Source of the DNA: Agromyces cavernae
Lineage (GTDB): Bacteria; Actinomycetota; Actinomycetes; Actinomycetales; Microbacteriaceae
Assembly (NCBI RefSeq): GCF_021044935.1
Contig: NZ_JAJNMP010000002.1
Location: 310,001 to 374,000 of the forward strand
DNA: 64,000 bases
Direction: 5' to 3'
Shown here: positions 1 to 64,000 of the stretch, in pieces
Layout: each line of letters starts with the position of its first letter
Numbering within the stretch: position 1 is the first letter of the stretch
Position numbers and translations under genes: made by a program
The notes under the pieces: model-generated
What the model saw: the letters and a program-made list of their open reading frames with translations, nothing else
Databases searched by the model: none
Told to the model about the DNA's origin: nothing

Positions 1-276
1 CGGCACGGTGAGCCCGAGGCCCGCGTTGCCGAATTCGGTGGCGCCGTTCGCGACCAGCCCGAGCGTGACGGCGGGGTTGATGTGCGCGCCCGACGCGTAG
101 GCGACGATGACGCCGGCGAAGACTGCGAAGCCCCAGCCGAACGTCACCATGAGGAACCCGCCGTTGAAGCCCTTCGTCTTCGCGAGGGCGACGTTCGCCA
201 CGACGCCGCAGCCGAGGAGCACCAGCATCGCCGTACCGATGAGTTCGCTGACGAACAACAATCCGAGATTGTCCAC
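1..276 (-). CDS. glpF: Aquaglyceroporin / MIP family channel (C-terminus cut by window edge)
   Basis: This is the N-terminal 92 residues of a MIP-family channel, read from a GTG start with a GGAAGG ribosome site 5 bases upstream. The first membrane helix covers about residues 6-26. The first half-helix NPA signature is visible as NPAVT at residues 67-71. MIP channels pass glycerol or small polyols across the cytoplasmic membrane. The gene is divergent from dhaK-dhaL-dhaM, so glycerol or dihydroxyacetone entry is the likely role. The second NPA motif lies outside the window, so water and glycerol selectivity cannot be judged. Confidence 0.88.
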
Positions 277-495
277 GTTGACCTTCCATCCTTATCGGTG
301 AGCCCGGTGGGCCTCGCCCAGGGGCGGAACACTGCTCACGATACTCACGGTGAACCCCCAGCGGAACGGGCGCGCGGGATTTCGCGAACACGCCCTTACG
401 CTCGACTGTCGCCCAGGCGTAGGTTGGCTGGGAGCGCTGCGTCGGGGTCGATGCACGGAGGCACGGCATCCGGCAGCCGAGCGAAAGGGATGTCC

Positions 496-1497
496 GTGAA
501 GAAGATCATCAACGATCCCAAGCGGGTCGTCGACGAGTCGGTCGCCGGGTTCGGCACGGCCCACGCCGATATCGTGCGGGTCGAGTTCGACCCCATCCAC
601 GTCGTGCGAGCCGACGCGCCGATCGCCGGAAAGGTCGGACTCGTGAGCGGCGGCGGAAGCGGACACGAGCCGCTGCACGCCGGATTCGTGGGGTTCGGCA
701 TGCTCGATGCCGCCGTGCCCGGTGCGGTGTTCACCTCGCCGACTCCCGACCCCATCCTGGCGGCGACGAAAGCCGTCGACGGCGGCGCAGGCGTGCTGCA
801 CATCGTCAAGAACTACACCGGCGACGTGCTGAACTTCGAGACGGCCGCCGACTTGGCCGCAGCCGACGGCATCGAGGTGCGCGCGGTCGTGACCAATGAC
901 GATGTCGCCGTCAAGGACTCTCTGTATACGGCGGGGCGTCGAGGCGTCGCCGGCACGGTGCTCGTCGAGAAGATCGCCGGCGCCGCCGCCGAGCGAGGAG
1001 ACTCGCTCGAGGAGGTGGCGGCCGTCGCGGAGCGTGTGAACGCGAATGCCCGCTCGATGGGCCTCGCGCTGACGCCGTGCATCGTGCCGCACGCCGGCGA
1101 GCCGAGCTTCACTCTCGCTGAAGACGAGATCGAGATTGGCATCGGCATCCACGGAGAGCCCGGCCGCGAGCGCGTCGCGCTCGAGCCGGCCGACCGGTTG
1201 GTCGAACGACTTCTCGATCCCATCCTCGAAGACCTGCCGTACACCTCGGGTGAGCGCACGCTGCTGTTCGTGAACGGCATGGGCGGAACACCCCTCGTCG
1301 AGCTCTACCTCGCCTACGGTCACGCCGCGAGCATGCTCGCCGACCGCGGCATCGAGGTCGCCCGCTCGCTCGTGGGCAACTACATCACGTCACTCGAGAT
1401 GCAGGGCATGTCGATCACCCTCCTGAAGGTCGATGACGAGATGATCGAACTCTGGGATGCCCCGGTGCAGACGGCTGCGCTTCGATGGGGTCGGTAG
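496..1497 (+). CDS. dhaK: Dihydroxyacetone kinase subunit DhaK
   Basis: DhaK binds dihydroxyacetone covalently and presents it to DhaL for phosphorylation, giving DHAP. The family signature GGGSGHEP is at residues 52-59. The substrate-binding histidine is H219 in GIHGEPG. I chose the GTG at 496 because the family normally begins with a KK(I/L)INDP stretch and GAAAGGG lies 6 bases before it. An in-frame ATG at 490 overlaps that ribosome site and is the alternative. The product has 333 residues, normal for the family. It is first in a three-gene operon with dhaL and dhaM, which indicates a PTS-dependent (phosphoprotein-fed) rather than ATP-dependent kinase. Confidence 0.95.
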
Positions 1498-1519
1498 GCC
1501 GGAACGGGGAGGGGACTCG

Positions 1520-2167
1520 GTGGGACTTGACATCACCTGGGCGGTGGACTGGGTACGGCGCAGCGCCGACGTCATCGCGGAACACCGCGTCGAGCTGATC
1601 ACGCTCGACCGCGAGATCGGCGATGGCGATCACGGCGAGAACATGGATCGCGGGTTCCAGGCGGTGCTGCCGAAGCTCGACGACCTGCCCGCCGGCTCCA
1701 CGCCCGGCGATGTGCTGAAGCTCGTCGCGACGACGCTCATCTCGACGGTCGGCGGCGCGGCCGGGCCGCTCTACGGCACGGCGTACCTCAAGGGCGCCGT
1801 GGCAGCCGGAGGGTCGGTATCGCTCGACGGCCCCGCGATCGCGAAGATCCTCGAGGCTGCGCGCGACGGCGTCGTGACCCGCGGCAAAGCCGAGCCGGGT
1901 GACAAGACGATGATCGATGCCTGGACGCCCGCGGTCGATGCGGCGGCGCAGGCGGCGACTTCGGGTGCCGACGCTGCCGGGGTGCTCGACGCCGCAGCTG
2001 CGGCGGCGGAGGCCGGTGCGGTGGCGACCGAGCCGCTCGTCGCGAGGAAGGGTCGTGCGAGCTACCTCGGAGAGCGTTCGGCCGGCCACCGCGATCCGGG
2101 TGCGGAATCGAGCGCGCTGCTGTTGAGGGCTGCGGCCGACGTGGCGAACGCCGCCGCGGGAGTGTGA
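1520..2167 (+). CDS. dhaL: Dihydroxyacetone kinase subunit DhaL (ADP-binding)
   Basis: DhaL holds ADP as a permanent cofactor. It is rephosphorylated by DhaM and transfers the phosphate to dihydroxyacetone on DhaK. The Mg2+-ADP ligands are visible as D30, D35 and D37 in the REIGDGDHG region, and the GGAAGPLYG loop follows near residue 80. The GTG start at 1520 is 22 bases after the dhaK stop and is preceded by GGGGAGGGG. At 215 residues it matches the family. Its stop is followed one base later by the dhaM start, so the three subunits are translated as one operon. Confidence 0.95.
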   Translation: MGLDITWAVDWVRRSADVIAEHRVELITLDREIGDGDHGENMDRGFQAVLPKLDDLPAGSTPGDVLKLVATTLISTVGGAAGPLYGTAYLKGAVAAGGSVSLDGPAIAKILEAARDGVVTRGKAEPGDKTMIDAWTPAVDAAAQAATSGADAAGVLDAAAAAAEAGAVATEPLVARKGRASYLGERSAGHRDPGAESSALLLRAAADVANAAAGV

Positions 2168-2168
2168 G

Positions 2169-2900
2169 GTGGGCGCCCCCGGCAAAGTCGGCCTGGTCTT
2201 CGTCTCGCACTCCGCCGATATCGCTCGCGGGCTGGTCGCCCTCGCCGGCCAGATGGCGCCGACGGCCGCACTCGTTGCGGCAGGTGGCACCGACGACGGG
2301 CGCATCGGCACGAGCTTCGATCTCGTGAGCGCGGGCATCGCTGAGGCGGATTCCGGCACCGGTGTCGTGGTGCTCTGCGACCTCGGATCGGCGATCCTCA
2401 CCGCCGAGACGGCGCTTGACTTCCTCGACGACGACACGCGTGCGCGCGTGCGGATCGTCGATGCACCGCTCGTCGAGGGCGGTGTCGCCGCTGCGGTGGC
2501 GGCCGAGAGCGGGGATCCGATCGACGAGGTCGTCGCAGCCGCGGAATCCGCGCGCGGCGAGCCGACGTCACCGGGCGCCGTTCCCGCGCCCGAAGCAGGG
2601 CGAGCGGAGCGCGCGCCTGACGGAGTTCGCGTGGCAGCGGCATCCGGTCATTCGCGCACCGTCACCCTCGTGAACTCCGACGGCCTGCATGCCCGGCCGG
2701 CAGCGGAACTCGTGAAACTCGCGGCGACGTTCTCGCAGCGCGTGACCGTGAACGGCGCCGATGCCAAGAGCCTGCTGGGCATCATGTCGCTCGGCCTGAC
2801 GAAAGGAGCAGAAGTCGAGATCGCGTCGAACGATCCCGATGGTGCCACGGCGGTCGATGCGATCGCCGAACTCGCGGCCTCCGGATTCGGCGAGAGCTGA
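2169..2900 (+). CDS. dhaM: DhaM phosphotransfer protein (EIIA-Man-like domain fused to HPr)
   Basis: DhaM passes phosphate from the PTS to the ADP on DhaL. Residues 1-130 form an EIIA(mannose)-type domain with the phosphohistidine at H14 in VSHSADIA. A Pro/Ala-rich linker follows. Residues 160-243 are an HPr domain whose active histidine is H174 in GLHARP. The Enzyme I-like part found in E. coli DhaM is absent, so phosphate must come from a separate Enzyme I encoded elsewhere. The GTG start is one base after the dhaL stop. The gene ends 2 bases from the convergent SDR gene. Confidence 0.93.
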   Translation: MGAPGKVGLVFVSHSADIARGLVALAGQMAPTAALVAAGGTDDGRIGTSFDLVSAGIAEADSGTGVVVLCDLGSAILTAETALDFLDDDTRARVRIVDAPLVEGGVAAAVAAESGDPIDEVVAAAESARGEPTSPGAVPAPEAGRAERAPDGVRVAAASGHSRTVTLVNSDGLHARPAAELVKLAATFSQRVTVNGADAKSLLGIMSLGLTKGAEVEIASNDPDGATAVDAIAELAASGFGES

Positions 2901-2902
2901 GC

Positions 2903-3664
2903 TCAGTTGCCGCCGGCGACGCGGATGTCGGCTCCCGATGTATAGCTCGCATCAGCAGAGAAGAGGTACGCTACCGCACCCGCGATCTCGTGCGGCTCGC
3001 CCGGGCGGCGCATGGGGATTCCGGGTGCGCGCTCATCGGATGCGTCGGGCCGACCGGCGGTCGCGTGGATCTCGGTGCGAGTGGTGCCGGGTGACACGGT
3101 GTTGACGCGCACTCCGACCGGGCCGAACTCCTTCGAGGCGCCCGTCGTGAGTGCGTTCAGCGCGGCCTTGCTCATGGCATAGGGGATGTACGTGTTCGGG
3201 GCTCCGCTCCGGGCGGCGCCCGAGGAGATGTTCACGATCGAGCCACCCGCCCCGCCGCGGTCGGTCGCCATATGTTCGATCGCCGCGCGCGTGAGCACGA
3301 TCGGAGCGAGCACGTTGACCCGGAACAACTCTTCGGATTCCTCGAGCTGCGCGTCGAGGAAACCCCCGATGATTCCGGTGATGCCCGCATTGTTCACGAG
3401 CCCGGTGACCCGCCCGAACTTCGCGATCGCCGCCGGGACGACGGTCGCCGTCGCCTCGAGGTCGGCGAGGTCGACCTTCAGCACGAGCACACGCGCACCG
3501 GATGCCGCGCACCGTCGTGCGACGGCATCCGCATCGTCGGCACGGTCGCGGTAGGTGAGCACGAGGTCGTGGCCGTCGGCTGCGAGACGTTCGGCGATCG
3601 CCGCGCCGATGCCGCGGCTGGCGCCCGTGATGATCGTGACCGGCCGTGTGGGGACATCCGTCAT
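2903..3664 (-). CDS. SDR family NAD(P)-dependent oxidoreductase
   Basis: A classical short-chain dehydrogenase of 253 residues. It shows the cofactor motif TGASRGIG (residues 13-20), NNAG (91-94), the catalytic serine near 147-148 and the Y162-x-x-x-K166 pair. The motifs predict NAD(P)H-dependent carbonyl/alcohol conversion on a small substrate. The annotation resembles FabG-type or glucose-dehydrogenase-like SDRs but the substrate is not determined. The ATG at 3664 places the nucleotide-binding fold at the N-terminus as usual, and the longer open frame upstream has no family similarity. The gene is convergent with dhaM. Confidence 0.9.
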   Translation of the reverse strand: MTDVPTRPVTIITGASRGIGAAIAERLAADGHDLVLTYRDRADDADAVARRCAASGARVLVLKVDLADLEATATVVPAAIAKFGRVTGLVNNAGITGIIGGFLDAQLEESEELFRVNVLAPIVLTRAAIEHMATDRGGAGGSIVNISSGAARSGAPNTYIPYAMSKAALNALTTGASKEFGPVGVRVNTVSPGTTRTEIHATAGRPDASDERAPGIPMRRPGEPHEIAGAVAYLFSADASYTSGADIRVAGGN

Positions 3665-3736
3665 GGTTCCACAATATGCCGCAGTGCTGGGGCCTGAAGA
3701 GTCGCATCCCGACCGGATCGCAAGTATGGTGCGGTC

Positions 3737-3910
3737 ATGTCGAAGCTCACGGAGAAGGTGAAGTCCGTATTCCGCAGGCGCCGGCCGATGACGCCAGAAG
3801 ATGCCGCTGAGGTCGCCGACTGGGTGAACGAGGGTGGCGCACCCGACCCCGAGGGGCCACCCCGGGTGATCGACCCGAAGGATGACCCGAAGCGCGGCAC
3901 GGAGCCCTGA
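3737..3910 (+). CDS. Small hypothetical protein (57 aa)
   Basis: A 57-codon frame starts at an ATG 72 bases from the divergent SDR start. The product is highly charged: a basic N-terminus with four consecutive arginines (residues 13-16), an acidic helix-prone middle and a Pro/Asp-rich tail. Codon third positions are GC-rich as in neighbouring genes. I recognise no family. The frame could be a small cytoplasmic protein; the call rests on codon bias and position only. Confidence 0.5.
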   Translation: MSKLTEKVKSVFRRRRPMTPEDAAEVADWVNEGGAPDPEGPPRVIDPKDDPKRGTEP

Positions 3911-3988
3911 TCGATGCGATCGCCTCGACGGTGAGATCAGGGACTGCCCTCTGGCCTCGGCCGCAGATTCAGGCGTACCATCGGCTCC

Positions 3989-4321
3989 ATGGCACGCGAT
4001 GCGGCGAGCCGCCCCACAGGAAACGCGTTCACGCACTTCTTCGAAAAGGTCGACGAGGCGCTGGAGCCGATCTTCGGCGCCCCTCCGATCACGGTCGAAG
4101 ATGAACCGTTGCGTGGTCCGACCGGCGAGGAGGCGTGCCCGGTCTGCGGTCACGCCATGTTCGAACATTCGTTCGATCGATCGACGTCGAACACGGTACT
4201 GATCTGTCCGACCGACGAGCGACTGCCTGAGCACGAGGTCGCCGGTCCATACGGAGAACTCGGGATGCCGGCGTCCGGCCGACGACTCGAGAAGTACGAA
4301 GAACGCCACGGGGCGGAATGA
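3989..4321 (+). CDS. Conserved-looking small protein with a CPxCG zinc-ribbon-like half site
   Basis: A 110-residue protein with CPVCGHAMFEH at residues 50-60 and one further cysteine at C73 in LICP. Three cysteines plus H55 or H60 could bind a single zinc ion. The N-terminal half is predicted helical and acidic. It follows the 57-codon frame on the same strand. No enzyme family is recognised. It could be a small zinc-bound adaptor, but that is inference. Confidence 0.65.
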   Translation: MARDAASRPTGNAFTHFFEKVDEALEPIFGAPPITVEDEPLRGPTGEEACPVCGHAMFEHSFDRSTSNTVLICPTDERLPEHEVAGPYGELGMPASGRRLEKYEERHGAE

Positions 4322-4424
4322 GCGAAGGATCCTCGGGCCGACCGCGAGGCGCGTCGGCGGGGGAGCGGTGTGCCGGCGCAGGTCACGGGCGCGTGCAACG
4401 TGCCGAGGACACGACGATTCGCGA

Positions 4425-5498
4425 TCAGCCGACGGCACGCATGAACGCACTGAGCTCGTCGGCTATGAGCTGCGGTTCCTCGAACGCGAGGAAGTGACCG
4501 CCGCGGCCGGGTGCCGAGTACTGACGGATGTCGCTGGCGGCGCGCTCGGCGATGGAGCGCGGGAAGAGCTCGAACGGCGGCTCGTGGCTCTGGGTGACGG
4601 CAACCGGAACCGTGATCCGCGGGCGCGGAGTGTTGTGCGGGTAGTCGAGGTACTGGCGGAACGACGAGCCGATGCACCCGGTGGTCCAGTAGAGCATGAG
4701 GATCGTGCAGAGACTGTCGCGGTCGAAGCGCGATTCGAGATCACCATCGCAGTCGCTCCAGGCACGGAGCTTGTCGATGATCCATGCGGCGAGTCCGGCG
4801 GGGGAGTCCTCCAGTGCGGCTGCGATCGTGTCGGGCCGAGTGCTCATGATCCAGCTGTAGCCCGAGTCCGACTCGTCGCGGTCGTCGTCGGCGTCGAGGA
4901 AGGCCTGCTCCTCGGCGGTGATCGGAGACGCGTCGAAATCGGCGGGGAAGGGACCGTGGATCACGTGGAGTCCGGCGACCTCCTGCGGGTACATGGTGGC
5001 GAGCCATCCGGATGCCGCGCCGCCGATGTCGCCGCCGAACGCGAAGTAGCGTTCGTAGCCGAGGGTTTCGGTCATGAGCGTGTGGAAGGACTCGGCGATG
5101 GCCGCACGGGTGAGCGGGCCATCGGGGAGCGCAGAGTAGAGGAATCCGGGGAGGGATGGCACGACCACGTCGACTTCGAGCAGGTCGGTGAGCGGGAGCA
5201 TCTCGACGAAGCTGCTCGGCCAGCCGTGGGCGAGCAACACCGGAGGTCGGCTCGAGTCGCGGCGCACGTGCAGGAAGTGCTGCCCACGGTCGATGAAGTG
5301 CGGGTAGGCGTTGAGGCGTGCTTCGGCGGCACGCCAATCGAACTCGTTCGCCCAGTAGTCCACGAGCGACCGCAGGTACGCCGGGTCGGCGCCGGCCTCC
5401 CAGCCGGATGCGGTCGGTGCGGTGAATCGCGTTCGTGCGAGCCGTGCCCGCAGGTCATCGAGCACATCGGGCGCTACGGAGATCGTGAAGGGTTCCAT
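4425..5498 (-). CDS. Epoxide hydrolase family protein (EHN domain, alpha/beta hydrolase)
   Basis: A 357-residue alpha/beta hydrolase with the N-terminal EHN segment typical of microsomal-type epoxide hydrolases (about residues 1-105). The oxyanion motif HGWP is at 91-94. The nucleophile is D157 in GGDIGG, an aspartate rather than serine, as expected for epoxide ring opening. The general-base histidine is H335 in GGHF. It would convert an epoxide to a diol in the cytoplasm. It lies 84 bases downstream of the serine hydrolase gene on the same strand and may be co-transcribed with it. The substrate is unknown. Confidence 0.88.
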   Translation of the reverse strand: MEPFTISVAPDVLDDLRARLARTRFTAPTASGWEAGADPAYLRSLVDYWANEFDWRAAEARLNAYPHFIDRGQHFLHVRRDSSRPPVLLAHGWPSSFVEMLPLTDLLEVDVVVPSLPGFLYSALPDGPLTRAAIAESFHTLMTETLGYERYFAFGGDIGGAASGWLATMYPQEVAGLHVIHGPFPADFDASPITAEEQAFLDADDDRDESDSGYSWIMSTRPDTIAAALEDSPAGLAAWIIDKLRAWSDCDGDLESRFDRDSLCTILMLYWTTGCIGSSFRQYLDYPHNTPRPRITVPVAVTQSHEPPFELFPRSIAERAASDIRQYSAPGRGGHFLAFEEPQLIADELSAFMRAVG

Positions 5499-5582
5499 CG
5501 CTCGACGTTATCGGCACGGCGAAGCTGGGGGCACCGGGATGCTGTTGCCTGAATCGCTGAGGTAGGGGAGTGGTGCGCCCAC

Positions 5583-6974
5583 CTAGTCTCGGATTCGGTC
5601 GCCCTCCGACGTGCGGCGGTGCACGCGGCTGTTCGTGTGGAGGTATTGCGCGGCGCCATCCCGGAAGTCGTAGATCGCGACGGTCTGAACATCCTCGAGG
5701 GGGCCGACCGGCGGCATCAGGAAGTGCGTCTCGCTGATGGGCAGGAGTTCGTACGTGATGTGGTCGGGAAGCCCCATGAACTCCGCCTGCATCGGATCGA
5801 GGGCGACCGTAAGGTGCAGCCTCGCACCCTCGGCGGTCACCTCGAACGCCGTTCCCGGACGCTCGTACACACCGACGTATCGTGACGGGTCGAGGGCGAG
5901 CCCGCGGTCTTGCTCCGGGAGCGGCGGAATGGTCACCGTGCCGAGTTCGGCGAGGATCGCGTTGAACACGTCCTTGTAGATTGCCTCACGCTGGCCGCCG
6001 TTCGTCAGGAGAACGAGCGCGAGGTCATCGTCAGGGAGGATTCGCATGCGGGCGTTCTGCCCGATGGTGCTGCCATCGTGCGCGTAGACGGTCGTGCCGA
6101 ACCAATCGCACACCACCAGGCCCAGCGCCCAATGCGGTCCGAACATGTATGGGTCGGGGACCGGCACGCGGGAGGTCATCATCTCCCGTACCGCCGCATC
6201 GGAGACGATGCGAACACCGTTGAGCGCCACGCCGCCGCTCAGGAGAACGTTGGCGAGCGCGAGGACCTCGCCGACGGTGGCGGTCACGTTGCCGCCGGGA
6301 CCGTACGAGCGCGGCAGGTACTCGATCGGAGTCGGGATCGGCCCTTCCTCCTCAGAGCGGATCAGGTGGCCGCTGGCTGTTCGGGTCGCGTCGACATCAC
6401 CGTGCCAGCTGTTCGTGGCGGTGAGCCCCATCGGGCCGAAGAGGCGCTCCCGCATGATGGCGTCCCAAGGCTTGCCGTCGAGGACCTCCATGATCCGGGC
6501 GAGGATCGCGTAACCGAGGGCAGCACTGTACCCGTGAGTGTGACCGACCGGGCTGACCTGCGGCGCGTCGGCGATCTGGGCGACCATTCGCTCATAGACG
6601 TCGGCGCCTTCGCCAGGGTCCCCGTACGCTTCCTCGATGCCGTTCGTATGGTTGAGCAGGTGCCGTGGGGTGACCCGCGCGCTCGCGTCGGGATCGGCGA
6701 CCCTGAACCTGGGTAGATAGGTGCGCACGGGCTCGTCGAGATGCACCATGCCTTCGTCGACGAGCTGCATGAACGCGAGAGCGGTCCACGTCTTCGTGAG
6801 CGACCCGCACTGGAAGACCGTGTCGGCAGCCACAGGCTCCGCGGTGCGGACGTCCTTGATCCCGTACACCAGCTCGGTGACCTCGCCGCGGTGGAGGATG
6901 CCGACGGCCGCGCCCGGCGTCGAGTACTCAGTGAATATCGCTGCGAGCCGCTCTTCCATGCGGTCCAGGTCCAT
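5583..6974 (-). CDS. Serine hydrolase, class C beta-lactamase / esterase-like
   Basis: A 463-residue member of the beta-lactamase/transpeptidase-like family. The catalytic SxxK is S58-L-T-K61. The second motif is Y149-S-A-A-L-G-Y155. No signal peptide or membrane segment is visible, so it probably acts in the cytoplasm as an esterase or peptidase rather than as a resistance enzyme. A C-terminal domain of about 100 residues follows, resembling the beta-barrel tails of EstB-like or D-aminopeptidase-like proteins. The start lies 9 bases downstream of the 85-codon gene, which indicates an operon. Confidence 0.88.
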   Translation of the reverse strand: MDLDRMEERLAAIFTEYSTPGAAVGILHRGEVTELVYGIKDVRTAEPVAADTVFQCGSLTKTWTALAFMQLVDEGMVHLDEPVRTYLPRFRVADPDASARVTPRHLLNHTNGIEEAYGDPGEGADVYERMVAQIADAPQVSPVGHTHGYSAALGYAILARIMEVLDGKPWDAIMRERLFGPMGLTATNSWHGDVDATRTASGHLIRSEEEGPIPTPIEYLPRSYGPGGNVTATVGEVLALANVLLSGGVALNGVRIVSDAAVREMMTSRVPVPDPYMFGPHWALGLVVCDWFGTTVYAHDGSTIGQNARMRILPDDDLALVLLTNGGQREAIYKDVFNAILAELGTVTIPPLPEQDRGLALDPSRYVGVYERPGTAFEVTAEGARLHLTVALDPMQAEFMGLPDHITYELLPISETHFLMPPVGPLEDVQTVAIYDFRDGAAQYLHTNSRVHRRTSEGDRIRD

Positions 6975-6983
6975 CGCACGGCC

Positions 6984-7241
6984 TCACTTGGCCAAACCGA
7001 CCGCGTTGGCGGCGTCGGCTTCGAAATACTCGGTGGTCGCCGCGGGACCGGCGTACTCCTCGAAGAACGCTCGTGCGGCGTCGAGCGAGTCGTGCACGAG
7101 CACATTCACTGCTTTCGTGCCGTCGCTGCTGGCGACCGCCAACACCCACTTCGCGCCCTTCGGAAGCCTCCCGTACGCCTTCTTCAGAGCGCCCCAGAAC
7201 AGGTCTTCGTCGGTGATGGTCGAGATCGCCATGATGTGCAT
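6984..7241 (-). CDS. Small conserved-type protein of unknown function (85 aa)
   Basis: An 85-residue protein with an ATG at 7241 and a GGAGGA ribosome site 7 bases upstream. The pattern (beta-strand, helix with LFWGALKKA, strand WVLAVASSD, strand, helix ARAFFEEY) resembles ferredoxin-like alpha/beta barrels such as the small dimeric monooxygenase or YciI group. No motif secures a function. It is first in a likely operon with the serine hydrolase and is divergent from an HTH regulator across an operator-rich 159-base region. A role in sensing or modifying the same ligand is possible but unproven. Confidence 0.72.
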   Translation of the reverse strand: MHIMAISTITDEDLFWGALKKAYGRLPKGAKWVLAVASSDGTKAVNVLVHDSLDAARAFFEEYAGPAATTEYFEADAANAVGLAK

Positions 7242-7271
7242 CGTTCGTCCTCCAATTGTTGCTGATACTTG

Positions 7272-7369
7272 AAACGCTACGTTGCGTTTGCACGGCGAGC
7301 AACGAAATGCGCCTACGATACATGTATCGTTGCGTGTGAGTGCAGCTGAATGCAACGTGGCGTTGCATT
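7272..7369. promoter_or_regulatory. Operator cluster between the 85-codon gene and the HTH regulator
   Basis: Three inverted repeats lie within 98 bases. AAACGC/GCGTTT with a 6-base centre spans 7272-7289. The perfect palindrome ACGATACATGTATCGT spans 7315-7330. AATGCAACG/CGTTGCATT with a 3-base centre spans 7349-7369. The hexamer GCAACG or its complement CGTTGC occurs five times (7280, 7299, 7328, 7352, 7361). This density is typical of an autoregulated divergent promoter. The downstream regulator is the obvious candidate ligand-binding protein. Confidence 0.72.
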
Positions 7370-7400
7370 CCTGTCGGTGAACGAAATGTGGGGAGGCGCG

Positions 7401-8318
7401 ATGGTCGGGGGCAGGCTCACCTTGGGGGAGCGGCGATCGATCGAGGCCGGCATGGCCGAGGGGCTCGGGTACGCCGAGATCGGCAGGCGGCTCGGCCGTC
7501 CGACCTCGACCATCAGCCGCGAAGTCGCTCGCAACGGCCACCGCCGGTACTCGGCCGACCAGGCGCACGATTCCGCCGCGCATCGTGTGCGCAATCGCAC
7601 CACATCTCCGCACGCGGACGAGTCGGCCGACGAGACACGTGACTTCATCGAGGAGTTCGCCGGAATGTTGGCAGCGACGGGTATGCCGCGAATGGCCTCG
7701 CGCGTATTCACCAGCCTGCTGATATCGGACGCGGGAAGCCTCACCGCAGCCGACCTCGTGCGCGGACTGCGAGTGAGCCCGGCAGCGGTGTCGAGAGCCA
7801 TCGGTTACCTCGAGGGCATGGACCTGTTGAGCAGGCAGGCTGATCACGGTCGCCGAGAACGCTACTTCATCGGCGACGACGTGTGGCTCACCGCGTTGCA
7901 CACCGACTCGACGGCGCATGCCCGCGTTGCGGACGCGGCGACGCGCGGCATCGCGATGTTCGGACCGGAGTCTCGGCCCGGTATCCGACTCGCGGCCATG
8001 GGCCGGTTCTTCGGCGGACTCACCGAACAGATCCGCGGCACCGACCTCGCCGATCCGGCCGTCGGCGACACGAAGTCGGTTCTCGCCGCGCTCGTTCACG
8101 CCCGACGCTCGCCGACCGCCGACCAACTCGCGGCCGCGCTCGGCTGGTCTACGAACCGCACCCTCGCGGCACTTGAGACGATCGAGGGACGACCGGTGCT
8201 CGCCGACCCCTTCGTCGTTCGAGGCGTGGGGGAGCGGTACACCGTGCAACCCCGCCCCGACCGGCTTTCCGCGGACCAGAGGGCTGCCTTGAGCGGAATG
8301 GATCGGCTACCCGACTAG
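7401..8318 (+). CDS. HTH transcriptional regulator: IS30-type N-terminal HTH plus winged-helix domains
   Basis: A 305-residue DNA-binding protein. Residues 5-55 look like the helix-turn-helix of IS30-family transposases (LTLGERRSIEAG, then YAEIGRRLGRPTSTISREV). Residues 77-160 resemble a GbsR/MarR-like winged helix (LRVSPAAVSRAIGYLEGMDL). A third helical segment near 225-285 (LAAALGWSTNRTLAALETI) suggests another winged helix. There is no transposase catalytic domain. I chose the ATG at 7401, which has GGGAGG 4 bases upstream. The ATG at 7350 lies inside an operator palindrome and would add 17 residues. It is divergent from the 85-codon gene and probably represses that operon and itself. Confidence 0.82.
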   Translation: MVGGRLTLGERRSIEAGMAEGLGYAEIGRRLGRPTSTISREVARNGHRRYSADQAHDSAAHRVRNRTTSPHADESADETRDFIEEFAGMLAATGMPRMASRVFTSLLISDAGSLTAADLVRGLRVSPAAVSRAIGYLEGMDLLSRQADHGRRERYFIGDDVWLTALHTDSTAHARVADAATRGIAMFGPESRPGIRLAAMGRFFGGLTEQIRGTDLADPAVGDTKSVLAALVHARRSPTADQLAAALGWSTNRTLAALETIEGRPVLADPFVVRGVGERYTVQPRPDRLSADQRAALSGMDRLPD

Positions 8319-8590
8319 GCAACGCCCGTCAGCTGGCCGGATCGTACTGGAACGCGCGCACCTCCTTCGCGACTTCGTCATCGCGTCGACTCCTCTTCGC
8401 GCTTCAGGGATCGGATCATCCTCGCGGACGTGGGTGCGGCACGCAAGGGAGCGTGCGGGGCCGCCGGCGGCGTGCGCCGACACGAGCACGTCGCCGCTTG
8501 ATGGTGAAGTCCATTGATCGATTTCCACAAAGCTCGCTCGGGCTTGAAGCGGAGCCTCCGGGTGCACGAGAGATCGCATGTCGTCGGTTG

Positions 8591-9376
8591 TCACACGGAC
8601 GGGTCCCAGGCTGCGAGCTGATCGAAGATACGACGGTCGCCTTCGAACTTCAGCGAATCCAGCGGTATGCGGCCGTAGAAGAACAGGACCAGGTCACTGG
8701 CCGTGCCCCGGGCGGAGGCGTCGGTCGTGTCGGAGTCCTCGCCGGCAGCGGGCGTGAGGCGGGCGACCTGTGCGCCGTCGTGGGACAGCCGCAGGCGCCA
8801 GGAGTGGCCCTCGCTGGCGTGGTAGTCGACGATGGCGGGGTCGTGTGGCCAGGCGACCGTCGTCGCGCAGAGGGTGAACTGGCAGTCGTCGAAACCGTCG
8901 AGGGCGATCTTCTCCGGTATCGGCTGCGGGGCACCCCCGGTGAGCTGGACGTCGTAGGTGTGCACCGCGATCTCGTGGAGCTGGCGCCGCGCCCAGGCCC
9001 CGGAGGTCTGCGGTGACGGCGAATCCTCCCACCATGTCCAGCAGCCGCGATCCGGGCCCGCCTCGCGGAGCACACTTGTCAAGTGTTCGACGGACTCGAC
9101 CCACCAGGCCAAGAGAGCCTCGCGCTCCCGAGGCGCACCCGTGCCGCCTCCCCATGCGGAGTCCTCCGGCGGAGCGTCGGCGGGCCCGGCGGTGACGATG
9201 GCGGCTGCCTTGCGGCGACCCATGCCCACGTGTTGCACGTGATCGAACAGCGTCCGCTCGGGATGGGTCGGCATCTGCATGTCGAGGCTGGGTGCCGCGG
9301 CGACCGCAGCGCGGAAGGCGGCCGACCGTTCGTCGATCAGCCGCAGCTGATCAGGGAACGTGAGAATCATGTGCAT
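8591..9376 (-). CDS. Maleylpyruvate isomerase-type (MDMPI/DinB fold) mycothiol-dependent protein
   Basis: A 261-residue protein of the MDMPI family, in which a DinB-like helical bundle binds a metal and uses mycothiol as cofactor. The metal-site pattern H134-E135-x-x-x-H139-x-x-D142 is visible, with H46/H49 in an earlier helix (DHVQHVG). The C-terminal 100 residues form the usual MDMPI C-terminal beta domain. Mycothiol is the low-molecular-weight thiol of actinobacteria. The reaction is not identified: maleylpyruvate isomerisation is only one activity in the family. The gene stands alone between the regulator above and the XRE-cupin gene. Confidence 0.8.
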   Translation of the reverse strand: MHMILTFPDQLRLIDERSAAFRAAVAAAPSLDMQMPTHPERTLFDHVQHVGMGRRKAAAIVTAGPADAPPEDSAWGGGTGAPREREALLAWWVESVEHLTSVLREAGPDRGCWTWWEDSPSPQTSGAWARRQLHEIAVHTYDVQLTGGAPQPIPEKIALDGFDDCQFTLCATTVAWPHDPAIVDYHASEGHSWRLRLSHDGAQVARLTPAAGEDSDTTDASARGTASDLVLFFYGRIPLDSLKFEGDRRIFDQLAAWDPSV

Positions 9377-9589
9377 CCCGGCTTTCTATCACAGTGCTCC
9401 GATGACCGGACAGCGACTTTCGCAGCCGACGCGGCGGCCGCCCCGGCACTGATATGTGCCCTCTGGATCGGGCGTCAGCCGCGGGCTCGAGCGCGCCAGA
9501 TCCTGCATTTCTTGCAGATCGGTGAATCACGTTCGGACATAATGTGCATTATCGGCTACCTGTGACATGTGACAGTTCCGGGTCTGGCT

Positions 9590-10192
9590 TCAGCTGTCGG
9601 ATGCGACGCGCGGCCAGGTCCCAACTCCTGGTTCGAAGACACTGAGGGAGAACTTGGCTGCTTCAGAAGTGCGGTTGATGTATGCGTGCGGAACTGCTCC
9701 ATCGAACGTGAGCGCATCGCCGACCGTGAGTGTGAGTGTTTCATCGCCGAGTTCAACGAGCACCGTGCCGTGCTGGACTTGCAGCACTTCCGCTGTACCT
9801 GTGACGTGGGCGGCGGTTTCGTATCGATCGCCTGGCCCGAGGGTCCAGTCCCAGAGCTCGAGCACGTCAGGCGGCGCGGTGCCTCCGACGAGAATGCCCT
9901 CGCCGCCGGCAGTGCCGCGCCAGAGCACTGCGCCTGCGCCGTTGCGGGTGAGCTTGTACGTGTGGGGCTGCGGGGGCTCGACCAAGGCGGGAAGGCCGAT
10001 GCCGAGGGCGTCACTGATCCGCAGAAGCGTTCCGACGCTAGGGTTGACTGCGCCTTGCTCCGCGCTCACGACCATTCGCCGGCTCACGCCGGCGGCCTCC
10101 GCGAGCTGGTCCTGCGTCCAGTTGCGTCTACTTCGTTCCAAACGGACGCGCGTTCCGATCGCGGCGGCCAAGGCCGAGGTGGCAGCATCCAT
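9590..10192 (-). CDS. XRE-family regulator with C-terminal cupin
   Basis: A 200-residue regulator: a lambda-repressor-type HTH at residues 8-65 (WTQDQLAEAAGVSRRMV) followed by a cupin barrel at about 100-185, the usual ligand-sensing layout. It is divergent from the agmatinase gene. An 18-base inverted repeat immediately before its start codon is a likely operator. XRE-cupin proteins beside arginine or polyamine genes often control them, so regulation of agmatinase is a reasonable inference. The ATG at 10192 was chosen because the upstream in-frame extension crosses this operator and has no family similarity. Confidence 0.87.
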   Translation of the reverse strand: MDAATSALAAAIGTRVRLERSRRNWTQDQLAEAAGVSRRMVVSAEQGAVNPSVGTLLRISDALGIGLPALVEPPQPHTYKLTRNGAGAVLWRGTAGGEGILVGGTAPPDVLELWDWTLGPGDRYETAAHVTGTAEVLQVQHGTVLVELGDETLTLTVGDALTFDGAVPHAYINRTSEAAKFSLSVFEPGVGTWPRVASDS

Positions 10193-10193
10193 A

Positions 10194-10211
10194 TGTGCAG
10201 GATACTGCACA
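10194..10211. promoter_or_regulatory. Operator palindrome for the XRE-cupin regulator / agmatinase pair
   Basis: TGTGCAGGATACTGCACA is a 7-base inverted repeat with a GATA centre. It lies 1 base upstream of the regulator start codon and 94 bases upstream of agmatinase. This size and symmetry fit an XRE-type dimer site and imply autorepression. Confidence 0.65.
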
Positions 10212-10305
10212 ATGATGTGATGCAGCGCGCGCACATTCGTGGCACGATGCGTCAGAAACACTCGGCATGACCGAGGGCCGCTAACACGAAGGCGAGGTAT
10301 CGGCC

Positions 10306-11274
10306 ATGACGAACGAACGGACGATCATCGGGCAGCGCGAGGAGGCCGACCTTCCCCGATACGCGGGGATCGCGACATTCGCGCTCCTCCCGAGGATCGA
10401 GGAAGTCGAGCATGCCGACCTCGCGATAGTCGGCATCCCGTTCGACTCGGGCACGAGCTTCCGACCGGGCGCGCGTTTCGGCCCGACGCACATCCGTGAG
10501 CACTCGCGCCAGCTTCATCCGTACCACCAAATTCACGAGACCTTCCCCTTCCGGGACCAGCAGGTCGTCGACGCCGGCGATTTCGGTGTGGGCCCGTACG
10601 GTATCGAGCAGGCCATCGAGACGATTCAGGCGAAGGCTGAGCGGCTCGTCGTCCAGGGTACGAAGATCCTCGCCCTCGGCGGTGATCACACGATCGCACT
10701 CCCCTTGCTGCGCGCCGCGGCGCGCGAGCATGGGCCGCTTGCCGTGCTGCACTTCGACGCCCACCTCGACACCTGGGATGTGCTCCATGGCGCGAGCATC
10801 TGGCACGGCTCCCCGTTCCGCCGGGCGGCCGAGGAAGGGCTGCTCGACCTCGAGCACTGCCAGCACGTCGGCATCCGAGGCGGGATCTATGACCCGAGCG
10901 AGCTCGACGACGACCGCGAGGTCGGCTTCGAAATCATCCGAAGCGAAGCATTCCAGGATCGATCGATGCAGAGCATCGCGGATCAGATCCGCGAGCGACT
11001 CGGCTCCGGCCCTGTGTACGTTTCGATCGACATTGACGTGCTCGACCCCTCGCAGGCGCCCGGCACAGGCACGCCCGAGGTGGCAGGTATCAGCACGCGC
11101 GAGTTCTTCGCCGTGCTTCGGCAGCTGCGTGGACTCAACATCGTCGGGGGCGATGTGGTCGAAGTCGCGCCGGCCTACGACCATGCAGGTGTGACCGGGC
11201 TTGCCGCAGCGCACACCGCGTTGGAGCTCCTCACGCTCATGGGCTTGGCGGATCAGAGCGCAGAAGTCAACTGA
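10306..11274 (+). CDS. speB: Agmatinase / ureohydrolase family protein
   Basis: A 322-residue ureohydrolase with the full set of binuclear Mn2+ ligands: H128 (GGDHT), D151, H153 and D155 (DAHLD), and D242 and D244 (SIDIDVLDP). Agmatinase hydrolyses agmatine to putrescine and urea; guanidinobutyrase or guanidinopropionase activity on a related guanidino acid is also possible. GCGAGG lies upstream of the ATG. It is divergent from an XRE-cupin regulator, which suggests induction by its substrate or a polyamine. The symbol is given for family membership, and substrate choice is not proven. Confidence 0.88.
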   Translation: MTNERTIIGQREEADLPRYAGIATFALLPRIEEVEHADLAIVGIPFDSGTSFRPGARFGPTHIREHSRQLHPYHQIHETFPFRDQQVVDAGDFGVGPYGIEQAIETIQAKAERLVVQGTKILALGGDHTIALPLLRAAAREHGPLAVLHFDAHLDTWDVLHGASIWHGSPFRRAAEEGLLDLEHCQHVGIRGGIYDPSELDDDREVGFEIIRSEAFQDRSMQSIADQIRERLGSGPVYVSIDIDVLDPSQAPGTGTPEVAGISTREFFAVLRQLRGLNIVGGDVVEVAPAYDHAGVTGLAAAHTALELLTLMGLADQSAEVN

Positions 11275-11363
11275 CCTTGACAGCGCTTCGCCACTCCCCC
11301 TCAGCTGAGCCCTGAACCCAGGGCCATCGAATACGACCCTCTACCGACAGTTCGATGAGTCGG

Positions 11364-11828
11364 TCAAGGACGCGTTTTGTGTCCTTGCTTCAGCAGGCGA
11401 ACCACTTCGGCGATTCGACTCGGGCGCTGTTCCGGATGACGCTTCGTCGAGTCGATCCACCGTAGCCAGGCTTTTCGGTAGAACTGTGCGAGGGAGTCGA
11501 AGAACGCGGCCGCATCGGGAGCGGCATCGAATGCCTCGGCGATATCGGGTGCGAGGTCGGCTCGCTGGGGTCCCTCGGGCTCGAGTACGACCTCCACCTC
11601 GGCTCCGTCACGCAACGCGACACCGGTCCACGCCGGTCCCAGCGCGATGACCGGCCCGTCCTCCAGCTTCTCGACGACGCCGCGCATCGGCCTGCCGGCC
11701 ACGGATCCCCTCACCGGATGGCGAGGCTTGGCACCCCACGATTCATCCGGGTCGAACGGAATCGGCACCCGCGTGCGGCCCCGCCGATCCACGGCGACCG
11801 TGGTCTGGAATCTCCGCTGCGCGCTCAC
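11364..11828 (-). CDS. YdeI/OmpD-associated family protein with DUF1905-like domain
   Basis: A 154-residue protein. The N-terminal 90 residues resemble DUF1905 (strands around RFQTTVAV and GVALRDGAEVEVVLEPEGPQ). The C-terminal part (PDIAEAF, AFFDSLAQFYRKAWLRWID) matches the helical YdeI/OmpD-associated pattern, including the family's hallmark of a Ser-x-LAxxYRK-like helix. Members are cytoplasmic and sometimes called bacteriocin-protection proteins, but their biochemical role is unknown. The gene sits between agmatinase and the UvrA-like gene without an obvious operon partner. Confidence 0.78.
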   Translation of the reverse strand: MSAQRRFQTTVAVDRRGRTRVPIPFDPDESWGAKPRHPVRGSVAGRPMRGVVEKLEDGPVIALGPAWTGVALRDGAEVEVVLEPEGPQRADLAPDIAEAFDAAPDAAAFFDSLAQFYRKAWLRWIDSTKRHPEQRPSRIAEVVRLLKQGHKTRP

Positions 11829-11881
11829 CTGACAACCCTGTCACTGTCCGCAACCGCCGGTCGACGGCGACTCCAGCAGCC

Positions 11882-14275
<2,394 letters not shown>

Positions 14276-14432
14276 CGTCTCTCCATCTGTCGGCGCTGCA
14301 GCCATCGCAGACTCCCCCGACGTCGTTCCCATCGATCTGACCGTCATCGATCTAACCAGTTTCCAGTGTCCTGTCGCAGAACCCGCCCGCCCTCCCCCGG
14401 CGTCGCTGGGCGACATCCGCAGTAATTCACTC

Positions 14433-14461
14433 TTGACTTATATAAGCCTCAATGCAATTAT
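14433..14461 (+). promoter_or_regulatory. Promoter and palindromic operator between UvrA-like gene and arsR-type gene
   Basis: TTGACT at 14433-14438 and AATTAT at 14456-14461 are 17 bases apart, giving a usable promoter for the ArsR-type gene, whose ATG follows after 6 bases (probably leaderless). The perfect palindrome CTTATATAAG (14437-14446) overlaps the -35 box and is a strong candidate ArsR operator. The stretch is strikingly AT-rich for this genome. Confidence 0.6.
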
Positions 14462-14467
14462 GAAGCC

Positions 14468-14872
14468 ATGCACGCGCTCGACATCCTCGGCGATCCCGTG
14501 CGGCGACGCATCCTCGAACTGCTCGCCGACGGCGAATCGTCGGCGGGCGAACTCGGCCGCGTGATCCAGGCCGAGTTCGGCATCTCGCAGCCCGCCGTGT
14601 CCCAGCACCTGCGCGTGCTGCGCGAGGCGGGCTTCGCCACGGTGCATCCTGAGGGAACGCGGCGCGTCTACGCGCTCGATCCGGGGCCGCTGGCGGCGGC
14701 CGACGAGTGGTTCGATGCGTTCCGCCGATTCTGGATGCCGCGGCTCGACGCCCTCGGAACCGAGCTCGCCCGGGGTCGCCGGCGGCGCCGGCTCGAAGCC
14801 GAAGCCGAAGCCGACGCCGAAGACCACGATCCCGACAAAGAAGAGCACGATCCCGATAATGAGGAGAACTGA
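14468..14872 (+). CDS. ArsR-family winged-helix regulator
   Basis: A 134-residue ArsR-type repressor. The winged helix covers residues 5-75 (ILGDPVRRRILELLADGESSAGEL, then QPAVSQHLRVLREAGF). No metal-binding cysteine cluster is present, which matches the ArsR group paired with SRPBCC/AHSA1 proteins rather than metal sensors. The last 35 residues are an unusual low-complexity tail of Arg, then Glu/Ala, then Asp/Glu repeats. The start lies 6 bases from the -10 box with no clear ribosome site. Its stop is 2 bases before the next start, so it is translated with the SRPBCC gene. Confidence 0.87.
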   Translation: MHALDILGDPVRRRILELLADGESSAGELGRVIQAEFGISQPAVSQHLRVLREAGFATVHPEGTRRVYALDPGPLAAADEWFDAFRRFWMPRLDALGTELARGRRRRRLEAEAEADAEDHDPDKEEHDPDNEEN

Positions 14873-14873
14873 C

Positions 14874-15539
14874 ATGGTTGACATCGCCACGCAACTCGAC
14901 GCCGTCGAGCGCGCGGTCCGCACCGATGACGTCGACGGAACGCCCGCACATGTGCAGACGCTCGCGCAGACCTACCCGTCGCCGATCGACGACGTGTGGG
15001 ACGCACTGACGTCCTCCGAGCGCATCGCCCGCTGGTTCCTGCCGATCAGCGGCGACCTGCGGCTCGGCGGCCGGTACCAGCTCGAGGGCAACGCCGGCGG
15101 CACGGTGCAGTCGTGCGAACCGCCGCACGAAGGCCGCGCGCACTTCGGCATCACCTGGGAGTTCGGCGGCGGCGGCGAGACCTGGGTGACGGTGCACCTC
15201 GAGTCCGCCGGCGCCGACCGCACGCGCATCGAGCTCGAGCACGTCGCGCCCGCCTCGGTCGTGCCCGACGAGATCTGGCAGCAGTTCGGGCCTGCCGGCA
15301 CGGGCATCGGCTGGGACCAGGGGCTGCTCGGCCTGTCGCTGCATCTCACCGATCCCGACGCACGCCCCGAAGATCCGATGGCATGGAGTCTCAGCGACGA
15401 GGGGCGCGCGTTCATGCGCGGCTCGGCCGACGCGTGGGCCGAGGCGCAGGCGGCCGACGGGGTCGATCTCGAGACCGCTCGCGCCGCGGCGGCCGCGACG
15501 TTCGCCATGTATACCGGCGAAGCGCCCGCACCGATGTAG
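14874..15539 (+). CDS. SRPBCC / AHSA1-like (START-fold) protein
   Basis: A 221-residue protein. Residues 30-150 match the AHSA1/START ligand-binding fold (TYPSPIDDVWDALTSSERIARWFLP, with later GGxYQLEGN and WEFGGGGETWVTVHLE strands). It has a GAGGAG ribosome site inside the end of the ArsR gene. ArsR-SRPBCC pairs are common in actinobacteria and probably bind a small hydrophobic ligand; the ligand is unknown. The extra 60 residues at the C-terminus are helical and acidic. The divergent UvrA-like gene shares the intergenic region, so the three genes may form one response unit. Confidence 0.83.
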   Translation: MVDIATQLDAVERAVRTDDVDGTPAHVQTLAQTYPSPIDDVWDALTSSERIARWFLPISGDLRLGGRYQLEGNAGGTVQSCEPPHEGRAHFGITWEFGGGGETWVTVHLESAGADRTRIELEHVAPASVVPDEIWQQFGPAGTGIGWDQGLLGLSLHLTDPDARPEDPMAWSLSDEGRAFMRGSADAWAEAQAADGVDLETARAAAAATFAMYTGEAPAPM

Positions 15540-15581
15540 CGACGCGCGGGTTGCATGCGTTCCTCAGCTGACGTTCGGTCG

Positions 15582-15587
15582 TAGCCT
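15582..15587 (+). promoter_or_regulatory. -10 box (TAGCCT) for the HdeD-like gene
   Basis: TAGCCT lies 37 bases before the start codon, which has its own AAAGGA ribosome site. This is a leadered promoter using the same TANNNT box seen across the window. Confidence 0.45.
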
Positions 15588-15624
15588 GACCCCGCACGGT
15601 CTCGCCGTCAGAAAGGACACCGTC

Positions 15625-16233
15625 ATGTCTTCGCCGCAGCCCACCGGGCTCTTCGCCTCGTTCTCCATCGACGCCGCAGAACTCTCGAAGTCGTCGATCA
15701 ACACGATCCGCACGACGCTCGGCGTCAGCGGTGCCGTCGCCCTCATCATCGGCATCCTGATCACCTTCTGGCCCGAGCGTTCGGCCGCAGTGCTCACCGC
15801 GATCCTCGCGATCTACCTGATCATCGCCGGCATCGCCTACCTCGGCATGGGCATCTTCTCGAAGGGCATCTCGGGAGGTGCGAGGGCGCTCGACATCATC
15901 CTCGGCATCCTCTTCATCATCGGCGCGATCATCGCCTTCATGAACCTCGCGCAGACGACCGCGGTGCTCGCCGTGTTCATCGCCGTGCTGATCGGCGTGC
16001 TGTGGATCGTCGAGGGCGTCGTCGCGTTCGCGCACCTCGGCGACGCGCCGTCGAAGGGCTGGGCGATCTTCTTCGCGCTGCTCAGCATCGTCGCCGGCAT
16101 CGTGCTGTTGTTCTCGCCGCTGTGGGGCGCAGTCGTGCTGTTCACGATCGCGGGCATCGCGCTCATCGTGCTCGGCATCGTGCAGATCGTGCGCGCGTTC
16201 ACGTTCGGCCGCGGGGTCACGCCCGCAGCCTGA
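15625..16233 (+). CDS. HdeD-family (DUF308) membrane protein
   Basis: A 202-residue membrane protein with six hydrophobic segments (about residues 33-49, 56-75, 86-104, 111-130, 144-163 and 168-187) and short polar N- and C-termini. This is the DUF308/HdeD layout. E. coli HdeD is linked to acid resistance, but the function in actinobacteria is not established. AAAGGA lies upstream of the ATG. The gene is monocistronic and ends at a strong hairpin terminator. Confidence 0.87.
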   Translation: MSSPQPTGLFASFSIDAAELSKSSINTIRTTLGVSGAVALIIGILITFWPERSAAVLTAILAIYLIIAGIAYLGMGIFSKGISGGARALDIILGILFIIGAIIAFMNLAQTTAVLAVFIAVLIGVLWIVEGVVAFAHLGDAPSKGWAIFFALLSIVAGIVLLFSPLWGAVVLFTIAGIALIVLGIVQIVRAFTFGRGVTPAA

Positions 16234-16250
16234 TCACCGAGACGACGAGA

Positions 16251-16288
16251 CGAGGCCGGTCGGAGCGCTGCTCCGGCCGGCCTCGTTT
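16251..16288 (+). terminator. Rho-independent terminator after the HdeD-like gene
   Basis: A 15-base-pair GC-rich stem (16251-16265 with 16271-16285, one G-U pair) closes a 5-base loop and is followed by TTT. It also faces the convergent SDR gene, whose stop lies 26 bases further on. Confidence 0.85.
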
Positions 16289-16313
16289 CGTGCGTCCGCG
16301 ATGTACCGCGAGC

Positions 16314-17087
16314 TCAGGAGGCGGATTCGGGCGCGAAACCCGACACGTCCCCGACGTAGCGCGTGTGGTCGGCCGGAACGGGATCGACCGCCGCGGAGGC
16401 GACCTCGGCGGCGAACTCGGCGACGTTGTAGAGGCGGCCGGCGTCCTGCTTGCGGGCGTCGATCGCACCGGGGTTGGCGCGCTCGAGGAGCGTGGCGGTG
16501 ATGGTTCCCTCGATCATGTCGCCAGAGACGACCACGAGTTCGATTCCGGATGCCTCGAGCTCGGGCACCTTCGCGCGCAGGGCGTCTTCGCCGGCGCGCT
16601 TCGAGAGGGCCACCGGCTCGTATTCGGGCATCGTGGGCGTGGTGCGGATGAAGTGCGCCTGGTGACTCGTGACGAACACGATGCGCGCCCCCTCGGCGAG
16701 GTGCGGCAGCGCGCCCTCGACGACATTGACCTGTGCGTCGCGGTTGAGACGCATCGCGTAGTCCTCGCCCATGGCGGTCTCCATGCCGCCCGAGGCATTC
16801 AAGACGAGCACGTCGACCATTCCGAGTTCGGTCTCGGCTCGCTCGAACATCGCGGCGACGGATGCCGCGTCGGTCAGGTCTGCGCCGACGGCGATCGCCG
16901 TGCCCCCCGCGGCGACGATCTCAGCGACGACCTTGTCGGCGCGAGGCGCCTTGCTGCGATAGTTCACCACGACGGAGGCTCCGGCCGCGGCCAGGTAGCG
17001 AGCCGTGTCGGCTCCGATGCCGCGCGACGAGCCGGTCACGACGGCGACGCGGCCGGCGAGCGAACCGGGGGCGAGTGGGTTGGTCAC
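16314..17087 (-). CDS. SDR-fold protein with an altered active site
   Basis: A 257-residue short-chain dehydrogenase. The cofactor motif TGSSRGIG (residues 18-25) is intact. NNAG is replaced by NASG (97-100). S141 sits at the catalytic serine position. K163 is in place, but the residue four before it is V159 instead of tyrosine (VALSK); Y156 lies seven residues before the lysine. This may be a catalytically changed or inactive SDR, or Y156 may take over. It is divergent from the NfeD-SPFH operon across a near-perfect inverted repeat. Substrate unknown. Confidence 0.87.
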   Translation of the reverse strand: MTNPLAPGSLAGRVAVVTGSSRGIGADTARYLAAAGASVVVNYRSKAPRADKVVAEIVAAGGTAIAVGADLTDAASVAAMFERAETELGMVDVLVLNASGGMETAMGEDYAMRLNRDAQVNVVEGALPHLAEGARIVFVTSHQAHFIRTTPTMPEYEPVALSKRAGEDALRAKVPELEASGIELVVVSGDMIEGTITATLLERANPGAIDARKQDAGRLYNVAEFAAEVASAAVDPVPADHTRYVGDVSGFAPESAS

Positions 17088-17144
17088 GTGGGACTCCTCG
17101 AAGCTGTTGACGGACCGATCGGCCGACGGGCGGAACGGCGCGAA

Positions 17145-17192
17145 CCGAGACTATCAACTCCCCCATGCCGCACCCGGCACTGATAGTTTCGG
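17145..17192. promoter_or_regulatory. Inverted repeat with divergent -10 boxes between SDR and nfeD genes
   Basis: Two 12-base arms (17145-17156 and 17181-17192) are complementary except for one position that can form a G-U pair, with a 24-base centre. Each arm contains GATAGT reading outward, so both can act as -10 boxes for the flanking genes. The arrangement could be a shared operator or simply mirror-image promoters. Confidence 0.45.
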
Positions 17193-17221
17193 AGCAGCGA
17201 CCGCGTACGAAGGAGACTCAT

Positions 17222-17695
17222 TTGGATGTGCTGACCCAGTACGCGTGGATCGTGTGGCTCGTGCTGATCCTCGCGTTCGCGACGATCGAGGTGTTCACGC
17301 TCGAGATGACCTTCCTCATGCTCGCGCTCGGCAGTGTCGCCGGGCTGCTCTCGGGCCTGTTCGGCATCCCGTGGTGGGCCCAGTTCATCATCGCCGCGGT
17401 CGTCTCGGTCGCGCTCATCCTGGCGCTTCGCCCACCGTTGCTGCGCATGCTGCGCCGCGGCGGCGACCCCGCGCGCAGCAACATCGATGCGCTCATCGGC
17501 GCCGACGGCACGGTCGTGCGCACCGTGAACGCGGCCGGCGGCCAGGTCCGCCTGCAGAACGGCGACGTCTGGACGGCCCGGCTCTCCCCCATCACCGATC
17601 AGGCCGATGTCGCCGTGGGCGAGCGCGTGCTCGTCACCGGCATCGACGGTGCGACGGCGGTCGTCGTGCCGGTAGAGAGGAACACTCCCCAGTAA
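17222..17695 (+). CDS. NfeD-like membrane protein with OB-fold domain
   Basis: A 157-residue NfeD-type protein (the short form without protease domain): three hydrophobic segments at about residues 5-24, 27-45 and 48-66, then an OB-fold at 85-150 (IGADGTVVRTV ... GDVWTARLSP). I chose the TTG at 17222 because AAGGAG lies 6 bases upstream; the GTG at 17228 is a near alternative. NfeD proteins partner with SPFH proteins to organise membrane microdomains. Its stop codon overlaps the SPFH start (TAATG), so both are translationally coupled. Confidence 0.87.
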   Translation: MDVLTQYAWIVWLVLILAFATIEVFTLEMTFLMLALGSVAGLLSGLFGIPWWAQFIIAAVVSVALILALRPPLLRMLRRGGDPARSNIDALIGADGTVVRTVNAAGGQVRLQNGDVWTARLSPITDQADVAVGERVLVTGIDGATAVVVPVERNTPQ

Positions 17696-18651
17696 TGGAC
17701 ATCACCGGCATCATCACGACGATCGTCGTCATCGCGATCGTCATCTTCGTCATCGTCGTCATCGCGCGTTCCGTGCGCATCATCCCGCAGGCGTACGCCG
17801 GCGTCGTCGAGCGGCTCGGGCGGTATCACAAGACGCTCACGCCCGGCCTGAACATCCTCGTGCCCTTCATCGACCGGCTGCGCCCGCTCGTCGACATGCG
17901 CGAGCAGGTCGTCTCGTTCCCGCCGCAGCCGGTGATCACCGAAGACAACCTCGTGGTCTCCATCGACACGGTCGTGTACTTCCAGGTCACCGACGCCCGG
18001 GCTGCCACCTACGAGATCGCGAACTACCTCGGTGCGGTCGAGCAGCTCACCACGACGACGCTGCGCAACGTCGTCGGCGGGCTCAACCTCGAAGAGGCGC
18101 TCACCTCGCGCGACAACATCAACGGCCAGTTGCGCATCGTGCTCGACGAGGCGACCGGCAAGTGGGGCATCCGCGTCTCACGTGTCGAGCTCAAGGCGAT
18201 CGACCCGCCCCACTCCATCCAGGACTCGATGGAGAAGCAGATGCGCGCCGAGCGTGACCGCCGCGCGCTCATCCTCACGGCCGAGGGCACGAAGCAGTCG
18301 CAGATCCTCACGGCCGAGGGCGCGCGTCAGGCCGCGATCCTCCAGGCCGAGGGTGACGCGAAGGCTGCGGTCCTGCGCGCGCAGGGTGAGGCCGAGGCGA
18401 TCCTCACGGTCTTCGACGCCATCCACAAGGGAGACGCAGACCCCAAGCTCCTCGGTTATCAATACCTCCAGATGCTGCCGCAGCTCGCGCAGGGGGATGC
18501 CAACAAGCTGTGGGTCATTCCGAGCGAGCTGACCGAGGCGCTGAAGGGCATCGGCAGGGCGTTCGCCCCGCAGCAGCCCGGTGCGGCGCCATCGGCTCCG
18601 CCCGCGGCCGCCCCCCGCGTCGCCCCCGAGAACCCGACGCCGCAGGGCTGA
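17695..18651 (+). CDS. SPFH-domain (stomatin/QmcA-like) membrane scaffold protein
   Basis: A 318-residue stomatin-type protein: one N-terminal membrane anchor (residues 4-27), SPFH domain at about 28-190 (QAYAGVVERLGRYHKTLTPGLN), then a long charged coiled-coil with repeated ILTAEG/ILQAEG units near 200-240, and a Pro/Ala-rich tail. SPFH proteins oligomerise on the inner membrane face and influence membrane protein quality control. The start overlaps the nfeD stop. The following GDPD gene begins 9 bases after its stop, which makes a three-gene operon. Confidence 0.92.
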   Translation: MDITGIITTIVVIAIVIFVIVVIARSVRIIPQAYAGVVERLGRYHKTLTPGLNILVPFIDRLRPLVDMREQVVSFPPQPVITEDNLVVSIDTVVYFQVTDARAATYEIANYLGAVEQLTTTTLRNVVGGLNLEEALTSRDNINGQLRIVLDEATGKWGIRVSRVELKAIDPPHSIQDSMEKQMRAERDRRALILTAEGTKQSQILTAEGARQAAILQAEGDAKAAVLRAQGEAEAILTVFDAIHKGDADPKLLGYQYLQMLPQLAQGDANKLWVIPSELTEALKGIGRAFAPQQPGAAPSAPPAAAPRVAPENPTPQG

Positions 18652-18660
18652 CCTCGCGAC

Positions 18661-19416
18661 GTGGCATCCGCGTACTTCGAACCGCGCGCGCCGCGCGTAC
18701 TCGCGCATCGCGGACTCGCCCTCGACGCTCCCGAGAACACGCTCCTGGCGTTCGCGCGGGCGGTCGCGGTCGGAGCGCGATACCTCGAGACCGACGTGCA
18801 CGCGAGCCACGACGGCGTCGCGGTCGTCTCGCACGATCCATCGCTCGACCGGGTCGCCGGTCGTGACGTCGCGGTCGGCCAGCTCACGATGGCCGAACTA
18901 CGGCGGATCGACCTCGGACATGCGCAGGGATTCGCCTCGCTCGAGGAGGCGCTCGACGCATTCCCCGAGTCGCGCTTCAACATCGACCTCAAGGAGGACG
19001 CGGCCGTCGGGCCGACGGTCGATGCGATCACCCGCACGCGCGCGGCGAGCCGGGTGCTCCTGACGAGCTTCTCCGACCGCCGGCGACGCCGTGCTGCGGC
19101 GCAGCTGCCCGACGTCGTCACCTCGGTCGGCGGCGCGGGAGTGCTGCGGTTCCGGCTCGCCGCGTGGCTCGGGTCGAGGTCGGCGGCGATCCGGGCGCTT
19201 CGCGGAGCACGCGCGCTGCAGGTGCCCGAGCGTGCCGGCCTCGTGCGGCTGGTCTCCCCGCGATTCATCGAGACCGCGCATCGAGTCGGCGTCGAGGTGC
19301 ACGTGTGGACCGTGAACGAGCCGGCCGACATGACCAGGCTGCTCGACCTCGGCGTCGACGGCCTCGTGACCGACCGGGTCGACCTCGCGCTGCCGCTCAT
19401 CTCCGCTCGAAGCTGA
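18661..19416 (+). CDS. ugpQ: Glycerophosphodiester phosphodiesterase
   Basis: A 251-residue GDPD barrel. Catalytic residues are visible: H16-R17 (AHRG), E43 and D45 (LETDVH), H58 (SHDP). It would hydrolyse deacylated phospholipids to glycerol-3-phosphate plus alcohol. No signal peptide is seen, so action is cytoplasmic or membrane-proximal. The GTG start is 9 bases downstream of the SPFH gene, so it belongs to the same operon; the ribosome site is weak, which suggests translational coupling. The symbol follows family usage. Confidence 0.88.
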   Translation: MASAYFEPRAPRVLAHRGLALDAPENTLLAFARAVAVGARYLETDVHASHDGVAVVSHDPSLDRVAGRDVAVGQLTMAELRRIDLGHAQGFASLEEALDAFPESRFNIDLKEDAAVGPTVDAITRTRAASRVLLTSFSDRRRRRAAAQLPDVVTSVGGAGVLRFRLAAWLGSRSAAIRALRGARALQVPERAGLVRLVSPRFIETAHRVGVEVHVWTVNEPADMTRLLDLGVDGLVTDRVDLALPLISARS

Positions 19417-19442
19417 GAATTCCCCGGTAAACATCAGGCTGC

Positions 19443-19469
19443 GGAAAGGGAACGCCCAGCTTGATCGTT
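19443..19469 (+). promoter_or_regulatory. Candidate stress-sigma (SigR/SigE-like) promoter for rbpA
   Basis: GGAAA at 19443-19447 and GTT at 19467-19469 are 19 bases apart. The ECF-type SigR consensus is GGAAT-N18/19-GTT, so one base differs. rbpA belongs to the SigR regulon in Streptomyces coelicolor, which makes this placement meaningful. Confidence 0.45.
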
Positions 19470-19489
19470 GACACTGAGAGACGATCAAG
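19460..19489 (+). promoter_or_regulatory. Inverted repeat in the rbpA leader
   Basis: CTTGATCGT (19460-19468) pairs with ACGATCAAG (19481-19489) across a 12-base loop. It lies between the candidate promoter and the GAGGAG ribosome site, so it could be an operator or an mRNA hairpin. Confidence 0.5.
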
Positions 19490-19503
19490 AAGAGGAGTAC
19501 GCC

Positions 19504-19869
19504 ATGGCGGACCGGAGCCTTCGGGGCATGCGAATCGGCGCGCAGAGCCTGCAGAGCGAAGACGGCGTGGTGTTCGCCGACCGTGCGGACTACACGTACC
19601 GATGTGAGACGTGCGGCCGCGAGACGGTGATGACCTTCTCGACCGAGGCCGAACTCCCCGAGACCTGGGAGTGCCGTCACTGCGGCGCTTCCGCCGTGCT
19701 GCTCGTCGACTCCAAGCCCGTCGACATCGATCGGTCCGGCGAGAAGATCGCACGCACCCACTGGGACATGCTGCTCGAGCGTCGCACCCGTGCCGAGCTC
19801 GAAGAACTGCTCGAAGAGCGCCTCACCTACCTGCGCGCCCGTCGCGGCCAGCAGAAGATCGGCGCCTAG
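19504..19869 (+). CDS. rbpA: RNA polymerase-binding protein RbpA
   Basis: RbpA binds RNA polymerase and the principal sigma factor and stabilises the open complex; it is specific to Actinobacteria. The 121-residue product shows the usual start (MADRSLRGMRIGAQS), the zinc-site cysteines C34, C37, C57 and C60, and the C-terminal basic linker and helical sigma-interaction domain (THWDMLLERRTRAELEELL). GAGGAG lies 9 bases upstream of the ATG. The gene is convergent with lnt, 2 bases apart. Confidence 0.97.
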   Translation: MADRSLRGMRIGAQSLQSEDGVVFADRADYTYRCETCGRETVMTFSTEAELPETWECRHCGASAVLLVDSKPVDIDRSGEKIARTHWDMLLERRTRAELEELLEERLTYLRARRGQQKIGA

Positions 19870-19871
19870 CC

Positions 19872-21467
19872 TCAGCGCTGCGACGGCGCCGAACCCTCAT
19901 CGCGCCCCGAGCCCTCGGCGACATCGTCGCCGACGTCACGTCGTGCCTTCTGGCGCGCGATGACTCCCGCCGCGACGAGCGCCACGAGCGACCCGACGAC
20001 GACGACGAGCGGCACGGTCCCTCCGAGCACGACCGACGGCGTCAGCCCGGTGCGCAGCTCGAGGTCGGTCACCATCGCGCCGGGCTCATCGACCGGCAGC
20101 GAGTCGATCGTGCGACCCGCCGCGTCGATCACCTGACTCGCGCCGACCGTCGAGATGTTCACCACTGAGCGACCAGTCTCGATCGCCCGCAGCCGCGCGA
20201 TCGCGAGCTGCTGCTGGTTCTCGTCTGTGCCGCGGAAGTCGGCGTTGTTCGTCTGGAACATGTAGAGCTCGGCACCGTCGCGCGCGCCCTCCCAGACGAG
20301 CTCGTCGTAGATCACGTCGAAGCAGATCGCGAGCCCCGTGATCGCAGGTCCGAGATCGAAGACCGGCGGGTTCGTGCCGGGCGAATACCCGCGCTGAATC
20401 AGGCCCGTGAGCTCGGGCACGATCGATTCGTAGAACCACCGGTCGGGGATGTACTCGCCGAACGGCACCGGGTTGCGCTTGTCGTACGTGTCGACGGCGC
20501 CCTCGCCGTCGAGCCACAGCATCGACGTGTTGAAGAACTCGTCTTCGCCGTCGGTCGTGACCGTGTTCAGCACGACGGGCGCGTCGAGCTGTCGGCTGAG
20601 CGAGTCGAAGGTCCGTGCGACTTCAGGGCTTCGCGTGGGGTCGAGGTCGGAGCCGCCCTCGGGCCAGAGCAGCACGTCGATGCCGGGCTCGTCGAGGATC
20701 GGCTGGGTCGCGGCCAGCTGCGCTGCGAGCACATCGCCCGGTTCCCGCACGTCGAAATAGCCCGATGGCCCGTTGCCCTGCACGCTCGCCACGCGAAGCT
20801 CACCCGTCGACGTCGTCGACCAGGCCGGGACGACCGCGGCGACGAGGGCGAGCGACACAACCGGGATCACGGTGCGCACGTCGCGCCAACCGCTCACTCG
20901 AACCCACTCGATGACGCCCGCGACGATCGCGACCATGATGAACCCGAGCCCGGTCGACCCGACCCACGACACGACCTCGGCGAACGGACTCTCGGACTGG
21001 CTGAGCGCGGCCCTGCCCCACGGGAATCCGCCGTACGGGATCGACCCAGTGGCGGCCTCGCGCACGATCCAGAGGCCGGCGACGAGCAGCGGCAGCCCGA
21101 GGAGGCGGATCCACCGCGACGACGTGGCCCGAGGTACCCACCGGTAGGCGAGGGCGATCAGCACGGCGCCACCGGCGACGAACGCCGACTCGAGAATCGA
21201 GAGTGCAAGCCACGGGATGGGCCCGAGGTACAGCGCGGTCCATGAAACCTGCTGCAGGTAGAACGCGAGGCCGAAGGCGAACCCCACGAGCGCCGCCGCC
21301 CATGCGCTGCGGCCGATCAGGCTGAGCAGTGCGAGTGCGATGCCGGCGAATGCGAGCGGCCAGATGCTCGCGCCGGGAAAGCCGAGGTCGTAGAGGAGCC
21401 CGCCGACGATCGCGACCACGACCGCGGCCCACAGCGGCATCAGCGGACGCGGATCGTTCTCGGGCAC
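19872..21467 (-). CDS. lnt: Apolipoprotein N-acyltransferase
   Basis: Lnt transfers a third acyl chain onto lipoproteins at the membrane. The 531-residue protein has about seven hydrophobic segments in its first 210 residues and a C-terminal nitrilase-like domain with the catalytic triad E270 (WPEGG), K330 and C382 (CFDVIYDE). A last membrane helix lies near 495-515. The GTG start is 6 bases after a TAGGCT -10 box, which suggests a leaderless message independent of helY. Two lipoproteins encoded in this window (FKBP and Gmad2) are potential substrates. Confidence 0.95.
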   Translation of the reverse strand: MPENDPRPLMPLWAAVVVAIVGGLLYDLGFPGASIWPLAFAGIALALLSLIGRSAWAAALVGFAFGLAFYLQQVSWTALYLGPIPWLALSILESAFVAGGAVLIALAYRWVPRATSSRWIRLLGLPLLVAGLWIVREAATGSIPYGGFPWGRAALSQSESPFAEVVSWVGSTGLGFIMVAIVAGVIEWVRVSGWRDVRTVIPVVSLALVAAVVPAWSTTSTGELRVASVQGNGPSGYFDVREPGDVLAAQLAATQPILDEPGIDVLLWPEGGSDLDPTRSPEVARTFDSLSRQLDAPVVLNTVTTDGEDEFFNTSMLWLDGEGAVDTYDKRNPVPFGEYIPDRWFYESIVPELTGLIQRGYSPGTNPPVFDLGPAITGLAICFDVIYDELVWEGARDGAELYMFQTNNADFRGTDENQQQLAIARLRAIETGRSVVNISTVGASQVIDAAGRTIDSLPVDEPGAMVTDLELRTGLTPSVVLGGTVPLVVVVGSLVALVAAGVIARQKARRDVGDDVAEGSGRDEGSAPSQR

Positions 21468-21473
21468 CAGATC

Positions 21474-21479
21474 AGCCTA
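21474..21479 (-). promoter_or_regulatory. -10 box (TAGGCT) for leaderless lnt
   Basis: TAGGCT on the minus strand ends 6 bases before the lnt GTG, which places the transcription start at or next to the start codon. Confidence 0.55.
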
Positions 21480-21528
21480 AGCGACCGCGCCGCCAGTCGC
21501 CGCGCGCGGGGGCTCAGCCGATGCCGCG

Positions 21529-23961
21529 TCAGGCGACCGTGCCGTAGGCGACGACGCCGCGGCGCACGTCGTCGATCGCCGCCCGTGCGGTGGCACCCAG
21601 CTCGGCGTCGGCCACGATCGAGATCTGGTCGAGCAGGTCGACCACCTGCTTGGTGAGACGCACGAAGTCACCTGCCGCGAGGTCGGTGTCGTCAAGCACC
21701 GAGCCGAGGCCGGCGCCTCGCGCCCACGCGTGCATCGCCGACGAGAGCGCCGGCGACGGCTGATCGCTGCCCGGCAGCCGGTGGTCGCGTTCGAGGTCGT
21801 CGAGCACGCTCCACGTGTCGAGCGTGCGATCGAACGCCTCGCGGAACCCGCCACGCGGCAGCCGGTAGTCGATTCCCCGATCGTCCCGGCGCGGTTCGTA
21901 GACGAGCGCGGCAGCCATCGCCGCGATGCCGGCGGTGTCGAGCCCGTTCCAGAGCCCGCGCCTCAGGCACTCGGCCACGAGCAGGTCGCGCTCACCGTAG
22001 ATGCGCTTCAGGATGCGCCCGGCCGACGTCGACACGAGTGAGCCCTTCGCGTCGCGCTCGAGGTAGCCGAGGGTCTCGAGCACCTCGCCGACCCGGTCGA
22101 ACCGCTTCGCGACCTGCCCGGTGCGGGTGTGGATCTGGCGTGAGAGCTGGTCGTGCTCCTGCTTCAGGCGCCACCAGCGCTCGGCCCACCGTGCGTGCTG
22201 CTCGCGTTCGGCACAGCCGTGGCACGGATGCGCTCGCATCGCCTTGCGAGCTCCCGCGAGCTCGCGCTGCATGCGCTCTCGTTGCGCGTGCGTCGCGTTG
22301 CCCTTGGACGACTGGCGCTCGATGGCCGAGATGCTGCGTCGCAGGGCCGCGTACTCCGCGAAGTCGCCCAGGTGGCACGTCATCGCCTGCTCGTACCCGG
22401 CCATCGACTCCTCCTGCTTGCGCAGGGTCCGCGCGAGGTCGACCACCGCACGGTCCGCCTGGAACTGCGCGAACGACAGTTCGAGGATCTGACGGGTGCG
22501 GTCGCGCCCGAACTGATCGATGAGGTTGACGGCCATGTTGTACGTCGGACGGAAACTCGAATTCAGCGGGTAGCTGCGTCGCGAGGCGAGCGCGGCGACC
22601 GATTCGGGGTCGAGACCGTCGACCCACTGGATCACCGAGTGCCCCTCGACGTCGATTCCCCGGCGGCCTGCGCGACCGGTGAGCTGGGTGTACTCCCCCG
22701 GCGTGATCGGCACGCGAGCCTCGCCGTTGAACTTCTCGAGCTTCTCGAGCACGACCGAGCGGGCAGGCATGTTCACCCCGAGCGCGAGCGTCTCGGTCGC
22801 GAACACGACCTTGAGCAGCTTCAGCTGGAAGAGCTCTTCGACGATCTCCTTGAAGGCCGGCAGCATGCCTGCGTGGTGCGCGGCGACCCCGCGCTCGAGC
22901 CCTTCGCGCCACTCCCAGTAGCCGAGCACCGCGAGATCCTCGTCACGGAGCATCCGTGCGCGCTCGTCGACGATGGCGCGGATCTCGGTGCGTTCGTTCG
23001 ATTCGGTGAGCCGGATACCGGAACGCAGCACTTGGCGCACGGCTTGGTCGCACCCCGCACGGGAGAAGATGAACACGATCGCCGGCAGCAGGTTCTTGCC
23101 CTGCAGGAGTGCGACCACCTCGGGGCGATCGAGCCGCCCCTGCGCCTGCCCGCCCTGGTGGAATCGGCCTCGGTCGCCACCGCGCCGACCTCTGCTCGAT
23201 CGGCTCGAGATCGAGCGCCCGCCGACGCGGGCGAGCTGCTTGAGCTCGGGGTTCACCCGGTTGGTCGCCGCTTGGCCCGATGAGTCGAACAGGTCGAGCA
23301 GCTTCGCCTTGACCAGCACATGCTGCTCGAGCGGCACGGGCCGCTCTTCGGAGACGATCACGTCGGTGTCGCCGCGCACCGCCTGCAGCCAGTCCCCGAA
23401 CTCCTCGGCATTCGAGACGGTCGCGCTGAGCGAGACGAGCCGCACCTGCTCGGGGAGGTGGATGATCACCTCCTCCCACACCGCACCGCGGAACCGGTCG
23501 GCGAGGTAGTGCACCTCGTCCATGACCACGTACGCGAGCCGGTCGAGCAACGGTGAGTCGGCGTAGAGCATGTTGCGCAGCACCTCGGTCGTCATCACGA
23601 CGATGCGGGCACCCGAGTTGATGTTCGTGTCGCCCGTGAGCAGGCCGACCGACTCAGCACCCCAGACGTCGGCGAACTCCTGGTACTTCTGATTGGAGAG
23701 CGCCTTGATCGGGGTCGTGTAGAACACCTTGGCGCCCGGCTCCTGCATGGCGAGGAACACGGCGAACTCGGCGACGACCGTCTTGCCCGCACCCGTCGGC
23801 GCCGCGACGAGCACGCTGCGGCCCTCATCGAGGGACGCGCACGATGCCGACTGGAACGCGTCGAGGTCGAACTTCAGCCCGGCGGCGAATTCGGCGAGCC
23901 GAGGCTGCCTGCGCTGCTGTCGGGAACGGGCATAGCGCTCGGCCGGGGAGAGGCTCATCAC
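21529..23961 (-). CDS. helY: Ski2-like DExH-box helicase (HelY type)
   Basis: An 810-residue superfamily-2 helicase. Walker A APTGAGKT is at 54-61, DEVH at 148-151, and the later RecA-like motifs include LTGRAGRRGID. A basic Gly/Arg-rich insertion (about residues 245-275) separates the RecA domains, and the C-terminal half resembles Mtr4/Ski2 accessory domains, as in mycobacterial HelY. It probably unwinds RNA. The GTG at 23961 lies 6 bases after TAGGCT, so I read it as a leaderless start; an ATG directly follows. It sits downstream of tatA-tatC, a conserved actinobacterial order. Confidence 0.9.
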   Translation of the reverse strand: MMSLSPAERYARSRQQRRQPRLAEFAAGLKFDLDAFQSASCASLDEGRSVLVAAPTGAGKTVVAEFAVFLAMQEPGAKVFYTTPIKALSNQKYQEFADVWGAESVGLLTGDTNINSGARIVVMTTEVLRNMLYADSPLLDRLAYVVMDEVHYLADRFRGAVWEEVIIHLPEQVRLVSLSATVSNAEEFGDWLQAVRGDTDVIVSEERPVPLEQHVLVKAKLLDLFDSSGQAATNRVNPELKQLARVGGRSISSRSSRGRRGGDRGRFHQGGQAQGRLDRPEVVALLQGKNLLPAIVFIFSRAGCDQAVRQVLRSGIRLTESNERTEIRAIVDERARMLRDEDLAVLGYWEWREGLERGVAAHHAGMLPAFKEIVEELFQLKLLKVVFATETLALGVNMPARSVVLEKLEKFNGEARVPITPGEYTQLTGRAGRRGIDVEGHSVIQWVDGLDPESVAALASRRSYPLNSSFRPTYNMAVNLIDQFGRDRTRQILELSFAQFQADRAVVDLARTLRKQEESMAGYEQAMTCHLGDFAEYAALRRSISAIERQSSKGNATHAQRERMQRELAGARKAMRAHPCHGCAEREQHARWAERWWRLKQEHDQLSRQIHTRTGQVAKRFDRVGEVLETLGYLERDAKGSLVSTSAGRILKRIYGERDLLVAECLRRGLWNGLDTAGIAAMAAALVYEPRRDDRGIDYRLPRGGFREAFDRTLDTWSVLDDLERDHRLPGSDQPSPALSSAMHAWARGAGLGSVLDDTDLAAGDFVRLTKQVVDLLDQISIVADAELGATARAAIDDVRRGVVAYGTVA

Positions 23962-23967
23962 CCCTTC

Positions 23968-23973
23968 AGCCTA
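23968..23973 (-). promoter_or_regulatory. -10 box (TAGGCT) for leaderless helY, overlapping the tatC stop
   Basis: TAGGCT ends 6 bases before the GTG at 23961. The box overlaps the stop codon of tatC, so helY can be expressed separately from the tat genes. Confidence 0.5.
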
Positions 23974-24765
23974 GACAGGGGCGCCGAACTCCTCGCGATT
24001 GCGCCGTTCGACGCGTTTGTCGTGCAGGCTTGCGATGAACCAGGCGGCGAAGTACAGCGCGATCATGGGGATCGCGAGCATGAACATCGAGATGACGTCG
24101 GCCGAGGGGGTCGCGATCGCCGTGAACAGGACGATCACGAGGATCGCGATCCGCCACGACTTGATGATCGCCGCCGCACTGATGACGCCGGCGAAGTTCA
24201 GCAGCACGATGAACACCGGCACGACGAACGCGATGCCGATGGCGACCACGAGCTTCAGCACGAAGTCGATGTACTCCTTCGCCGTGAGCAGCGTCTCACC
24301 GCCTTCGGGCACGAAGCTCGTCATGAGCTTCACGATGTTCGGCAGCACGAACCAGCCGGCCGCACACCCCGCGAAGAAGAGCGGGATGGCCGACGCGAAG
24401 AACGCGAAGGTGAACTTGCGCTCGCGAGAGCTCAGTCCCGGCACGAGGAACGCGAAGATCTGGTACAGCCACACGGGCGCCGAGATCACGATTCCGATCG
24501 TGAACGAGATCTGGAGCATCAGGTCGAACGAACTCGTGATCGTCTGGAAGATGATCGCCGTGTCGTCGCCCCGCGCCTCGGCGACGCGCTGCACCGGGTC
24601 TTGGAGCGCGTCCCACACGAAGAGGTCGGTGAGCACCCAGCCCGCGACCATGCCCAGAACGATCGCGATCGCAGAGATGAAGAGCCGCTTGCGCAACTCG
24701 ATCAGATGTGCGCCGAGCGACATCCGCTTCTCGCGGTTCTTTCCGCGATCCTTCACCGCGGTCAT
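23971..24765 (-). CDS. tatC: Sec-independent protein translocase TatC
   Basis: A 264-residue TatC with six hydrophobic segments and the family-typical N-terminus (MSLGAHLIELRKRL, the twin-arginine signal recognition region) and FTPSADVISM-like sixth loop (IATPSADVIS). TatC is the receptor for folded proteins with twin-arginine signals in the cytoplasmic membrane. tatA is directly upstream, 5 bases away. No tatB is seen, as is common in this group where TatA serves both roles or tatB lies elsewhere. Confidence 0.96.
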   Translation of the reverse strand: MTAVKDRGKNREKRMSLGAHLIELRKRLFISAIAIVLGMVAGWVLTDLFVWDALQDPVQRVAEARGDDTAIIFQTITSSFDLMLQISFTIGIVISAPVWLYQIFAFLVPGLSSRERKFTFAFFASAIPLFFAGCAAGWFVLPNIVKLMTSFVPEGGETLLTAKEYIDFVLKLVVAIGIAFVVPVFIVLLNFAGVISAAAIIKSWRIAILVIVLFTAIATPSADVISMFMLAIPMIALYFAAWFIASLHDKRVERRNREEFGAPV

Positions 24766-24770
24766 CGGAG

Positions 24771-24989
24771 TCAGGCGGTCTTGCTGGAGCCGGGCTCTTC
24801 GGGCTTCGCCGCGGCGTCTGTCGACGCGGCGTCGCCGTCGGCCTTGTCGTCGGGCCGAACCTCGCTCTTCAGGATCTTCATCGACTGCCCGAGGCTACGG
24901 GCGAGCGCCGGGAGCTTGGGTGCGCCGAAGAGCAGCAGGATGACCACGAGAATGATCAGCGCGTGCCAACCGGTGAAGCCTTGCCACAT
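24771..24989 (-). CDS. tatA: Twin-arginine translocase subunit TatA
   Basis: A 72-residue TatA: a single membrane helix (residues 9-24, WHALIILVVILLLFG), the FGAPKLPALARSLG hinge/amphipathic helix, and a charged, Ala/Asp-rich tail ending SSKTA. TatA forms the transport pore with TatC. The gene lies between pafC (38 bases upstream) and tatC (5 bases downstream). Confidence 0.96.
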   Translation of the reverse strand: MWQGFTGWHALIILVVILLLFGAPKLPALARSLGQSMKILKSEVRPDDKADGDAASTDAAAKPEEPGSSKTA

Positions 24990-25027
24990 AGGAATTCGTC
25001 CGTTTCTCGGTGGATGGTGACGACAGT

Positions 25028-26077
25028 CTACCTGTCGCCGGGGTCGGTGGGTTCATGATCGCGAACGGATGACCCGGCGTCAGCGTACCCTGCAAGTCCC
25101 GCTTCGGCCCAGCCGGCGACCGCGGCGCGCGCCTCGGGGGGCGCGACGACCGTGACGAGGCCCGGAAGTCCGGCGACGAGACGCTTCAGGCCGTGAACGT
25201 GGGCGAGGCGCAGGGTGACCCGCAGGTGCCCGTCGACCTCGGTCACCGTCGAGTCCGCGAGGTAGTCGGCCAGCAGCGGCAGCGCGGCGGGCGCGACGTC
25301 GACCACGACGTCGAGGTCGGAGTCGGAGCCCTGGAAGAGCGTCTCGGGCACGACGCGGTCGGGGTGCTCGTCGATCGGCACCTCCGAGACGACGAGTGCG
25401 CTCATGCGGTCGACGCGGAAGTTGCGGACGTCTTCGCGGGTGTGGCAGTACGCCTGCAGGTACCAGTCGGCGTCTTGGGAGAGCACCCGCAGCGGGTCGA
25501 CGCGACGGCGGCCGGCGATGCCGAGGGCGTTGCGGTAGTCGAACTCCAGCTGGCGGCCGCCGGCGACGGCCTCGCGGATGCGTGCGAGCGACGCGTCGGC
25601 CTCGGTCTCGGCGACGCCGATGCGTGTCGGGGTCGCCGACGCCCCTGCCGTGAGCTTGGCCATGAGCGACGCCAGCGAGGCGCTGTTCGCGTTCTCGGGC
25701 AGGGCCGTGAGGTACTTGAGTCCCGCGATGAGCGCCGCTGCCTCGCGTGCCGAGAGCCGCGGTGCGTCGTCGATCGCGACGTGGTGCACGATCACGATGA
25801 CGTCGTCGTCTTCGAACGAGTCCCAATCGATGTCGAACAGGTCGTTCGGCTGGTACGTGCCCGTGGCGCCGGGCAGGCCGGATGTCGCGATCAGCTTCAC
25901 GGCGTCGCGGATCGCCTCGTCGGAGACGCCGAAGTGGGCGGCCGCCTCGTCGACGTCGACGACCTGGCGCTCGAGCAGGTACGGAACGAGCGCGAGGAGG
26001 AAGACGAGCTTGTCGGGCGCCTTCTGTGCGCGCGGCGCCTTCGGCGGCCGCTGACCTCCGCGCCGGTTGGCGTTCAT
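25028..26077 (-). CDS. pafC: WYL-domain transcriptional regulator PafC
   Basis: A 349-residue HTH-WYL protein: N-terminal winged helix (about residues 20-80), WYL ligand-binding domain (about 165-240, DADWYLQAYCHTREDVRNFRV) and C-terminal WCX extension. With PafB it forms the PafBC activator of the mycobacterial LexA/RecA-independent DNA-damage response, believed to respond to single-stranded DNA. Its ATG overlaps the pafB stop (ATGA), so the pair is made together. Confidence 0.92.
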   Translation of the reverse strand: MNANRRGGQRPPKAPRAQKAPDKLVFLLALVPYLLERQVVDVDEAAAHFGVSDEAIRDAVKLIATSGLPGATGTYQPNDLFDIDWDSFEDDDVIVIVHHVAIDDAPRLSAREAAALIAGLKYLTALPENANSASLASLMAKLTAGASATPTRIGVAETEADASLARIREAVAGGRQLEFDYRNALGIAGRRRVDPLRVLSQDADWYLQAYCHTREDVRNFRVDRMSALVVSEVPIDEHPDRVVPETLFQGSDSDLDVVVDVAPAALPLLADYLADSTVTEVDGHLRVTLRLAHVHGLKRLVAGLPGLVTVVAPPEARAAVAGWAEAGLAGYADAGSSVRDHEPTDPGDR

Positions 26078-27138
26078 CGGCTGACCTCGGGCTCGCGATG
26101 GGCGTCGGCGACAGCACGCAGGCGCTCGCGCACGGCTACGCGCAGCGTCTCGGGCGAGAGCACGCGCACCTCGGGGCCGTAGGCAGCCAGTTCGTCGGCG
26201 AACACCGCGGCGTCGGTGTAGTGCAATCGGATCACCCCGGCGTCTTCGTCGCGTTCCACCGCCCGCTTGCCGAGGCGCACCTCGGCATCGCTGCCGGCGG
26301 TCACGGCGAGATCGGCGGCATTGCGCATGCGCAACTCGGCGAGATCGGCGATCACGCGATCCTGAATGCCCGCGGGCGGCGCATCGAACGTCGAGCCCGC
26401 GATCGGGGTGACTGCGCCGACGATGCGGGACAGCAGGAACGTGCGCGGTTCATCGACGGCGAGGTCGTGGGCATGCAGGTGCCAGCGGCCCTCGTGCATC
26501 ACGACCGCGAGCGGATTCACCCGACGTTCGCGCGGTGCCCGTTCGCCGGGCTTGAAGTAGTCGAATCGCACGGATTGGCGTCGGTCGAGGGCCTGGCGGA
26601 GCGGCTCGAATGCGGCATCGCGCACCCGAAGGCGCGGCGCATAGCCGATGACCGGCTCGCGCGGCTCGATGCCGAGCGCCCGCAGCTTGGTGAGGGCTCG
26701 CTGCGAGTCTTCGGAGAGCGACGCCTCACGCCACACCTCGGCGGCGAGGCCGAGCAGCGTGAGTTCGTCGGGCGTGAACCGAACCTCGTCGGGCAGGTCG
26801 TACTGCCCCTTGGGGATTCGATAGCGCAACGACTGGTTGTCGCCGGGCCTATCGGGCGACTCGACGGTCTCGAGCGGAATGCCGAGTTCGCGGATCTGGT
26901 CTTTGTCGCGCTCGAACTGGCGATCGAGATTGACGTTCGCGCCCGACCGATCGAAACGCTCGGCGTAGCCGCGCACGGTCGAGAGGATCTCGGACTTCAA
27001 CAGCCCCGCCTCGGTCGCGAGCAACGCGAGCACGAGGCTGAACAGCCGGTCTTCGGCCGGGATCGACGGCTCGCTCCTGCGTTCTGGTCCGGGCACAGGA
27101 GCGATCATACTGGGCCGCGGAGCACCCTCGGCCGGCAT
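26074..27138 (-). CDS. pafB: WYL-domain transcriptional regulator PafB
   Basis: A 354-residue paralogue of PafC: winged helix at about residues 30-95 (LFSLVLALLATEAGLLKSEI), WYL domain near 200-275 (GRWHLHAHDLAVDEPRTFLLSRI) and a WCX tail. The ATG at 27138 was taken; an in-frame ATG at 27108 would remove ten residues and neither has a good ribosome site. The gene begins 7 bases after the FKBP gene and overlaps pafC by 4 bases. The order pafB-pafC-tatA-tatC-helY is conserved in Actinobacteria. Confidence 0.9.
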   Translation of the reverse strand: MPAEGAPRPSMIAPVPGPERRSEPSIPAEDRLFSLVLALLATEAGLLKSEILSTVRGYAERFDRSGANVNLDRQFERDKDQIRELGIPLETVESPDRPGDNQSLRYRIPKGQYDLPDEVRFTPDELTLLGLAAEVWREASLSEDSQRALTKLRALGIEPREPVIGYAPRLRVRDAAFEPLRQALDRRQSVRFDYFKPGERAPRERRVNPLAVVMHEGRWHLHAHDLAVDEPRTFLLSRIVGAVTPIAGSTFDAPPAGIQDRVIADLAELRMRNAADLAVTAGSDAEVRLGKRAVERDEDAGVIRLHYTDAAVFADELAAYGPEVRVLSPETLRVAVRERLRAVADAHREPEVSR

Positions 27139-27145
27139 CGCGGGA

Positions 27146-28090
27146 TCAGATCACACCGAGGATGTCGATGACGAAGAAGAGGGTCGAGTTCGCCGGGATG
27201 CTTCCGCTCGCCTGGTCGCCGTAGCCGTCGACCGGGGGAATCACGACACCGACCTGGGAGCCGACCGACTGCCCGATGACCGCCTGCGCGAAACCGGGGA
27301 CGACCTGCGATCCCTCGCCGTCTGCGACGGTGACGATGGTGGGGCTTCCGTTCGCCCACGTCGAGTCGAAGACCTCGTTGTCGGCCCAGGTGACCCCGGT
27401 GTACTGGACGACCACCTGGTCGCCCGACTCCACGACGGGGCCGGAGCCCGCCTTCAGGACCTCGACCTCGGTGTTCTCGAACGGGTCGGCCTTGGGAACC
27501 GTGATGCCGGGTCGACCGTCGGGCGCGAGCACGACCGCGGGGAACCCGTCGCGCGTCAACCGCACGGCACCCTCGGCGCGGGTCGGGAACGCGCGCTCCA
27601 CATCGATCACGAACACGAGACTGTCGCCCGGCTGGACGCCGAGCGACGGGTTGCCGTCGGGTCCGAAGCCGTCTGCCTCGGGAACGACCACGGCGACGCG
27701 CGAACCCTCGCGCGCGCACGTGAGTCCCTTCATCAGGCCGGGAAGGGTCGAGGTCGATACCGTGACGGGCACGGGCTCCTCCTCGCCGAAGCCGGTGACC
27801 TGCAGCTCCTCGCCGGACGCGCCGTTGTAGACGGCCAACCCGATGAGCGACATCTGCCCCTCTTCGAGCACGTCGCCCTCGCCCGCGATGACTTCGGTGC
27901 ACTGCGTCTCTGCAGGCGACAGCGGCGTCGGGAACTCGACGCGTGGCGCCTCGCCGAAATCACCCGAGACGACCACGGCGTCAGACGAATCGCCCGGGGA
28001 GGACTCGGGGGCGGGTGCCGGGGCCGTGCAGCCGGTGAGGGCGATGACGACGGCGCCGGCGGTGGCGATGAGCGCGAGAGACGAGCGCAC
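27146..28090 (-). CDS. FKBP-type peptidyl-prolyl isomerase lipoprotein
   Basis: A 314-residue exported lipoprotein. The signal peptide ends in the lipobox LTGC, with C21 as the acylated residue. The C-terminal 105 residues are a recognisable FKBP domain (VVVQYTGVTWADNEVFDSTW, VVPGFAQAVIGQSVGSQ, DGYGDQ). An earlier segment (about 75-180) looks like a degenerate second FKBP domain. It would catalyse proline isomerisation of exported proteins. The GTG start has GAGG 4 bases upstream and a TAGGCT box 39 bases upstream. It begins the conserved pafBC-tat cluster. Confidence 0.9.
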   Translation of the reverse strand: MRSSLALIATAGAVVIALTGCTAPAPAPESSPGDSSDAVVVSGDFGEAPRVEFPTPLSPAETQCTEVIAGEGDVLEEGQMSLIGLAVYNGASGEELQVTGFGEEEPVPVTVSTSTLPGLMKGLTCAREGSRVAVVVPEADGFGPDGNPSLGVQPGDSLVFVIDVERAFPTRAEGAVRLTRDGFPAVVLAPDGRPGITVPKADPFENTEVEVLKAGSGPVVESGDQVVVQYTGVTWADNEVFDSTWANGSPTIVTVADGEGSQVVPGFAQAVIGQSVGSQVGVVIPPVDGYGDQASGSIPANSTLFFVIDILGVI

Positions 28091-28129
28091 TGATCCTCGA
28101 TTCTTCGATGGTCGCGGAGGGGCGTAGGT

Positions 28130-28135
28130 AGCCTA
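28130..28135 (-). promoter_or_regulatory. -10 box (TAGGCT) for the FKBP gene, inside the trmI end
   Basis: TAGGCT overlaps the trmI stop codon and lies within a GTAGG/CCTAC inverted repeat (28124-28136). It allows a short leader before the FKBP ribosome site. Confidence 0.45.
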
Positions 28136-29155
28136 CCCGGCCTCGCCGGTCGGGTCGGGCTCGAGATCGTCGGCTGTGGAACGGGAACGCTCGGCAGCGG
28201 CATCGGCTGCTCGGACCCGCTTGCGCAGGCTCTTCGCGCTGACCTGGCGTTCACCGAGGGCGCCGGGCGTCCAGGCCTCGACGTCGTCGTCGCTGTAGGC
28301 CGTCTTACCGGGGCGGCGCTTGAGTTCGGGCAACACCGTGCCGGGTGCGAGGCGGCGCGCGGTGATGAGGAACCCGGTGTGCGCGATCATGCGATGGTCG
28401 GGCCGCACGGCGAGGCCCTGGACGTGCCATCCTCGCACCATCGTCTCGGACGACTGCGGCTCGGTGTACTCCCCTGTCGCGCGGATCGCCTCGGCGACGC
28501 GCGACAACTGCGTGGCGGTGGCGATGTAGCAGAGCAGCACGCCGCCCGGCTTGAGGGCGTTCGAGACTGCGTCGATGCATTCCCACGGCGCGAGCATGTC
28601 GAGCACGACGCGGTCGACGGATGCCTCTCCCGCGGTTTCGGGCAGCACCTCGGCGAGATCGCCGAGGGTGATCGACCAGTTCTCGGGGTCGGCGCCGTGG
28701 AACGTCGCCACGTTGCCGCGGGCGACGTCGGCGAACTCCTCGCGACGCTCGAACGAGTGCAGTCGGCCCTGGGGACCGATCGCGCGGAGGAGCCAGAGCG
28801 AGAGCGCGCCCGAACCGACGCCCGCCTCGACGACGGTCGCGCCGGGGAAGATGTCTGCCTGGGCGAGGATCTGCGCGGCATCCTTCGGATAGACGATGGC
28901 CGCGCCCCGCGGCATCGACATCACGAAGTCGCTGAGCAGCGGCCGCAGCGCGAGGTACTCGACACCGACTTGATTCGCCACGACGGAGCCGTCGGGCTGC
29001 CCGATGAGGTCGTCGTGCGCGATGGGTCCCTTGTGCGAGTGGAAAAGGGCACCCGGCTGCAGCGTGACCGTGTGCAGGCGGCCCTTCGGTCCGGTGAGCT
29101 GCACGCGGTCGCCGACGCGGAACGGGCCGCTCTGCTCGCCCCTGCTCGCGCTCAT
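28133..29155 (-). CDS. trmI: tRNA (adenine-58-N1)-methyltransferase
   Basis: A 340-residue class I methyltransferase of the TrmI group. A small N-terminal beta domain (residues 1-65) precedes the SAM-binding fold with the motif VVEAGVGSGALS. Later motifs DRVVLDMLAPWE and GGVLLCYIATATQLSRV match bacterial m1A58 enzymes. A basic C-terminal extension of about 60 residues is typical of actinobacterial members. The enzyme methylates A58 in the T-loop of tRNAs. Its start overlaps the HAD stop (ATGA). Confidence 0.93.
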   Translation of the reverse strand: MSASRGEQSGPFRVGDRVQLTGPKGRLHTVTLQPGALFHSHKGPIAHDDLIGQPDGSVVANQVGVEYLALRPLLSDFVMSMPRGAAIVYPKDAAQILAQADIFPGATVVEAGVGSGALSLWLLRAIGPQGRLHSFERREEFADVARGNVATFHGADPENWSITLGDLAEVLPETAGEASVDRVVLDMLAPWECIDAVSNALKPGGVLLCYIATATQLSRVAEAIRATGEYTEPQSSETMVRGWHVQGLAVRPDHRMIAHTGFLITARRLAPGTVLPELKRRPGKTAYSDDDVEAWTPGALGERQVSAKSLRKRVRAADAAAERSRSTADDLEPDPTGEAG

Positions 29156-29826
29156 GACGCCGCCCCGTTCGGGCCGACGAGCGCTGCGAGGTCGGCAACG
29201 GTCGCGCCGACGAGCGTCGGCCAGATCGCCGACGACGGACTGTCGTCGAGCGCGAGGATGTTCGGAACCCCGACGGCGATCGCCCCGGCGGAGTGCGCCG
29301 ACGTGAGCCCCGCCGGCGAGTCCTCGATCGCGATGCAGTCGCCGATCTCGACGCCGAGCTGCTCGGCGGCGAGCAGGTACGGCTGGGGGTGGGGCTTCGC
29401 ATGCTCGACGGCGTCGCCGGTGACGACGACGTCGAACGCCGTGAAGGGGATCGCCTCGATGACGTCGTCGGCCATCGACCGGACCGACATGGTCACGAGG
29501 GCAGTGGGTACGGATGCCTCGCGGAGCGCCTCGAGCAGCTCGCGCGCCCCGGGTCGCCACGGCACCCCGTGCTCGGTGAGCTGCTCGCGCACGCGCGCCG
29601 TCAGGCGGGCGACGATGGCGTCGGCATCGAGGTCGACGCCCTTCGCCTGGAACACGGCGGCGGCCTCCCAGAGACCGCTGCCGACGAGTGCGAGTGCGTC
29701 GTCGTGGGTCCAGGTGCCGTCGAACGCCTCGACGAGCTCCTCTTCGGCAGCCATCCAGTAGCGTTCGGTATCGACGAGAGTGCCGTCCATGTCCCAGAGA
29801 ACAGCGGCAGGCAGGCGTGTGGTCAC
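29152..29826 (-). CDS. HAD-superfamily phosphatase (phosphatase/phosphonatase-like)
   Basis: A 224-residue HAD protein. Motif I is DMDGT with nucleophile D12 and general acid D14. A helical cap lies at about 20-85. Motif III (HAKPHPQPY) and motif IV (CIAIEDSPAG) are clear. It probably dephosphorylates a small sugar phosphate. I chose the GTG at 29826 because TAGACT lies 8 bases upstream and the protein then starts just before the first strand; a GTG at 29847 would add seven residues. It overlaps trmI by 4 bases. Confidence 0.88.
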   Translation of the reverse strand: MTTRLPAAVLWDMDGTLVDTERYWMAAEEELVEAFDGTWTHDDALALVGSGLWEAAAVFQAKGVDLDADAIVARLTARVREQLTEHGVPWRPGARELLEALREASVPTALVTMSVRSMADDVIEAIPFTAFDVVVTGDAVEHAKPHPQPYLLAAEQLGVEIGDCIAIEDSPAGLTSAHSAGAIAVGVPNILALDDSPSSAIWPTLVGATVADLAALVGPNGAAS

Positions 29827-29901
29827 AACGCTCAAGTCTACGGGCACGGCCTATTGTGGAGAGGACCCCGGGAACCCGGGGCGGGAAGCGGGGCTCCAAG
29901 C

Positions 29902-30807
29902 GTGAATCAGCCGGCCGGTTTCGAGGGTCGAAGACTGCTCATCGTCGCCTTCGAGGGTTGGAACGACGCCGGAGAGGCGGCGACCGGAGCGGCGAAGCTC
30001 CTCGCCGAGCGGCTCGCGCTCACCGAGATCGCCGCCGTCGACCCCGAGCTCTACTTCGACTACCAGTTCACACGGCCCACGGTCGTCGTGGGCGACGACG
30101 GCGTGCGACGCCTCGAGTGGCCCGGCGCCGCGATCCTCGGCCCGAGTGGGCGAAACGACCTCGACGACCCCGTGACCGGCCCCGGGGCATCCGGACTGCA
30201 CGTCCTCCTCGGCGCAGAGCCGGCCCGCAGCTGGAAGGGATTCGCCGCCGAGCTCGTCGACGCCGCCCTCACGGCCGACATCGACGGCGTGGTGCTGCTG
30301 GGCGCGATGCTCGCCGACGCGCCGCACACGCGGCCGCTCACGGTGTTCGCGTCGAGCGAGAACCCCGAGGTGCGCAGCGCGCTCGGTGTCGAGCGGTCGA
30401 CCTATGAAGGCCCCGTCGGCATCCTCAGCGTCATCGCCGACCAGGCCGAGCGCGCCGGAATCCCCACCGTGTCGCTCTGGGCCTCGGTGCCGCACTACGT
30501 GCACAACGCGCCCTCGCCCAAGGCGGTACTCGCCCTGCTCGGAAAGGTCGAGGAGCTCACCGGCCTGTCGATCCCCCGAGGGACCCTCGAGAGCGAGGCC
30601 AAGGCGTGGGAGGCGGGCGTCGACGCGCTCGCGGCCGACGATGAAGACATGGCGGGCTACATCACCCAGCTCGAGCAGGCACGCGACGCGGTCGACGCAC
30701 CCGAGGCGAGCGGCGAGGCGATCGCCCAGGAGTTCGAGCGCTACCTGCGCCGCCGCGGAGACGGCCCCGAAGGGCGCGCCGACGGCCGTGGCGACGGCCC
30801 CCGCTGA
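29902..30807 (+). CDS. PAC2 (proteasome assembly chaperone-like) family protein
   Basis: A 301-residue PAC2-family protein, common in Actinobacteria. Visible features are the N-terminal LLIVAFEGWNDAGEAATGAA segment and the central GVVLLGAMLADAPHTRPL motif, with a charged helical tail. The family resembles the eukaryotic proteasome assembly chaperone 2, but the bacterial role is not established. The GTG start is preceded by GGGAAGCGGGG. It is divergent from the HAD gene and convergent with uppP. Confidence 0.87.
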   Translation: MNQPAGFEGRRLLIVAFEGWNDAGEAATGAAKLLAERLALTEIAAVDPELYFDYQFTRPTVVVGDDGVRRLEWPGAAILGPSGRNDLDDPVTGPGASGLHVLLGAEPARSWKGFAAELVDAALTADIDGVVLLGAMLADAPHTRPLTVFASSENPEVRSALGVERSTYEGPVGILSVIADQAERAGIPTVSLWASVPHYVHNAPSPKAVLALLGKVEELTGLSIPRGTLESEAKAWEAGVDALAADDEDMAGYITQLEQARDAVDAPEASGEAIAQEFERYLRRRGDGPEGRADGRGDGPR

Positions 30808-30828
30808 CGGCGGGTGGGGTCAGCGCGA

Positions 30829-31650
30829 TCAGATCGCCTGGATCGCGCCCGTGCCGAGGAGCACGAAGATGACCCCGCCGAGGGCGATGCGGTAGATCAC
30901 GAAGGGCAGGAAGCTGTGCTTCGAGATGTAGTTCATGAAGAACGCGATCACGAGGATCGCGACCACGAATGCGACGATCGTCGCCGCCGCGGTCTCGATG
31001 GGCCCGTAGACCGCCGGCTCGCCGAAGCTCTTGAACAGCTGGAACAGCCCGCTGCCGAACACGGCAGGGATCGCGAGCAGGAATGCGTAGCGCGCGGCGG
31101 CCGCGCGCTCGTAGCCGAGCAGGAGCCCCATGGTGATCGTGCCGCCCGAGCGCGACACGCCAGGGATGAGTGAGAGCGACTGGGCGAGACCGAAGTAGAT
31201 GCCGTGCGGCACCGTGATCTCGTCGAGCTTGCGCCGCTTCGCACCGGCCCAGTCGGCGAGCCCCAGGATGATGCCGAACACGATGAGCATCGTCGCAGTG
31301 ATCCAGAGCGAACGCAGCACGGTCTCGATCTCGTCTTGGAAGAGCAGGCCGAGCACGACGATCGGGATCGAGCCGACGATGATGAGCCAGCCCATGCGTG
31401 CGTCGGGGTCATGGCGCGGCACACGGCCCGTGAACGAGCCGAACCAGTGCGAGACGATGCGCACGATGTCGCGCCAGAAGAACACGACGACTGCTGTCTC
31501 GGTGCCGAGCTGCGTGATCGCCGTGAACGCGGCACCGGGATCTTGCGCACCCGGCAGGAACTCTCCGAGGATGCGCAGGTGCGCGCTCGACGAGATCGGG
31601 AGGAACTCGGTGAGGCCCTGCACAAAGCCGAGGATGAGCGCTTCGATCAC
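30829..31650 (-). CDS. uppP: Undecaprenyl-diphosphate phosphatase
   Basis: A 273-residue polytopic membrane enzyme of the BacA/UppP family. Catalytic motifs are [13 protein letters not shown] at residues 12-24 (E15, S20-S22, H24) and PGVSRSG. About seven to eight hydrophobic segments follow. It recycles undecaprenyl pyrophosphate to the monophosphate carrier for peptidoglycan and other wall polymers, and can confer bacitracin resistance. The gene is 66 bases downstream of the M20 peptidase stop. Confidence 0.95.
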
Positions 31651-31716
31651 GTTGGGGCATCCGCCTTCCGCCCCCGCGGAAACCGGAGGATTGCACTGGT
31701 CAGTGGACTGAACTGG

Positions 31717-33042
31717 TCAGTATTCGAGCAGCAGGTCGCGAAGGACGTGCCTACCGAAGACTAGTGCGTCGAGGGGCACGCGCTCGTCGACCCCATGGAA
31801 CATCGCCGGGAAGTCCAAGCCTTCTGGCAGCTTGAGCGGAGCGAAGCCGTACCCCTCGATGCCGAGCCGGCTGAGCGACTTGTTGTCGGTGCCGCCCGAG
31901 AGCAGGTAGGGGAACACGGGGGCGCCGGGATCGTGCACGCCGAGCGCGCGGGTGACCGCGTCGACGAGGGTGCCGGATGTCGCCGCCTCGAGCCCGACGT
32001 CGCGGTGCACGATCTGGATCTCGATCTCGTCGCCGACGAGCGCCTGCACCTCGGCGAGCACCGCCTCCTCTTCGCCGGGAAGCGTGCGGATGTCGATGAG
32101 CGCCTCGGCGTGATCGGGGATGACGTTGTGCTTGTAGCCGGCCTCGAGCACGGTCGGGTTGCTGGTGGTGCGCAGGGTCGCAGTGATGAATCCCGATGCC
32201 GAGCCGGTCGCGAGGGCGAGCTCGTCGGGCGAGACCTGTTCGGGGTCGACGCCGAGCACCTCGGCGATCTTGCCGAGCAGCTCACGCGTGGTTCCCGTGA
32301 GCCGGAGCGGCCATTCGGTGCGGCCGAGCGTTGCCACCGCCTCGGCGAGCTTGGTGATGGCGTTGTCGCCCACGAGCCGCGACCCGTGCGCGGCAGTGCC
32401 GCGCGCCACGAGTCGCACCCAGAGCAGCGACTTCTCGCCCGCCTGCAGCAGGTACGCCCGGCGGCCCCCGACCGTGATCGAGTAGCCGCCGACCTCGCTG
32501 ATCGCCTCGGTCGCGCCCGCGAACAGCTCGGGATGATGGTCGACGAGCCAGCCGGCGCCCACTCCCCCGCCGGCCTCCTCATCGGCGAAGAACGCCACCA
32601 CGAGGTCGCGTTCGGGCTGTCGGCCGCTCCGCAGGATGTCGCCGAGCGCGGCGAGCATCATCGCGTCCATGTCCTTCATGTCGACGGCGCCGCGCCCCCA
32701 CAGCATGCCGTCGCGGATCTCGCCCGCGAACGGGTCGACGCTCCAGTTGCGCGGATCGGCGGGCACGACGTCGAGGTGGCCGTGCACGACGAGCGCGGAC
32801 TTGGCCGGGTTGCGGCCGGGCACCCGCGCGACGACGCTCGTACGGCGCGGCGCAGGTTCGAAGAGCTGCGGGGTGAGGCCGAGCGCCGCCAGGTGCGCCT
32901 CGACGTACTCGGCCGCCTCACGTTCGCCGTTCGCCCTCCCCCCGCCGTAGTTCGTGGTGTCGAACCGGATGAGATCCCGTGCGATGATCGCCGTCTCGTC
33001 GAGCTCTGCGGACGGGTTCTCGGCGTTCGAAGGCAACGACAT
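31717..33042 (-). CDS. M20/M25/M40 family metallo-peptidase
   Basis: A 441-residue M20 hydrolase. The dinuclear zinc ligands and base are visible: H89 and D91 (HGHLD), D121 (GRGAVDMKD), E155/E156 (DEEAG) and the late histidine in MFHGVDERVP. It has the inserted dimerisation domain expected for peptidases or deacylases of the ArgE/DapE/carboxypeptidase group. The substrate is unknown. The ATG at 33042 lies 7 bases after TAGCGT, which suggests a leaderless message. Confidence 0.9.
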   Translation of the reverse strand: MSLPSNAENPSAELDETAIIARDLIRFDTTNYGGGRANGEREAAEYVEAHLAALGLTPQLFEPAPRRTSVVARVPGRNPAKSALVVHGHLDVVPADPRNWSVDPFAGEIRDGMLWGRGAVDMKDMDAMMLAALGDILRSGRQPERDLVVAFFADEEAGGGVGAGWLVDHHPELFAGATEAISEVGGYSITVGGRRAYLLQAGEKSLLWVRLVARGTAAHGSRLVGDNAITKLAEAVATLGRTEWPLRLTGTTRELLGKIAEVLGVDPEQVSPDELALATGSASGFITATLRTTSNPTVLEAGYKHNVIPDHAEALIDIRTLPGEEEAVLAEVQALVGDEIEIQIVHRDVGLEAATSGTLVDAVTRALGVHDPGAPVFPYLLSGGTDNKSLSRLGIEGYGFAPLKLPEGLDFPAMFHGVDERVPLDALVFGRHVLRDLLLEY

Positions 33043-33049
33043 GCCCTTC

Positions 33050-33055
33050 ACGCTA
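33050..33055 (-). promoter_or_regulatory. -10 box (TAGCGT) for the M20 peptidase gene
   Basis: TAGCGT ends 7 bases before the ATG at 33042, which fits a leaderless start. Confidence 0.5.
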
Positions 33056-33154
33056 GCCGGGGCATCCGACGATGGCCACTGTGGCGAAAGCGCCTCGGAA
33101 TCCGTGCTAATGTCTTCTTTCGGGCCACCGAGCAATCGGAAGAGCCCGACACGA

Positions 33155-33238
33155 GCGCGGGTGGCGGAAATGGCAGACGCGCTAGCTTGAGGTGCTAGTG
33201 CCCTAACGGGCGTGGGGGTTCAAGTCCCCCCTCGCGCA
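33155..33238 (+). tRNA. tRNA-Leu (anticodon GAG)
   Basis: The 84-base class II tRNA has a 7-base acceptor stem (GCGCGGG with CTCGCGC, one G-U), a D-arm beginning TGGCGGAAATGGCAGACGC, an anticodon stem CTAGC/GCTAG with loop TTGAGGT and anticodon GAG at 33189-33191, a short variable arm, and the T-loop GTTCAAGTC. A73 is the discriminator. CCA is not encoded. GAG reads CUC and CUU leucine codons. Confidence 0.96.
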
Positions 33239-33249
33239 CGCTTGTGTGC

Positions 33250-33288
33250 AGAAGGCCGGATCCATGTGATCCGGCCTTCTTGCATTTC
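33250..33288 (+). terminator. Terminator after tRNA-Leu
   Basis: A perfect 13-base-pair stem (33250-33262 with 33268-33280) closes a 5-base loop and is followed by a T-rich run. It ends the tRNA transcript and faces the convergent SRAP gene. Confidence 0.85.
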
Positions 33289-33340
33289 CGGGTCGCGTCG
33301 CATTGCGGCGGATGCTGCGTGCCGCACCTCGTGCGCCGGG

Positions 33341-34039
33341 TCAGTGTTGCACGGGCTCGATGAGCTCGGGCCCGTTGTCATTGACGGGGCCCACCTCGTG
33401 GAAGGCGAGTGTCGGCACCATGGGCCGCGACGCGGCCACCGCCTGGTCGACGAGTGACTGGTCGCCCGCGAGGTCGGGATCGAGCCAGGCCGACCAGAAC
33501 TCGGGCGGCAGCATGAGCGGGATGCGGTCGTGGATGTCGGCGAGCTCGCCCGTGGCGTCGGTCGTGATGATCGTGGCAGTGAGCACCCAACGTTCGGGGT
33601 CATCGTCGGCCTTCGACTTGTCGCGCCACCACGAGTAGAGCCCGGCGAATGCGATCGGCCCGTCTCCCTGATGGATGAAGTACGGCGTCTTCTGCTTGCC
33701 GACCGTGTGCCATTCGTAATACCCATCGGCCGGGATGATCGCCCGCTTGCCCGCGAGTGAGGCGCGGAACGCCGAACTCGTGGCGAGCCCCTCGGATCGG
33801 GCATTGAATGTGGGGTACTTGAGCTTCAGCTCCTTCGAGAACGATGGCACGAGCGACCAACGCGCCGCCTCGAGCCGGCGCACCACCGGCCCCTCCTTCT
33901 TCGACTCGAGCACGACCGGGATCGGGTCGGTGGGCCGCACGTTCCATGACGGCTCGGGCAGCCCCTCGCCCACCGTGTCGACATCGAAGATGCGCACCAG
34001 GTCGGGTGTCGTGTCTGAGATCACGAAGCGTCCGCACAT
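33341..34039 (-). CDS. yedK: SOS response-associated peptidase (SRAP / YedK-HMCES type)
   Basis: A 232-residue SRAP-family protein. After removal of Met1 the catalytic cysteine C2 (MCGRF) is N-terminal. Other active-site motifs are NARSE at 79-83, ADGYYEW with E109, and a histidine in DIHDRIPLML. Family members form a thiazolidine cross-link with abasic sites in single-stranded DNA and so protect stalled forks. TACGCT lies 6 bases before the ATG, suggesting a leaderless transcript. It is part of the DNA-damage set in this window, although no LexA box is seen directly upstream. Confidence 0.93.
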   Translation of the reverse strand: MCGRFVISDTTPDLVRIFDVDTVGEGLPEPSWNVRPTDPIPVVLESKKEGPVVRRLEAARWSLVPSFSKELKLKYPTFNARSEGLATSSAFRASLAGKRAIIPADGYYEWHTVGKQKTPYFIHQGDGPIAFAGLYSWWRDKSKADDDPERWVLTATIITTDATGELADIHDRIPLMLPPEFWSAWLDPDLAGDQSLVDQAVAASRPMVPTLAFHEVGPVNDNGPELIEPVQH

Positions 34040-34045
34040 GCGGCC

Positions 34046-34051
34046 AGCGTA
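34046..34051 (-). promoter_or_regulatory. -10 box (TACGCT) for the SRAP gene
   Basis: TACGCT ends 6 bases before the ATG at 34039, giving a probable leaderless start. Confidence 0.45.
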
Positions 34052-34148
34052 ACGCCGGCCTGCGACATCCGATCGGGCGGATGTCCCGAGCGCCACGTTC
34101 TGGCGTCGATGCCGTCGTGGCAACGACGGCCGGGCTGTGTCTCGATGG

Positions 34149-34568
34149 TCAGGCCGGAGTGGTGGTCGGCAGCGCCCCGATCTGATTCATCAGCGTGAAG
34201 AGGTCGCAATACTGGGTGATCTCTGCGACACGTCCGTCACGTATTCGCATGAGGTCCCAGGCGGCGAACCGCACGGCCCTTCCCGTGGCCGGCACGCCGG
34301 CGAACTCTCCGCCGTGCCGGCCTGCGTACACCAGCCAGGTCGAGACCAGATCACTCTCGGCCACGACGTGCCGCGGCGTGATGATCAGGTCGGGGAACGC
34401 AGCGATGAATGCGCCGATCGACGCCTTGAGTGCCGTCAGATCGGATCCCGCGCCGGCGTGACCCTGCAGGTCGGGCGAGCAGATCGCATCGAGGTCGTCG
34501 AGCGCTCCGGAGTTGATCGCTTCGTAGAAGCGAGCGACGATGGCATGGGATTCACGTGAATCGGTCAC
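34149..34568 (-). CDS. SnoaL-like ester cyclase-type protein
   Basis: A 139-residue alpha+beta barrel protein of the SnoaL/NTF2-like group (IVARFYEAINSGALDDLDAICSPDLQGH, then FPDLIITPRHVVAESD, W-rich strand and IRDGRVAEITQY). Such proteins are often annotated as ester cyclases, though most have no proven reaction. Its ATG overlaps the stop of the SRPBCC gene, so the two are translationally coupled and downstream of the LuxR regulator. Confidence 0.82.
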   Translation of the reverse strand: MTDSRESHAIVARFYEAINSGALDDLDAICSPDLQGHAGAGSDLTALKASIGAFIAAFPDLIITPRHVVAESDLVSTWLVYAGRHGGEFAGVPATGRAVRFAAWDLMRIRDGRVAEITQYCDLFTLMNQIGALPTTTPA

Positions 34569-35044
34569 TTCAGCCGTCCTTGCTCCGTGCGCCCTTCCGC
34601 CTTGCCGGCCCGGCTCTCGATGATCTGCTTCGCCCTACGGAACTGCGCCTCGTCGGCCCGCCGGGCATCCATCGCCACCAGGGGCGTGAACATCCGAAGG
34701 ATCGGTCCCTTGAGGTGCAGATCGGTGACGCACGTCATGACCGTGCTCGTGCCCGAATCGGCCTCCTCGAACGCGAAGCGGGATGTGGCGCTCAGCGCGC
34801 CACCGAATTCGATCTCGATCGACTCGGGTGGCAGGTATTCCGTGACCTCCCATGGCGTGACGAGGACGCGCCCGAGTGCACGCAACTCGTCCACGCCGGT
34901 GGTCCCGAGTTCGACGTCCTCTCCATCGAAGGTCCTGCGCAGCAGTTCCGTGCTCCACTCCGGTGCATTGCGAAGATCTGTCAGGTAGGCGAACACCTCG
35001 GATCGTGGTCGATCGATCTGGACTGTGGTCGTGATCTCAGTCAT
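34565..35044 (-). CDS. SRPBCC-family (START-fold) protein
   Basis: A 159-residue SRPBCC protein. It begins with ITTTVQIDRPRSEVFAYLTDLRNAPEW, the family's typical first strand and helix, and ends with a long amphipathic helix (RADEAQFRRAKQIIES). AGGAGG lies 6 bases before the ATG at 35044. SRPBCC proteins bind small hydrophobic ligands or act as polyketide-type cyclases; the ligand here is unknown. It lies 66 bases after the LuxR regulator and overlaps the SnoaL gene by 4 bases, so the three probably form an operon. Confidence 0.85.
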   Translation of the reverse strand: MTEITTTVQIDRPRSEVFAYLTDLRNAPEWSTELLRRTFDGEDVELGTTGVDELRALGRVLVTPWEVTEYLPPESIEIEFGGALSATSRFAFEEADSGTSTVMTCVTDLHLKGPILRMFTPLVAMDARRADEAQFRRAKQIIESRAGKAEGRTEQGRLK

Positions 35045-35110
35045 CGTCGGCCTCCTCTCATCAACGATCACGTTCCCAGAGCCGGCAGCTCCCAGCATCG
35101 GGCAGGTGCC

Positions 35111-36808
35111 CTATTCCTGCTCTGGTCCCGCCCCGACCTGGGACGCGTTGACCACGGCGAAGGCCGCGACCTCGGTGCGGCTGCGCAGGCCGAGCTTCTG
35201 CAGGATGCTGCTGACGTGGTGGCCGGCCGTCTTGCGGCTGATGAACAGCCGCTGGGCGATCTCGGGATTCGAGAGGCCTTCGGCGACGAGGCGCATCACC
35301 TCCTTCTCCCTGGGTGACAAGCGCCCGACATTCCGCGCCCCCGGGCCGGTCGGCACGCCCATGCCTCGCAGGAACGCGTTGGCCTCGTCCAGGTCGACCG
35401 TCGCGCCCATCCGATGGAATGCGGCGCGGGCCGCGCGTGCCTCGGCGACGGCTGACCCATGATCGGACTGCGCGACGGCTCGTGCGAACAGCAACCGAGC
35501 GCGCGCGGCCGGCAGCGCCATCGACGCCTCGCTGAATCCGAGCATCGCCGCACGCAGCTCGGCCGCAGCCGACGCTGGATCCGCTCGCAGGGTCGTCCTG
35601 CCGACGGCCAGATGCGCCTGCGCCGCATGCCGTGGGCTGCGGGTGCGGGCCGCGATCGCGGCGATCCGGACAGCGGCCTGGCCGGCGGCCGCGACATCGC
35701 CCTGAGCGAGCAGCGCATCCACCAGCATCGTGAGCAGCGGCAGAGATGCGACGGCCGCTCTCGGCAGCTGCTCAGCCGCTTCCGAGAGTCGACTGACGGC
35801 CGAGGAAGCATCGCCGGTGGCCAGGTCCAGCGCAGCCAGCGGGCGCACCGCCTCAGGCAGATCTGCGATGGACACGAGCAGTGCCGCCGCCTCCGACAAT
35901 CTCCCCTGAGCGATCCGCAGGTCGGCGAGGAGCGCGCCGGGGTGGATGCAACGGGACCTCAGGCCGGACCGTTCGAGGTCTGCGATGGACGCCAGGAGGG
36001 CGTCCTCGGCATCGTCGAGGCGACCGATCGCCAGGAAGACTCCGCCGCAGCACGATCCGCAGAACGCCGAGAATGTCGCCTCGGCGCTGACCGCGCCGGC
36101 TCCCGCCAGCGGACCGAGATCCAGCTGCCGGGTCCGCATCAGGTCGGCACTCCACTGCGCCAGGGACTCGTTGCCGCCCAGGAGTTCGGTCGCGTCCATC
36201 AGCGCGCAGTAGACCTCAGCCAGCGTCCGCCGGTCGCGCGCCTCCCCGCTCATTGCCGCAGCCATCGCGCCATCCAGATCGCGGATCCCTTGGTCGGGGT
36301 CAGCTTGCCCGATGACGAGCAGGCCACGCCGGGCCAGCGCGAGGCATTCCAGATCTGCATCATCGGATGCTCGGGCCGCGGCGATCGCATCGTCGTATTC
36401 GGCGGCGGCACGCACGGCATCCGGGCTCGACTCCGCGTCGGCCACGAGCACCCATCCGAGCGCGGAAGTTCGGGGCGCTCGCGCGGCGGCCTCACGCGCG
36501 CGGACCCGCCATCCGCGGGGAACGGACCCTTCACCGTTCTGAGCGCGCTTCTCACGCGCTACCCAGGCTGCTGCACGAGCGGCCGGCTCGTAGTTGCGTT
36601 CGCGTGCGTGGGCAGCGTAGGACCGGCCGCGCACGTCAGCGGCCTTCTCCACCTCGCCGAGCCACCAGAGTGCTTCCGCCAGACCGTCGAGGCTCGCTCC
36701 GTCCGGTGCGGCTGCGACAGCCTGCACGAATGCATCCCGGGCGGCGGCGTAGTCACCCAGCGTCAAGCATTCCGCCCCACGCGCGAGGAGCGCAGAGGTG
36801 TCGGTCAT
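35111..36808 (-). CDS. LuxR-family transcriptional regulator with helical (TPR-like) sensor region
   Basis: A 565-residue regulator. Residues 497-555 are a LuxR-type HTH (LSPREKEVMRLVAEGLSNPEI). The preceding 490 residues are alanine-rich helical pairs like TPR repeats. There is no AAA/NB-ARC ATPase, so it differs from MalT/LAL proteins, and no receiver domain. It likely controls the two downstream genes (SRPBCC, SnoaL). A perfect LexA box lies 103 bases upstream, shared with the divergent mutasome. The ATG at 36808 has a short-spaced GAGG; the start is moderately certain. Confidence 0.85.
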   Translation of the reverse strand: MTDTSALLARGAECLTLGDYAAARDAFVQAVAAAPDGASLDGLAEALWWLGEVEKAADVRGRSYAAHARERNYEPAARAAAWVAREKRAQNGEGSVPRGWRVRAREAAARAPRTSALGWVLVADAESSPDAVRAAAEYDDAIAAARASDDADLECLALARRGLLVIGQADPDQGIRDLDGAMAAAMSGEARDRRTLAEVYCALMDATELLGGNESLAQWSADLMRTRQLDLGPLAGAGAVSAEATFSAFCGSCCGGVFLAIGRLDDAEDALLASIADLERSGLRSRCIHPGALLADLRIAQGRLSEAAALLVSIADLPEAVRPLAALDLATGDASSAVSRLSEAAEQLPRAAVASLPLLTMLVDALLAQGDVAAAGQAAVRIAAIAARTRSPRHAAQAHLAVGRTTLRADPASAAAELRAAMLGFSEASMALPAARARLLFARAVAQSDHGSAVAEARAARAAFHRMGATVDLDEANAFLRGMGVPTGPGARNVGRLSPREKEVMRLVAEGLSNPEIAQRLFISRKTAGHHVSSILQKLGLRSRTEVAAFAVVNASQVGAGPEQE

Positions 36809-36910
36809 CACCTCTATCGTCGCCCTGGATCGGATCGCCTGCCAGCCCCCACGGGCGATGTCGTACCCCTCGCCGATGATGTGGACAGTCGGCAACACCG
36901 ACTTGCAGCA

Positions 36911-36928
36911 TTCGAACATGTGTTCGAA
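36911..36928. promoter_or_regulatory. SOS (LexA) box between LuxR gene and mutasome operon
   Basis: TTCGAACATGTGTTCGAA is a perfect inverted repeat with a 2-base centre. It matches the Gram-positive LexA consensus CGAACRNRYGTTCG at every position. It lies 15 bases before the imuA' start, so LexA would block that promoter. Confidence 0.88.
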
Positions 36929-36943
36929 ACTGGATGGGTGACC

Positions 36944-37666
36944 ATGACCGCTCCCCTCGCGCCCGCCGAGTCGTCCTCGCGCGTCGACGAGCTGCAGGCC
37001 CGCATCCGCGGCATGCAGGCGACGAGGCTCGACTCGAAGGCCGTGCCCACGCATCCGGTGTTCGAGCAGGTGCTGCCGGGCGGCACGCTTCGCGAGGGCA
37101 CGGTGGTCTCGATCGAGGGGTCGACCACGCTGCTCATGGCGTTGCTCGCGGGGCCGTCGGCGAGCGGGCGCTGGGTCGCGGTGGTCGGCATGCCCGACTT
37201 CGGCGTCGAGGCCGCCGACCGGTTCGGCATCGACCTCGACCGGCTCGTGCTCGTGCCCGACCCAGGGCGACAGTGGCTCACCGTGGTGGCGGCGCTCGCC
37301 GATGTCATCCCCGTGGTCGCAGCGCGCGCGATGGGGCGTGTTGCACCGGCCGAGGCGTCACGGCTGTCGGCCCGGCTGCGCCAGCGCGGCAGCGTGCTGC
37401 TCGTCACGGGCGAGTGGCCGGGCAGCGACGCCCGGCTCGGGGTCGAGTCGAGCCAGTGGCACGGGCTCGGCGCGGGGCACGGGCAGCTCAGCGACCGCGA
37501 GGTCGTCGTGAGCGCGGGCGGGCGGGGCGAGTTCGGCCGTCGGGCGCGATCGCGGCTGCGGCTGCCCGATCGGTCGCTGGGGTTCCGGACCGCCGGCACT
37601 GCCACTGATGCCCGCGCGACACGCGAACCGTTGCGCCTCGACGACTACGAACGGCCGGCCTCATGA
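36944..37666 (+). CDS. imuA': ImuA' (RecA-like mutasome subunit)
   Basis: A 240-residue actinobacterial ImuA'. It keeps a RecA-like core (GTVVSIEGSTTLLMALLAG, then WVAVVGMPDFGVEAADRFGIDLDRLVLV) but the phosphate-binding loop is degenerate (EGSTTLL rather than GxxxxGKT), as known for ImuA'. The C-terminus is basic and Arg-rich. It works with ImuB and DnaE2 in SOS mutagenesis, and binds ImuB. The ATG is 15 bases downstream of a perfect LexA box, and its stop overlaps the imuB start (ATGA). An in-frame GTG at 36938 is an alternative start. Confidence 0.9.
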   Translation: MTAPLAPAESSSRVDELQARIRGMQATRLDSKAVPTHPVFEQVLPGGTLREGTVVSIEGSTTLLMALLAGPSASGRWVAVVGMPDFGVEAADRFGIDLDRLVLVPDPGRQWLTVVAALADVIPVVAARAMGRVAPAEASRLSARLRQRGSVLLVTGEWPGSDARLGVESSQWHGLGAGHGQLSDREVVVSAGGRGEFGRRARSRLRLPDRSLGFRTAGTATDARATREPLRLDDYERPAS

Positions 37667-39216
37667 GCGTGCCGACCCGCACGATCGTGCTCTGGTGTCC
37701 CGACTGGCCGATCTTCGCAGCCTGCCGCGAGCTGGGGCTCGACCCCGCGCTGCCGATCGCGCTCACGGAGTCGGGGGTCGTCTACGCCTGTTCGGCCGCC
37801 GCACGCCACGACGGCGTCGCCCGTGGCCTGAAGCTGCGCGAGGCGCAGTACCGCTCCCCCGCGCTCACGGTGCTCGACTACGATGCGGCGGTCGACGTGC
37901 GCCTGTTCGAACCCGTCGTGCGCGAGGTCGAGACGACGGTCCCGGGCGTGCAGATCGTGCGCCCGGGCACGCTCGCCATGCGGGCCCGTGGGCCCGCGCG
38001 CTACTACGGCGGCGAAGATGCCGCGGCACAGGCACTGCTCGACACCATGACCCGCCTCGGAGTGCCGGGTGCCCGGGTCGGCATCGCCGACGGGCCGTTC
38101 GCGGCCGAGCAGGCGGCGCGCGCGGCGCGCGCGACGCCCGTGGGCATCGTCGCGGTCGGGGCATCCGCCGCCTTCATCGCGCCATTGCCCGTCGGGCTCG
38201 TCACCGACGCCCGCACGACCACCCTGCTCAACCGGCTCGGGGTGCGCACCCTCGGCGAGTTCGCCGCCCTGCCCGAGGCCGACGTGCGCCGGCGGTTCGG
38301 CGCTGCCGGCGCCTTCGCACACGACCGGGCAGCCGGGCGCGAGCAGACCGGGGTCATGGCGCGCACGCCACCACCCGAGTTCGAGGTGCTCCAGGAGTTC
38401 GAACCGCCGCTCGACCGCATCGACCAGCTCGCCTTCGCGTTCCGCGTGCGGGCTGAAGAGTTCATCGATCGCATGCGGGCGAAGCGGCTCGTCTGCACGG
38501 GCATCCGCGTCGAGCTCGACGACGAACGGGGCGGGCACTCGAGCCGAAGCTGGTTGCATCCGCAGTGGTTCACGCCTGCCGACGTGGTCGACCGGGTGCG
38601 CTGGCAGCTGCAGGGCACCGGCACCGCCGATGCAGGGCTCGCCTCGCCGATCGTGCGGCTCCGGGTCGTGCCCGAGCGCATCGACTCGACCGGCAACCAC
38701 GAAGCGGGGCTCTGGGGCGGTGGGCCCGACGAGCGCGTGCATCACGGCCTCACCCGGGTGCAGAGCATGCTCGGCCACGACGGGGTCGTCACGGCGTCCA
38801 TCGGCGGCGGCCGCATGCTCGCCGACCGGCAGGTGCTCGTGCCGTGGGGCGATCAAGCGCCCGAGCGCACGGGCGACCGGGCGGCTGGGGCGCCCTGGCC
38901 GGGCAGCCTGCCGGCGCTCGCGCCGGCGAGCGTGTTCCGCGAACGACTGCCCATCCGGCTCATGGGCGACGACGGGGCATCCGTCACGATCGACGATCGG
39001 GGGTCGATCTCGACACCGCCTGCGCGGTTCGCGGTCGGGGGCGACGGCGAATCGCCCGTGCGGGCCTGGGCCGGCCCCTGGCCCGTCGTCGAGCGATGGT
39101 GGGACGCCGAGCACGCCAAGCGCGTGCACCGGTTCCAGATCGTCGACCACGACGGGTGCGCGTGGCTGCTCGTGCGCGACGGCGAGGGCTGGTGGGCCGA
39201 GGCGAGGTACGACTGA
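37663..39216 (+). CDS. imuB: ImuB (catalytically inactive Y-family polymerase-like hub)
   Basis: A 517-residue Y-family polymerase homologue. The N-terminus has the family's first strand (TIVLWCPDWPIFAA) and the later fingers, but the SxDE catalytic motif is absent: the corresponding stretch reads RPGTLAMRARGP. This loss is the known hallmark of ImuB, which acts as the hub linking DnaE2 and ImuA' to the beta clamp. The helix-hairpin-helix region lies near 185-205 (LLNRLGVRTLGEFAALPEADV). It is translationally coupled to imuA' and lies 19 bases before dnaE2. Confidence 0.93.
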   Translation: MSVPTRTIVLWCPDWPIFAACRELGLDPALPIALTESGVVYACSAAARHDGVARGLKLREAQYRSPALTVLDYDAAVDVRLFEPVVREVETTVPGVQIVRPGTLAMRARGPARYYGGEDAAAQALLDTMTRLGVPGARVGIADGPFAAEQAARAARATPVGIVAVGASAAFIAPLPVGLVTDARTTTLLNRLGVRTLGEFAALPEADVRRRFGAAGAFAHDRAAGREQTGVMARTPPPEFEVLQEFEPPLDRIDQLAFAFRVRAEEFIDRMRAKRLVCTGIRVELDDERGGHSSRSWLHPQWFTPADVVDRVRWQLQGTGTADAGLASPIVRLRVVPERIDSTGNHEAGLWGGGPDERVHHGLTRVQSMLGHDGVVTASIGGGRMLADRQVLVPWGDQAPERTGDRAAGAPWPGSLPALAPASVFRERLPIRLMGDDGASVTIDDRGSISTPPARFAVGGDGESPVRAWAGPWPVVERWWDAEHAKRVHRFQIVDHDGCAWLLVRDGEGWWAEARYD

Positions 39217-39235
39217 GATGCGGCGGGAGTGAGCC

Positions 39236-42200
39236 ATGGGCTGGAACAACCCCGAGATCCCCTGGTCGGAGCTCGAGCGCAAGCTCTCCGACCGGCGGCG
39301 ACCGGGCACGACGAAGCTCATCGCCGACGGCGGCGACAGCCCGGCGTGGAGCCGCAAGCGCCACCCCTACCGTCCGGCCGAAGGGCTCGAGGCGCCGACC
39401 GGTCCCGTCGTGCCCTACGCCGAGCTGCACGCGCACTCGACGTACAGCTTCCTCGACGGCGCCTCCGGGCCCGAGCAGCTCGTCGAGGAAGCGCACCGCC
39501 TGGGGCTCTCGGGGCTCGCGCTCACCGACCACGACGGCTTCTACGGCATCGTTCGCTTCGCCGAGGCGGCCGAGAGCTTCTCCGACCTGCAGACCGTCTT
39601 CGGCGCCGAGCTCTCGCTCGGGCTGAGCGGCCCGCAGAACGGCTTCGCCGACCCCGAGGGCGAGCACCTGCTCGTGCTCGCACGGCGCGAAGCGGGCTAC
39701 CACCGTCTGGCCGCGGCGATCACCGCCGGGCAGCTCGCGGGCGGTGAGAAGGGCCGGCCGGTGTACTCGCTCGAAGCGCTCGCCGAGCGAGCGGGCGGCG
39801 AGTGGGTCGTGCCCACCGGATGTCGCAAGGGCGCCGTGCGGCGTGCCCTCGCCGACGGCGGGCCCGAGGCCGCGGCGCGCGAGCTCGACCGGCTGGCCGC
39901 CCTCTTCGGCCGCGAGAACGTCGTGGTCGAGCTCTTCGACCATGGGCATCCGAACGACCAGCAGGCCAACGACGTGCTCGCGGGGCTCGCCGAGCAGGCG
40001 GGGCTGCCTCTGCTCGCCACGAACGCCGTGCACTACGCGACCCCGCCCGAGCACCGGCTCGCGTCGGCCCTCGCCGCGGTGCGCGCGCGTCGCAGCCTCG
40101 ACGAGCTCGACGGGTGGCTCCCCGCGTCCGACGGGCTGCACCTGCGCAGCGGCGCTGAGATGGCCGCCCGCTTCGCCCGGTACCCCGGTGCGGTCGCACG
40201 CTCGGTGACGCTCGCCGAAGAGCTCGGCTTCACCCTGCGCAGCGCCCGCCCGAAACTGCCGCGGCAGCAGGTGCCCGAGGGGCACACGCCCATGAGCTGG
40301 CTGCGCGAGCTCACCTGGCAGGGCGCCGCCGAGCTCTACCCGGGCGTGCCCGACCACGTGCGCGAGCGACTCGCCCGCGAACTCGACGTCATCGAGCAGA
40401 AGGACTTCCCCGGCTACTTCCTGATCGTGCGCGACATCGTGCACGAGGCCAGGCGGCGGGGCATCCTGTGCCAGGGTCGCGGCTCGGCCGCGAACTCGGC
40501 GGTCTGCTACGTGCTGCGCATCACCGCTGTCGACTCGATCTTCTACGACCTGCCGTTCGAGCGTTTCCTCTCGGCGCTGCGCGACGAGGAGCCCGACATC
40601 GACGTCGACTTCGACTCCGACCGGCGCGAGGAGATCATCCAGTACGTCTACGACAAGTACGGGCGGCAGAACGCGGCGCAGGTCGCGAACGTCATCAGCT
40701 ACCGGCCCAAGGCCGCGGTGCGCGACATGGCCAAGGCCCTCGGGTACTCCACCGGGCAGCAGGATGCGTGGTCGCGCCAGGTCGAGCGGTGGGGTGCGGT
40801 GGTCGAGACCGACGACCACGACATCCCCGACGCCGTCGTCGAGCTCGCAGAACAGGTGCTCACCTTTCCCCGGCACCTCGGCATCCACTCGGGCGGCATG
40901 GTGCTCACCGATCGCCCGGTCGGCGAGGTCTGCCCCATCGAGCACGCCCGCATGGAGAACCGCACGGTGCTGCAGTGGGATAAAGACGACTGCGCCTGGA
41001 TGGGCCTCGTGAAGTTCGACCTGCTCGGGCTCGGCATGCTCGCCGCCCTGCAGTACACCTTCGACATGGTGCGCGAGTCGACGGGCGAGGCGTGGGAGCT
41101 CGCATCGCTGCCGAAAGAAGAGGCGGCCGTCTACGACATGCTGTGCCGGGCCGACTCGATCGGGGTGTTCCAGGTCGAGAGCCGCGCGCAGATGGGCACG
41201 CTCCCCCGGCTCAAGCCACGGCGCTTCTACGACCTCGTCGTCGAGATCGCGCTCATCCGCCCGGGCCCGGTGCAGGGCGGGGCGGTGCATCCGTACATCC
41301 GGCGGCGCACGGGCGAAGAGAAGGTGAGCTACCTGCACCCCAAGCTCGAGCCCGTGCTCGAGCGCACGCTCGGCGTGCCGCTGTTCCAGGAGCAGCTCAT
41401 GCAGATGGCCGTGGCCGTCGGCGACTGCAGCGCGGCCGACGCCGACCTGCTGCGTCGGGCGATGGGGTCGAAGCGCGGGGTCGAGAAGATCGAGAAGCTT
41501 CGCTCGAAGCTCTACACGGGCATGGCCGAGAACGGCATCGAGCCCGAGGTCGCCGACTCGATCTACGCCAAGATCGAGGCGTTCGCGAACTTCGGCTTCG
41601 CCGAGAGCCACGCGCTGAGCTTCGGCCTGCTCGTCTACGCGAGCTCGTGGCTGAAGCTGCACTACCCCGCGGCGTTCCTCGCGGCGCTGCTGCGGGCCCA
41701 GCCCATGGGGTTCTACTCGCCCGCCACGCTCACCGCCGACGCGAGGCGGCACGGGGTGCAGATGCTCCGGCCCGACATCCTGCGCTCGGGAGTGCATGCG
41801 GGGCTCGAGGCGATCGACGCGGCCGAGACATCCGATCGCGATTCGAACGATGCGAATGACGGATGTCGCGCGCCGACCGGGCTCGCATCGTGCGCCGACG
41901 CCGTGCAGGAGCCCGTCGGGCCGTTCGACCGCACCGCTCCCGACCGCTCGGCCGAGCACCGTCGCGACGGAGCCTTCGCGGTGCGACTCGGCCTCGCCGA
42001 CGTCTCGTCGATCGGCACCGCCGTGGCCGAGCGCATCGTCGCCGAGCGCGAGGCGCGCGGCCCCTATCGCGACATGGCCGACGTCTCTCGGCGCGCCGGG
42101 CTCGACGCCACGCAGCTCGAGGCGCTCGCCGCGGCCGGCGCCTTCGACGGGTTCGGGCTCGAGCGGCGCGAGGCGCTGTGGCTCGCCGGTGAGGCTGCCG

Positions 42201-42679
42201 AGGATCGCGAGGAGTACCTCGCGGGCTCGGTCGTCGTGGTGCAGCCGCCGCTGCTGCCCATGCTCACGCCAGCCGAACAGGTGATCTACGACCTCTGGGC
42301 CACGGGCATCTCCCCCGACGACCACCCGATCCGGCATGTGCGCGAGCGGCTGGACGACCGAGGTGCGATTCGCATCGACCTGCTCTCGACTGCCGAGACC
42401 GGCCGGCGCATCGAGGTCGGCGGCGTCGTCACGCACCGGCAACGACCGGCGACCGCGAGCGGCATCACCTTCCTCAACCTCGAAGACGAGTCGGGCACGC
42501 TCAACGTGATCGCGGGGGTCGGCGTGTGGAACCGCTACCGGCGCGTCGCGCGCGAGGCCCCGGCGATGGTGGTGCGGGGCATCCTCGAACGCACCGCCGA
42601 GGGGGTCACCAACCTCATCGCCGACCGATTCGAGTCGCTCACCGTGGCGGCACCGCACCGCTCGCGCGACTTCCGCTGA
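39236..42679 (+). CDS. dnaE2: Error-prone DNA polymerase III alpha-type subunit DnaE2
   Basis: A 1147-residue C-family polymerase, the usual DnaE2 length. The PHP domain begins with HAHS at 65-68. The palm motif PDIDVDFDSDRR is near residue 452 and carries the catalytic aspartates D454 and D456. A late OB-fold lies around 1065-1110. DnaE2 is the active translesion polymerase of the SOS mutasome. Between about residues 861 and 905 there is a hydrophilic Asp/Asn/Ser-rich linker containing a DNA inverted repeat (GACATCCG/CGGATGTC, 41827-41867). The gene is last in the imuA'-imuB-dnaE2 operon. Confidence 0.96.
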   Translation: MGWNNPEIPWSELERKLSDRRRPGTTKLIADGGDSPAWSRKRHPYRPAEGLEAPTGPVVPYAELHAHSTYSFLDGASGPEQLVEEAHRLGLSGLALTDHDGFYGIVRFAEAAESFSDLQTVFGAELSLGLSGPQNGFADPEGEHLLVLARREAGYHRLAAAITAGQLAGGEKGRPVYSLEALAERAGGEWVVPTGCRKGAVRRALADGGPEAAARELDRLAALFGRENVVVELFDHGHPNDQQANDVLAGLAEQAGLPLLATNAVHYATPPEHRLASALAAVRARRSLDELDGWLPASDGLHLRSGAEMAARFARYPGAVARSVTLAEELGFTLRSARPKLPRQQVPEGHTPMSWLRELTWQGAAELYPGVPDHVRERLARELDVIEQKDFPGYFLIVRDIVHEARRRGILCQGRGSAANSAVCYVLRITAVDSIFYDLPFERFLSALRDEEPDIDVDFDSDRREEIIQYVYDKYGRQNAAQVANVISYRPKAAVRDMAKALGYSTGQQDAWSRQVERWGAVVETDDHDIPDAVVELAEQVLTFPRHLGIHSGGMVLTDRPVGEVCPIEHARMENRTVLQWDKDDCAWMGLVKFDLLGLGMLAALQYTFDMVRESTGEAWELASLPKEEAAVYDMLCRADSIGVFQVESRAQMGTLPRLKPRRFYDLVVEIALIRPGPVQGGAVHPYIRRRTGEEKVSYLHPKLEPVLERTLGVPLFQEQLMQMAVAVGDCSAADADLLRRAMGSKRGVEKIEKLRSKLYTGMAENGIEPEVADSIYAKIEAFANFGFAESHALSFGLLVYASSWLKLHYPAAFLAALLRAQPMGFYSPATLTADARRHGVQMLRPDILRSGVHAGLEAIDAAETSDRDSNDANDGCRAPTGLASCADAVQEPVGPFDRTAPDRSAEHRRDGAFAVRLGLADVSSIGTAVAERIVAEREARGPYRDMADVSRRAGLDATQLEALAAAGAFDGFGLERREALWLAGEAAEDREEYLAGSVVVVQPPLLPMLTPAEQVIYDLWATGISPDDHPIRHVRERLDDRGAIRIDLLSTAETGRRIEVGGVVTHRQRPATASGITFLNLEDESGTLNVIAGVGVWNRYRRVAREAPAMVVRGILERTAEGVTNLIADRFESLTVAAPHRSRDFR

Positions 42680-42780
42680 AATCGCTCGAGCGTTGGGTCG
42701 AAACCGGCAGCTGGCGCCGATCTGAGGCTCGCGCCGAATGACCGGCTACCCGGAAGCAGCCGCGTTCGGTTCCGCTCCCA

Positions 42781-43593
42781 TCACTGACCGGCCATGAAGT
42801 CGGCCATGATCTGCGGGTAGCTCTTGCCCTCGACCGCAGCCTGCATGCCGAAGTCGAGGATGACGGGCATGCCGAAATCGCCGTACTTCTCCATCATCTC
42901 AGCGACAGCTGCCTCCTTCGACGGCTGCTGAGCGGCGGACATGAAGTCCCGGATATACCTCTCGTTGGCGTCGAGCAGGTCGCTACCTCCTGCTGGACCA
43001 TGACCGGGCAGCACGATCTCGAGCGGGCCTGCGCTGCGGATCGTCTCGACCCCCGCCAGCGAGCCTTCGGGTCGGTACTCCACGAGCCAGACATGCACGT
43101 GCGAGAAGATCTGGTCGGCGGCGGCGATCGCCCGGATCGAGGGGACGTGGAGAGCCGTCGAGCGATCGGCCTCCCCCGGTCCGACTTCGATCACCCGGAG
43201 TTCCTCTCCCTCCAGGGTCAGCGTGTGTCCCGGCAGTGCCTCCGGTACGGCCCAGGAGTCTGCGAGGTTGTCGCCGTAGACCGGCTTGTCGGCCGCGTGA
43301 TACGTCGGCGCGACCTTGGCGATGTCCTCAGCTGTGTCGCGGAACGCGACGGCCCGGGCCTCCGGGAACGCCTCGAGAATGACGGGCAGGCCGAGGAAGT
43401 GATCGGGATGAGCGTGGGTGATGTAGATGTGCGTGAGTCGCCGGTCGTGGCCGCGGATCCAATCGACGGCCTGCAGCGCATCGCTCTTCGCAAGCAGGGC
43501 ATCGACGAGGACGGCGTCCTGGTCACCCATGATCAGGTGCGTGCTGGACATGAAGCTGGCTTCCGAGCTGACGAGCGTGTCGGTGGTGAGCAT
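42781..43593 (-). CDS. MBL-fold metallo-hydrolase
   Basis: A 270-residue metallo-beta-lactamase-fold protein with the zinc motif HAHPDH at 60-65 and later ligands in GEADRSTALH and LPGHGP. No signal peptide is seen. The best start is the ATG at 43593 with AAGGGG 6 bases upstream; an ATG at 43638 would add an acidic extension. The family includes thioesterases, lactonases and others, and the substrate is undetermined. It stands alone, convergent with dnaE2. Confidence 0.88.
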   Translation of the reverse strand: MLTTDTLVSSEASFMSSTHLIMGDQDAVLVDALLAKSDALQAVDWIRGHDRRLTHIYITHAHPDHFLGLPVILEAFPEARAVAFRDTAEDIAKVAPTYHAADKPVYGDNLADSWAVPEALPGHTLTLEGEELRVIEVGPGEADRSTALHVPSIRAIAAADQIFSHVHVWLVEYRPEGSLAGVETIRSAGPLEIVLPGHGPAGGSDLLDANERYIRDFMSAAQQPSKEAAVAEMMEKYGDFGMPVILDFGMQAAVEGKSYPQIMADFMAGQ

Positions 43594-43827
43594 GGATTCC
43601 CCTTCTTCGTCTTCATCGTGGTGAAGCGTCGGGTTCATGAGTAATGATCAGGGATTTGAACACGCTTGTCCACGGGCGCATCGTTGAGCCTGAGCAATCC
43701 CGGAACGTGTGTGACCTTCTGAGGGTTCGGCGACATTCCTGTAGTGAGAGGTGCCATGGACTCGAGCGGCGGTACCGACGTCGCGTGTCCGCGAGTACGA
43801 AACAGACAAGGGGTGAGGTGACCCATC

Positions 43828-44595
43828 ATGGCGATCCGTTCTCTGCACACGCTCGCTGTGGTCGCCGTAGTGTTGGCGGTCACTGCCTGCGCATCCGGCA
43901 CGGCGTCCGGCCCGGGCCCGAGCCCGTCGCCTGTCTCGCCCACGGCGACATCCCCGGCCCCGACCCCGTCGGGGGCTCCGCAGATCACCATCGGGAGCCC
44001 GGTCGCCGACGCGACCGTCTCGGTCCCGTTCACCGTGAGCGGAGAGGCGAACACCTTCGAGGCCGCGCTCACCGTCGACGCCGTCGACGAGTCGGGCATG
44101 GTCGCCTGTGTGCGCCACGTCACGGCGACATCGGGTTCCGGCACGCCAGGCACGTGGGAGGCCACCCTGGCATTCGGGCCGGAGGAAGACGCCCTGCCAG
44201 TCAAGCTGCGTGCGTACACGCACAGCGCGAAGGACGGCACGGTCGTCGGCCTGGTCGAATTCCCGATCACGATCTCACCCGACCGACCGCCGATCATCCT
44301 CACGAGCCCGGCGTGCGGCCAAGTGTATGAGGCCGGAGGCCTCATCCTGGTGACCGGCACGGCGAACCTCTTCGAGGCCGCGCTCACGGTCGACGTGCGC
44401 GACGCGTCGGGGACGACCGTCGCCACGCTCCAGGTGACGGCGGATGAGTGCTGCGTGGAGTCGAACTTCAGCTCGAGGTTGACGCTGCCGGCCGACATTC
44501 CGCCCGGCCTCTACGACGTGGTCGCCTACAGCCTGAGCGCGAAGGACGGCAGCGTCGAGAACGAGTTCCCGGTGCAGATCGAGGTCCGCGGGTAG
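43828..44595 (+). CDS. Lipoprotein with two Gmad2 (Ig-like) domains
   Basis: A 255-residue exported lipoprotein. The signal peptide ends with the lipobox VTAC (C21). A Ser/Pro-rich linker (25-48) leads to two similar Ig-like Gmad2 domains at about 51-148 and 158-253. Both contain the same signature (TVSGEANTFEAALTVDAVDESG and LVTGTANLFEAALTVDVRDASG). Such domains are also found in spore germination proteins, but no sporulation is expected here. A surface or wall role is likely. Extra cysteines (C114, C163, C211-C212) may form disulfides. Confidence 0.85.
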   Translation: MAIRSLHTLAVVAVVLAVTACASGTASGPGPSPSPVSPTATSPAPTPSGAPQITIGSPVADATVSVPFTVSGEANTFEAALTVDAVDESGMVACVRHVTATSGSGTPGTWEATLAFGPEEDALPVKLRAYTHSAKDGTVVGLVEFPITISPDRPPIILTSPACGQVYEAGGLILVTGTANLFEAALTVDVRDASGTTVATLQVTADECCVESNFSSRLTLPADIPPGLYDVVAYSLSAKDGSVENEFPVQIEVRG

Positions 44596-44679
44596 GTCTC
44601 GGATCTCCAAGTCTCGGCGTGTCGGTGGCGCACCGCCCGCGCGACGTCCGGTGACCACGCCGCGCGGAGGCGTCGGGCA

Positions 44680-44685
44680 TAGGGT
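44680..44685 (+). promoter_or_regulatory. -10 box (TAGGGT) for the MFS gene
   Basis: TAGGGT ends 7 bases before the GTG at 44693, which fits a leaderless start. Confidence 0.45.
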
Positions 44686-44692
44686 GGGCGGT

Positions 44693-45916
44693 GTGGGGAT
44701 CCGCGGTCGACGATCCACGACGACAGGGGCGAACCTGCCGGCACGCGAACATGCCGAGCGCCTGTTCACGCCGGCATTCGTCGTGCTCGCGGCGGCAGAG
44801 CTGTGCTACTTCACGGCGGCGGGCGTCGCGATCTTCGTCCTGCCCCTGCACGTCACGGGACCCGTCGGCGGCGATGAGGCGGCCGCAGGCCTCGCGTTCG
44901 GCGTGTTCGCGGTGTCGGCGCTCGTTCTCCGGCCCCTCGCCGGCCGACTCGCGGACGTGCACGGCCGGCTCCCACTCCTCGTCGGCGGCGCTCTGCTCGC
45001 CGCCGCCAGCCTGGGGCTCCTCGCGGTGGCCGACAACCTCATCGCCGTCGTGGCGCTGCGCCTGCTCGCCGGCGTGGCTGAAGCCGCATTCTTCGTCGCG
45101 GGGTTCGCCGCCCTCGCCGACCTCGCACCGCCGGCCCGCATGGGCGAGGCGCTCTCGTACAACTCGCTCGGGCTGTATCTCGGCATCGCGCTCGGGCCGG
45201 TGCTCGGCGAGGCGCTCACGCAGCTCGGCGGATCGATGCTCGCGTGGTGGGGTGGGGCGGCCCTGGCCGTGCTCGCCGCCGTGCTCGTGCTGTTCATCGG
45301 CGAGACGAGGACGGGACCGCCGCCGGAGCGTTCGGAGCGCCACCTCATCCACCGGCCCGCACTGCCGATCGCGCTCGGATTCCTCACCTCGCTGCTGGCC
45401 ATGGGCGGCTTCCTCGCATTCGTCGCACTGCACGCCACGCGGGTCGGCCTGCCCAATCCGAGCCTGGCGCTCTTCACCTACGGCGTGGTGGTCGTGATCT
45501 GCCGGATCGCCTTCGCGAAGGTGCCGGACCGCCTGCCGTCGCTCCCGCTCGGCGCAGCGGCGCTCACGACGATCGCGCTGGGCCTGGTCACCGTCGCCCT
45601 GTGGGCGTCGCCGGTCGGATTGATCGTGGGCGCCGTGATCACGGCCGTCGGGGTCGCGTTCTCGACCCCGGCGTTCTTCTCAGCCATCTTCGCGACGGCA
45701 GCACCGTCGCAGCGGGGCGTTGCCTCCGGTACGGCGAGCGCCGCGATCGATCTCGGCCTGGGTCTCGGCCCGATCGCGTTGGGGCTCCTGGCCCAGCCGT
45801 TCGGAATCCCGTGGGCGTTCGGTGCCGGTGCGGCGATCGCAGTCATCGGCGCTTCGTGGACCCTCGTGCTCGATCGTCGGGGCGTCGCACGCGATCGCCC
45901 GGCCGACGTCGGCTAG
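44693..45916 (+). CDS. Major facilitator superfamily transporter
   Basis: A 407-residue membrane transporter with about 12 hydrophobic segments. The loop 2-3 motif reads RPLAGRLADVHGRLPLL, the MFS signature. It resembles drug-efflux or sugar-efflux permeases of the YwoG/SetA type. The substrate is unknown. I took the GTG at 44693 because of the -10 box just upstream; a GTG at 44651 would add a Gly/Arg-rich extension. The gene ends 9 bases before DUF3097. Confidence 0.88.
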   Translation: MGIRGRRSTTTGANLPAREHAERLFTPAFVVLAAAELCYFTAAGVAIFVLPLHVTGPVGGDEAAAGLAFGVFAVSALVLRPLAGRLADVHGRLPLLVGGALLAAASLGLLAVADNLIAVVALRLLAGVAEAAFFVAGFAALADLAPPARMGEALSYNSLGLYLGIALGPVLGEALTQLGGSMLAWWGGAALAVLAAVLVLFIGETRTGPPPERSERHLIHRPALPIALGFLTSLLAMGGFLAFVALHATRVGLPNPSLALFTYGVVVVICRIAFAKVPDRLPSLPLGAAALTTIALGLVTVALWASPVGLIVGAVITAVGVAFSTPAFFSAIFATAAPSQRGVASGTASAAIDLGLGLGPIALGLLAQPFGIPWAFGAGAAIAVIGASWTLVLDRRGVARDRPADVG

Positions 45917-45919
45917 CCT
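45914..45919 (+). promoter_or_regulatory. -10 box (TAGCCT) for the DUF3097 gene
   Basis: TAGCCT spans the MFS stop codon and ends 6 bases before the GTG at 45926, a probable leaderless start. Confidence 0.5.
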
Positions 45920-45925
45920 CGACCG

Positions 45926-46795
45926 GTGCCCGCGACATCCCACGACGACTTCGGCCCCGATCGATACGGCAGCGACGTGCTCGCCGGTGATTGGAAAGCT
46001 CGAACGCGCAAGGTGATTCCCACGGTCGAAGCCGAGCGCGACCTCGTCGTCGAGCTCGCCGAGAGCGGCTTCTGCGGAGCGATCGTCGGGCTCGAGAAGG
46101 GCGTCGTCACCCTCGAGGATCGCTTCGGTGCGAGGCGCATGTTCCCCCTCGGCCACGGCTTCCTCGTCGACGGCGAGGCGGTGCAACTCGTCGCGCCCAC
46201 GCCCAAGGGACCTGCCGGGCGACGTCGCACCGCCTCAGGGTCGTTCGCGGTCGACTCGGGACCGGCACGGGTCGCGCTGCCGAGCCGCATCTTCGTCGAG
46301 GGACGACAGGATGCCGAGCTCGTCGAGAAGGTGTGGGGCGCCGATCTGCGCATCGAAGGCGTCGTCGTGGAGTACCTGCAGGGCGTCGACGTGCTGGGCG
46401 ACGTGCTCGCCGATTTCCGCCCCGGCCCCGGACGCAAGGCCGGCGTGCTCGTCGACCATCTCGTCCCCGGGTCGAAGGAACAGCGCATCGCCGATGCCGT
46501 GGCGCGCGGCCCGCACCGTGCTCACGTGCTCGTGGTGGGACATCCGTTCATCGACATCTGGCAGTCGGTGAAGCCCGCACGACTCGGCAAGGCGGCCTGG
46601 CCGGTCATCCCGCGCGGCACCGACTGGAAGCACGGGGTGTGCGAGGCGTTCGGCTGGCCGCACGCCGAGCAGGCCGACATCGCGAGGGCGTGGCAGCACA
46701 TACTCGGCCGCGTGCGCGGATACGGCGATCTCGAACCCGCGCTGCTCGGACGGGTCGAGGAGCTCATCGACTTCGTCACGACCCCGGCCGCGTGA
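45926..46795 (+). CDS. DUF3097 family protein
   Basis: A 289-residue protein of the actinobacterial DUF3097 family. A small beta-rich N-terminal domain (residues 45-95) is followed by a segment IFVEGRQDAELVEKVWG (122-138) and VLVDHLVPGSKE (174-185), which resemble the glutamate and DxD motifs of Toprim domains. This hints at nuclease or topoisomerase-like metal chemistry but is not proven. The GTG start lies 6 bases after a TAGCCT box (leaderless). Confidence 0.85.
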   Translation: MPATSHDDFGPDRYGSDVLAGDWKARTRKVIPTVEAERDLVVELAESGFCGAIVGLEKGVVTLEDRFGARRMFPLGHGFLVDGEAVQLVAPTPKGPAGRRRTASGSFAVDSGPARVALPSRIFVEGRQDAELVEKVWGADLRIEGVVVEYLQGVDVLGDVLADFRPGPGRKAGVLVDHLVPGSKEQRIADAVARGPHRAHVLVVGHPFIDIWQSVKPARLGKAAWPVIPRGTDWKHGVCEAFGWPHAEQADIARAWQHILGRVRGYGDLEPALLGRVEELIDFVTTPAA

Positions 46796-46994
46796 GCGAG
46801 GGATCTCGAGCGGCGGCGAATGCGTGCTGCGGCGGGCTGCTTCGGCGCTCCGAAATGCTGCCAATCCGCGTGAATCCGCCGATCTGGACATGGCCGCCCG
46901 ATATCGTGGCTGACGGCCGCGAACGCGGCGGAGACGTGACGGAGCGCGAGGCCCCGGGCGCACCGCCCCGCCACGCGCTCGCGAATGGAGCACC

Positions 46995-48086
46995 ATGACC
47001 GAGCCCACGAGTGCCACCGCGGCGGACCGCGCCAAGTGGCGCCGTTACCTTGCCGACGAGCGAGCCGAAGCCGCGGTCTACCGCGAGCTCGCCGCGCGCC
47101 GCGAGGGTGAGGAGCGCGAGATCCTGCTGGCGCTCGCCGCGGCGGAGGGGCGCCATGAGGCGCACTGGCTCCGCCTGCTCGACGGCGACGGCGAGGGGAC
47201 GCCCCGTGCCGACATCCGTACCCGCATCCTCGGGTCGCTCGCACGCCGCTTCGGCTCGATCTTCGTGCTCGCCCTCGCCCAGCGCGCCGAAGCACGCTCG
47301 CCGTACGCCACCGACCCCGACGCCACGCCCGCGATGGCGGCCGACGAGCGCATCCACGGTGAGGTGGTCCGCGGACTCGCATCGCGCGGACGACGGCGTC
47401 TGGCCGGCACGTTCCGGGCGGCGGTGTTCGGCGCCAATGACGGCCTGGTCTCGAACCTCGCGCTCGTGCTCGGCATCGGCGCGACCGGCGTGTCGAGCGG
47501 GGTCGTGCTGTTCACCGGTATCGCGGGCCTGCTCGCAGGGGCCCTGTCGATGGGTGCCGGCGAGTATGTCTCGGTGCGATCGCAACGAGAGCTGCTCGAG
47601 GCGTCGGCGCCCGATCCGACCGCTCGTGAGGCACTCGTCGACCTCGACGTCGACGCCAACGAGCTCGCCCTCGTCTATCGAGCGCGCGGCATGGACGAGC
47701 AGGATGCCGCCGAGCACGCGGCGCTCGTCGTCGCACGGGTGCAGGCTGCCGGACGCGGCACCGCACCCACCGACGCGCTGACCGTCGCCGAGCACGACGA
47801 CGACGCGGTCGGCACCGGACTCAACGCGGCGATCTCGAGCTTCCTCTTCTTCGCATCGGGCGCGCTCATCCCCGTGCTTCCCTACCTGTTCGGCATGAGC
47901 GGCATCGCCGCGGTCGTCACCGCAACGGTGCTCGTGAGCATCGCCCTGCTCGTCACCGGCGCGATCGTCGGCCTGCTCTCGGGCGCGTCGCCGCTGAAGC
48001 GTGCGGTGCGCCAGCTCTCGATCGGCCTCGGCGCTGCGGCGGTGACCTACCTGCTGGGCCTCGCCTTCGGGACGACGCTCGCCTGA
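46995..48086 (+). CDS. Rubrerythrin/ferritin-like domain fused to VIT1/CCC1 transporter
   Basis: A 363-residue fusion. Residues 10-150 form a ferritin-like helical bundle with carboxylate/histidine pairs (EAAVYRELAARREGEEREILLALAAAEGRHEAHW, E and H ligands, and DERIHGEV). Residues 150-363 are a VIT1/CCC1 transporter: FGANDGLVSNLALVLG, GAGEYVSVRSQRE and several membrane helices. CCC1 proteins move Fe2+ or Mn2+, and the ferritin-like part may oxidise or sense iron. The 199-base leader carries a long GC-rich hairpin. A likely terminator follows. Confidence 0.88.
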   Translation: MTEPTSATAADRAKWRRYLADERAEAAVYRELAARREGEEREILLALAAAEGRHEAHWLRLLDGDGEGTPRADIRTRILGSLARRFGSIFVLALAQRAEARSPYATDPDATPAMAADERIHGEVVRGLASRGRRRLAGTFRAAVFGANDGLVSNLALVLGIGATGVSSGVVLFTGIAGLLAGALSMGAGEYVSVRSQRELLEASAPDPTAREALVDLDVDANELALVYRARGMDEQDAAEHAALVVARVQAAGRGTAPTDALTVAEHDDDAVGTGLNAAISSFLFFASGALIPVLPYLFGMSGIAAVVTATVLVSIALLVTGAIVGLLSGASPLKRAVRQLSIGLGAAAVTYLLGLAFGTTLA

Positions 48087-48110
48087 TCGGTCCGGCTCGA
48101 CGGGCCGATC
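48085..48110 (+). terminator. Hairpin at the end of the VIT1 gene
   Basis: A 9-base-pair stem (48085-48093 with 48102-48110, one G-U) starts at the stop codon. No T-run follows, so the role as a terminator is uncertain. Confidence 0.4.
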
Positions 48111-48145
48111 TCGACCTGCCGGCCTCAGCCGGCCCCAGCCGGGCC

Positions 48146-48622
48146 TCAGCCGACGAGCTTGTTCCACCCGTCGCCGTCGACGTGCTCGAAGATGAGGTTG
48201 GTCTCGGTGTGCGCGACGGCCGGATGCCCCGTGAGGTGGGCGAGCACGAACTCGCGAAGCTCTTCGGCGTCGCGCGCCGCGACATGCAGCAGGTAGTCTT
48301 CGGCGCCCGCCATGTGGAACACGCCGAGCACGCCGGGCAGATGCGGCACGGCGGCGCGGAAGGCGTCGATCTCACCGCGATCGTGCTTGACGAGCCGCAC
48401 CGCGATGAGCGCCTGCAGCGAGACCCCGAGCGAGGCGAGATCGACATCGACGCGATAGCCGCGCACGGTGCCGAGCGACTGCAGGCGGCGTAGTCTCAAC
48501 GAGACGGTCGACTCGGCGACGCCGACCTCGGACGCAAGGGCGGCACCCGATGCGCGCGCGTTCGTCGAGAGCGCGGCGAGCAGCGCACGGTCGACCCTGT
48601 CGAGTTCGGGTTTCTGCGCCAT
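48146..48622 (-). CDS. Lrp/AsnC-family transcriptional regulator
   Basis: A 158-residue Lrp-type regulator: HTH at about residues 8-55 (LDRVDRALLAALSTNARASGAALASEVGVAESTVSLRL) and a C-terminal RAM ligand-binding domain (GVFHMAGAEDYLLHV). It is divergent from the Cys/Met PLP enzyme gene and would respond to an amino acid such as methionine or its product. Three ATTCGAG repeats lie between the two genes. Confidence 0.9.
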   Translation of the reverse strand: MAQKPELDRVDRALLAALSTNARASGAALASEVGVAESTVSLRLRRLQSLGTVRGYRVDVDLASLGVSLQALIAVRLVKHDRGEIDAFRAAVPHLPGVLGVFHMAGAEDYLLHVAARDAEELREFVLAHLTGHPAVAHTETNLIFEHVDGDGWNKLVG

Positions 48623-48654
48623 GGGCGGGCTCCTTCGGCATCGAGTTGCAGAAC

Positions 48655-48729
48655 ATTCGAGAATTCGAGTGTATCGCACTGATCCTGCATCGGTGTTTGC
48701 TGAACTCGCAAGAATCTGCTTCATTCGAG
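48655..48729. promoter_or_regulatory. ATTCGAG repeats between Lrp and PLP genes
   Basis: ATTCGAG occurs at 48655-48661, 48663-48669 and 48723-48729, two in tandem and one next to the PLP gene start. Repeated sites fit the cooperative binding of Lrp octamers. Confidence 0.45.
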
Positions 48730-48731
48730 GC

Positions 48732-49967
48732 ATGCAGACATCGTCGTCGCACCTCGAGACCCGCGCCGTCCACGGCGGCATGGCCGGCGTCCGAGAGAGC
48801 GGATCCCACGTTCCCGTCATCGACTTCTCCACCACGAACCCGCTCGGCTCCGTCGAGACAGGCGGCCTCTCCTATGAGGAACTCGCGACCGGCCACGACC
48901 TCGGCGAGGGTCGCTCGGCCGTGTACCAGCGACTCTGGCAGCCCGGCGTCGCCCGATTCGAGGAATCGCTCGCCGGACTCGAGGGCACCGAGGGCGCGGT
49001 CGCGTTCGGCTCGGGGATGGCGGCACTCGCCGCGACACTCATCGCGACCGCCTCGGCTGGACGGCCGCACATCGTCGCGGTGCGCCCCCTCTACGGCGGC
49101 ACCGACCACGTGCTCGCCAGTGGACTGCTCGGCACCGAGGTGACGTGGGCGGATGTCTCGGAGATCCGCGAGGCGATCCGTCCGGACACGGGCATCGTCA
49201 TCGTCGAGACGCCCGCGAACCCGACGCTCGAACTCGTCGACCTCCGCGCGATCGCCGACGCCGCCGGTGACGTGCCGCTGCTCGTCGACAACACGTTCGC
49301 AACGCCGGTGCTGCAGCGCCCCGTCGAACACGGGGCGACCCTCGTGCTGCACAGTGCGACGAAGTACATCGGCGGCCACGGTGACGTCATGGGCGGGGTC
49401 GTCGCCGCCGACCGGGAGTGGGTGGAACGCCTGCGCCAGGTGCGGGCCCTCACGGGCGGACTCCTGCACCCCATGGCCGCGTACCTGCTGCACCGCGGGC
49501 TTCGCACCCTTCCGCTTCGCGTACGTGCGCAACAGGCGAGCGCGCAGGTGATCGCCGAGCGACTGATCACGCACCCCGCGGTCGCCCGCGTGCACTACCC
49601 CGGCCTGCCCGGTCAGGATCCGGCCGGCCTCATCGGCACCCAGATTGAGGGGGCCGGGTCGATCATCGCGGTCGAGCTCGCCGGCGGATACGAGGCAGCC
49701 GCCCGGTTCACGGAGTCGTGCGAACTCATCACGCACGCCGTGTCGCTCGGCGGGGTCGACTCGCTCGTGCAGCACCCGGCCTCGCTCACGCACCGCCCCG
49801 TCGCCGGCGAAGCGAAGCCGGACGCCGCTGTGGTGCGGCTCTCGATCGGGCTCGAGCACGTCGACGACCTGACCGCCGACGTGATGGCAGCGCTCGACGC
49901 GGTCGCGGAGGCGCAGGGCCTCACCGACTCGTCGGGGCTGCTGGTGCCCGACGTCGTCGCCGGCTGA
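48732..49967 (+). CDS. Cys/Met metabolism PLP-dependent enzyme (gamma-lyase/synthase class)
   Basis: A 411-residue fold-type I PLP enzyme. The PLP lysine is K211 in LHSATKYIGGH, D186 (LLVDNTFA) contacts the pyridine nitrogen, and Y-x-R motif residues precede SGMAA (94-98). The group includes cystathionine gamma-synthase, cystathionine gamma-lyase and methionine gamma-lyase. Divergence from an Lrp regulator favours a catabolic methionine gamma-lyase role, but that is inference. The start was chosen at ATG 48732. Confidence 0.9.
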   Translation: MQTSSSHLETRAVHGGMAGVRESGSHVPVIDFSTTNPLGSVETGGLSYEELATGHDLGEGRSAVYQRLWQPGVARFEESLAGLEGTEGAVAFGSGMAALAATLIATASAGRPHIVAVRPLYGGTDHVLASGLLGTEVTWADVSEIREAIRPDTGIVIVETPANPTLELVDLRAIADAAGDVPLLVDNTFATPVLQRPVEHGATLVLHSATKYIGGHGDVMGGVVAADREWVERLRQVRALTGGLLHPMAAYLLHRGLRTLPLRVRAQQASAQVIAERLITHPAVARVHYPGLPGQDPAGLIGTQIEGAGSIIAVELAGGYEAAARFTESCELITHAVSLGGVDSLVQHPASLTHRPVAGEAKPDAAVVRLSIGLEHVDDLTADVMAALDAVAEAQGLTDSSGLLVPDVVAG

Positions 49968-50003
49968 CGACGCCGGGCCCGGGCCGCCCGCTGGACGTCG
50001 GCC

Positions 50004-51176
50004 CTAAGCTGCCAGCCAGACGTCGGGACCGAATACCTCGTAGTGGATGTCGGTGGCCGGGATGCCTGCCGTGATCGCCTGCGACCGGATGGAGCGCATG
50101 AAGGGCAGCGGTCCGCACAGGTACAGCTTGGCGCCGGTCGGCAGGTCGATGCCGTCGAGGTCCATGAACCCGGTGTGGGCGCTCTCGTCGGTCGCAGGCT
50201 CCTCGAGCCAGAGCCGGAGCTCGGCGTTCGGAAGTTGTCCGACCGCGGCGCGCATCTGGTCGGCAAGGGCCCAGTTCTCGGCGCGCTGCTCGGCATGCAA
50301 GACGAGCACACGACGGTCGGACAGCTGCTTCGCGAGCGACTGCAGGATGGACGCGCTCGGCGTGCAGCCGATGCCCGCGGTGGCGAGCACGATCGGGGCG
50401 TCGGAGTCGTCGAGCTCGATGTCGCCATATGGGTTCGACAGTTCGACGACGTCGCCGACTCGCACCGTGCCGTGGAGGAACGGCGAGACCTCGCCACCCT
50501 CGTCGAGCTTGGTCGTGAAGACCCGCTCGGTGAGCGAGTCGACGTGCTCGGAGAGCGAGTACTGGCGAGCCTGGCGGAGGCCGTCGGCGAGTCGCACGCG
50601 CACAGAGACGTACTGGCCGGGCGTGGCACGGGTGACCGGGGTTTCGTCGGCCGGGGCGAGCCGGAAGGTGATGGAGCCCGCGCCGGCGGCCTCCTTCGCG
50701 GTCACGCGCCAGGTCGCCCACATCCCGTCGTTCGCCTGTTGCGCGTAGAGCCCCTTCTCGATCTTGATGAGCGCATCGGCCATGAGCCAGTAGACCTCGG
50801 TCCAGGCCTCGGCGACCTCAGGGGTGACCGCGTCGCCGAGGTCTTCGGCGATGGCGGCGAAGAGGTGCTCGTAGACGATCGGGTAGCCGGACTCGGGGAT
50901 TCCGAGTGAGGCGTGCTTGTGCGCGATCCTCGAGAGGACGGTCTCGGGGAGGGTGTCGGGATGCGCGAGCAGGTGCGAGGCGAAGGCCGCGATGCTCCCC
51001 GCGAGCGCTCGCTGCTGCGTACCGTTCATCTGGTTGGCTCGGCTGAACATGCCGTCGAGGAGTTCCGGGTGGGCCGCGAAGAGCCGGCGGTAGAACTTCG
51101 GCGTGAGCTCGCCGATGCGCTCCGCGATCACGGGCAGCGTGGCTTCGATGACGGGGCGGGACTTCTCAGACAGCAT
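50004..51176 (-). CDS. hmp: Flavohaemoglobin / nitric oxide dioxygenase
   Basis: A 390-residue Hmp: globin domain (1-140) with proximal histidine H88 and distal tyrosine Y29, then FAD-binding domain (RQYSLSEHV) and NAD-binding domain (ATAGIGCTPSASIL). It oxidises NO to nitrate using O2 and NADH. A perfect TTCTACA/TGTAGAA inverted repeat lies about 55 bases upstream, a likely NO-responsive operator. No NsrR-like regulator gene is adjacent. Confidence 0.96.
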   Translation of the reverse strand: MLSEKSRPVIEATLPVIAERIGELTPKFYRRLFAAHPELLDGMFSRANQMNGTQQRALAGSIAAFASHLLAHPDTLPETVLSRIAHKHASLGIPESGYPIVYEHLFAAIAEDLGDAVTPEVAEAWTEVYWLMADALIKIEKGLYAQQANDGMWATWRVTAKEAAGAGSITFRLAPADETPVTRATPGQYVSVRVRLADGLRQARQYSLSEHVDSLTERVFTTKLDEGGEVSPFLHGTVRVGDVVELSNPYGDIELDDSDAPIVLATAGIGCTPSASILQSLAKQLSDRRVLVLHAEQRAENWALADQMRAAVGQLPNAELRLWLEEPATDESAHTGFMDLDGIDLPTGAKLYLCGPLPFMRSIRSQAITAGIPATDIHYEVFGPDVWLAA

Positions 51177-51228
51177 CGTTTCTCCTTGAAGGTTCGAACC
51201 GGTACCTGATTGCCAGATGCCGATTCAG

Positions 51229-51245
51229 TTCTACACGTTGTAGAA
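51229..51245. promoter_or_regulatory. Operator upstream of hmp
   Basis: TTCTACA and TGTAGAA form a perfect 7-base inverted repeat with centre CGT. A second palindrome GGTTCGAACC lies at 51191-51200. Both sit in the hmp promoter region. Confidence 0.65.
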
Positions 51246-51286
51246 AACTGGTTCAAATCGCGGTCGTCCCCGCGAGCCCGATCGGT

Positions 51287-53083
51287 TCATCGACTGCCGA
51301 GCCGCCGCCGAAGCAGTTCGATACGCGCCTGCAGCTGCGTCACCGTCGCCTGAGCGACCGCGGGGCCGCCGCACACGCGGCGGAGTTCGGCATGCACCTG
51401 CGAGTGCGCTTCACCGGTGTGGCGCGCCCACAGCCCGACGAGGCTGTTGAGCAGCGACCGCTGCTCTTTGAGCGTGCGGTAGAGCGCCACCGGCTCGGGC
51501 GTGTCGGCGTCGGCCGTGTGCTTGCGCCGATCGCCGGCACGACGCGCCTGCCGCGCCTGACGGTGGCGCAGCAGCTCTGACACCTGTTCGGGCTCGAGGA
51601 GTCCGGGGATGCCGATGAAGTCGTACTCCTCGTCACTGCCGGGCTCGGCGAGCGTTCCGAACTCGGTGCCGTCGTAGAGCACCCGGTCGAAGGAGGCGTC
51701 GGAACCGATGGCCTCCCAGGTGCCGAGCTCGAGCTCTTCGGACGCGCGCTCCTCACGATTCGCCGACTCGAGCAGGCTGTCGTCGAGGCCGTCGTCGTCG
51801 GCGTCGCCGCCACGGCGATCGAGGGCATGATCGCGCTCGAGCTCGAGCTGCGACCCGAGGCTCATGAGCACGGGCACATTGGGCAGGAACACCGACGCGG
51901 TCTCGCCTCGACGTCGCGCGCGCACGAACCGGCCGATGGCCTGCGCGAAGAACAGCGGCGTCGACGCGCTCGTCGCGTAGACGCCGACCGCGAGCCGCGG
52001 CACGTCGACTCCTTCGGACACCATTCGCACCGCGACCATCCAGCGGCGGGTGTTCGCCGAGAACTCCTCGATGCGCGAGCTCGCCTCCTTCTCGTCGGAG
52101 AGCACGACGGTGACCTTCTCACCGCAGATCTCCTCGAGGATCTGCGCGTACGCGCGGGCGACGGTCTGGTCGGTCGCGATCACGAGTCCGCCCGCGTCGG
52201 GGATGCCGTGCCGCACCTCGGTGAGACGCCGGTCGGCCGCGCGAAGCACCGCCGGGATCCACTCGCCGGTGGGCTCGAGCGCCGTTCGCCACGCCGACGA
52301 GGTGATGTCCTTCGTGTTGTCCTCGCCGAGCTTCGCCTCCATCTCGTCGCCCGCCTTGGTGCGCCACCGCATGTGGCCGGCGTAGACCATGAAGATCACG
52401 GGACGCACGACGCCGTCGGCCAGTGCTCGCCCGTAGCCGTAGTCGTAGTCGGTCTTCGAGAGCCGCACGCCCTGCGCGTCGGGCTCGTAGTGCACGAACG
52501 GGATCGGCGCGGTGTCGCTGCGGAACGGGGTGCCCGTGAGCGAGAGCCGCTTCTCGGCAGGCTCGAACGCCTCGCGGATCGCGTCGCCCCACGACAGGGT
52601 GTCGCCGCCGTGGTGCACTTCGTCGAGGATGACGAGGGTACGGCCCGAGAGCGTGAGCTCCCGGTGCAGCGCCGGGCGCATCGCGACCTGCGCATAGGTG
52701 ACGGCGACGCCGTGGAAGTGCCGGGCACTGCGGCCGTGGGCGTTGCGGAAGCCCGGGTCGAGCCGAATGCCCGCGCGCGCTGCGGCATCGGCCCACTGGC
52801 GCTTCAGGTGGTCGGTGGGGGCGACGACGGTGATGCGGTCGATGAGGCGCCGGGCGCGCAGTTCGGCGGCGAGCCGCAGGGCGAATGTCGTCTTACCGGC
52901 ACCGGGCGTCGCCGCGGCGAGGAAGTCGCGCGGCAGCTCGGCGAGGTACTGCTCGAGCGCCTCGGCCTGCCAGGCCCGCAGCTTCGATGCGGTTCCCCAT
53001 GCGGCCCGCTCGGGGAACGACGGTGAGAGGTGTTCGGCGGCCGACGTGCCCGGCTGGGGGCCGAAGGGGGTCGAGGTGCTCAC
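51287..53083 (-). CDS. DEAD/DEAH-box superfamily 2 helicase
   Basis: A 598-residue SF2 helicase. Walker A reads ATPGAGKTT, the DExH box DEVHHGGD, and later motifs include SEGVDVP and QAIGRFVRARR. It resembles the RadD/XPB-like helicase group used in DNA repair, but the exact role is unknown. I chose the GTG at 53083 with TACCCT 8 bases upstream. A charged insert near 405-450 contains Asp-rich repeats. It is divergent from the SGNH hydrolase gene. Confidence 0.88.
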   Translation of the reverse strand: MSTSTPFGPQPGTSAAEHLSPSFPERAAWGTASKLRAWQAEALEQYLAELPRDFLAAATPGAGKTTFALRLAAELRARRLIDRITVVAPTDHLKRQWADAAARAGIRLDPGFRNAHGRSARHFHGVAVTYAQVAMRPALHRELTLSGRTLVILDEVHHGGDTLSWGDAIREAFEPAEKRLSLTGTPFRSDTAPIPFVHYEPDAQGVRLSKTDYDYGYGRALADGVVRPVIFMVYAGHMRWRTKAGDEMEAKLGEDNTKDITSSAWRTALEPTGEWIPAVLRAADRRLTEVRHGIPDAGGLVIATDQTVARAYAQILEEICGEKVTVVLSDEKEASSRIEEFSANTRRWMVAVRMVSEGVDVPRLAVGVYATSASTPLFFAQAIGRFVRARRRGETASVFLPNVPVLMSLGSQLELERDHALDRRGGDADDDGLDDSLLESANREERASEELELGTWEAIGSDASFDRVLYDGTEFGTLAEPGSDEEYDFIGIPGLLEPEQVSELLRHRQARQARRAGDRRKHTADADTPEPVALYRTLKEQRSLLNSLVGLWARHTGEAHSQVHAELRRVCGGPAVAQATVTQLQARIELLRRRLGSR

Positions 53084-53172
53084 TGGATTCGAGGGTAGCG
53101 GAGGCTTCCGACATCCCCGAACCGCGGCCTCGATCGCCAACCTCGAACCGGCGACCTTGGCACAATGGGGGG

Positions 53173-53961
53173 ATGGTCACGCAGCAGCATCCCTGGTCCC
53201 GCTACGTCGCCCTCGGCGATTCGTTCACCGAGGGCATCGGCGACCCCGAGCCCACGGTGCCCGGCGGTCACCGCGGCTGGGCCGACCGCGTCGCCGAGGT
53301 GCTCTCGCAGGGCACCGAGGACTTCGCCTACGCGAACCTCGCCGTACGCGGCAAGCTGATCCAGCAGATCATCGACGAGCAGCTCGCGCCCGCCCTCGCG
53401 CTGCGCCCCGACCTCATCACCATCTCGGCCGGCGGCAACGACGTGATCCGCCCGGGCACCGACCCCGACGAGATCTCGGCGCGCTTCGAGTACGCGATCG
53501 AGCGGCTCTCGCGCGACCACGCGACGATCGTGCTCTTCACCGGGGTCGACGTCGGCTTCTCGCCGGTGTTCCGCGGCATCCGAGGCAAGGTCGCGATCTA
53601 CAACGAGAACCTGCGCACCATCGCGCAGAAGTACGACTGCATCGTGGCCGACCAGTGGGCGCTCACCGAGGTTCAAGACCAGCGCATGTGGTCGCCCGAT
53701 CGGCTGCACCTGAACTCCCTCGGCCACCACACCGTCGCACGCATGGTGCTCGCCGCCCTCAACGTCGAGAACACGCTCGAGCCGATGAAGCCCGAGCCGG
53801 TCCCCCACGGCACCTGGCGGCAGGCACGCGTCGAGGACCTCAACTGGGCTCGCGAGTACCTCGTGCCGTGGGTGCTCAGGCGCATCCGCCACCAGTCTTC
53901 GGGCGACTTCGTCACCGCGAAGCGACCCGAGGCGGCGCCCTACCTCTCGTCGACCGACTGA
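53173..53961 (+). CDS. SGNH/GDSL-type hydrolase
   Basis: A 262-residue SGNH esterase without a signal peptide. The catalytic serine S17 is in GDSFTEG, the asparagine block reads SAGGND, and the Asp/His pair is in DRLHLNSLGHH. It would deacylate or hydrolyse a small ester. The ATG at 53173 is 6 bases downstream of CACAAT, a possible -10 box, so the transcript may be leaderless. It is convergent with dacA. Confidence 0.9.
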   Translation: MVTQQHPWSRYVALGDSFTEGIGDPEPTVPGGHRGWADRVAEVLSQGTEDFAYANLAVRGKLIQQIIDEQLAPALALRPDLITISAGGNDVIRPGTDPDEISARFEYAIERLSRDHATIVLFTGVDVGFSPVFRGIRGKVAIYNENLRTIAQKYDCIVADQWALTEVQDQRMWSPDRLHLNSLGHHTVARMVLAALNVENTLEPMKPEPVPHGTWRQARVEDLNWAREYLVPWVLRRIRHQSSGDFVTAKRPEAAPYLSSTD

Positions 53962-55220
53962 GGCGTCGCGACGTCGAGTGCGCCGGGGTTGGTGAGGCGC
54001 CACCACGTTCCGGGGTCGTCGATCGCGGCGTCGAGCACGAGCGGCACCGTGACCTCTTGGGTGCCCGCGCGCACGACCGCGGTGCCCACCTGCTCGCCGC
54101 TCGACGCGAGTGCCACGGGTTCGGCGTGCACCTCGACCTCGACCGGGGTGTCGCTCCAGACGATCATGGATGCCCCGTCGGCGGCCGTCGCCCGTGCCGA
54201 ATCGCCCCACGGCGTCTCGTATTCGGCGAGTTGCTGCCCGGCCTCGAGCGGCGCGACCTCGTGGAACCCGGGCGCGACGCTGTCGAGCATCGCTGCGATC
54301 GCGCTGCGCAGCACGGTGTGGTTCTCGCCGCCGAGCAGCACCCCGACGACCGTCACGGTCGACGATCCCACGGCGAAGTCGGCGGAGAAGAGCAGGTTCG
54401 CCGCGTCGTCGGTCGTGCCCGTCTTGATGCCGTCGACGCCGTGCGTTCCGAGGAGCTTGTTCGAGTTCTCGAGCGTGCCGAGCTCGGGCACGTCGACGCG
54501 CTTCGTCGCGACGATCTCGGCGAGCGTGGGGTCGGCCAGGGCGAGCTTGCCGAGCTCGATGAGGTCGGTCGGCGTCGAGACGTTGTCGAGCGAGAGGCCG
54601 CTCGAGTCGGCGATTCGCGTATTCGTCAGTCCATGCTCCTCGAGCCACGCACGCGCGACCGCGAGGAACTCGTCGCCCGAGCCGAACGCCCAGTTCGCGA
54701 GCGAGATGGCGTAGTTGTTGCCCGAGGGCAGGAGCATCGCCTCGAGGCTCTCGCGAAGCGTCAGCGAGGAGCCTGCCGCGACCGGCGCGACGGAACCGTT
54801 CTGGGCGACCATGTCCCAGTAGATGTCGATGTCGGCCTCGGTGTAGGCGATCTCGGGGCCGCCCTCGCCCGGCGGGATCGGGTGCGCGTCGAGGACGACG
54901 AGTGCGGTGATGACCTTGGTGATGCTCGCACTCGGCATCGATCGATCGGCCTCGCCTGAGGCGAGCAGGCCGTCGAACCCGATCGCACCGACGGCGTAGC
55001 CGCCGAAGCCCGGCAGTGCGAGCGCCTGCGGCTCGGCCACGATCGGTTCGGGCGCGGACACCTCGGGAGCGGCGGCCGGGATGGGCGCGCCGAGCGCGTT
55101 CGAGGCGTACACGCCGCCGCTCACGAGCAACGCGAGCACGACCGCGAGGGCGCCGAACACGACGATACGCCGGCGACGGTACACGCGCCTGCGGGCGTCG
55201 GACGCAGGGTGATCGGTCAT
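53940..55220 (-). CDS. dacA: D-alanyl-D-alanine carboxypeptidase (serine-type, PBP5-like)
   Basis: A 426-residue membrane-anchored S11 peptidase. A basic N-terminus and one membrane helix (residues 18-40) precede the catalytic domain. Motifs are S99-I-T-K102, S166-G-N168 and K266-T-G268. A C-terminal beta domain lies after about 330. It trims D-Ala from peptidoglycan. The ATG overlaps the trmH-type stop (ATGA). The symbol is used for family membership only. Confidence 0.92.
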   Translation of the reverse strand: MTDHPASDARRRVYRRRRIVVFGALAVVLALLVSGGVYASNALGAPIPAAAPEVSAPEPIVAEPQALALPGFGGYAVGAIGFDGLLASGEADRSMPSASITKVITALVVLDAHPIPPGEGGPEIAYTEADIDIYWDMVAQNGSVAPVAAGSSLTLRESLEAMLLPSGNNYAISLANWAFGSGDEFLAVARAWLEEHGLTNTRIADSSGLSLDNVSTPTDLIELGKLALADPTLAEIVATKRVDVPELGTLENSNKLLGTHGVDGIKTGTTDDAANLLFSADFAVGSSTVTVVGVLLGGENHTVLRSAIAAMLDSVAPGFHEVAPLEAGQQLAEYETPWGDSARATAADGASMIVWSDTPVEVEVHAEPVALASSGEQVGTAVVRAGTQEVTVPLVLDAAIDDPGTWWRLTNPGALDVATPQSVDER

Positions 55221-56035
55221 GAGCCGGACTCCGCATCGACGGCGAAGGCGTACAGCACTACCGCGGCGGCGGCAGCGACATTGAGCGAGTCGACCCCGTG
55301 ACGCATCGGAATCGTCACGACGCGATCGGCGGCCTCGAGGGCGTACGTGCTGAGGCCGTCGCCCTCGGCGCCGAAGACGAGCGCGAGCCGTTCGGGCGGG
55401 GCAGCGGCGAGCTCTCGCAGCGAGATCGCGTCGTCGGCGAGGGCGAGCGCGGCGACCTCGAAACCGGCACCACGGAGCATCCGCGCCGCTTCGGGCCAGT
55501 CCGGCAGGCGCGTCCACGGAACCTGGAAGACGGTGCCCATGCTCACGCGTACGCTGCGCCGGTAGAGCGGGTCGGCGCAACGGGGGCTCACGAGCACGGC
55601 GTCGGCGCCGAGTGCCGCGACCGAGCGGAAGATGGCGCCGACGTTCGTGTGGTCGACGATGTCCTCGAGCACGACGACGCGACGCGCGCCCGCCAGCAGC
55701 TCGACCGGGTCGGGCAGGTCGGGCCGCTCGAACGCGGCGAGGGCTCCGCGATGCACGCGATACCCGGTGATCGCCTCGAGCTGGTCTGCGTCGGCGAGGT
55801 GCACGGGCACGTCGAACGGTGCGAGCGCCGATTCGAGGCCCGGCAACCACTTCTCCTCCATGAGCACCGACCGCGGCCTGTGGCCGGCGCCGATCGCGCG
55901 GCGGATGACCTTCGCCGATTCGGCGATGTAGAGCCCGTGCTCGGGTTCGTGCGCGCTGCGCAGCGCCACGTCGGTCAGCCGAGCGTAGTCGGCGACGGAA
56001 TCGGATGCCGCGTCGCGGACTCGTTCGATGTGCAT
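55217..56035 (-). CDS. TrmH/SpoU-family RNA 2'-O-methyltransferase
   Basis: A 272-residue SPOUT methyltransferase. The N-terminal substrate-binding domain (1-110) precedes the trefoil-knot fold with motifs DHTNVGAIFRSVAALGAD, GAEGDGLS and IPMRHGVDSLNVAAA. It methylates a ribose in tRNA or rRNA; the target base is unknown. GGAGGAG lies 5 bases before the ATG at 56035. It overlaps dacA by 4 bases. Confidence 0.92.
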   Translation of the reverse strand: MHIERVRDAASDSVADYARLTDVALRSAHEPEHGLYIAESAKVIRRAIGAGHRPRSVLMEEKWLPGLESALAPFDVPVHLADADQLEAITGYRVHRGALAAFERPDLPDPVELLAGARRVVVLEDIVDHTNVGAIFRSVAALGADAVLVSPRCADPLYRRSVRVSMGTVFQVPWTRLPDWPEAARMLRGAGFEVAALALADDAISLRELAAAPPERLALVFGAEGDGLSTYALEAADRVVTIPMRHGVDSLNVAAAAAVVLYAFAVDAESGS

Positions 56036-56092
56036 GGGTCTCCTCCCCTCAAGGGTGCCAGTCGACGAAACAATCCGGAAAACCGACGCGTC

Positions 56093-56098
56093 TAGAAT
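56093..56098 (+). promoter_or_regulatory. -10 box (TAGAAT) for the sirtuin gene
   Basis: TAGAAT lies 28 bases before the GTG at 56127, which has its own AAGGGAG ribosome site, so this transcript carries a short leader. Confidence 0.45.
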
Positions 56099-56126
56099 CG
56101 GCCCTACCGGTCGAAGGGAGACCACC

Positions 56127-57017
56127 GTGGACATCGGCCTCGAGGCGCCGACGGCGACCGATGCGCTCGTCGGCGAGGCGATCGCCCTCATGCGAGGCGC
56201 CCGCGTCGCAGTGCTCACCGGTGCCGGCGTCAGCACCGACTCGGGCATCCCCGACTATCGCGGTGAGGGCGCGCCCGTGCGCACGCCCATGACCGTGCAG
56301 ACCTTCCTCGCTTCCGAGCGGGCGCGCAAGCGGTACTGGGCGGGCAGCCACCTCGGGTGGCGCAACTTCGGGACCGCGCAGCCCAACCCCGGTCACCTGG
56401 CGCTCGCGCGTCTCGAGGCTGCCGGCAGCGTCTCGGGCGTGGTCACGCAGAATGTCGACGGCCTGCACCGCCGTGCCGGGGGACGTCACGTCGTCGAGCT
56501 GCACGGCAGCATGGATCGCGTGGTCTGCCTGCAGTGCGGGCAGCACTACGCCCGGCAGGCGATCGCCGAGCAGCTCGAGCTGCTCAATCCGTCGATCGAC
56601 CTCGAAACGGCGATCCGCCTCGCGCCCGACGGCGACGTCGAGGTCGACGACGTCGACGCGATGGTGATCCCCGCGTGCACGGTGTGCGGCGGCGTGCTGA
56701 AACCCGATGTCGTGTTCTTCGGCGAGTTCGTGCCGGTGACGACGTTCCAGGCCGCCTCGGCGCTCGTGGCGTCGTCGGATGTGCTGCTCGTCGCCGGGTC
56801 GTCGCTCGTCGTGAACTCGGGCATGCGACTCATCGAGCGGGCGCGGCGTCGCCGGCTTCCGATCGTCGTCGTCAACCGCGGCGTCACCAAGGGCGACAGC
56901 CGTGCGGCCGTGAAGATCGACGCGGGGGCGAGCCAGACGCTCGTCGCGTTCGCAGACGCGCTGGCCGGCACTGCCGCCTCGGCCGGCACCGCCGCGCTCG
57001 ACGGCAGCGGCGCGTAG
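56127..57017 (+). CDS. Sir2-family NAD-dependent deacylase
   Basis: A 296-residue sirtuin. The NAD motif GAGVSTDSGIPDYR is at 32-45, TQNVDGLH at 107-114, and the catalytic histidine is H126. The zinc cysteines are C134, C137, C184 and C187. It removes acyl groups from lysines using NAD+. A ribosome site AAGGGAG precedes the GTG start. It is divergent from the TrmH-like gene. Confidence 0.93.
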   Translation: MDIGLEAPTATDALVGEAIALMRGARVAVLTGAGVSTDSGIPDYRGEGAPVRTPMTVQTFLASERARKRYWAGSHLGWRNFGTAQPNPGHLALARLEAAGSVSGVVTQNVDGLHRRAGGRHVVELHGSMDRVVCLQCGQHYARQAIAEQLELLNPSIDLETAIRLAPDGDVEVDDVDAMVIPACTVCGGVLKPDVVFFGEFVPVTTFQAASALVASSDVLLVAGSSLVVNSGMRLIERARRRRLPIVVVNRGVTKGDSRAAVKIDAGASQTLVAFADALAGTAASAGTAALDGSGA

Positions 57018-57037
57018 CGCGCACCGCCTGATCCGGC

Positions 57038-58132
57038 TCACGGGCGCCGGCCGCGCCGCCGCCCTCGCGCGGCCACGGTGTCGCGCATGAGCGCGAGCAG
57101 GCGGTCGGCCGAGGCGGACCAGTTGTACGCCGCCGCCGTCTCGACCGACGCGGCCGACCGACGCTCCCACTCGCCCTCGCGTTCGAGCGACCACAGCGCC
57201 GAGACGAGCGACTCGGGGTCGTCGGGGTCGAAGAACAGGGCGGCGTCACCGCCGATCTCGCGGAAGATCGGGATGTCGCTGACGACGACCGGCGTGCCGA
57301 GGCGCATCGCCTCCACGAGCGGGATGCCGAAGCCCTCGGCCTTCGACGCGTGCACGAGCGCCGTGGCGCCGGCGAGTAGCTCGGCGTATGCGGAATCGGT
57401 CACGCCGTCATGGAAGACGAGCCGCGCCTGCGGTGCCAGCCGGGTGAGCCGCTCGCGATCGGCCTTGCCGATGCGACTCAGCAGGTGCAGCTCGTGGTCG
57501 GGCAGCGCCGCCACTGCTCGCACGAGCGTGTCGACGTTCTTGTAGGGCATGTACGAGCCCATGTACACGAGTCGATTGCCGGCCGGGCGTACGCGAGGCA
57601 GCATGGCGGGTCCGAGGTCGTCGGCCGCGTTCGGCACGACCACCACCGGGCGATCGGTGAGATGGTGCTCGTGGATGAGGCCCGCGGTCGTCTGCGAGAC
57701 GGTGACGACCGCGTCGGCGCGATTCAACAACATGCGCTGCGGCCACCAGGCGAGGTGGTAGAGCCGCCACAGCAGTCGCACCGGCGCCGGCAGGTCGCGC
57801 GGCGGGGTTCGGTTCTCGTAGTAGATCAGGTCGTGCAGCGTCAGCAGAAGCTTGTAGTCGCGACCCCACGACCCCATCGTCTGCATGGGCGTGAACACGA
57901 TGTCGGGCCGGAGCTTCTTGACCTGCAACGCGACGAGCGGTTCGCGGATGCTCGTCGGCCCACTCACGAGCTGCCACGGCAACGGCGGAAGCATGTCGAG
58001 TTGGCGGTGGTCGCTGACGAGCATCGTGAGCGGATGCCGCTTCGCGAGCTCGGTGACGATGCCCGCGGTGAATCGGCTGATGCCGTCGTGCTGCCCGATG
58101 CGGGTGTAGCGGCAGTCGACGACGATCCTCAC
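57038..58132 (-). CDS. Glycosyltransferase family 4 protein
   Basis: A 364-residue GT-B fold glycosyltransferase. The C-terminal donor domain has the family signature (ALVHASKAEGFGIPLVEAMRLGTPVV, with the E-x7-E glutamates) and the GSYMPYKNVDTLV motif. It probably mannosylates or glucosylates a polymer or lipid in the cytoplasm. The GTG start overlaps the stop of the alpha/beta hydrolase by 4 bases. Convergent with the sirtuin gene. Confidence 0.9.
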   Translation of the reverse strand: MRIVVDCRYTRIGQHDGISRFTAGIVTELAKRHPLTMLVSDHRQLDMLPPLPWQLVSGPTSIREPLVALQVKKLRPDIVFTPMQTMGSWGRDYKLLLTLHDLIYYENRTPPRDLPAPVRLLWRLYHLAWWPQRMLLNRADAVVTVSQTTAGLIHEHHLTDRPVVVVPNAADDLGPAMLPRVRPAGNRLVYMGSYMPYKNVDTLVRAVAALPDHELHLLSRIGKADRERLTRLAPQARLVFHDGVTDSAYAELLAGATALVHASKAEGFGIPLVEAMRLGTPVVVSDIPIFREIGGDAALFFDPDDPESLVSALWSLEREGEWERRSAASVETAAAYNWSASADRLLALMRDTVAARGRRRGRRP

Positions 58133-59022
58133 GCGGTGGCCCCTTCGCGCAGGAACCGCAGGATGCGGGCGGCCGCGTCACCGGGGGTCTCGTAGTGGAT
58201 GAGGTGCCCGACCTCGGGGATCACCTCGAGCTTCGCGTCGGGGAACCGGGTGACGAGGCGGTGCTGCGCGTCGAGCGGGGTGACGTCGTCGCGCTCGGCG
58301 GCGACGAGCAGCGTCGGCACGTGGATGTCGGCGGCGTACTCGCTGACATCGTGGCTCACCGAGGCGCGGAACGCCTCGAGCACGGCGTCGCGGTCGCCGA
58401 ACGCCGAGAAGTAGCGGTCATGCTGGTCGTGGATCCAACGACGCAGCGACTTCTGCCGGGTCTTGGCCATCGTCACGCTCATGACGCGCACGATCGCGCC
58501 GTTGGCGAGCAGCGCGTAGCCGGCACGCTCGGGAAGAGCGGCGGCGGTGCGGTAGTAGAGCACCGCGAGCCGGGTCATGATGCCGCGGGGCCCCTCGAGC
58601 GCGGGCGCGCCGATGGGGTTCACGAGCACGAGGCGCTCGGGAGCGAGGCCGCGAGCGACGGCGGCCGACGACACGATCGAGCCGAACGAGTGGCCGAGCA
58701 CGTCGTACGGCGCTTCGAGCCCGATCGCGTCGATGAACGCGGCCAGCCAGTCGGCATAGGCGTCGATGTCGTGCGGGCGCCCGGCGAACGTCGCCGATTC
58801 ACCGAAGCCCGGAAGGTCGGGCGAGATGATGCGGAACCCCGGCAGCTGTGCCACGACCGGCTCGAGCCCGTGGTGGTCGCCCCGGAAGCCGTGCACGAGC
58901 ACGAGCACCGGGGCATCGGCCTCGCCGTACTCCCACCAGGCGGTCTCTGTGCCGTCGACGTCGACGCGATGGGCCCGAACGGGGATGCGAGCGAGCTGCT
59001 CGGCGTACGGGGAGGCGATCAT
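58129..59022 (-). CDS. Alpha/beta hydrolase
   Basis: A 297-residue alpha/beta hydrolase. The oxyanion motif is HGFRGD, the nucleophile S112 lies in GHSFGS, the acid residue is in AAERDDVTP, and the histidine is in EVGHLIHYE. It has no signal peptide. The ATG at 59022 lies 7 bases after TAGAAT, so the transcript is probably leaderless. It is coupled to the glycosyltransferase gene. Substrate unknown. Confidence 0.88.
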   Translation of the reverse strand: MIASPYAEQLARIPVRAHRVDVDGTETAWWEYGEADAPVLVLVHGFRGDHHGLEPVVAQLPGFRIISPDLPGFGESATFAGRPHDIDAYADWLAAFIDAIGLEAPYDVLGHSFGSIVSSAAVARGLAPERLVLVNPIGAPALEGPRGIMTRLAVLYYRTAAALPERAGYALLANGAIVRVMSVTMAKTRQKSLRRWIHDQHDRYFSAFGDRDAVLEAFRASVSHDVSEYAADIHVPTLLVAAERDDVTPLDAQHRLVTRFPDAKLEVIPEVGHLIHYETPGDAAARILRFLREGATA

Positions 59023-59137
59023 CCCAGCCATTCTACGGGCGAGCGTCGAGCGGTTCCTGCGTGCGCCCGGCGAGCGTTCGGCGTGCGGATGCCCCGGACA
59101 CGCGCGCCGACGCCGAGACGATGACGGTGGGCGACCA

Positions 59138-59143
59138 TAGCCT
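59138..59143 (+). promoter_or_regulatory. -10 box (TAGCCT) for the exonuclease gene
   Basis: TAGCCT ends 6 bases before the ATG at 59150. A TAGAAT box reading the other way serves the hydrolase gene at 59030-59035, so both divergent genes look leaderless. Confidence 0.5.
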
Positions 59144-59149
59144 GACGCC

Positions 59150-59851
59150 ATGCATGACACGAACGCCGCCCGCTGGGCCGACACCCTCGCCGTCTTCGAC
59201 CTCGAGACCACCGGCATCGACGTCGACACGTGCCGCATCGTCACCGCCCACGTCGGGGTGCTGGGTGCTGCAGGAGAGGTGCTCGAACGGCGAGGGTGGA
59301 TCGTCGATCCCGGCGTCGAGATCCCCACCGCGGCGTCGCTCATCCACGGCGTCACCACCGAGCGAGCGCGCCTCGAGGGGCAGCCCGCGCCGACGGCGGT
59401 CGCCGAGATCGTCGCCGCACTCGCCGATGTCGCCATGCGCGGCCTGCCGATCGTGGCCTACAACGCGTCGTACGACCTCACCCTGCTCGAGCGCGAGGCC
59501 GTCCGTTACGGCATCGCTCCACTGCCCGGCCCCGGGCCGGTCATCGACCCACTCGTCATCGACAAGGCCGTCGACCGCTATCGGCGCGGCAAGCGCACGC
59601 TCACCGCGACAGCCGAGCACTACGGCGTTCCACTCCCGAATGCGCACGATGCGGGCGCCGACGCCGTCGCCGCCGGCCGCGTCGCGCAGGCGATCGCACG
59701 GGCGTTCCCCGAGCTCGCGGCCGTCGCGGTCGCCGAGCTGCATGCTCGTCAGGTCGACTGGAGCCGCGAGCAGGCCGAGAGCTACCAGGCCTGGCGTCGC
59801 GCCAACGGCGAGCCCGAGTTCACGACTTCGGGCTCGTGGCCCGTGCGCTGA
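59150..59851 (+). CDS. DnaQ-like (DEDDh) 3'-5' exonuclease
   Basis: A 233-residue exonuclease of the DnaQ/epsilon family. ExoI is FDLETTG with D17 and E19, ExoII reads YNASYDLTLLE, and ExoIII is HDAGADA. It lacks a long C-terminal region, so it is likely a free-standing exonuclease used in DNA repair or RNA trimming. It ends with a 32-base overlap with the convergent GNAT gene. Confidence 0.92.
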   Translation: MHDTNAARWADTLAVFDLETTGIDVDTCRIVTAHVGVLGAAGEVLERRGWIVDPGVEIPTAASLIHGVTTERARLEGQPAPTAVAEIVAALADVAMRGLPIVAYNASYDLTLLEREAVRYGIAPLPGPGPVIDPLVIDKAVDRYRRGKRTLTATAEHYGVPLPNAHDAGADAVAAGRVAQAIARAFPELAAVAVAELHARQVDWSREQAESYQAWRRANGEPEFTTSGSWPVR

Positions 59852-60449
59852 GCGGCGGCGCGATCTCGGGCCCCGATTCGGATTGCCCGCGGATGAGCGA
59901 GTAGACGAGCATGTCGCGGCGAGTGTCGCCGATGCGCATCCACGAGCGCAGGAGCCCCTCGCGCGCGAACCCAGTCGCCTCGGCGACGGCGATCGAGGCG
60001 GCGTTCGACGGTTCGATGAACAGTTCGAGCCGGTCGATCGAGGCGATGGTCCACGCCCAGTCCACGACGAGCCGAACCGCAGCCCCCGCGTACCCTTGGC
60101 CTCGCGCCGACGCCGCCAGCCAATAGCCGATGCCCGCACGGCCCGGATCATCGCGACGCGGCCACAGGCCGATCTGGCCGACGGCGCGATCGCCTGCGTC
60201 GGCGATCGCGAACGAGTACCCGGCGCCCGTCGAGAGCCTGCGGGCCTGCCGCGTGAGATACGCGCGAGCGGCCCACCGATCGGACGACGACGGCACGGTC
60301 GTGATGAGCGGGATCAACGAGTCGGCGGACGCCTCGACGATGAGCGCGAGATCCTCTGCGCGAAACGCCCGCAGACGCACTCGATCGTCGCTCAGTACCG
60401 GCAGACGACTCGGGCGACCGCCGCCGGCCGTGGGGTGCGCCGTGTTCAT
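59820..60449 (-). CDS. GNAT-family N-acetyltransferase
   Basis: A 209-residue acetyltransferase resembling the RimJ/RimL ribosomal protein type. The acetyl-CoA motif is ASARGQGYAGAAVRL, and the final FIEPSNAASIAVAEATGF helix-strand matches the family. The substrate could be a ribosomal protein N-terminus or a small molecule. Its 3' end overlaps the exonuclease gene by 32 bases on the other strand. Confidence 0.88.
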   Translation of the reverse strand: MNTAHPTAGGGRPSRLPVLSDDRVRLRAFRAEDLALIVEASADSLIPLITTVPSSSDRWAARAYLTRQARRLSTGAGYSFAIADAGDRAVGQIGLWPRRDDPGRAGIGYWLAASARGQGYAGAAVRLVVDWAWTIASIDRLELFIEPSNAASIAVAEATGFAREGLLRSWMRIGDTRRDMLVYSLIRGQSESGPEIAPPLSARATSPKS

Positions 60450-60484
60450 CCGCCGACCGTATCAGTGCCGTGCCGCAGGCACGA

Positions 60485-60520
60485 CGAAGGGGCGGGCGAC
60501 TCGCGTCGCCCGCCCCTTCG
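60485..60520 (-). terminator. Hairpin downstream of rpmE2
   Basis: A perfect 16-base-pair stem (60485-60500 with 60505-60520) and 4-base loop begins 11 bases after the rpmE2 stop. No U-run follows on the minus strand, as is common for actinobacterial terminators. Confidence 0.7.
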
Positions 60521-60531
60521 GTTCGGCTTGA

Positions 60532-60780
60532 TTACTTGCCGAAGTTCTTGAAGCGCTGGTTGAACTTCTCGACGCGGCCGGCCGAGTCCATGATGCGCTG
60601 CTTGCCCGTGTAGAACGGGTGCGACTCCGACGAGATCTCGACGTCGATGACGGGGTAGGTCTCACCGTCGAGCTCGATGGTCTTGTCGCTCGTCGCGGTC
60701 GAGCGGGTGAGGAACGTGGCGCCCGAAGCGAGGTCGCGGAAGACGACGGCGTTGTACTCGGGGTGGATGTCGGTCTTCAT
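60532..60780 (-). CDS. rpmE2: Type B 50S ribosomal protein bL31 (zinc-free)
   Basis: An 82-residue type B L31, starting [14 protein letters not shown] and ending with the [11 protein letters not shown] segment. The CxxC zinc cysteines of type A L31 are missing, so it is the zinc-independent form. Such paralogues replace L31A under zinc limitation when both are present; whether a type A copy exists here cannot be seen. No Zur-type box is evident in the 117-base upstream region. Confidence 0.97.
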
Positions 60781-60897
60781 GGAGACTTCCTTGGGATATC
60801 AGCGATCGGATGGTGGATACGACAACCTGCGCGCGCAGGAAAGTACAGCGGCCCTCGGGCCAGCTATCGATTCTAGCAGAACCGACGGCGACGCATG

Positions 60898-61692
60898 TCA
60901 GGCGGCGGCGCGCGCGGCGAATCGACTGTCGCGCTCGGTGAGCTCGATGGTCATGCCGAAGGTCTCGGTGAGCGTCTCGGAGGTGAGCGCCTCGTCGAGC
61001 GGCCCCGACGCGACGATGCCGCCGTCGGACAGCAGCAGCGCGTGGGTGAAGCCCGCCGGGATCTCTTCGACGTGGTGCGTGACCATGACGATGGCGGGTG
61101 ACGAGGGCGAGGCCGCGTAGCCGCCGAGCAGGCCGACGAGCTCTTCGCGTGCGCCGAGGTCGAGGCTCGCCGCGGGCTCGTCGAGCAGCAGGAGTTCGGG
61201 GTCGGTCATCACCGATCGCGCGATCTGCACCCGCTTCTGCTCGCCGTCGGAGAGGCTGCCGAAGCGACGCTCCGAGAAGCCGTCGAGCCCCCACTCCTTG
61301 AGCACGCGCTCGGCGCGGCGCAGGTCGATGCCCTCGTACTCCTCGTTCCAGCGCCCGGTGACCGAGTACGCCGCCGTGAGCACGACGTCGAGCACGGTCT
61401 CTTCGCGCGGGATGCGACGGGCCATCGCCGTCGAAGCGAAGCCGATCATGGGGCGGAGCTCGAACACGTCGACCTTGCCGAGGGCCTCCTGCAGCACCTC
61501 GGCGGTGCCGGTGGTCGGGTGCATCGCGGCGGCCGCGATCTGCAGGAGCGTGGTCTTGCCCGCACCATTGGGCCCGAGCACGACCCAGCGTTCGTCGGAG
61601 TCGACCTTCCAGGTCACCGAGTCGAGAATCGTGTTGCCATCGCGGATCACCGACACATCGCGGAACTGCAGAACCGTACTCGCACTCGACAT
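60898..61692 (-). CDS. ABC transporter ATP-binding protein
   Basis: A 264-residue stand-alone ABC ATPase. Walker A is GPNGAGKTT, the signature SLSDGEQKRVQIA, and Walker B LLLLDEPAASLD. No partner permease gene is adjacent. It resembles the ModF/YlmA-type cytoplasmic ABC proteins rather than an importer. The ATG lies 7 bases after TAGCAT, a probable leaderless start. Confidence 0.88.
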   Translation of the reverse strand: MSSASTVLQFRDVSVIRDGNTILDSVTWKVDSDERWVVLGPNGAGKTTLLQIAAAAMHPTTGTAEVLQEALGKVDVFELRPMIGFASTAMARRIPREETVLDVVLTAAYSVTGRWNEEYEGIDLRRAERVLKEWGLDGFSERRFGSLSDGEQKRVQIARSVMTDPELLLLDEPAASLDLGAREELVGLLGGYAASPSSPAIVMVTHHVEEIPAGFTHALLLSDGGIVASGPLDEALTSETLTETFGMTIELTERDSRFAARAAA

Positions 61693-61699
61693 GCGTCCA

Positions 61700-61705
61700 A
61701 TGCTA
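61700..61705 (-). promoter_or_regulatory. -10 box (TAGCAT) for the ABC ATPase gene
   Basis: TAGCAT ends 7 bases before the ATG at 61692. Confidence 0.45.
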
Positions 61706-61744
61706 TCGGCAGCCGAGGGTGCGATCTGACGCGCCCGACGTGCC

Positions 61745-62932
61745 TCAGCGGGCGAGCACGCGCTCGTAGACCTCGATCGTGCGCGCCGCGATCGCGTCCC
61801 ACGCGAAGTGCGTCTCGGCGCGTCGCCGGCCCGCTCGCCCCATGGCGCGGGCCCGCTCGGGGTCGCCGACGACCGCGGCGAGCGCGTCGGCGAGGTCGCG
61901 CACGAAACGGTCGGGGTCGAGTGGTGTTCCGGTGCCGTCGTCGGCCTGGTCGATCGGCACGAGCACGCCGGTGACGCCGTCGTCGACGACCTCGGGGATG
62001 CCGCCGGTGGCGGTGCCGACGACGGGTGCGCCGCACGCCATCGCCTCGAGGTTCACGATGCCGAGCGGTTCGTAGACCGACGGGCACACGAAGGCCGTCG
62101 CCGCCGTGAGCAGCGCGGTGAGTTCGGGTCGAGGCAGATGACGGTCGATCCACACGACGCCGTCGCGTTCGGTGCGCAGCACCTCGACGAGCCCGGTGAC
62201 CTCGGCCATGATCTCGTCGGTGTCGGGCGCCCCCGCGCAGAGCACGAGCTGCACCTCAGGTGGCAGCAACCGCGCCGCGCGCAACAGGTAGGGCAGCCCC
62301 TTCTGGCGCGTGATGCGGCCCACGAACACGATCGAGGGGCGGTCGGGATCGACACCGAGGCTCCGCACCGCATCGGGGTCGTCGTTCGGGGCCCAGTCGG
62401 TGAGGTCGATGCCGTTGTAGACGACCTCGACCCGTTCGGGATCGATCTGCGGATACGAGCGCAGGATGTCCCGACGCATGCCCGCGCTCACGGCGATGAC
62501 CGCGTCAGCGTCGTCGAAGGCGCTTCGCTCGACCCACGACGAGAGTCGGTACCCGCCGCCGAGCTGTTCGGCCTTCCACGGCCGCAGGGGCTCGAGGCTG
62601 TGCGCGGTGACGACGTGCGGCATACCGTGCAGGCGCTTCGCGGTGAATCCGGCGAAGTTCGCGTACCAGGTGTGCGAGTGCACGACATCGGCGCCGGCCG
62701 TGTCGCCCGCGATGAGCAGGTCGACGCCCATCGTCGCGAGCGCGGCGTTCGCTCCACCGAACTCCACCGGGGTCGGATAGGCGGTCGTTCCCGCCTCGTC
62801 ACGGGGTGCTCCGAAGCATCGCACCCGCACGTCGATGTCGCGGCGCAGCGCCCGCACGAGTTCGGCCGCATGCACCCCTGCGCCCCCGTAGACCTCAGGC
62901 GGATACTCGCGGGTGAGGAGGTCGATGCGCAT
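61745..62932 (-). CDS. glgA: Glycogen synthase / maltose-1-phosphate synthase (actinobacterial GlgA/GlgM)
   Basis: A 395-residue GT4 enzyme. It starts with the synthase signature (LLTREYPPEVYGGAGVHAAEL), has a KGL-like motif QKGLPYLLRAARLL, and the E-x7-E motif in PSVYEPLGIVNLEAMACGAPVV. In Actinobacteria this protein uses ADP-glucose to make glycogen or maltose-1-phosphate. It is divergent from glgC, which makes ADP-glucose. The ATG is 6 bases after TAGCGT (leaderless). Confidence 0.93.
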   Translation of the reverse strand: MRIDLLTREYPPEVYGGAGVHAAELVRALRRDIDVRVRCFGAPRDEAGTTAYPTPVEFGGANAALATMGVDLLIAGDTAGADVVHSHTWYANFAGFTAKRLHGMPHVVTAHSLEPLRPWKAEQLGGGYRLSSWVERSAFDDADAVIAVSAGMRRDILRSYPQIDPERVEVVYNGIDLTDWAPNDDPDAVRSLGVDPDRPSIVFVGRITRQKGLPYLLRAARLLPPEVQLVLCAGAPDTDEIMAEVTGLVEVLRTERDGVVWIDRHLPRPELTALLTAATAFVCPSVYEPLGIVNLEAMACGAPVVGTATGGIPEVVDDGVTGVLVPIDQADDGTGTPLDPDRFVRDLADALAAVVGDPERARAMGRAGRRRAETHFAWDAIAARTIEVYERVLAR

Positions 62933-62938
62933 ACGGCA

Positions 62939-62944
62939 ACGCTA
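62939..62944 (-). promoter_or_regulatory. -10 box (TAGCGT) for glgA
   Basis: TAGCGT lies 6 bases before the glgA ATG. The glgC box lies 57 bases away and reads outward, so one short region drives both. Confidence 0.55.
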
Positions 62945-63001
62945 GCGCAGGGGCATCCGACATGGACCGTCTTCGAAAGCCGGAAACGCGGGGCTCGTGG
63001 G

Positions 63002-63007
63002 TAGGGT
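63002..63007 (+). promoter_or_regulatory. -10 box (TAGGGT) for glgC
   Basis: TAGGGT lies 6 bases before the glgC ATG, again leaderless. Confidence 0.55.
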
Positions 63008-63013
63008 TGGGGC

Positions 63014-64000
63014 ATGATGACGCGCAAGGTATTCGGCATCGTCCTCGCGGGCGGCGAGGGCAAGCGACTCATGCCCCTCACCGAAGACCGCGCCAAGCCC
63101 GCCGTGCCCTTCGGCGGGCAGTATCGTCTCATCGACTTCGCGCTCTCGAACCTGCTGAACTCGGGACTGCGCCAGATCGTCGTGCTCACCCAGTACAAGT
63201 CGCACAGCCTCGACCGGCACGTCTCGCAGACGTGGCGCATGGACGGCATGCTCGGCTCGTACGTGGCGTCGGTGCCCGCGCAGCAGCGTCTCGGCAAGCG
63301 CTGGTTCTCGGGCTCGGCCGACGCGATCCTTCAGAGCCTCAACCTCATCTACGACGAGCAGCCCGACATCATCGTCGTCGTCGGCGCCGACCACGTCTAT
63401 CGCATGGACTTCAGCCAGATGATCCAGGCGCACATCGATTCGGGCGCCGCAGCCACCGTCGCCGCGATCCGCCAGCCCATCGCGCTCGCCGACCAGTTCG
63501 GCGTCATCGAGGTCGACGCGAAGGATCCGACACGCATCCACCAGTTCCTCGAGAAGCCGAAAGACCCGGTCGGCCTGCCCGACTCCCCCCACGAGGTGCT
63601 CGCTTCGATGGGCAACTACGTCTTCGACGCCGACGCACTCATCGAGGCGGTGCTGCGCGACGGTGAGCGCACGGACTCGAGCCACGACATGGGCGGCGAC
63701 ATCATCCCCGCGTTCGTGGCCGACGGCAAGGCCGGCGTGTACGACCTGCAGAACAACGACGTGCCCGGCTCGACCGATCGCGACCGCTACTACTGGCGCG
63801 ATGTGGGAACGATCGACTCCTTCTTCGAGGCGCATCAGGACCTCATCTCGGTGCTGCCGGTCTTCAACCTCTACAACCGCGAGTGGCCGATCTTCAGCCA
63901 GCAGTTGAACTCCCCGCCCGCGAAGTTCACCCGTGATGCGCGCGGCTCGCTCGGAACGGTCATCGACTCGATCGTCTCGCTCGGCTCGGTCATCTCGGGC
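63014..64000 (+). CDS. glgC: Glucose-1-phosphate adenylyltransferase (C-terminus beyond window)
   Basis: The first 329 residues of GlgC, open to the right edge. The nucleotidyltransferase motif is [26 protein letters not shown], followed by the DHVYRMD region and [12 protein letters not shown]. It makes ADP-glucose from glucose-1-phosphate and ATP, feeding glgA. The C-terminal left-handed beta-helix begins near residue 300 and continues outside the window. The ATG at 63014 is directly followed by a second ATG at 63017. Confidence 0.96.

Follow-up and report, generated by a model that had tools for sequence, protein, structure and literature searches.

A half-site array resembling IS30 ends beside an HTH_38–MarR regulator gene of Agromyces cavernae points to a possible gene switch derived from a transposon component

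The window, i.e., the entire 64,000-nucleotide stretch of Agromyces cavernae DNA that was analyzed, encodes a regulator that lies divergent from genes for a small protein (SM85) and a serine hydrolase (SERH), with an epoxide hydrolase gene following on the same strand as the latter two:

4425..5498, minus strand: epoxide hydrolase (Pfam EHN, 1.4e-28); a neighbor only
5583..6974, minus strand: SERH, serine hydrolase of the class C beta-lactamase / esterase superfamily (Pfam Beta-lactamase, 3.2e-57)
6984..7241, minus strand: SM85, 85 aa, with 65–82% identical relatives in 5 genomes
7401..8318, plus strand: regulator, 305 aa, comprising HTH_38 (residues 5–45), a linker, a MarR domain (residues 94–151) and a C-terminal extra part

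Downstream of the regulator gene, Pfam matches identify a mycothiol maleylpyruvate isomerase-like gene (8591–9376) and a gene for an HTH-cupin regulator (9590–10261).

The preliminary description of this DNA, made from the letters alone, had proposed a regulator with several helix-turn-helix (HTH) domains, one of them of IS30 type, and Pfam bears this out: both HTH_38, the IS30-transposase-type HTH (4.6e-15, 55.5 bits), and MarR_2, the MarR winged helix (6.8e-11, 42.6 bits), score above their cut-off of 27 bits. A two-sequence AlphaFold model (pLDDT 61) places the HTH at residues 8–49 and, beyond a loose linker, a MarR-like core at residues 71–213, for which the best PDB match is 4nb5 (E 2.2e-05, in a model of pLDDT 61 overall); the C-terminal part is modeled with low confidence. 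In the NCBIfam scan of the regulator no model exceeded its cut-off; the IS30 transposase model NF033563 reached 18.2 bits against a cut-off of 80, with only model positions 1–48 of 267 aligned. No description of an HTH_38–MarR regulator or of its operator was recognized among titles and abstract beginnings, a coverage that largely excludes subscription journals, and the available portion of PMC7017128 merely counts HTH_38 as a domain.

The conserved unit at this locus is the regulator, SM85, and the serine hydrolase. This arrangement is kept in all five closest relatives (G033, G179, G045, G019, and G080), in which the regulator is 53–67% identical and a SERH homolog of 67–74% identity adjoins SM85. 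Pfam, NCBIfam, and PADLOC contain no match to SM85, and comparison with the PDB gave nothing below E 0.36 by sequence or at E ≤ 0.001 by fold; its predicted fold, of low confidence and covering 84 of 85 residues, is beta-alpha-beta-beta-alpha-beta. The epoxide hydrolase was rejected as a member of the unit because it is absent from the SM85–SERH operon in every one of the five relatives; G080 (locus L042) has a 41% identical homolog, which lies beyond the regulator gene. Of the flanking genes that had been assigned to the proposed unit, SM85 and the serine hydrolase are upheld as members, and the epoxide hydrolase is not. A substrate-induced catabolic pathway, combining epoxide and ester hydrolysis, would suit the consecutive placement of the two hydrolase genes on one strand, but is improbable, given that the unit is conserved without the epoxide hydrolase and that, where relatives of the regulator have this type of operator, the genes opposite them are DUF4097, cytochrome P450, ABC, and other genes.

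The region between SM85 and the regulator gene (7242–7400) contains five CGTTGC/GCAACG half-sites within 87 bp (starts at 7280, 7299, 7328, 7352, and 7361), and three inverted repeats lie at 7272–7370:

7272–7289: inverted repeat 1, AAACGCTACGTTGCGTTT, one mismatch
7273..7288, plus strand: putative operator O1, AACGCTACGTTGCGTT, the sole exact match in the organism's own genome
7274..7302, minus strand: putative SM85–SERH promoter, with −35 TTGCTC (7302–7297), a 17-bp spacer and −10 TAGCGT (7279–7274), overlapping O1
7280..7285, plus strand: half-site CGTTGC in O1; of the five relatives, L008 alone has CGTAGC instead
7299..7304, minus strand: half-site, GCAACG on the plus strand, with CAACG or CAATG at this place in relatives
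7315–7330: inverted repeat 2, a perfect 16-base palindrome, ACGATACATGTATCGT, kept as a palindrome in none of five close relatives
7328..7333, plus strand: half-site CGTTGC, part of the block ATCGTTGCG, which the window shares unchanged with all five relatives
7348–7370: inverted repeat 3, GAATGCAACG-TGG-CGTTGCATTC
7349..7364, minus strand: putative operator O3, AACGCCACGTTGCATT, the O1 motif with one mismatch, within the 7348–7370 inverted repeat
7352..7357, minus strand: half-site, GCAACG on the plus strand, 18 bp after the preceding half-site
7361..7366, plus strand: half-site CGTTGC in O3, missing in two of five relatives (L009 and L011)

The dense array described beforehand, with its five half-sites and three inverted repeats including the perfect 16-mer, is confirmed. 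Dinucleotide shuffles of 7242–7400 (n = 2000) gave a mean of 0.38 half-sites and a maximum of 4, so that none reached five, and outside this cluster no 100-bp stretch of the 64-kb window has more than two. Three palindromes scoring at least 14 occurred together in 0 of 2000 shuffles, and one scoring at least 16 in 1.1%. Repeats 1 and 3 represent one site on opposite strands (one mismatch). Across the whole genome of the organism, O1 and O3 are the only places within one mismatch of AACGCTACGTTGCRTT, and the CGTTGC-N18-GCAACG pair at 7328–7357 is the sole exact pair of its kind. The promoter was assigned by eye, as was a comparable geometry in the relatives. Inside the epoxide hydrolase gene (5038–5053, minus strand) lies a near-palindrome, AACGCGAAGTAGCGTT, two mismatches from the operator motif, which is possibly due to chance.

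Conservation of the repeats had been named as a check, and it turned out differently for the separate elements. When the six intergenic regions (the window and the five relatives) are aligned, ATCGTTGCG is identical in all six rows, O1 is largely kept, AAYGCAA is kept, and the core of repeat 1 is retained in most relatives. Exact half-sites, counting overlaps, number 2 to 4 in the relatives vs. 5 in the window. The perfect palindrome recurs in 0/5 relatives and was rejected as an operator because it is not conserved.

The O1 pattern is specific at exact match only. Outside the organism's own genome, exact O1 occurs in four other family genomes, in every case beside a regulator homolog; of six sites with one mismatch, none lies beside a regulator homolog (3-kb loci). 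At up to one mismatch, 398 family genomes yielded 12 sites, vs. 17 for the reversed control. Looser patterns scanned against the organism's own genome were no more, or barely more, frequent than their reversed controls (14 vs. 26 per strand; 10 and 8 vs. 8 and 9; for another pattern, 524 vs. 529 matches), and thus no regulon is claimed beyond the local operator. A related-locus search returned a single locus.

Homologs of the regulator occur in many genera of the class. Using an alignment of 12 regulators as query, 95 of 394 sampled class genomes match at E ≤ 1e-30, a count that takes in MarR-only proteins; when the phylum was sampled, 10 of 296 genomes match at E ≤ 1e-45, every one within the same class. 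In the class search 92 matches begin at model positions 1–4 (G798:C37 and G821:C44 were left out, and 3 duplicated existing loci), and 104 loci with the N-terminal HTH were assembled. Half-site density is 10.3 per kb (322 sites) in the 300 bp upstream of these regulators, vs. 0.70 per kb (213 sites) in the remainder of the loci. Gaps from TTGC to GCAA peak at 41, 18, and 13 (69, 61, and 55 pairs, respectively), and in 100 mononucleotide shuffles no gap exceeded 4 pairs; the 104 loci are related by descent, so that none of these counts are independent. Beside the relatives, the half-site recurs together with its spacing, and the palindromes do not; the proposal of an operator region is upheld as regards the sites and fails as regards the palindromes.

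The genes that face these regulators, sorted by similarity to three reference proteins, are diverse. The divergent partner is a DUF4097 protein in 61 of the 104 loci (the reference protein matches Pfam DUF4097 at 3.1e-08), and in these 61 regions the columns that are at least 90% conserved concentrate in the half-sites. A further 20 partners are serine hydrolases, comprising 9 near SERH relatives (6 with SM85) and 11 distant ones. Pfam was applied to 17 of the remaining 23, giving 7 cytochrome P450s, 3 ABC transporters, 2 short-chain dehydrogenases, 2 DUF418 proteins, and 3 unmatched proteins; the divergent proteins of L192 and L204 have no Pfam match, and L210 was labeled P450 on the tree by eye, the stretch tested being without a Pfam match. 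The P450-facing regulator homologs (L206, L207, and L211–L215, by Pfam) each have at least two CGTTGC/GCAACG half-sites upstream. A regulator clade beside distant serine hydrolases (L193, L194, L197–L201, and L205), with the helix RPAST(V/I)MREV, has the sites TTTGCAATG/GCATTGCAATG in place of CGTTGC. The ligand-inducible detoxification role that had been proposed for the unit is a guess. The MarR domain and some of the partners (serine hydrolases, cytochrome P450, ABC transporter, and short-chain dehydrogenase) would agree with it, but the majority of relatives have a DUF4097 protein opposite them.

Either of the two DNA-binding domains might read the half-sites. MarR proteins usually bind palindromes adjoining their own gene, and O1 and O3 are palindromic, as would be expected if the MarR winged helix were the reader and HTH_38 a passenger or a domain with another purpose. 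We consider this rather unlikely. CGTTGC/GCAACG was found in none of the 400-bp upstream regions of 17 MarR-only homologs (those with a locus, out of 43 such matches); the HTH is all that the regulator has in common with IS30 transposases, and most of the IS30 ends tested carry the half-site; and the site varies with the recognition helix of HTH_38, although on few events. Among the 104 loci, regulators with an RPTST helix have at least two GTTGC sites in 90 of 91 cases, the single exception lacking any TTGC site, and those without this helix have at most one in 13 of 13. A G precedes TTGC[AG] at 378 of 603 sites for RPTST, 2 of 52 for RPAST..M, and 0 of 21 for RPIST/RPLST. This covariation of helix and site is suggestive only, because the association comprises three changes on the tree, with one independent pair on supported branches.

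The conserved TTGC elements could instead be mainly −35 hexamers, kept for RNA polymerase. Two blocks do combine a TTGC −35 with a 17–18 bp spacer and a −10-like hexamer (by eye), but the middle CGTTGC-N18-GCAACG pair has no −10 (also by eye), conservation reaches past the hexamer, the TTGC element is missing beside the MarR-only homologs examined, and a sigma-70 consensus scan of the window region detected no promoter. We regard this explanation as very improbable.

Similarity to the half-site is found at the ends of IS30 elements. IS30 elements in relatives were found by the NCBIfam model, and the ends of eleven of them were read by copy comparison or repeat search; ten of these eleven, together with E. 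coli IS30A, supplied the 22 ends of the test, a minority of the IS30 loci gathered. G528B was excluded since its right end was not resolved, G124 is the only single-copy IS30 locus included, and a repeat search on L090, L092, L096, and L097 gave no usable end pair. With the operator weight matrix, 18 of the 22 ends reach shuffle p < 0.05 and 11 reach p < 0.01, vs. 0 of 14 control ends (IS1, IS2, IS3, IS4, IS5, IS150, and IS911) at p < 0.05. In a first version of the test, against random 45-mers, 18 of 22 IS30 ends reached p < 0.01; none of the 6 control ends did so, the nearest to it standing at 0.044. The failing elements, G121 and G650 (neither end at p < 0.05), have altered helices, SPSSV and HHSGI; G643 also has an altered helix (DKSVI), yet its ends match the matrix, so that the helix does not sort IS30 elements cleanly.

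Individual ends illustrate the match. Both ends of the G124 IS30 contain GGTCGTTGCAACAC, and the ends of E. coli IS30A (annotated in NC_000913) contain GTCAACGCAACAG and GTCAATGCAACAC, both forms of the half-site AAYGCAACR. Leifsonia xyli ISLxc3, as published, carries GGTCGTTGCAACA (PMC2516522). The end sequences given for ISLxc3 and ISLxx5 do not fill the 16-base window and for that reason scored low; both end tests omit them. In the proteins, the regulator HTH is identical to that of the E. coli IS30 transposase at 26 of 61 positions, and at 31 of 66 to the HTH of an IS30 from an actinobacterium, an element with TCGTTGCAAC in its ends. The aligned stretch of an IS30-type reading frame in G551 (L132) begins MPGSRL, vs. 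MPGGRL at the N-terminus of the regulators (26 of 51 identical); this frame is a candidate for the donor lineage. The IS30 N-terminal domain has reportedly been studied for its binding of the terminal repeats (Stalder et al. in 1990), and Nagy et al. in 2004 are said to have analyzed this domain. IS30 and IS2 transposition are topics of PMC9333248 and PMC3219604.

Since the half-sites resemble the inner portion of IS30 ends, the repeats might be what an inserted element left behind, an origin that we nonetheless consider exceedingly improbable. The outer repeat part, GGNGGNTTC, shows no clear enrichment in the upstream regions of the 104 loci (10 matches, vs. a shuffle mean of 5.6 and maximum of 13), for which reason remnant IS30 ends were rejected; moreover, spacing is identical across many loci, and the organism's own genome has no IS30 match.

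We consider it likely that 7270–7370 is the operator of a local auto-regulator, the IS30-type HTH of which still reads IS30-end-like sites. The HTH of this MarR-type regulator would recognize AAYGCAACR (CGTTGC on the other strand), which occurs within the inner part of IS30 terminal inverted repeats. A dimer formed through the MarR core would occupy inverted half-site pairs, i.e., CGTTGC-N18-GCAACG and related spacings, with each of its two HTH_38 domains holding one half-site. Because O1 overlaps the presumed −10 and spacer and O3 closely precedes the regulator gene, binding should repress both transcription units: at O1 it would cover the −10 (TAGCGT) and spacer of the SM85–SERH promoter, and at O3 the promoter region of the regulator gene, leading to self-repression. 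Repression would be relieved by a small-molecule ligand of the MarR core.

Taken at the level of sequence comparison, these features suggest that a piece of a transposon was adopted by bacteria as a gene switch. There is perhaps an even chance that a MarR-type sensor captured an IS30 transposase HTH together with its specificity, giving rise to a widespread actinobacterial one-component family with an IS30-end-like operator code; since the captured HTH would have kept its specificity, IS30-end-like half-sites would have become that code. If so, living IS30 elements in such cells carry ready-made binding sites for the regulators, a gene could come under their control through insertion of an IS30, and IS30 transposases could touch these operators. 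If the IS30-type HTH does read the half-sites, this is a bacterial instance of a transposase DNA-binding domain that has become a transcription factor, recognition code included; operators could then be predicted for a regulator family that spans many genera of the class, and there would be a handle on the roles of DUF4097 and SM85 proteins.

Two known systems resemble the one proposed here. With MarR-family repressors (nearest folds 4nb5, 5jbr, and 1ku9) it has in common the winged-helix core, divergent genes, and an operator between both genes; unlike these, the regulator has an additional N-terminal IS30-type HTH and a C-terminal extra part (the latter in its clade), and its putative operator is an array of IS30-end-like half-sites. 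With the N-terminal domain of IS30 transposases and their terminal inverted repeats (IS30A and ISLxc3) it shares the HTH sequence, the recognition helix STISREV, and the half-site; in contrast to the transposase, the regulator has no transposase model match above cut-off, and, in contrast to IS30 ends, its half-sites form fixed-spacing arrays between divergent genes.
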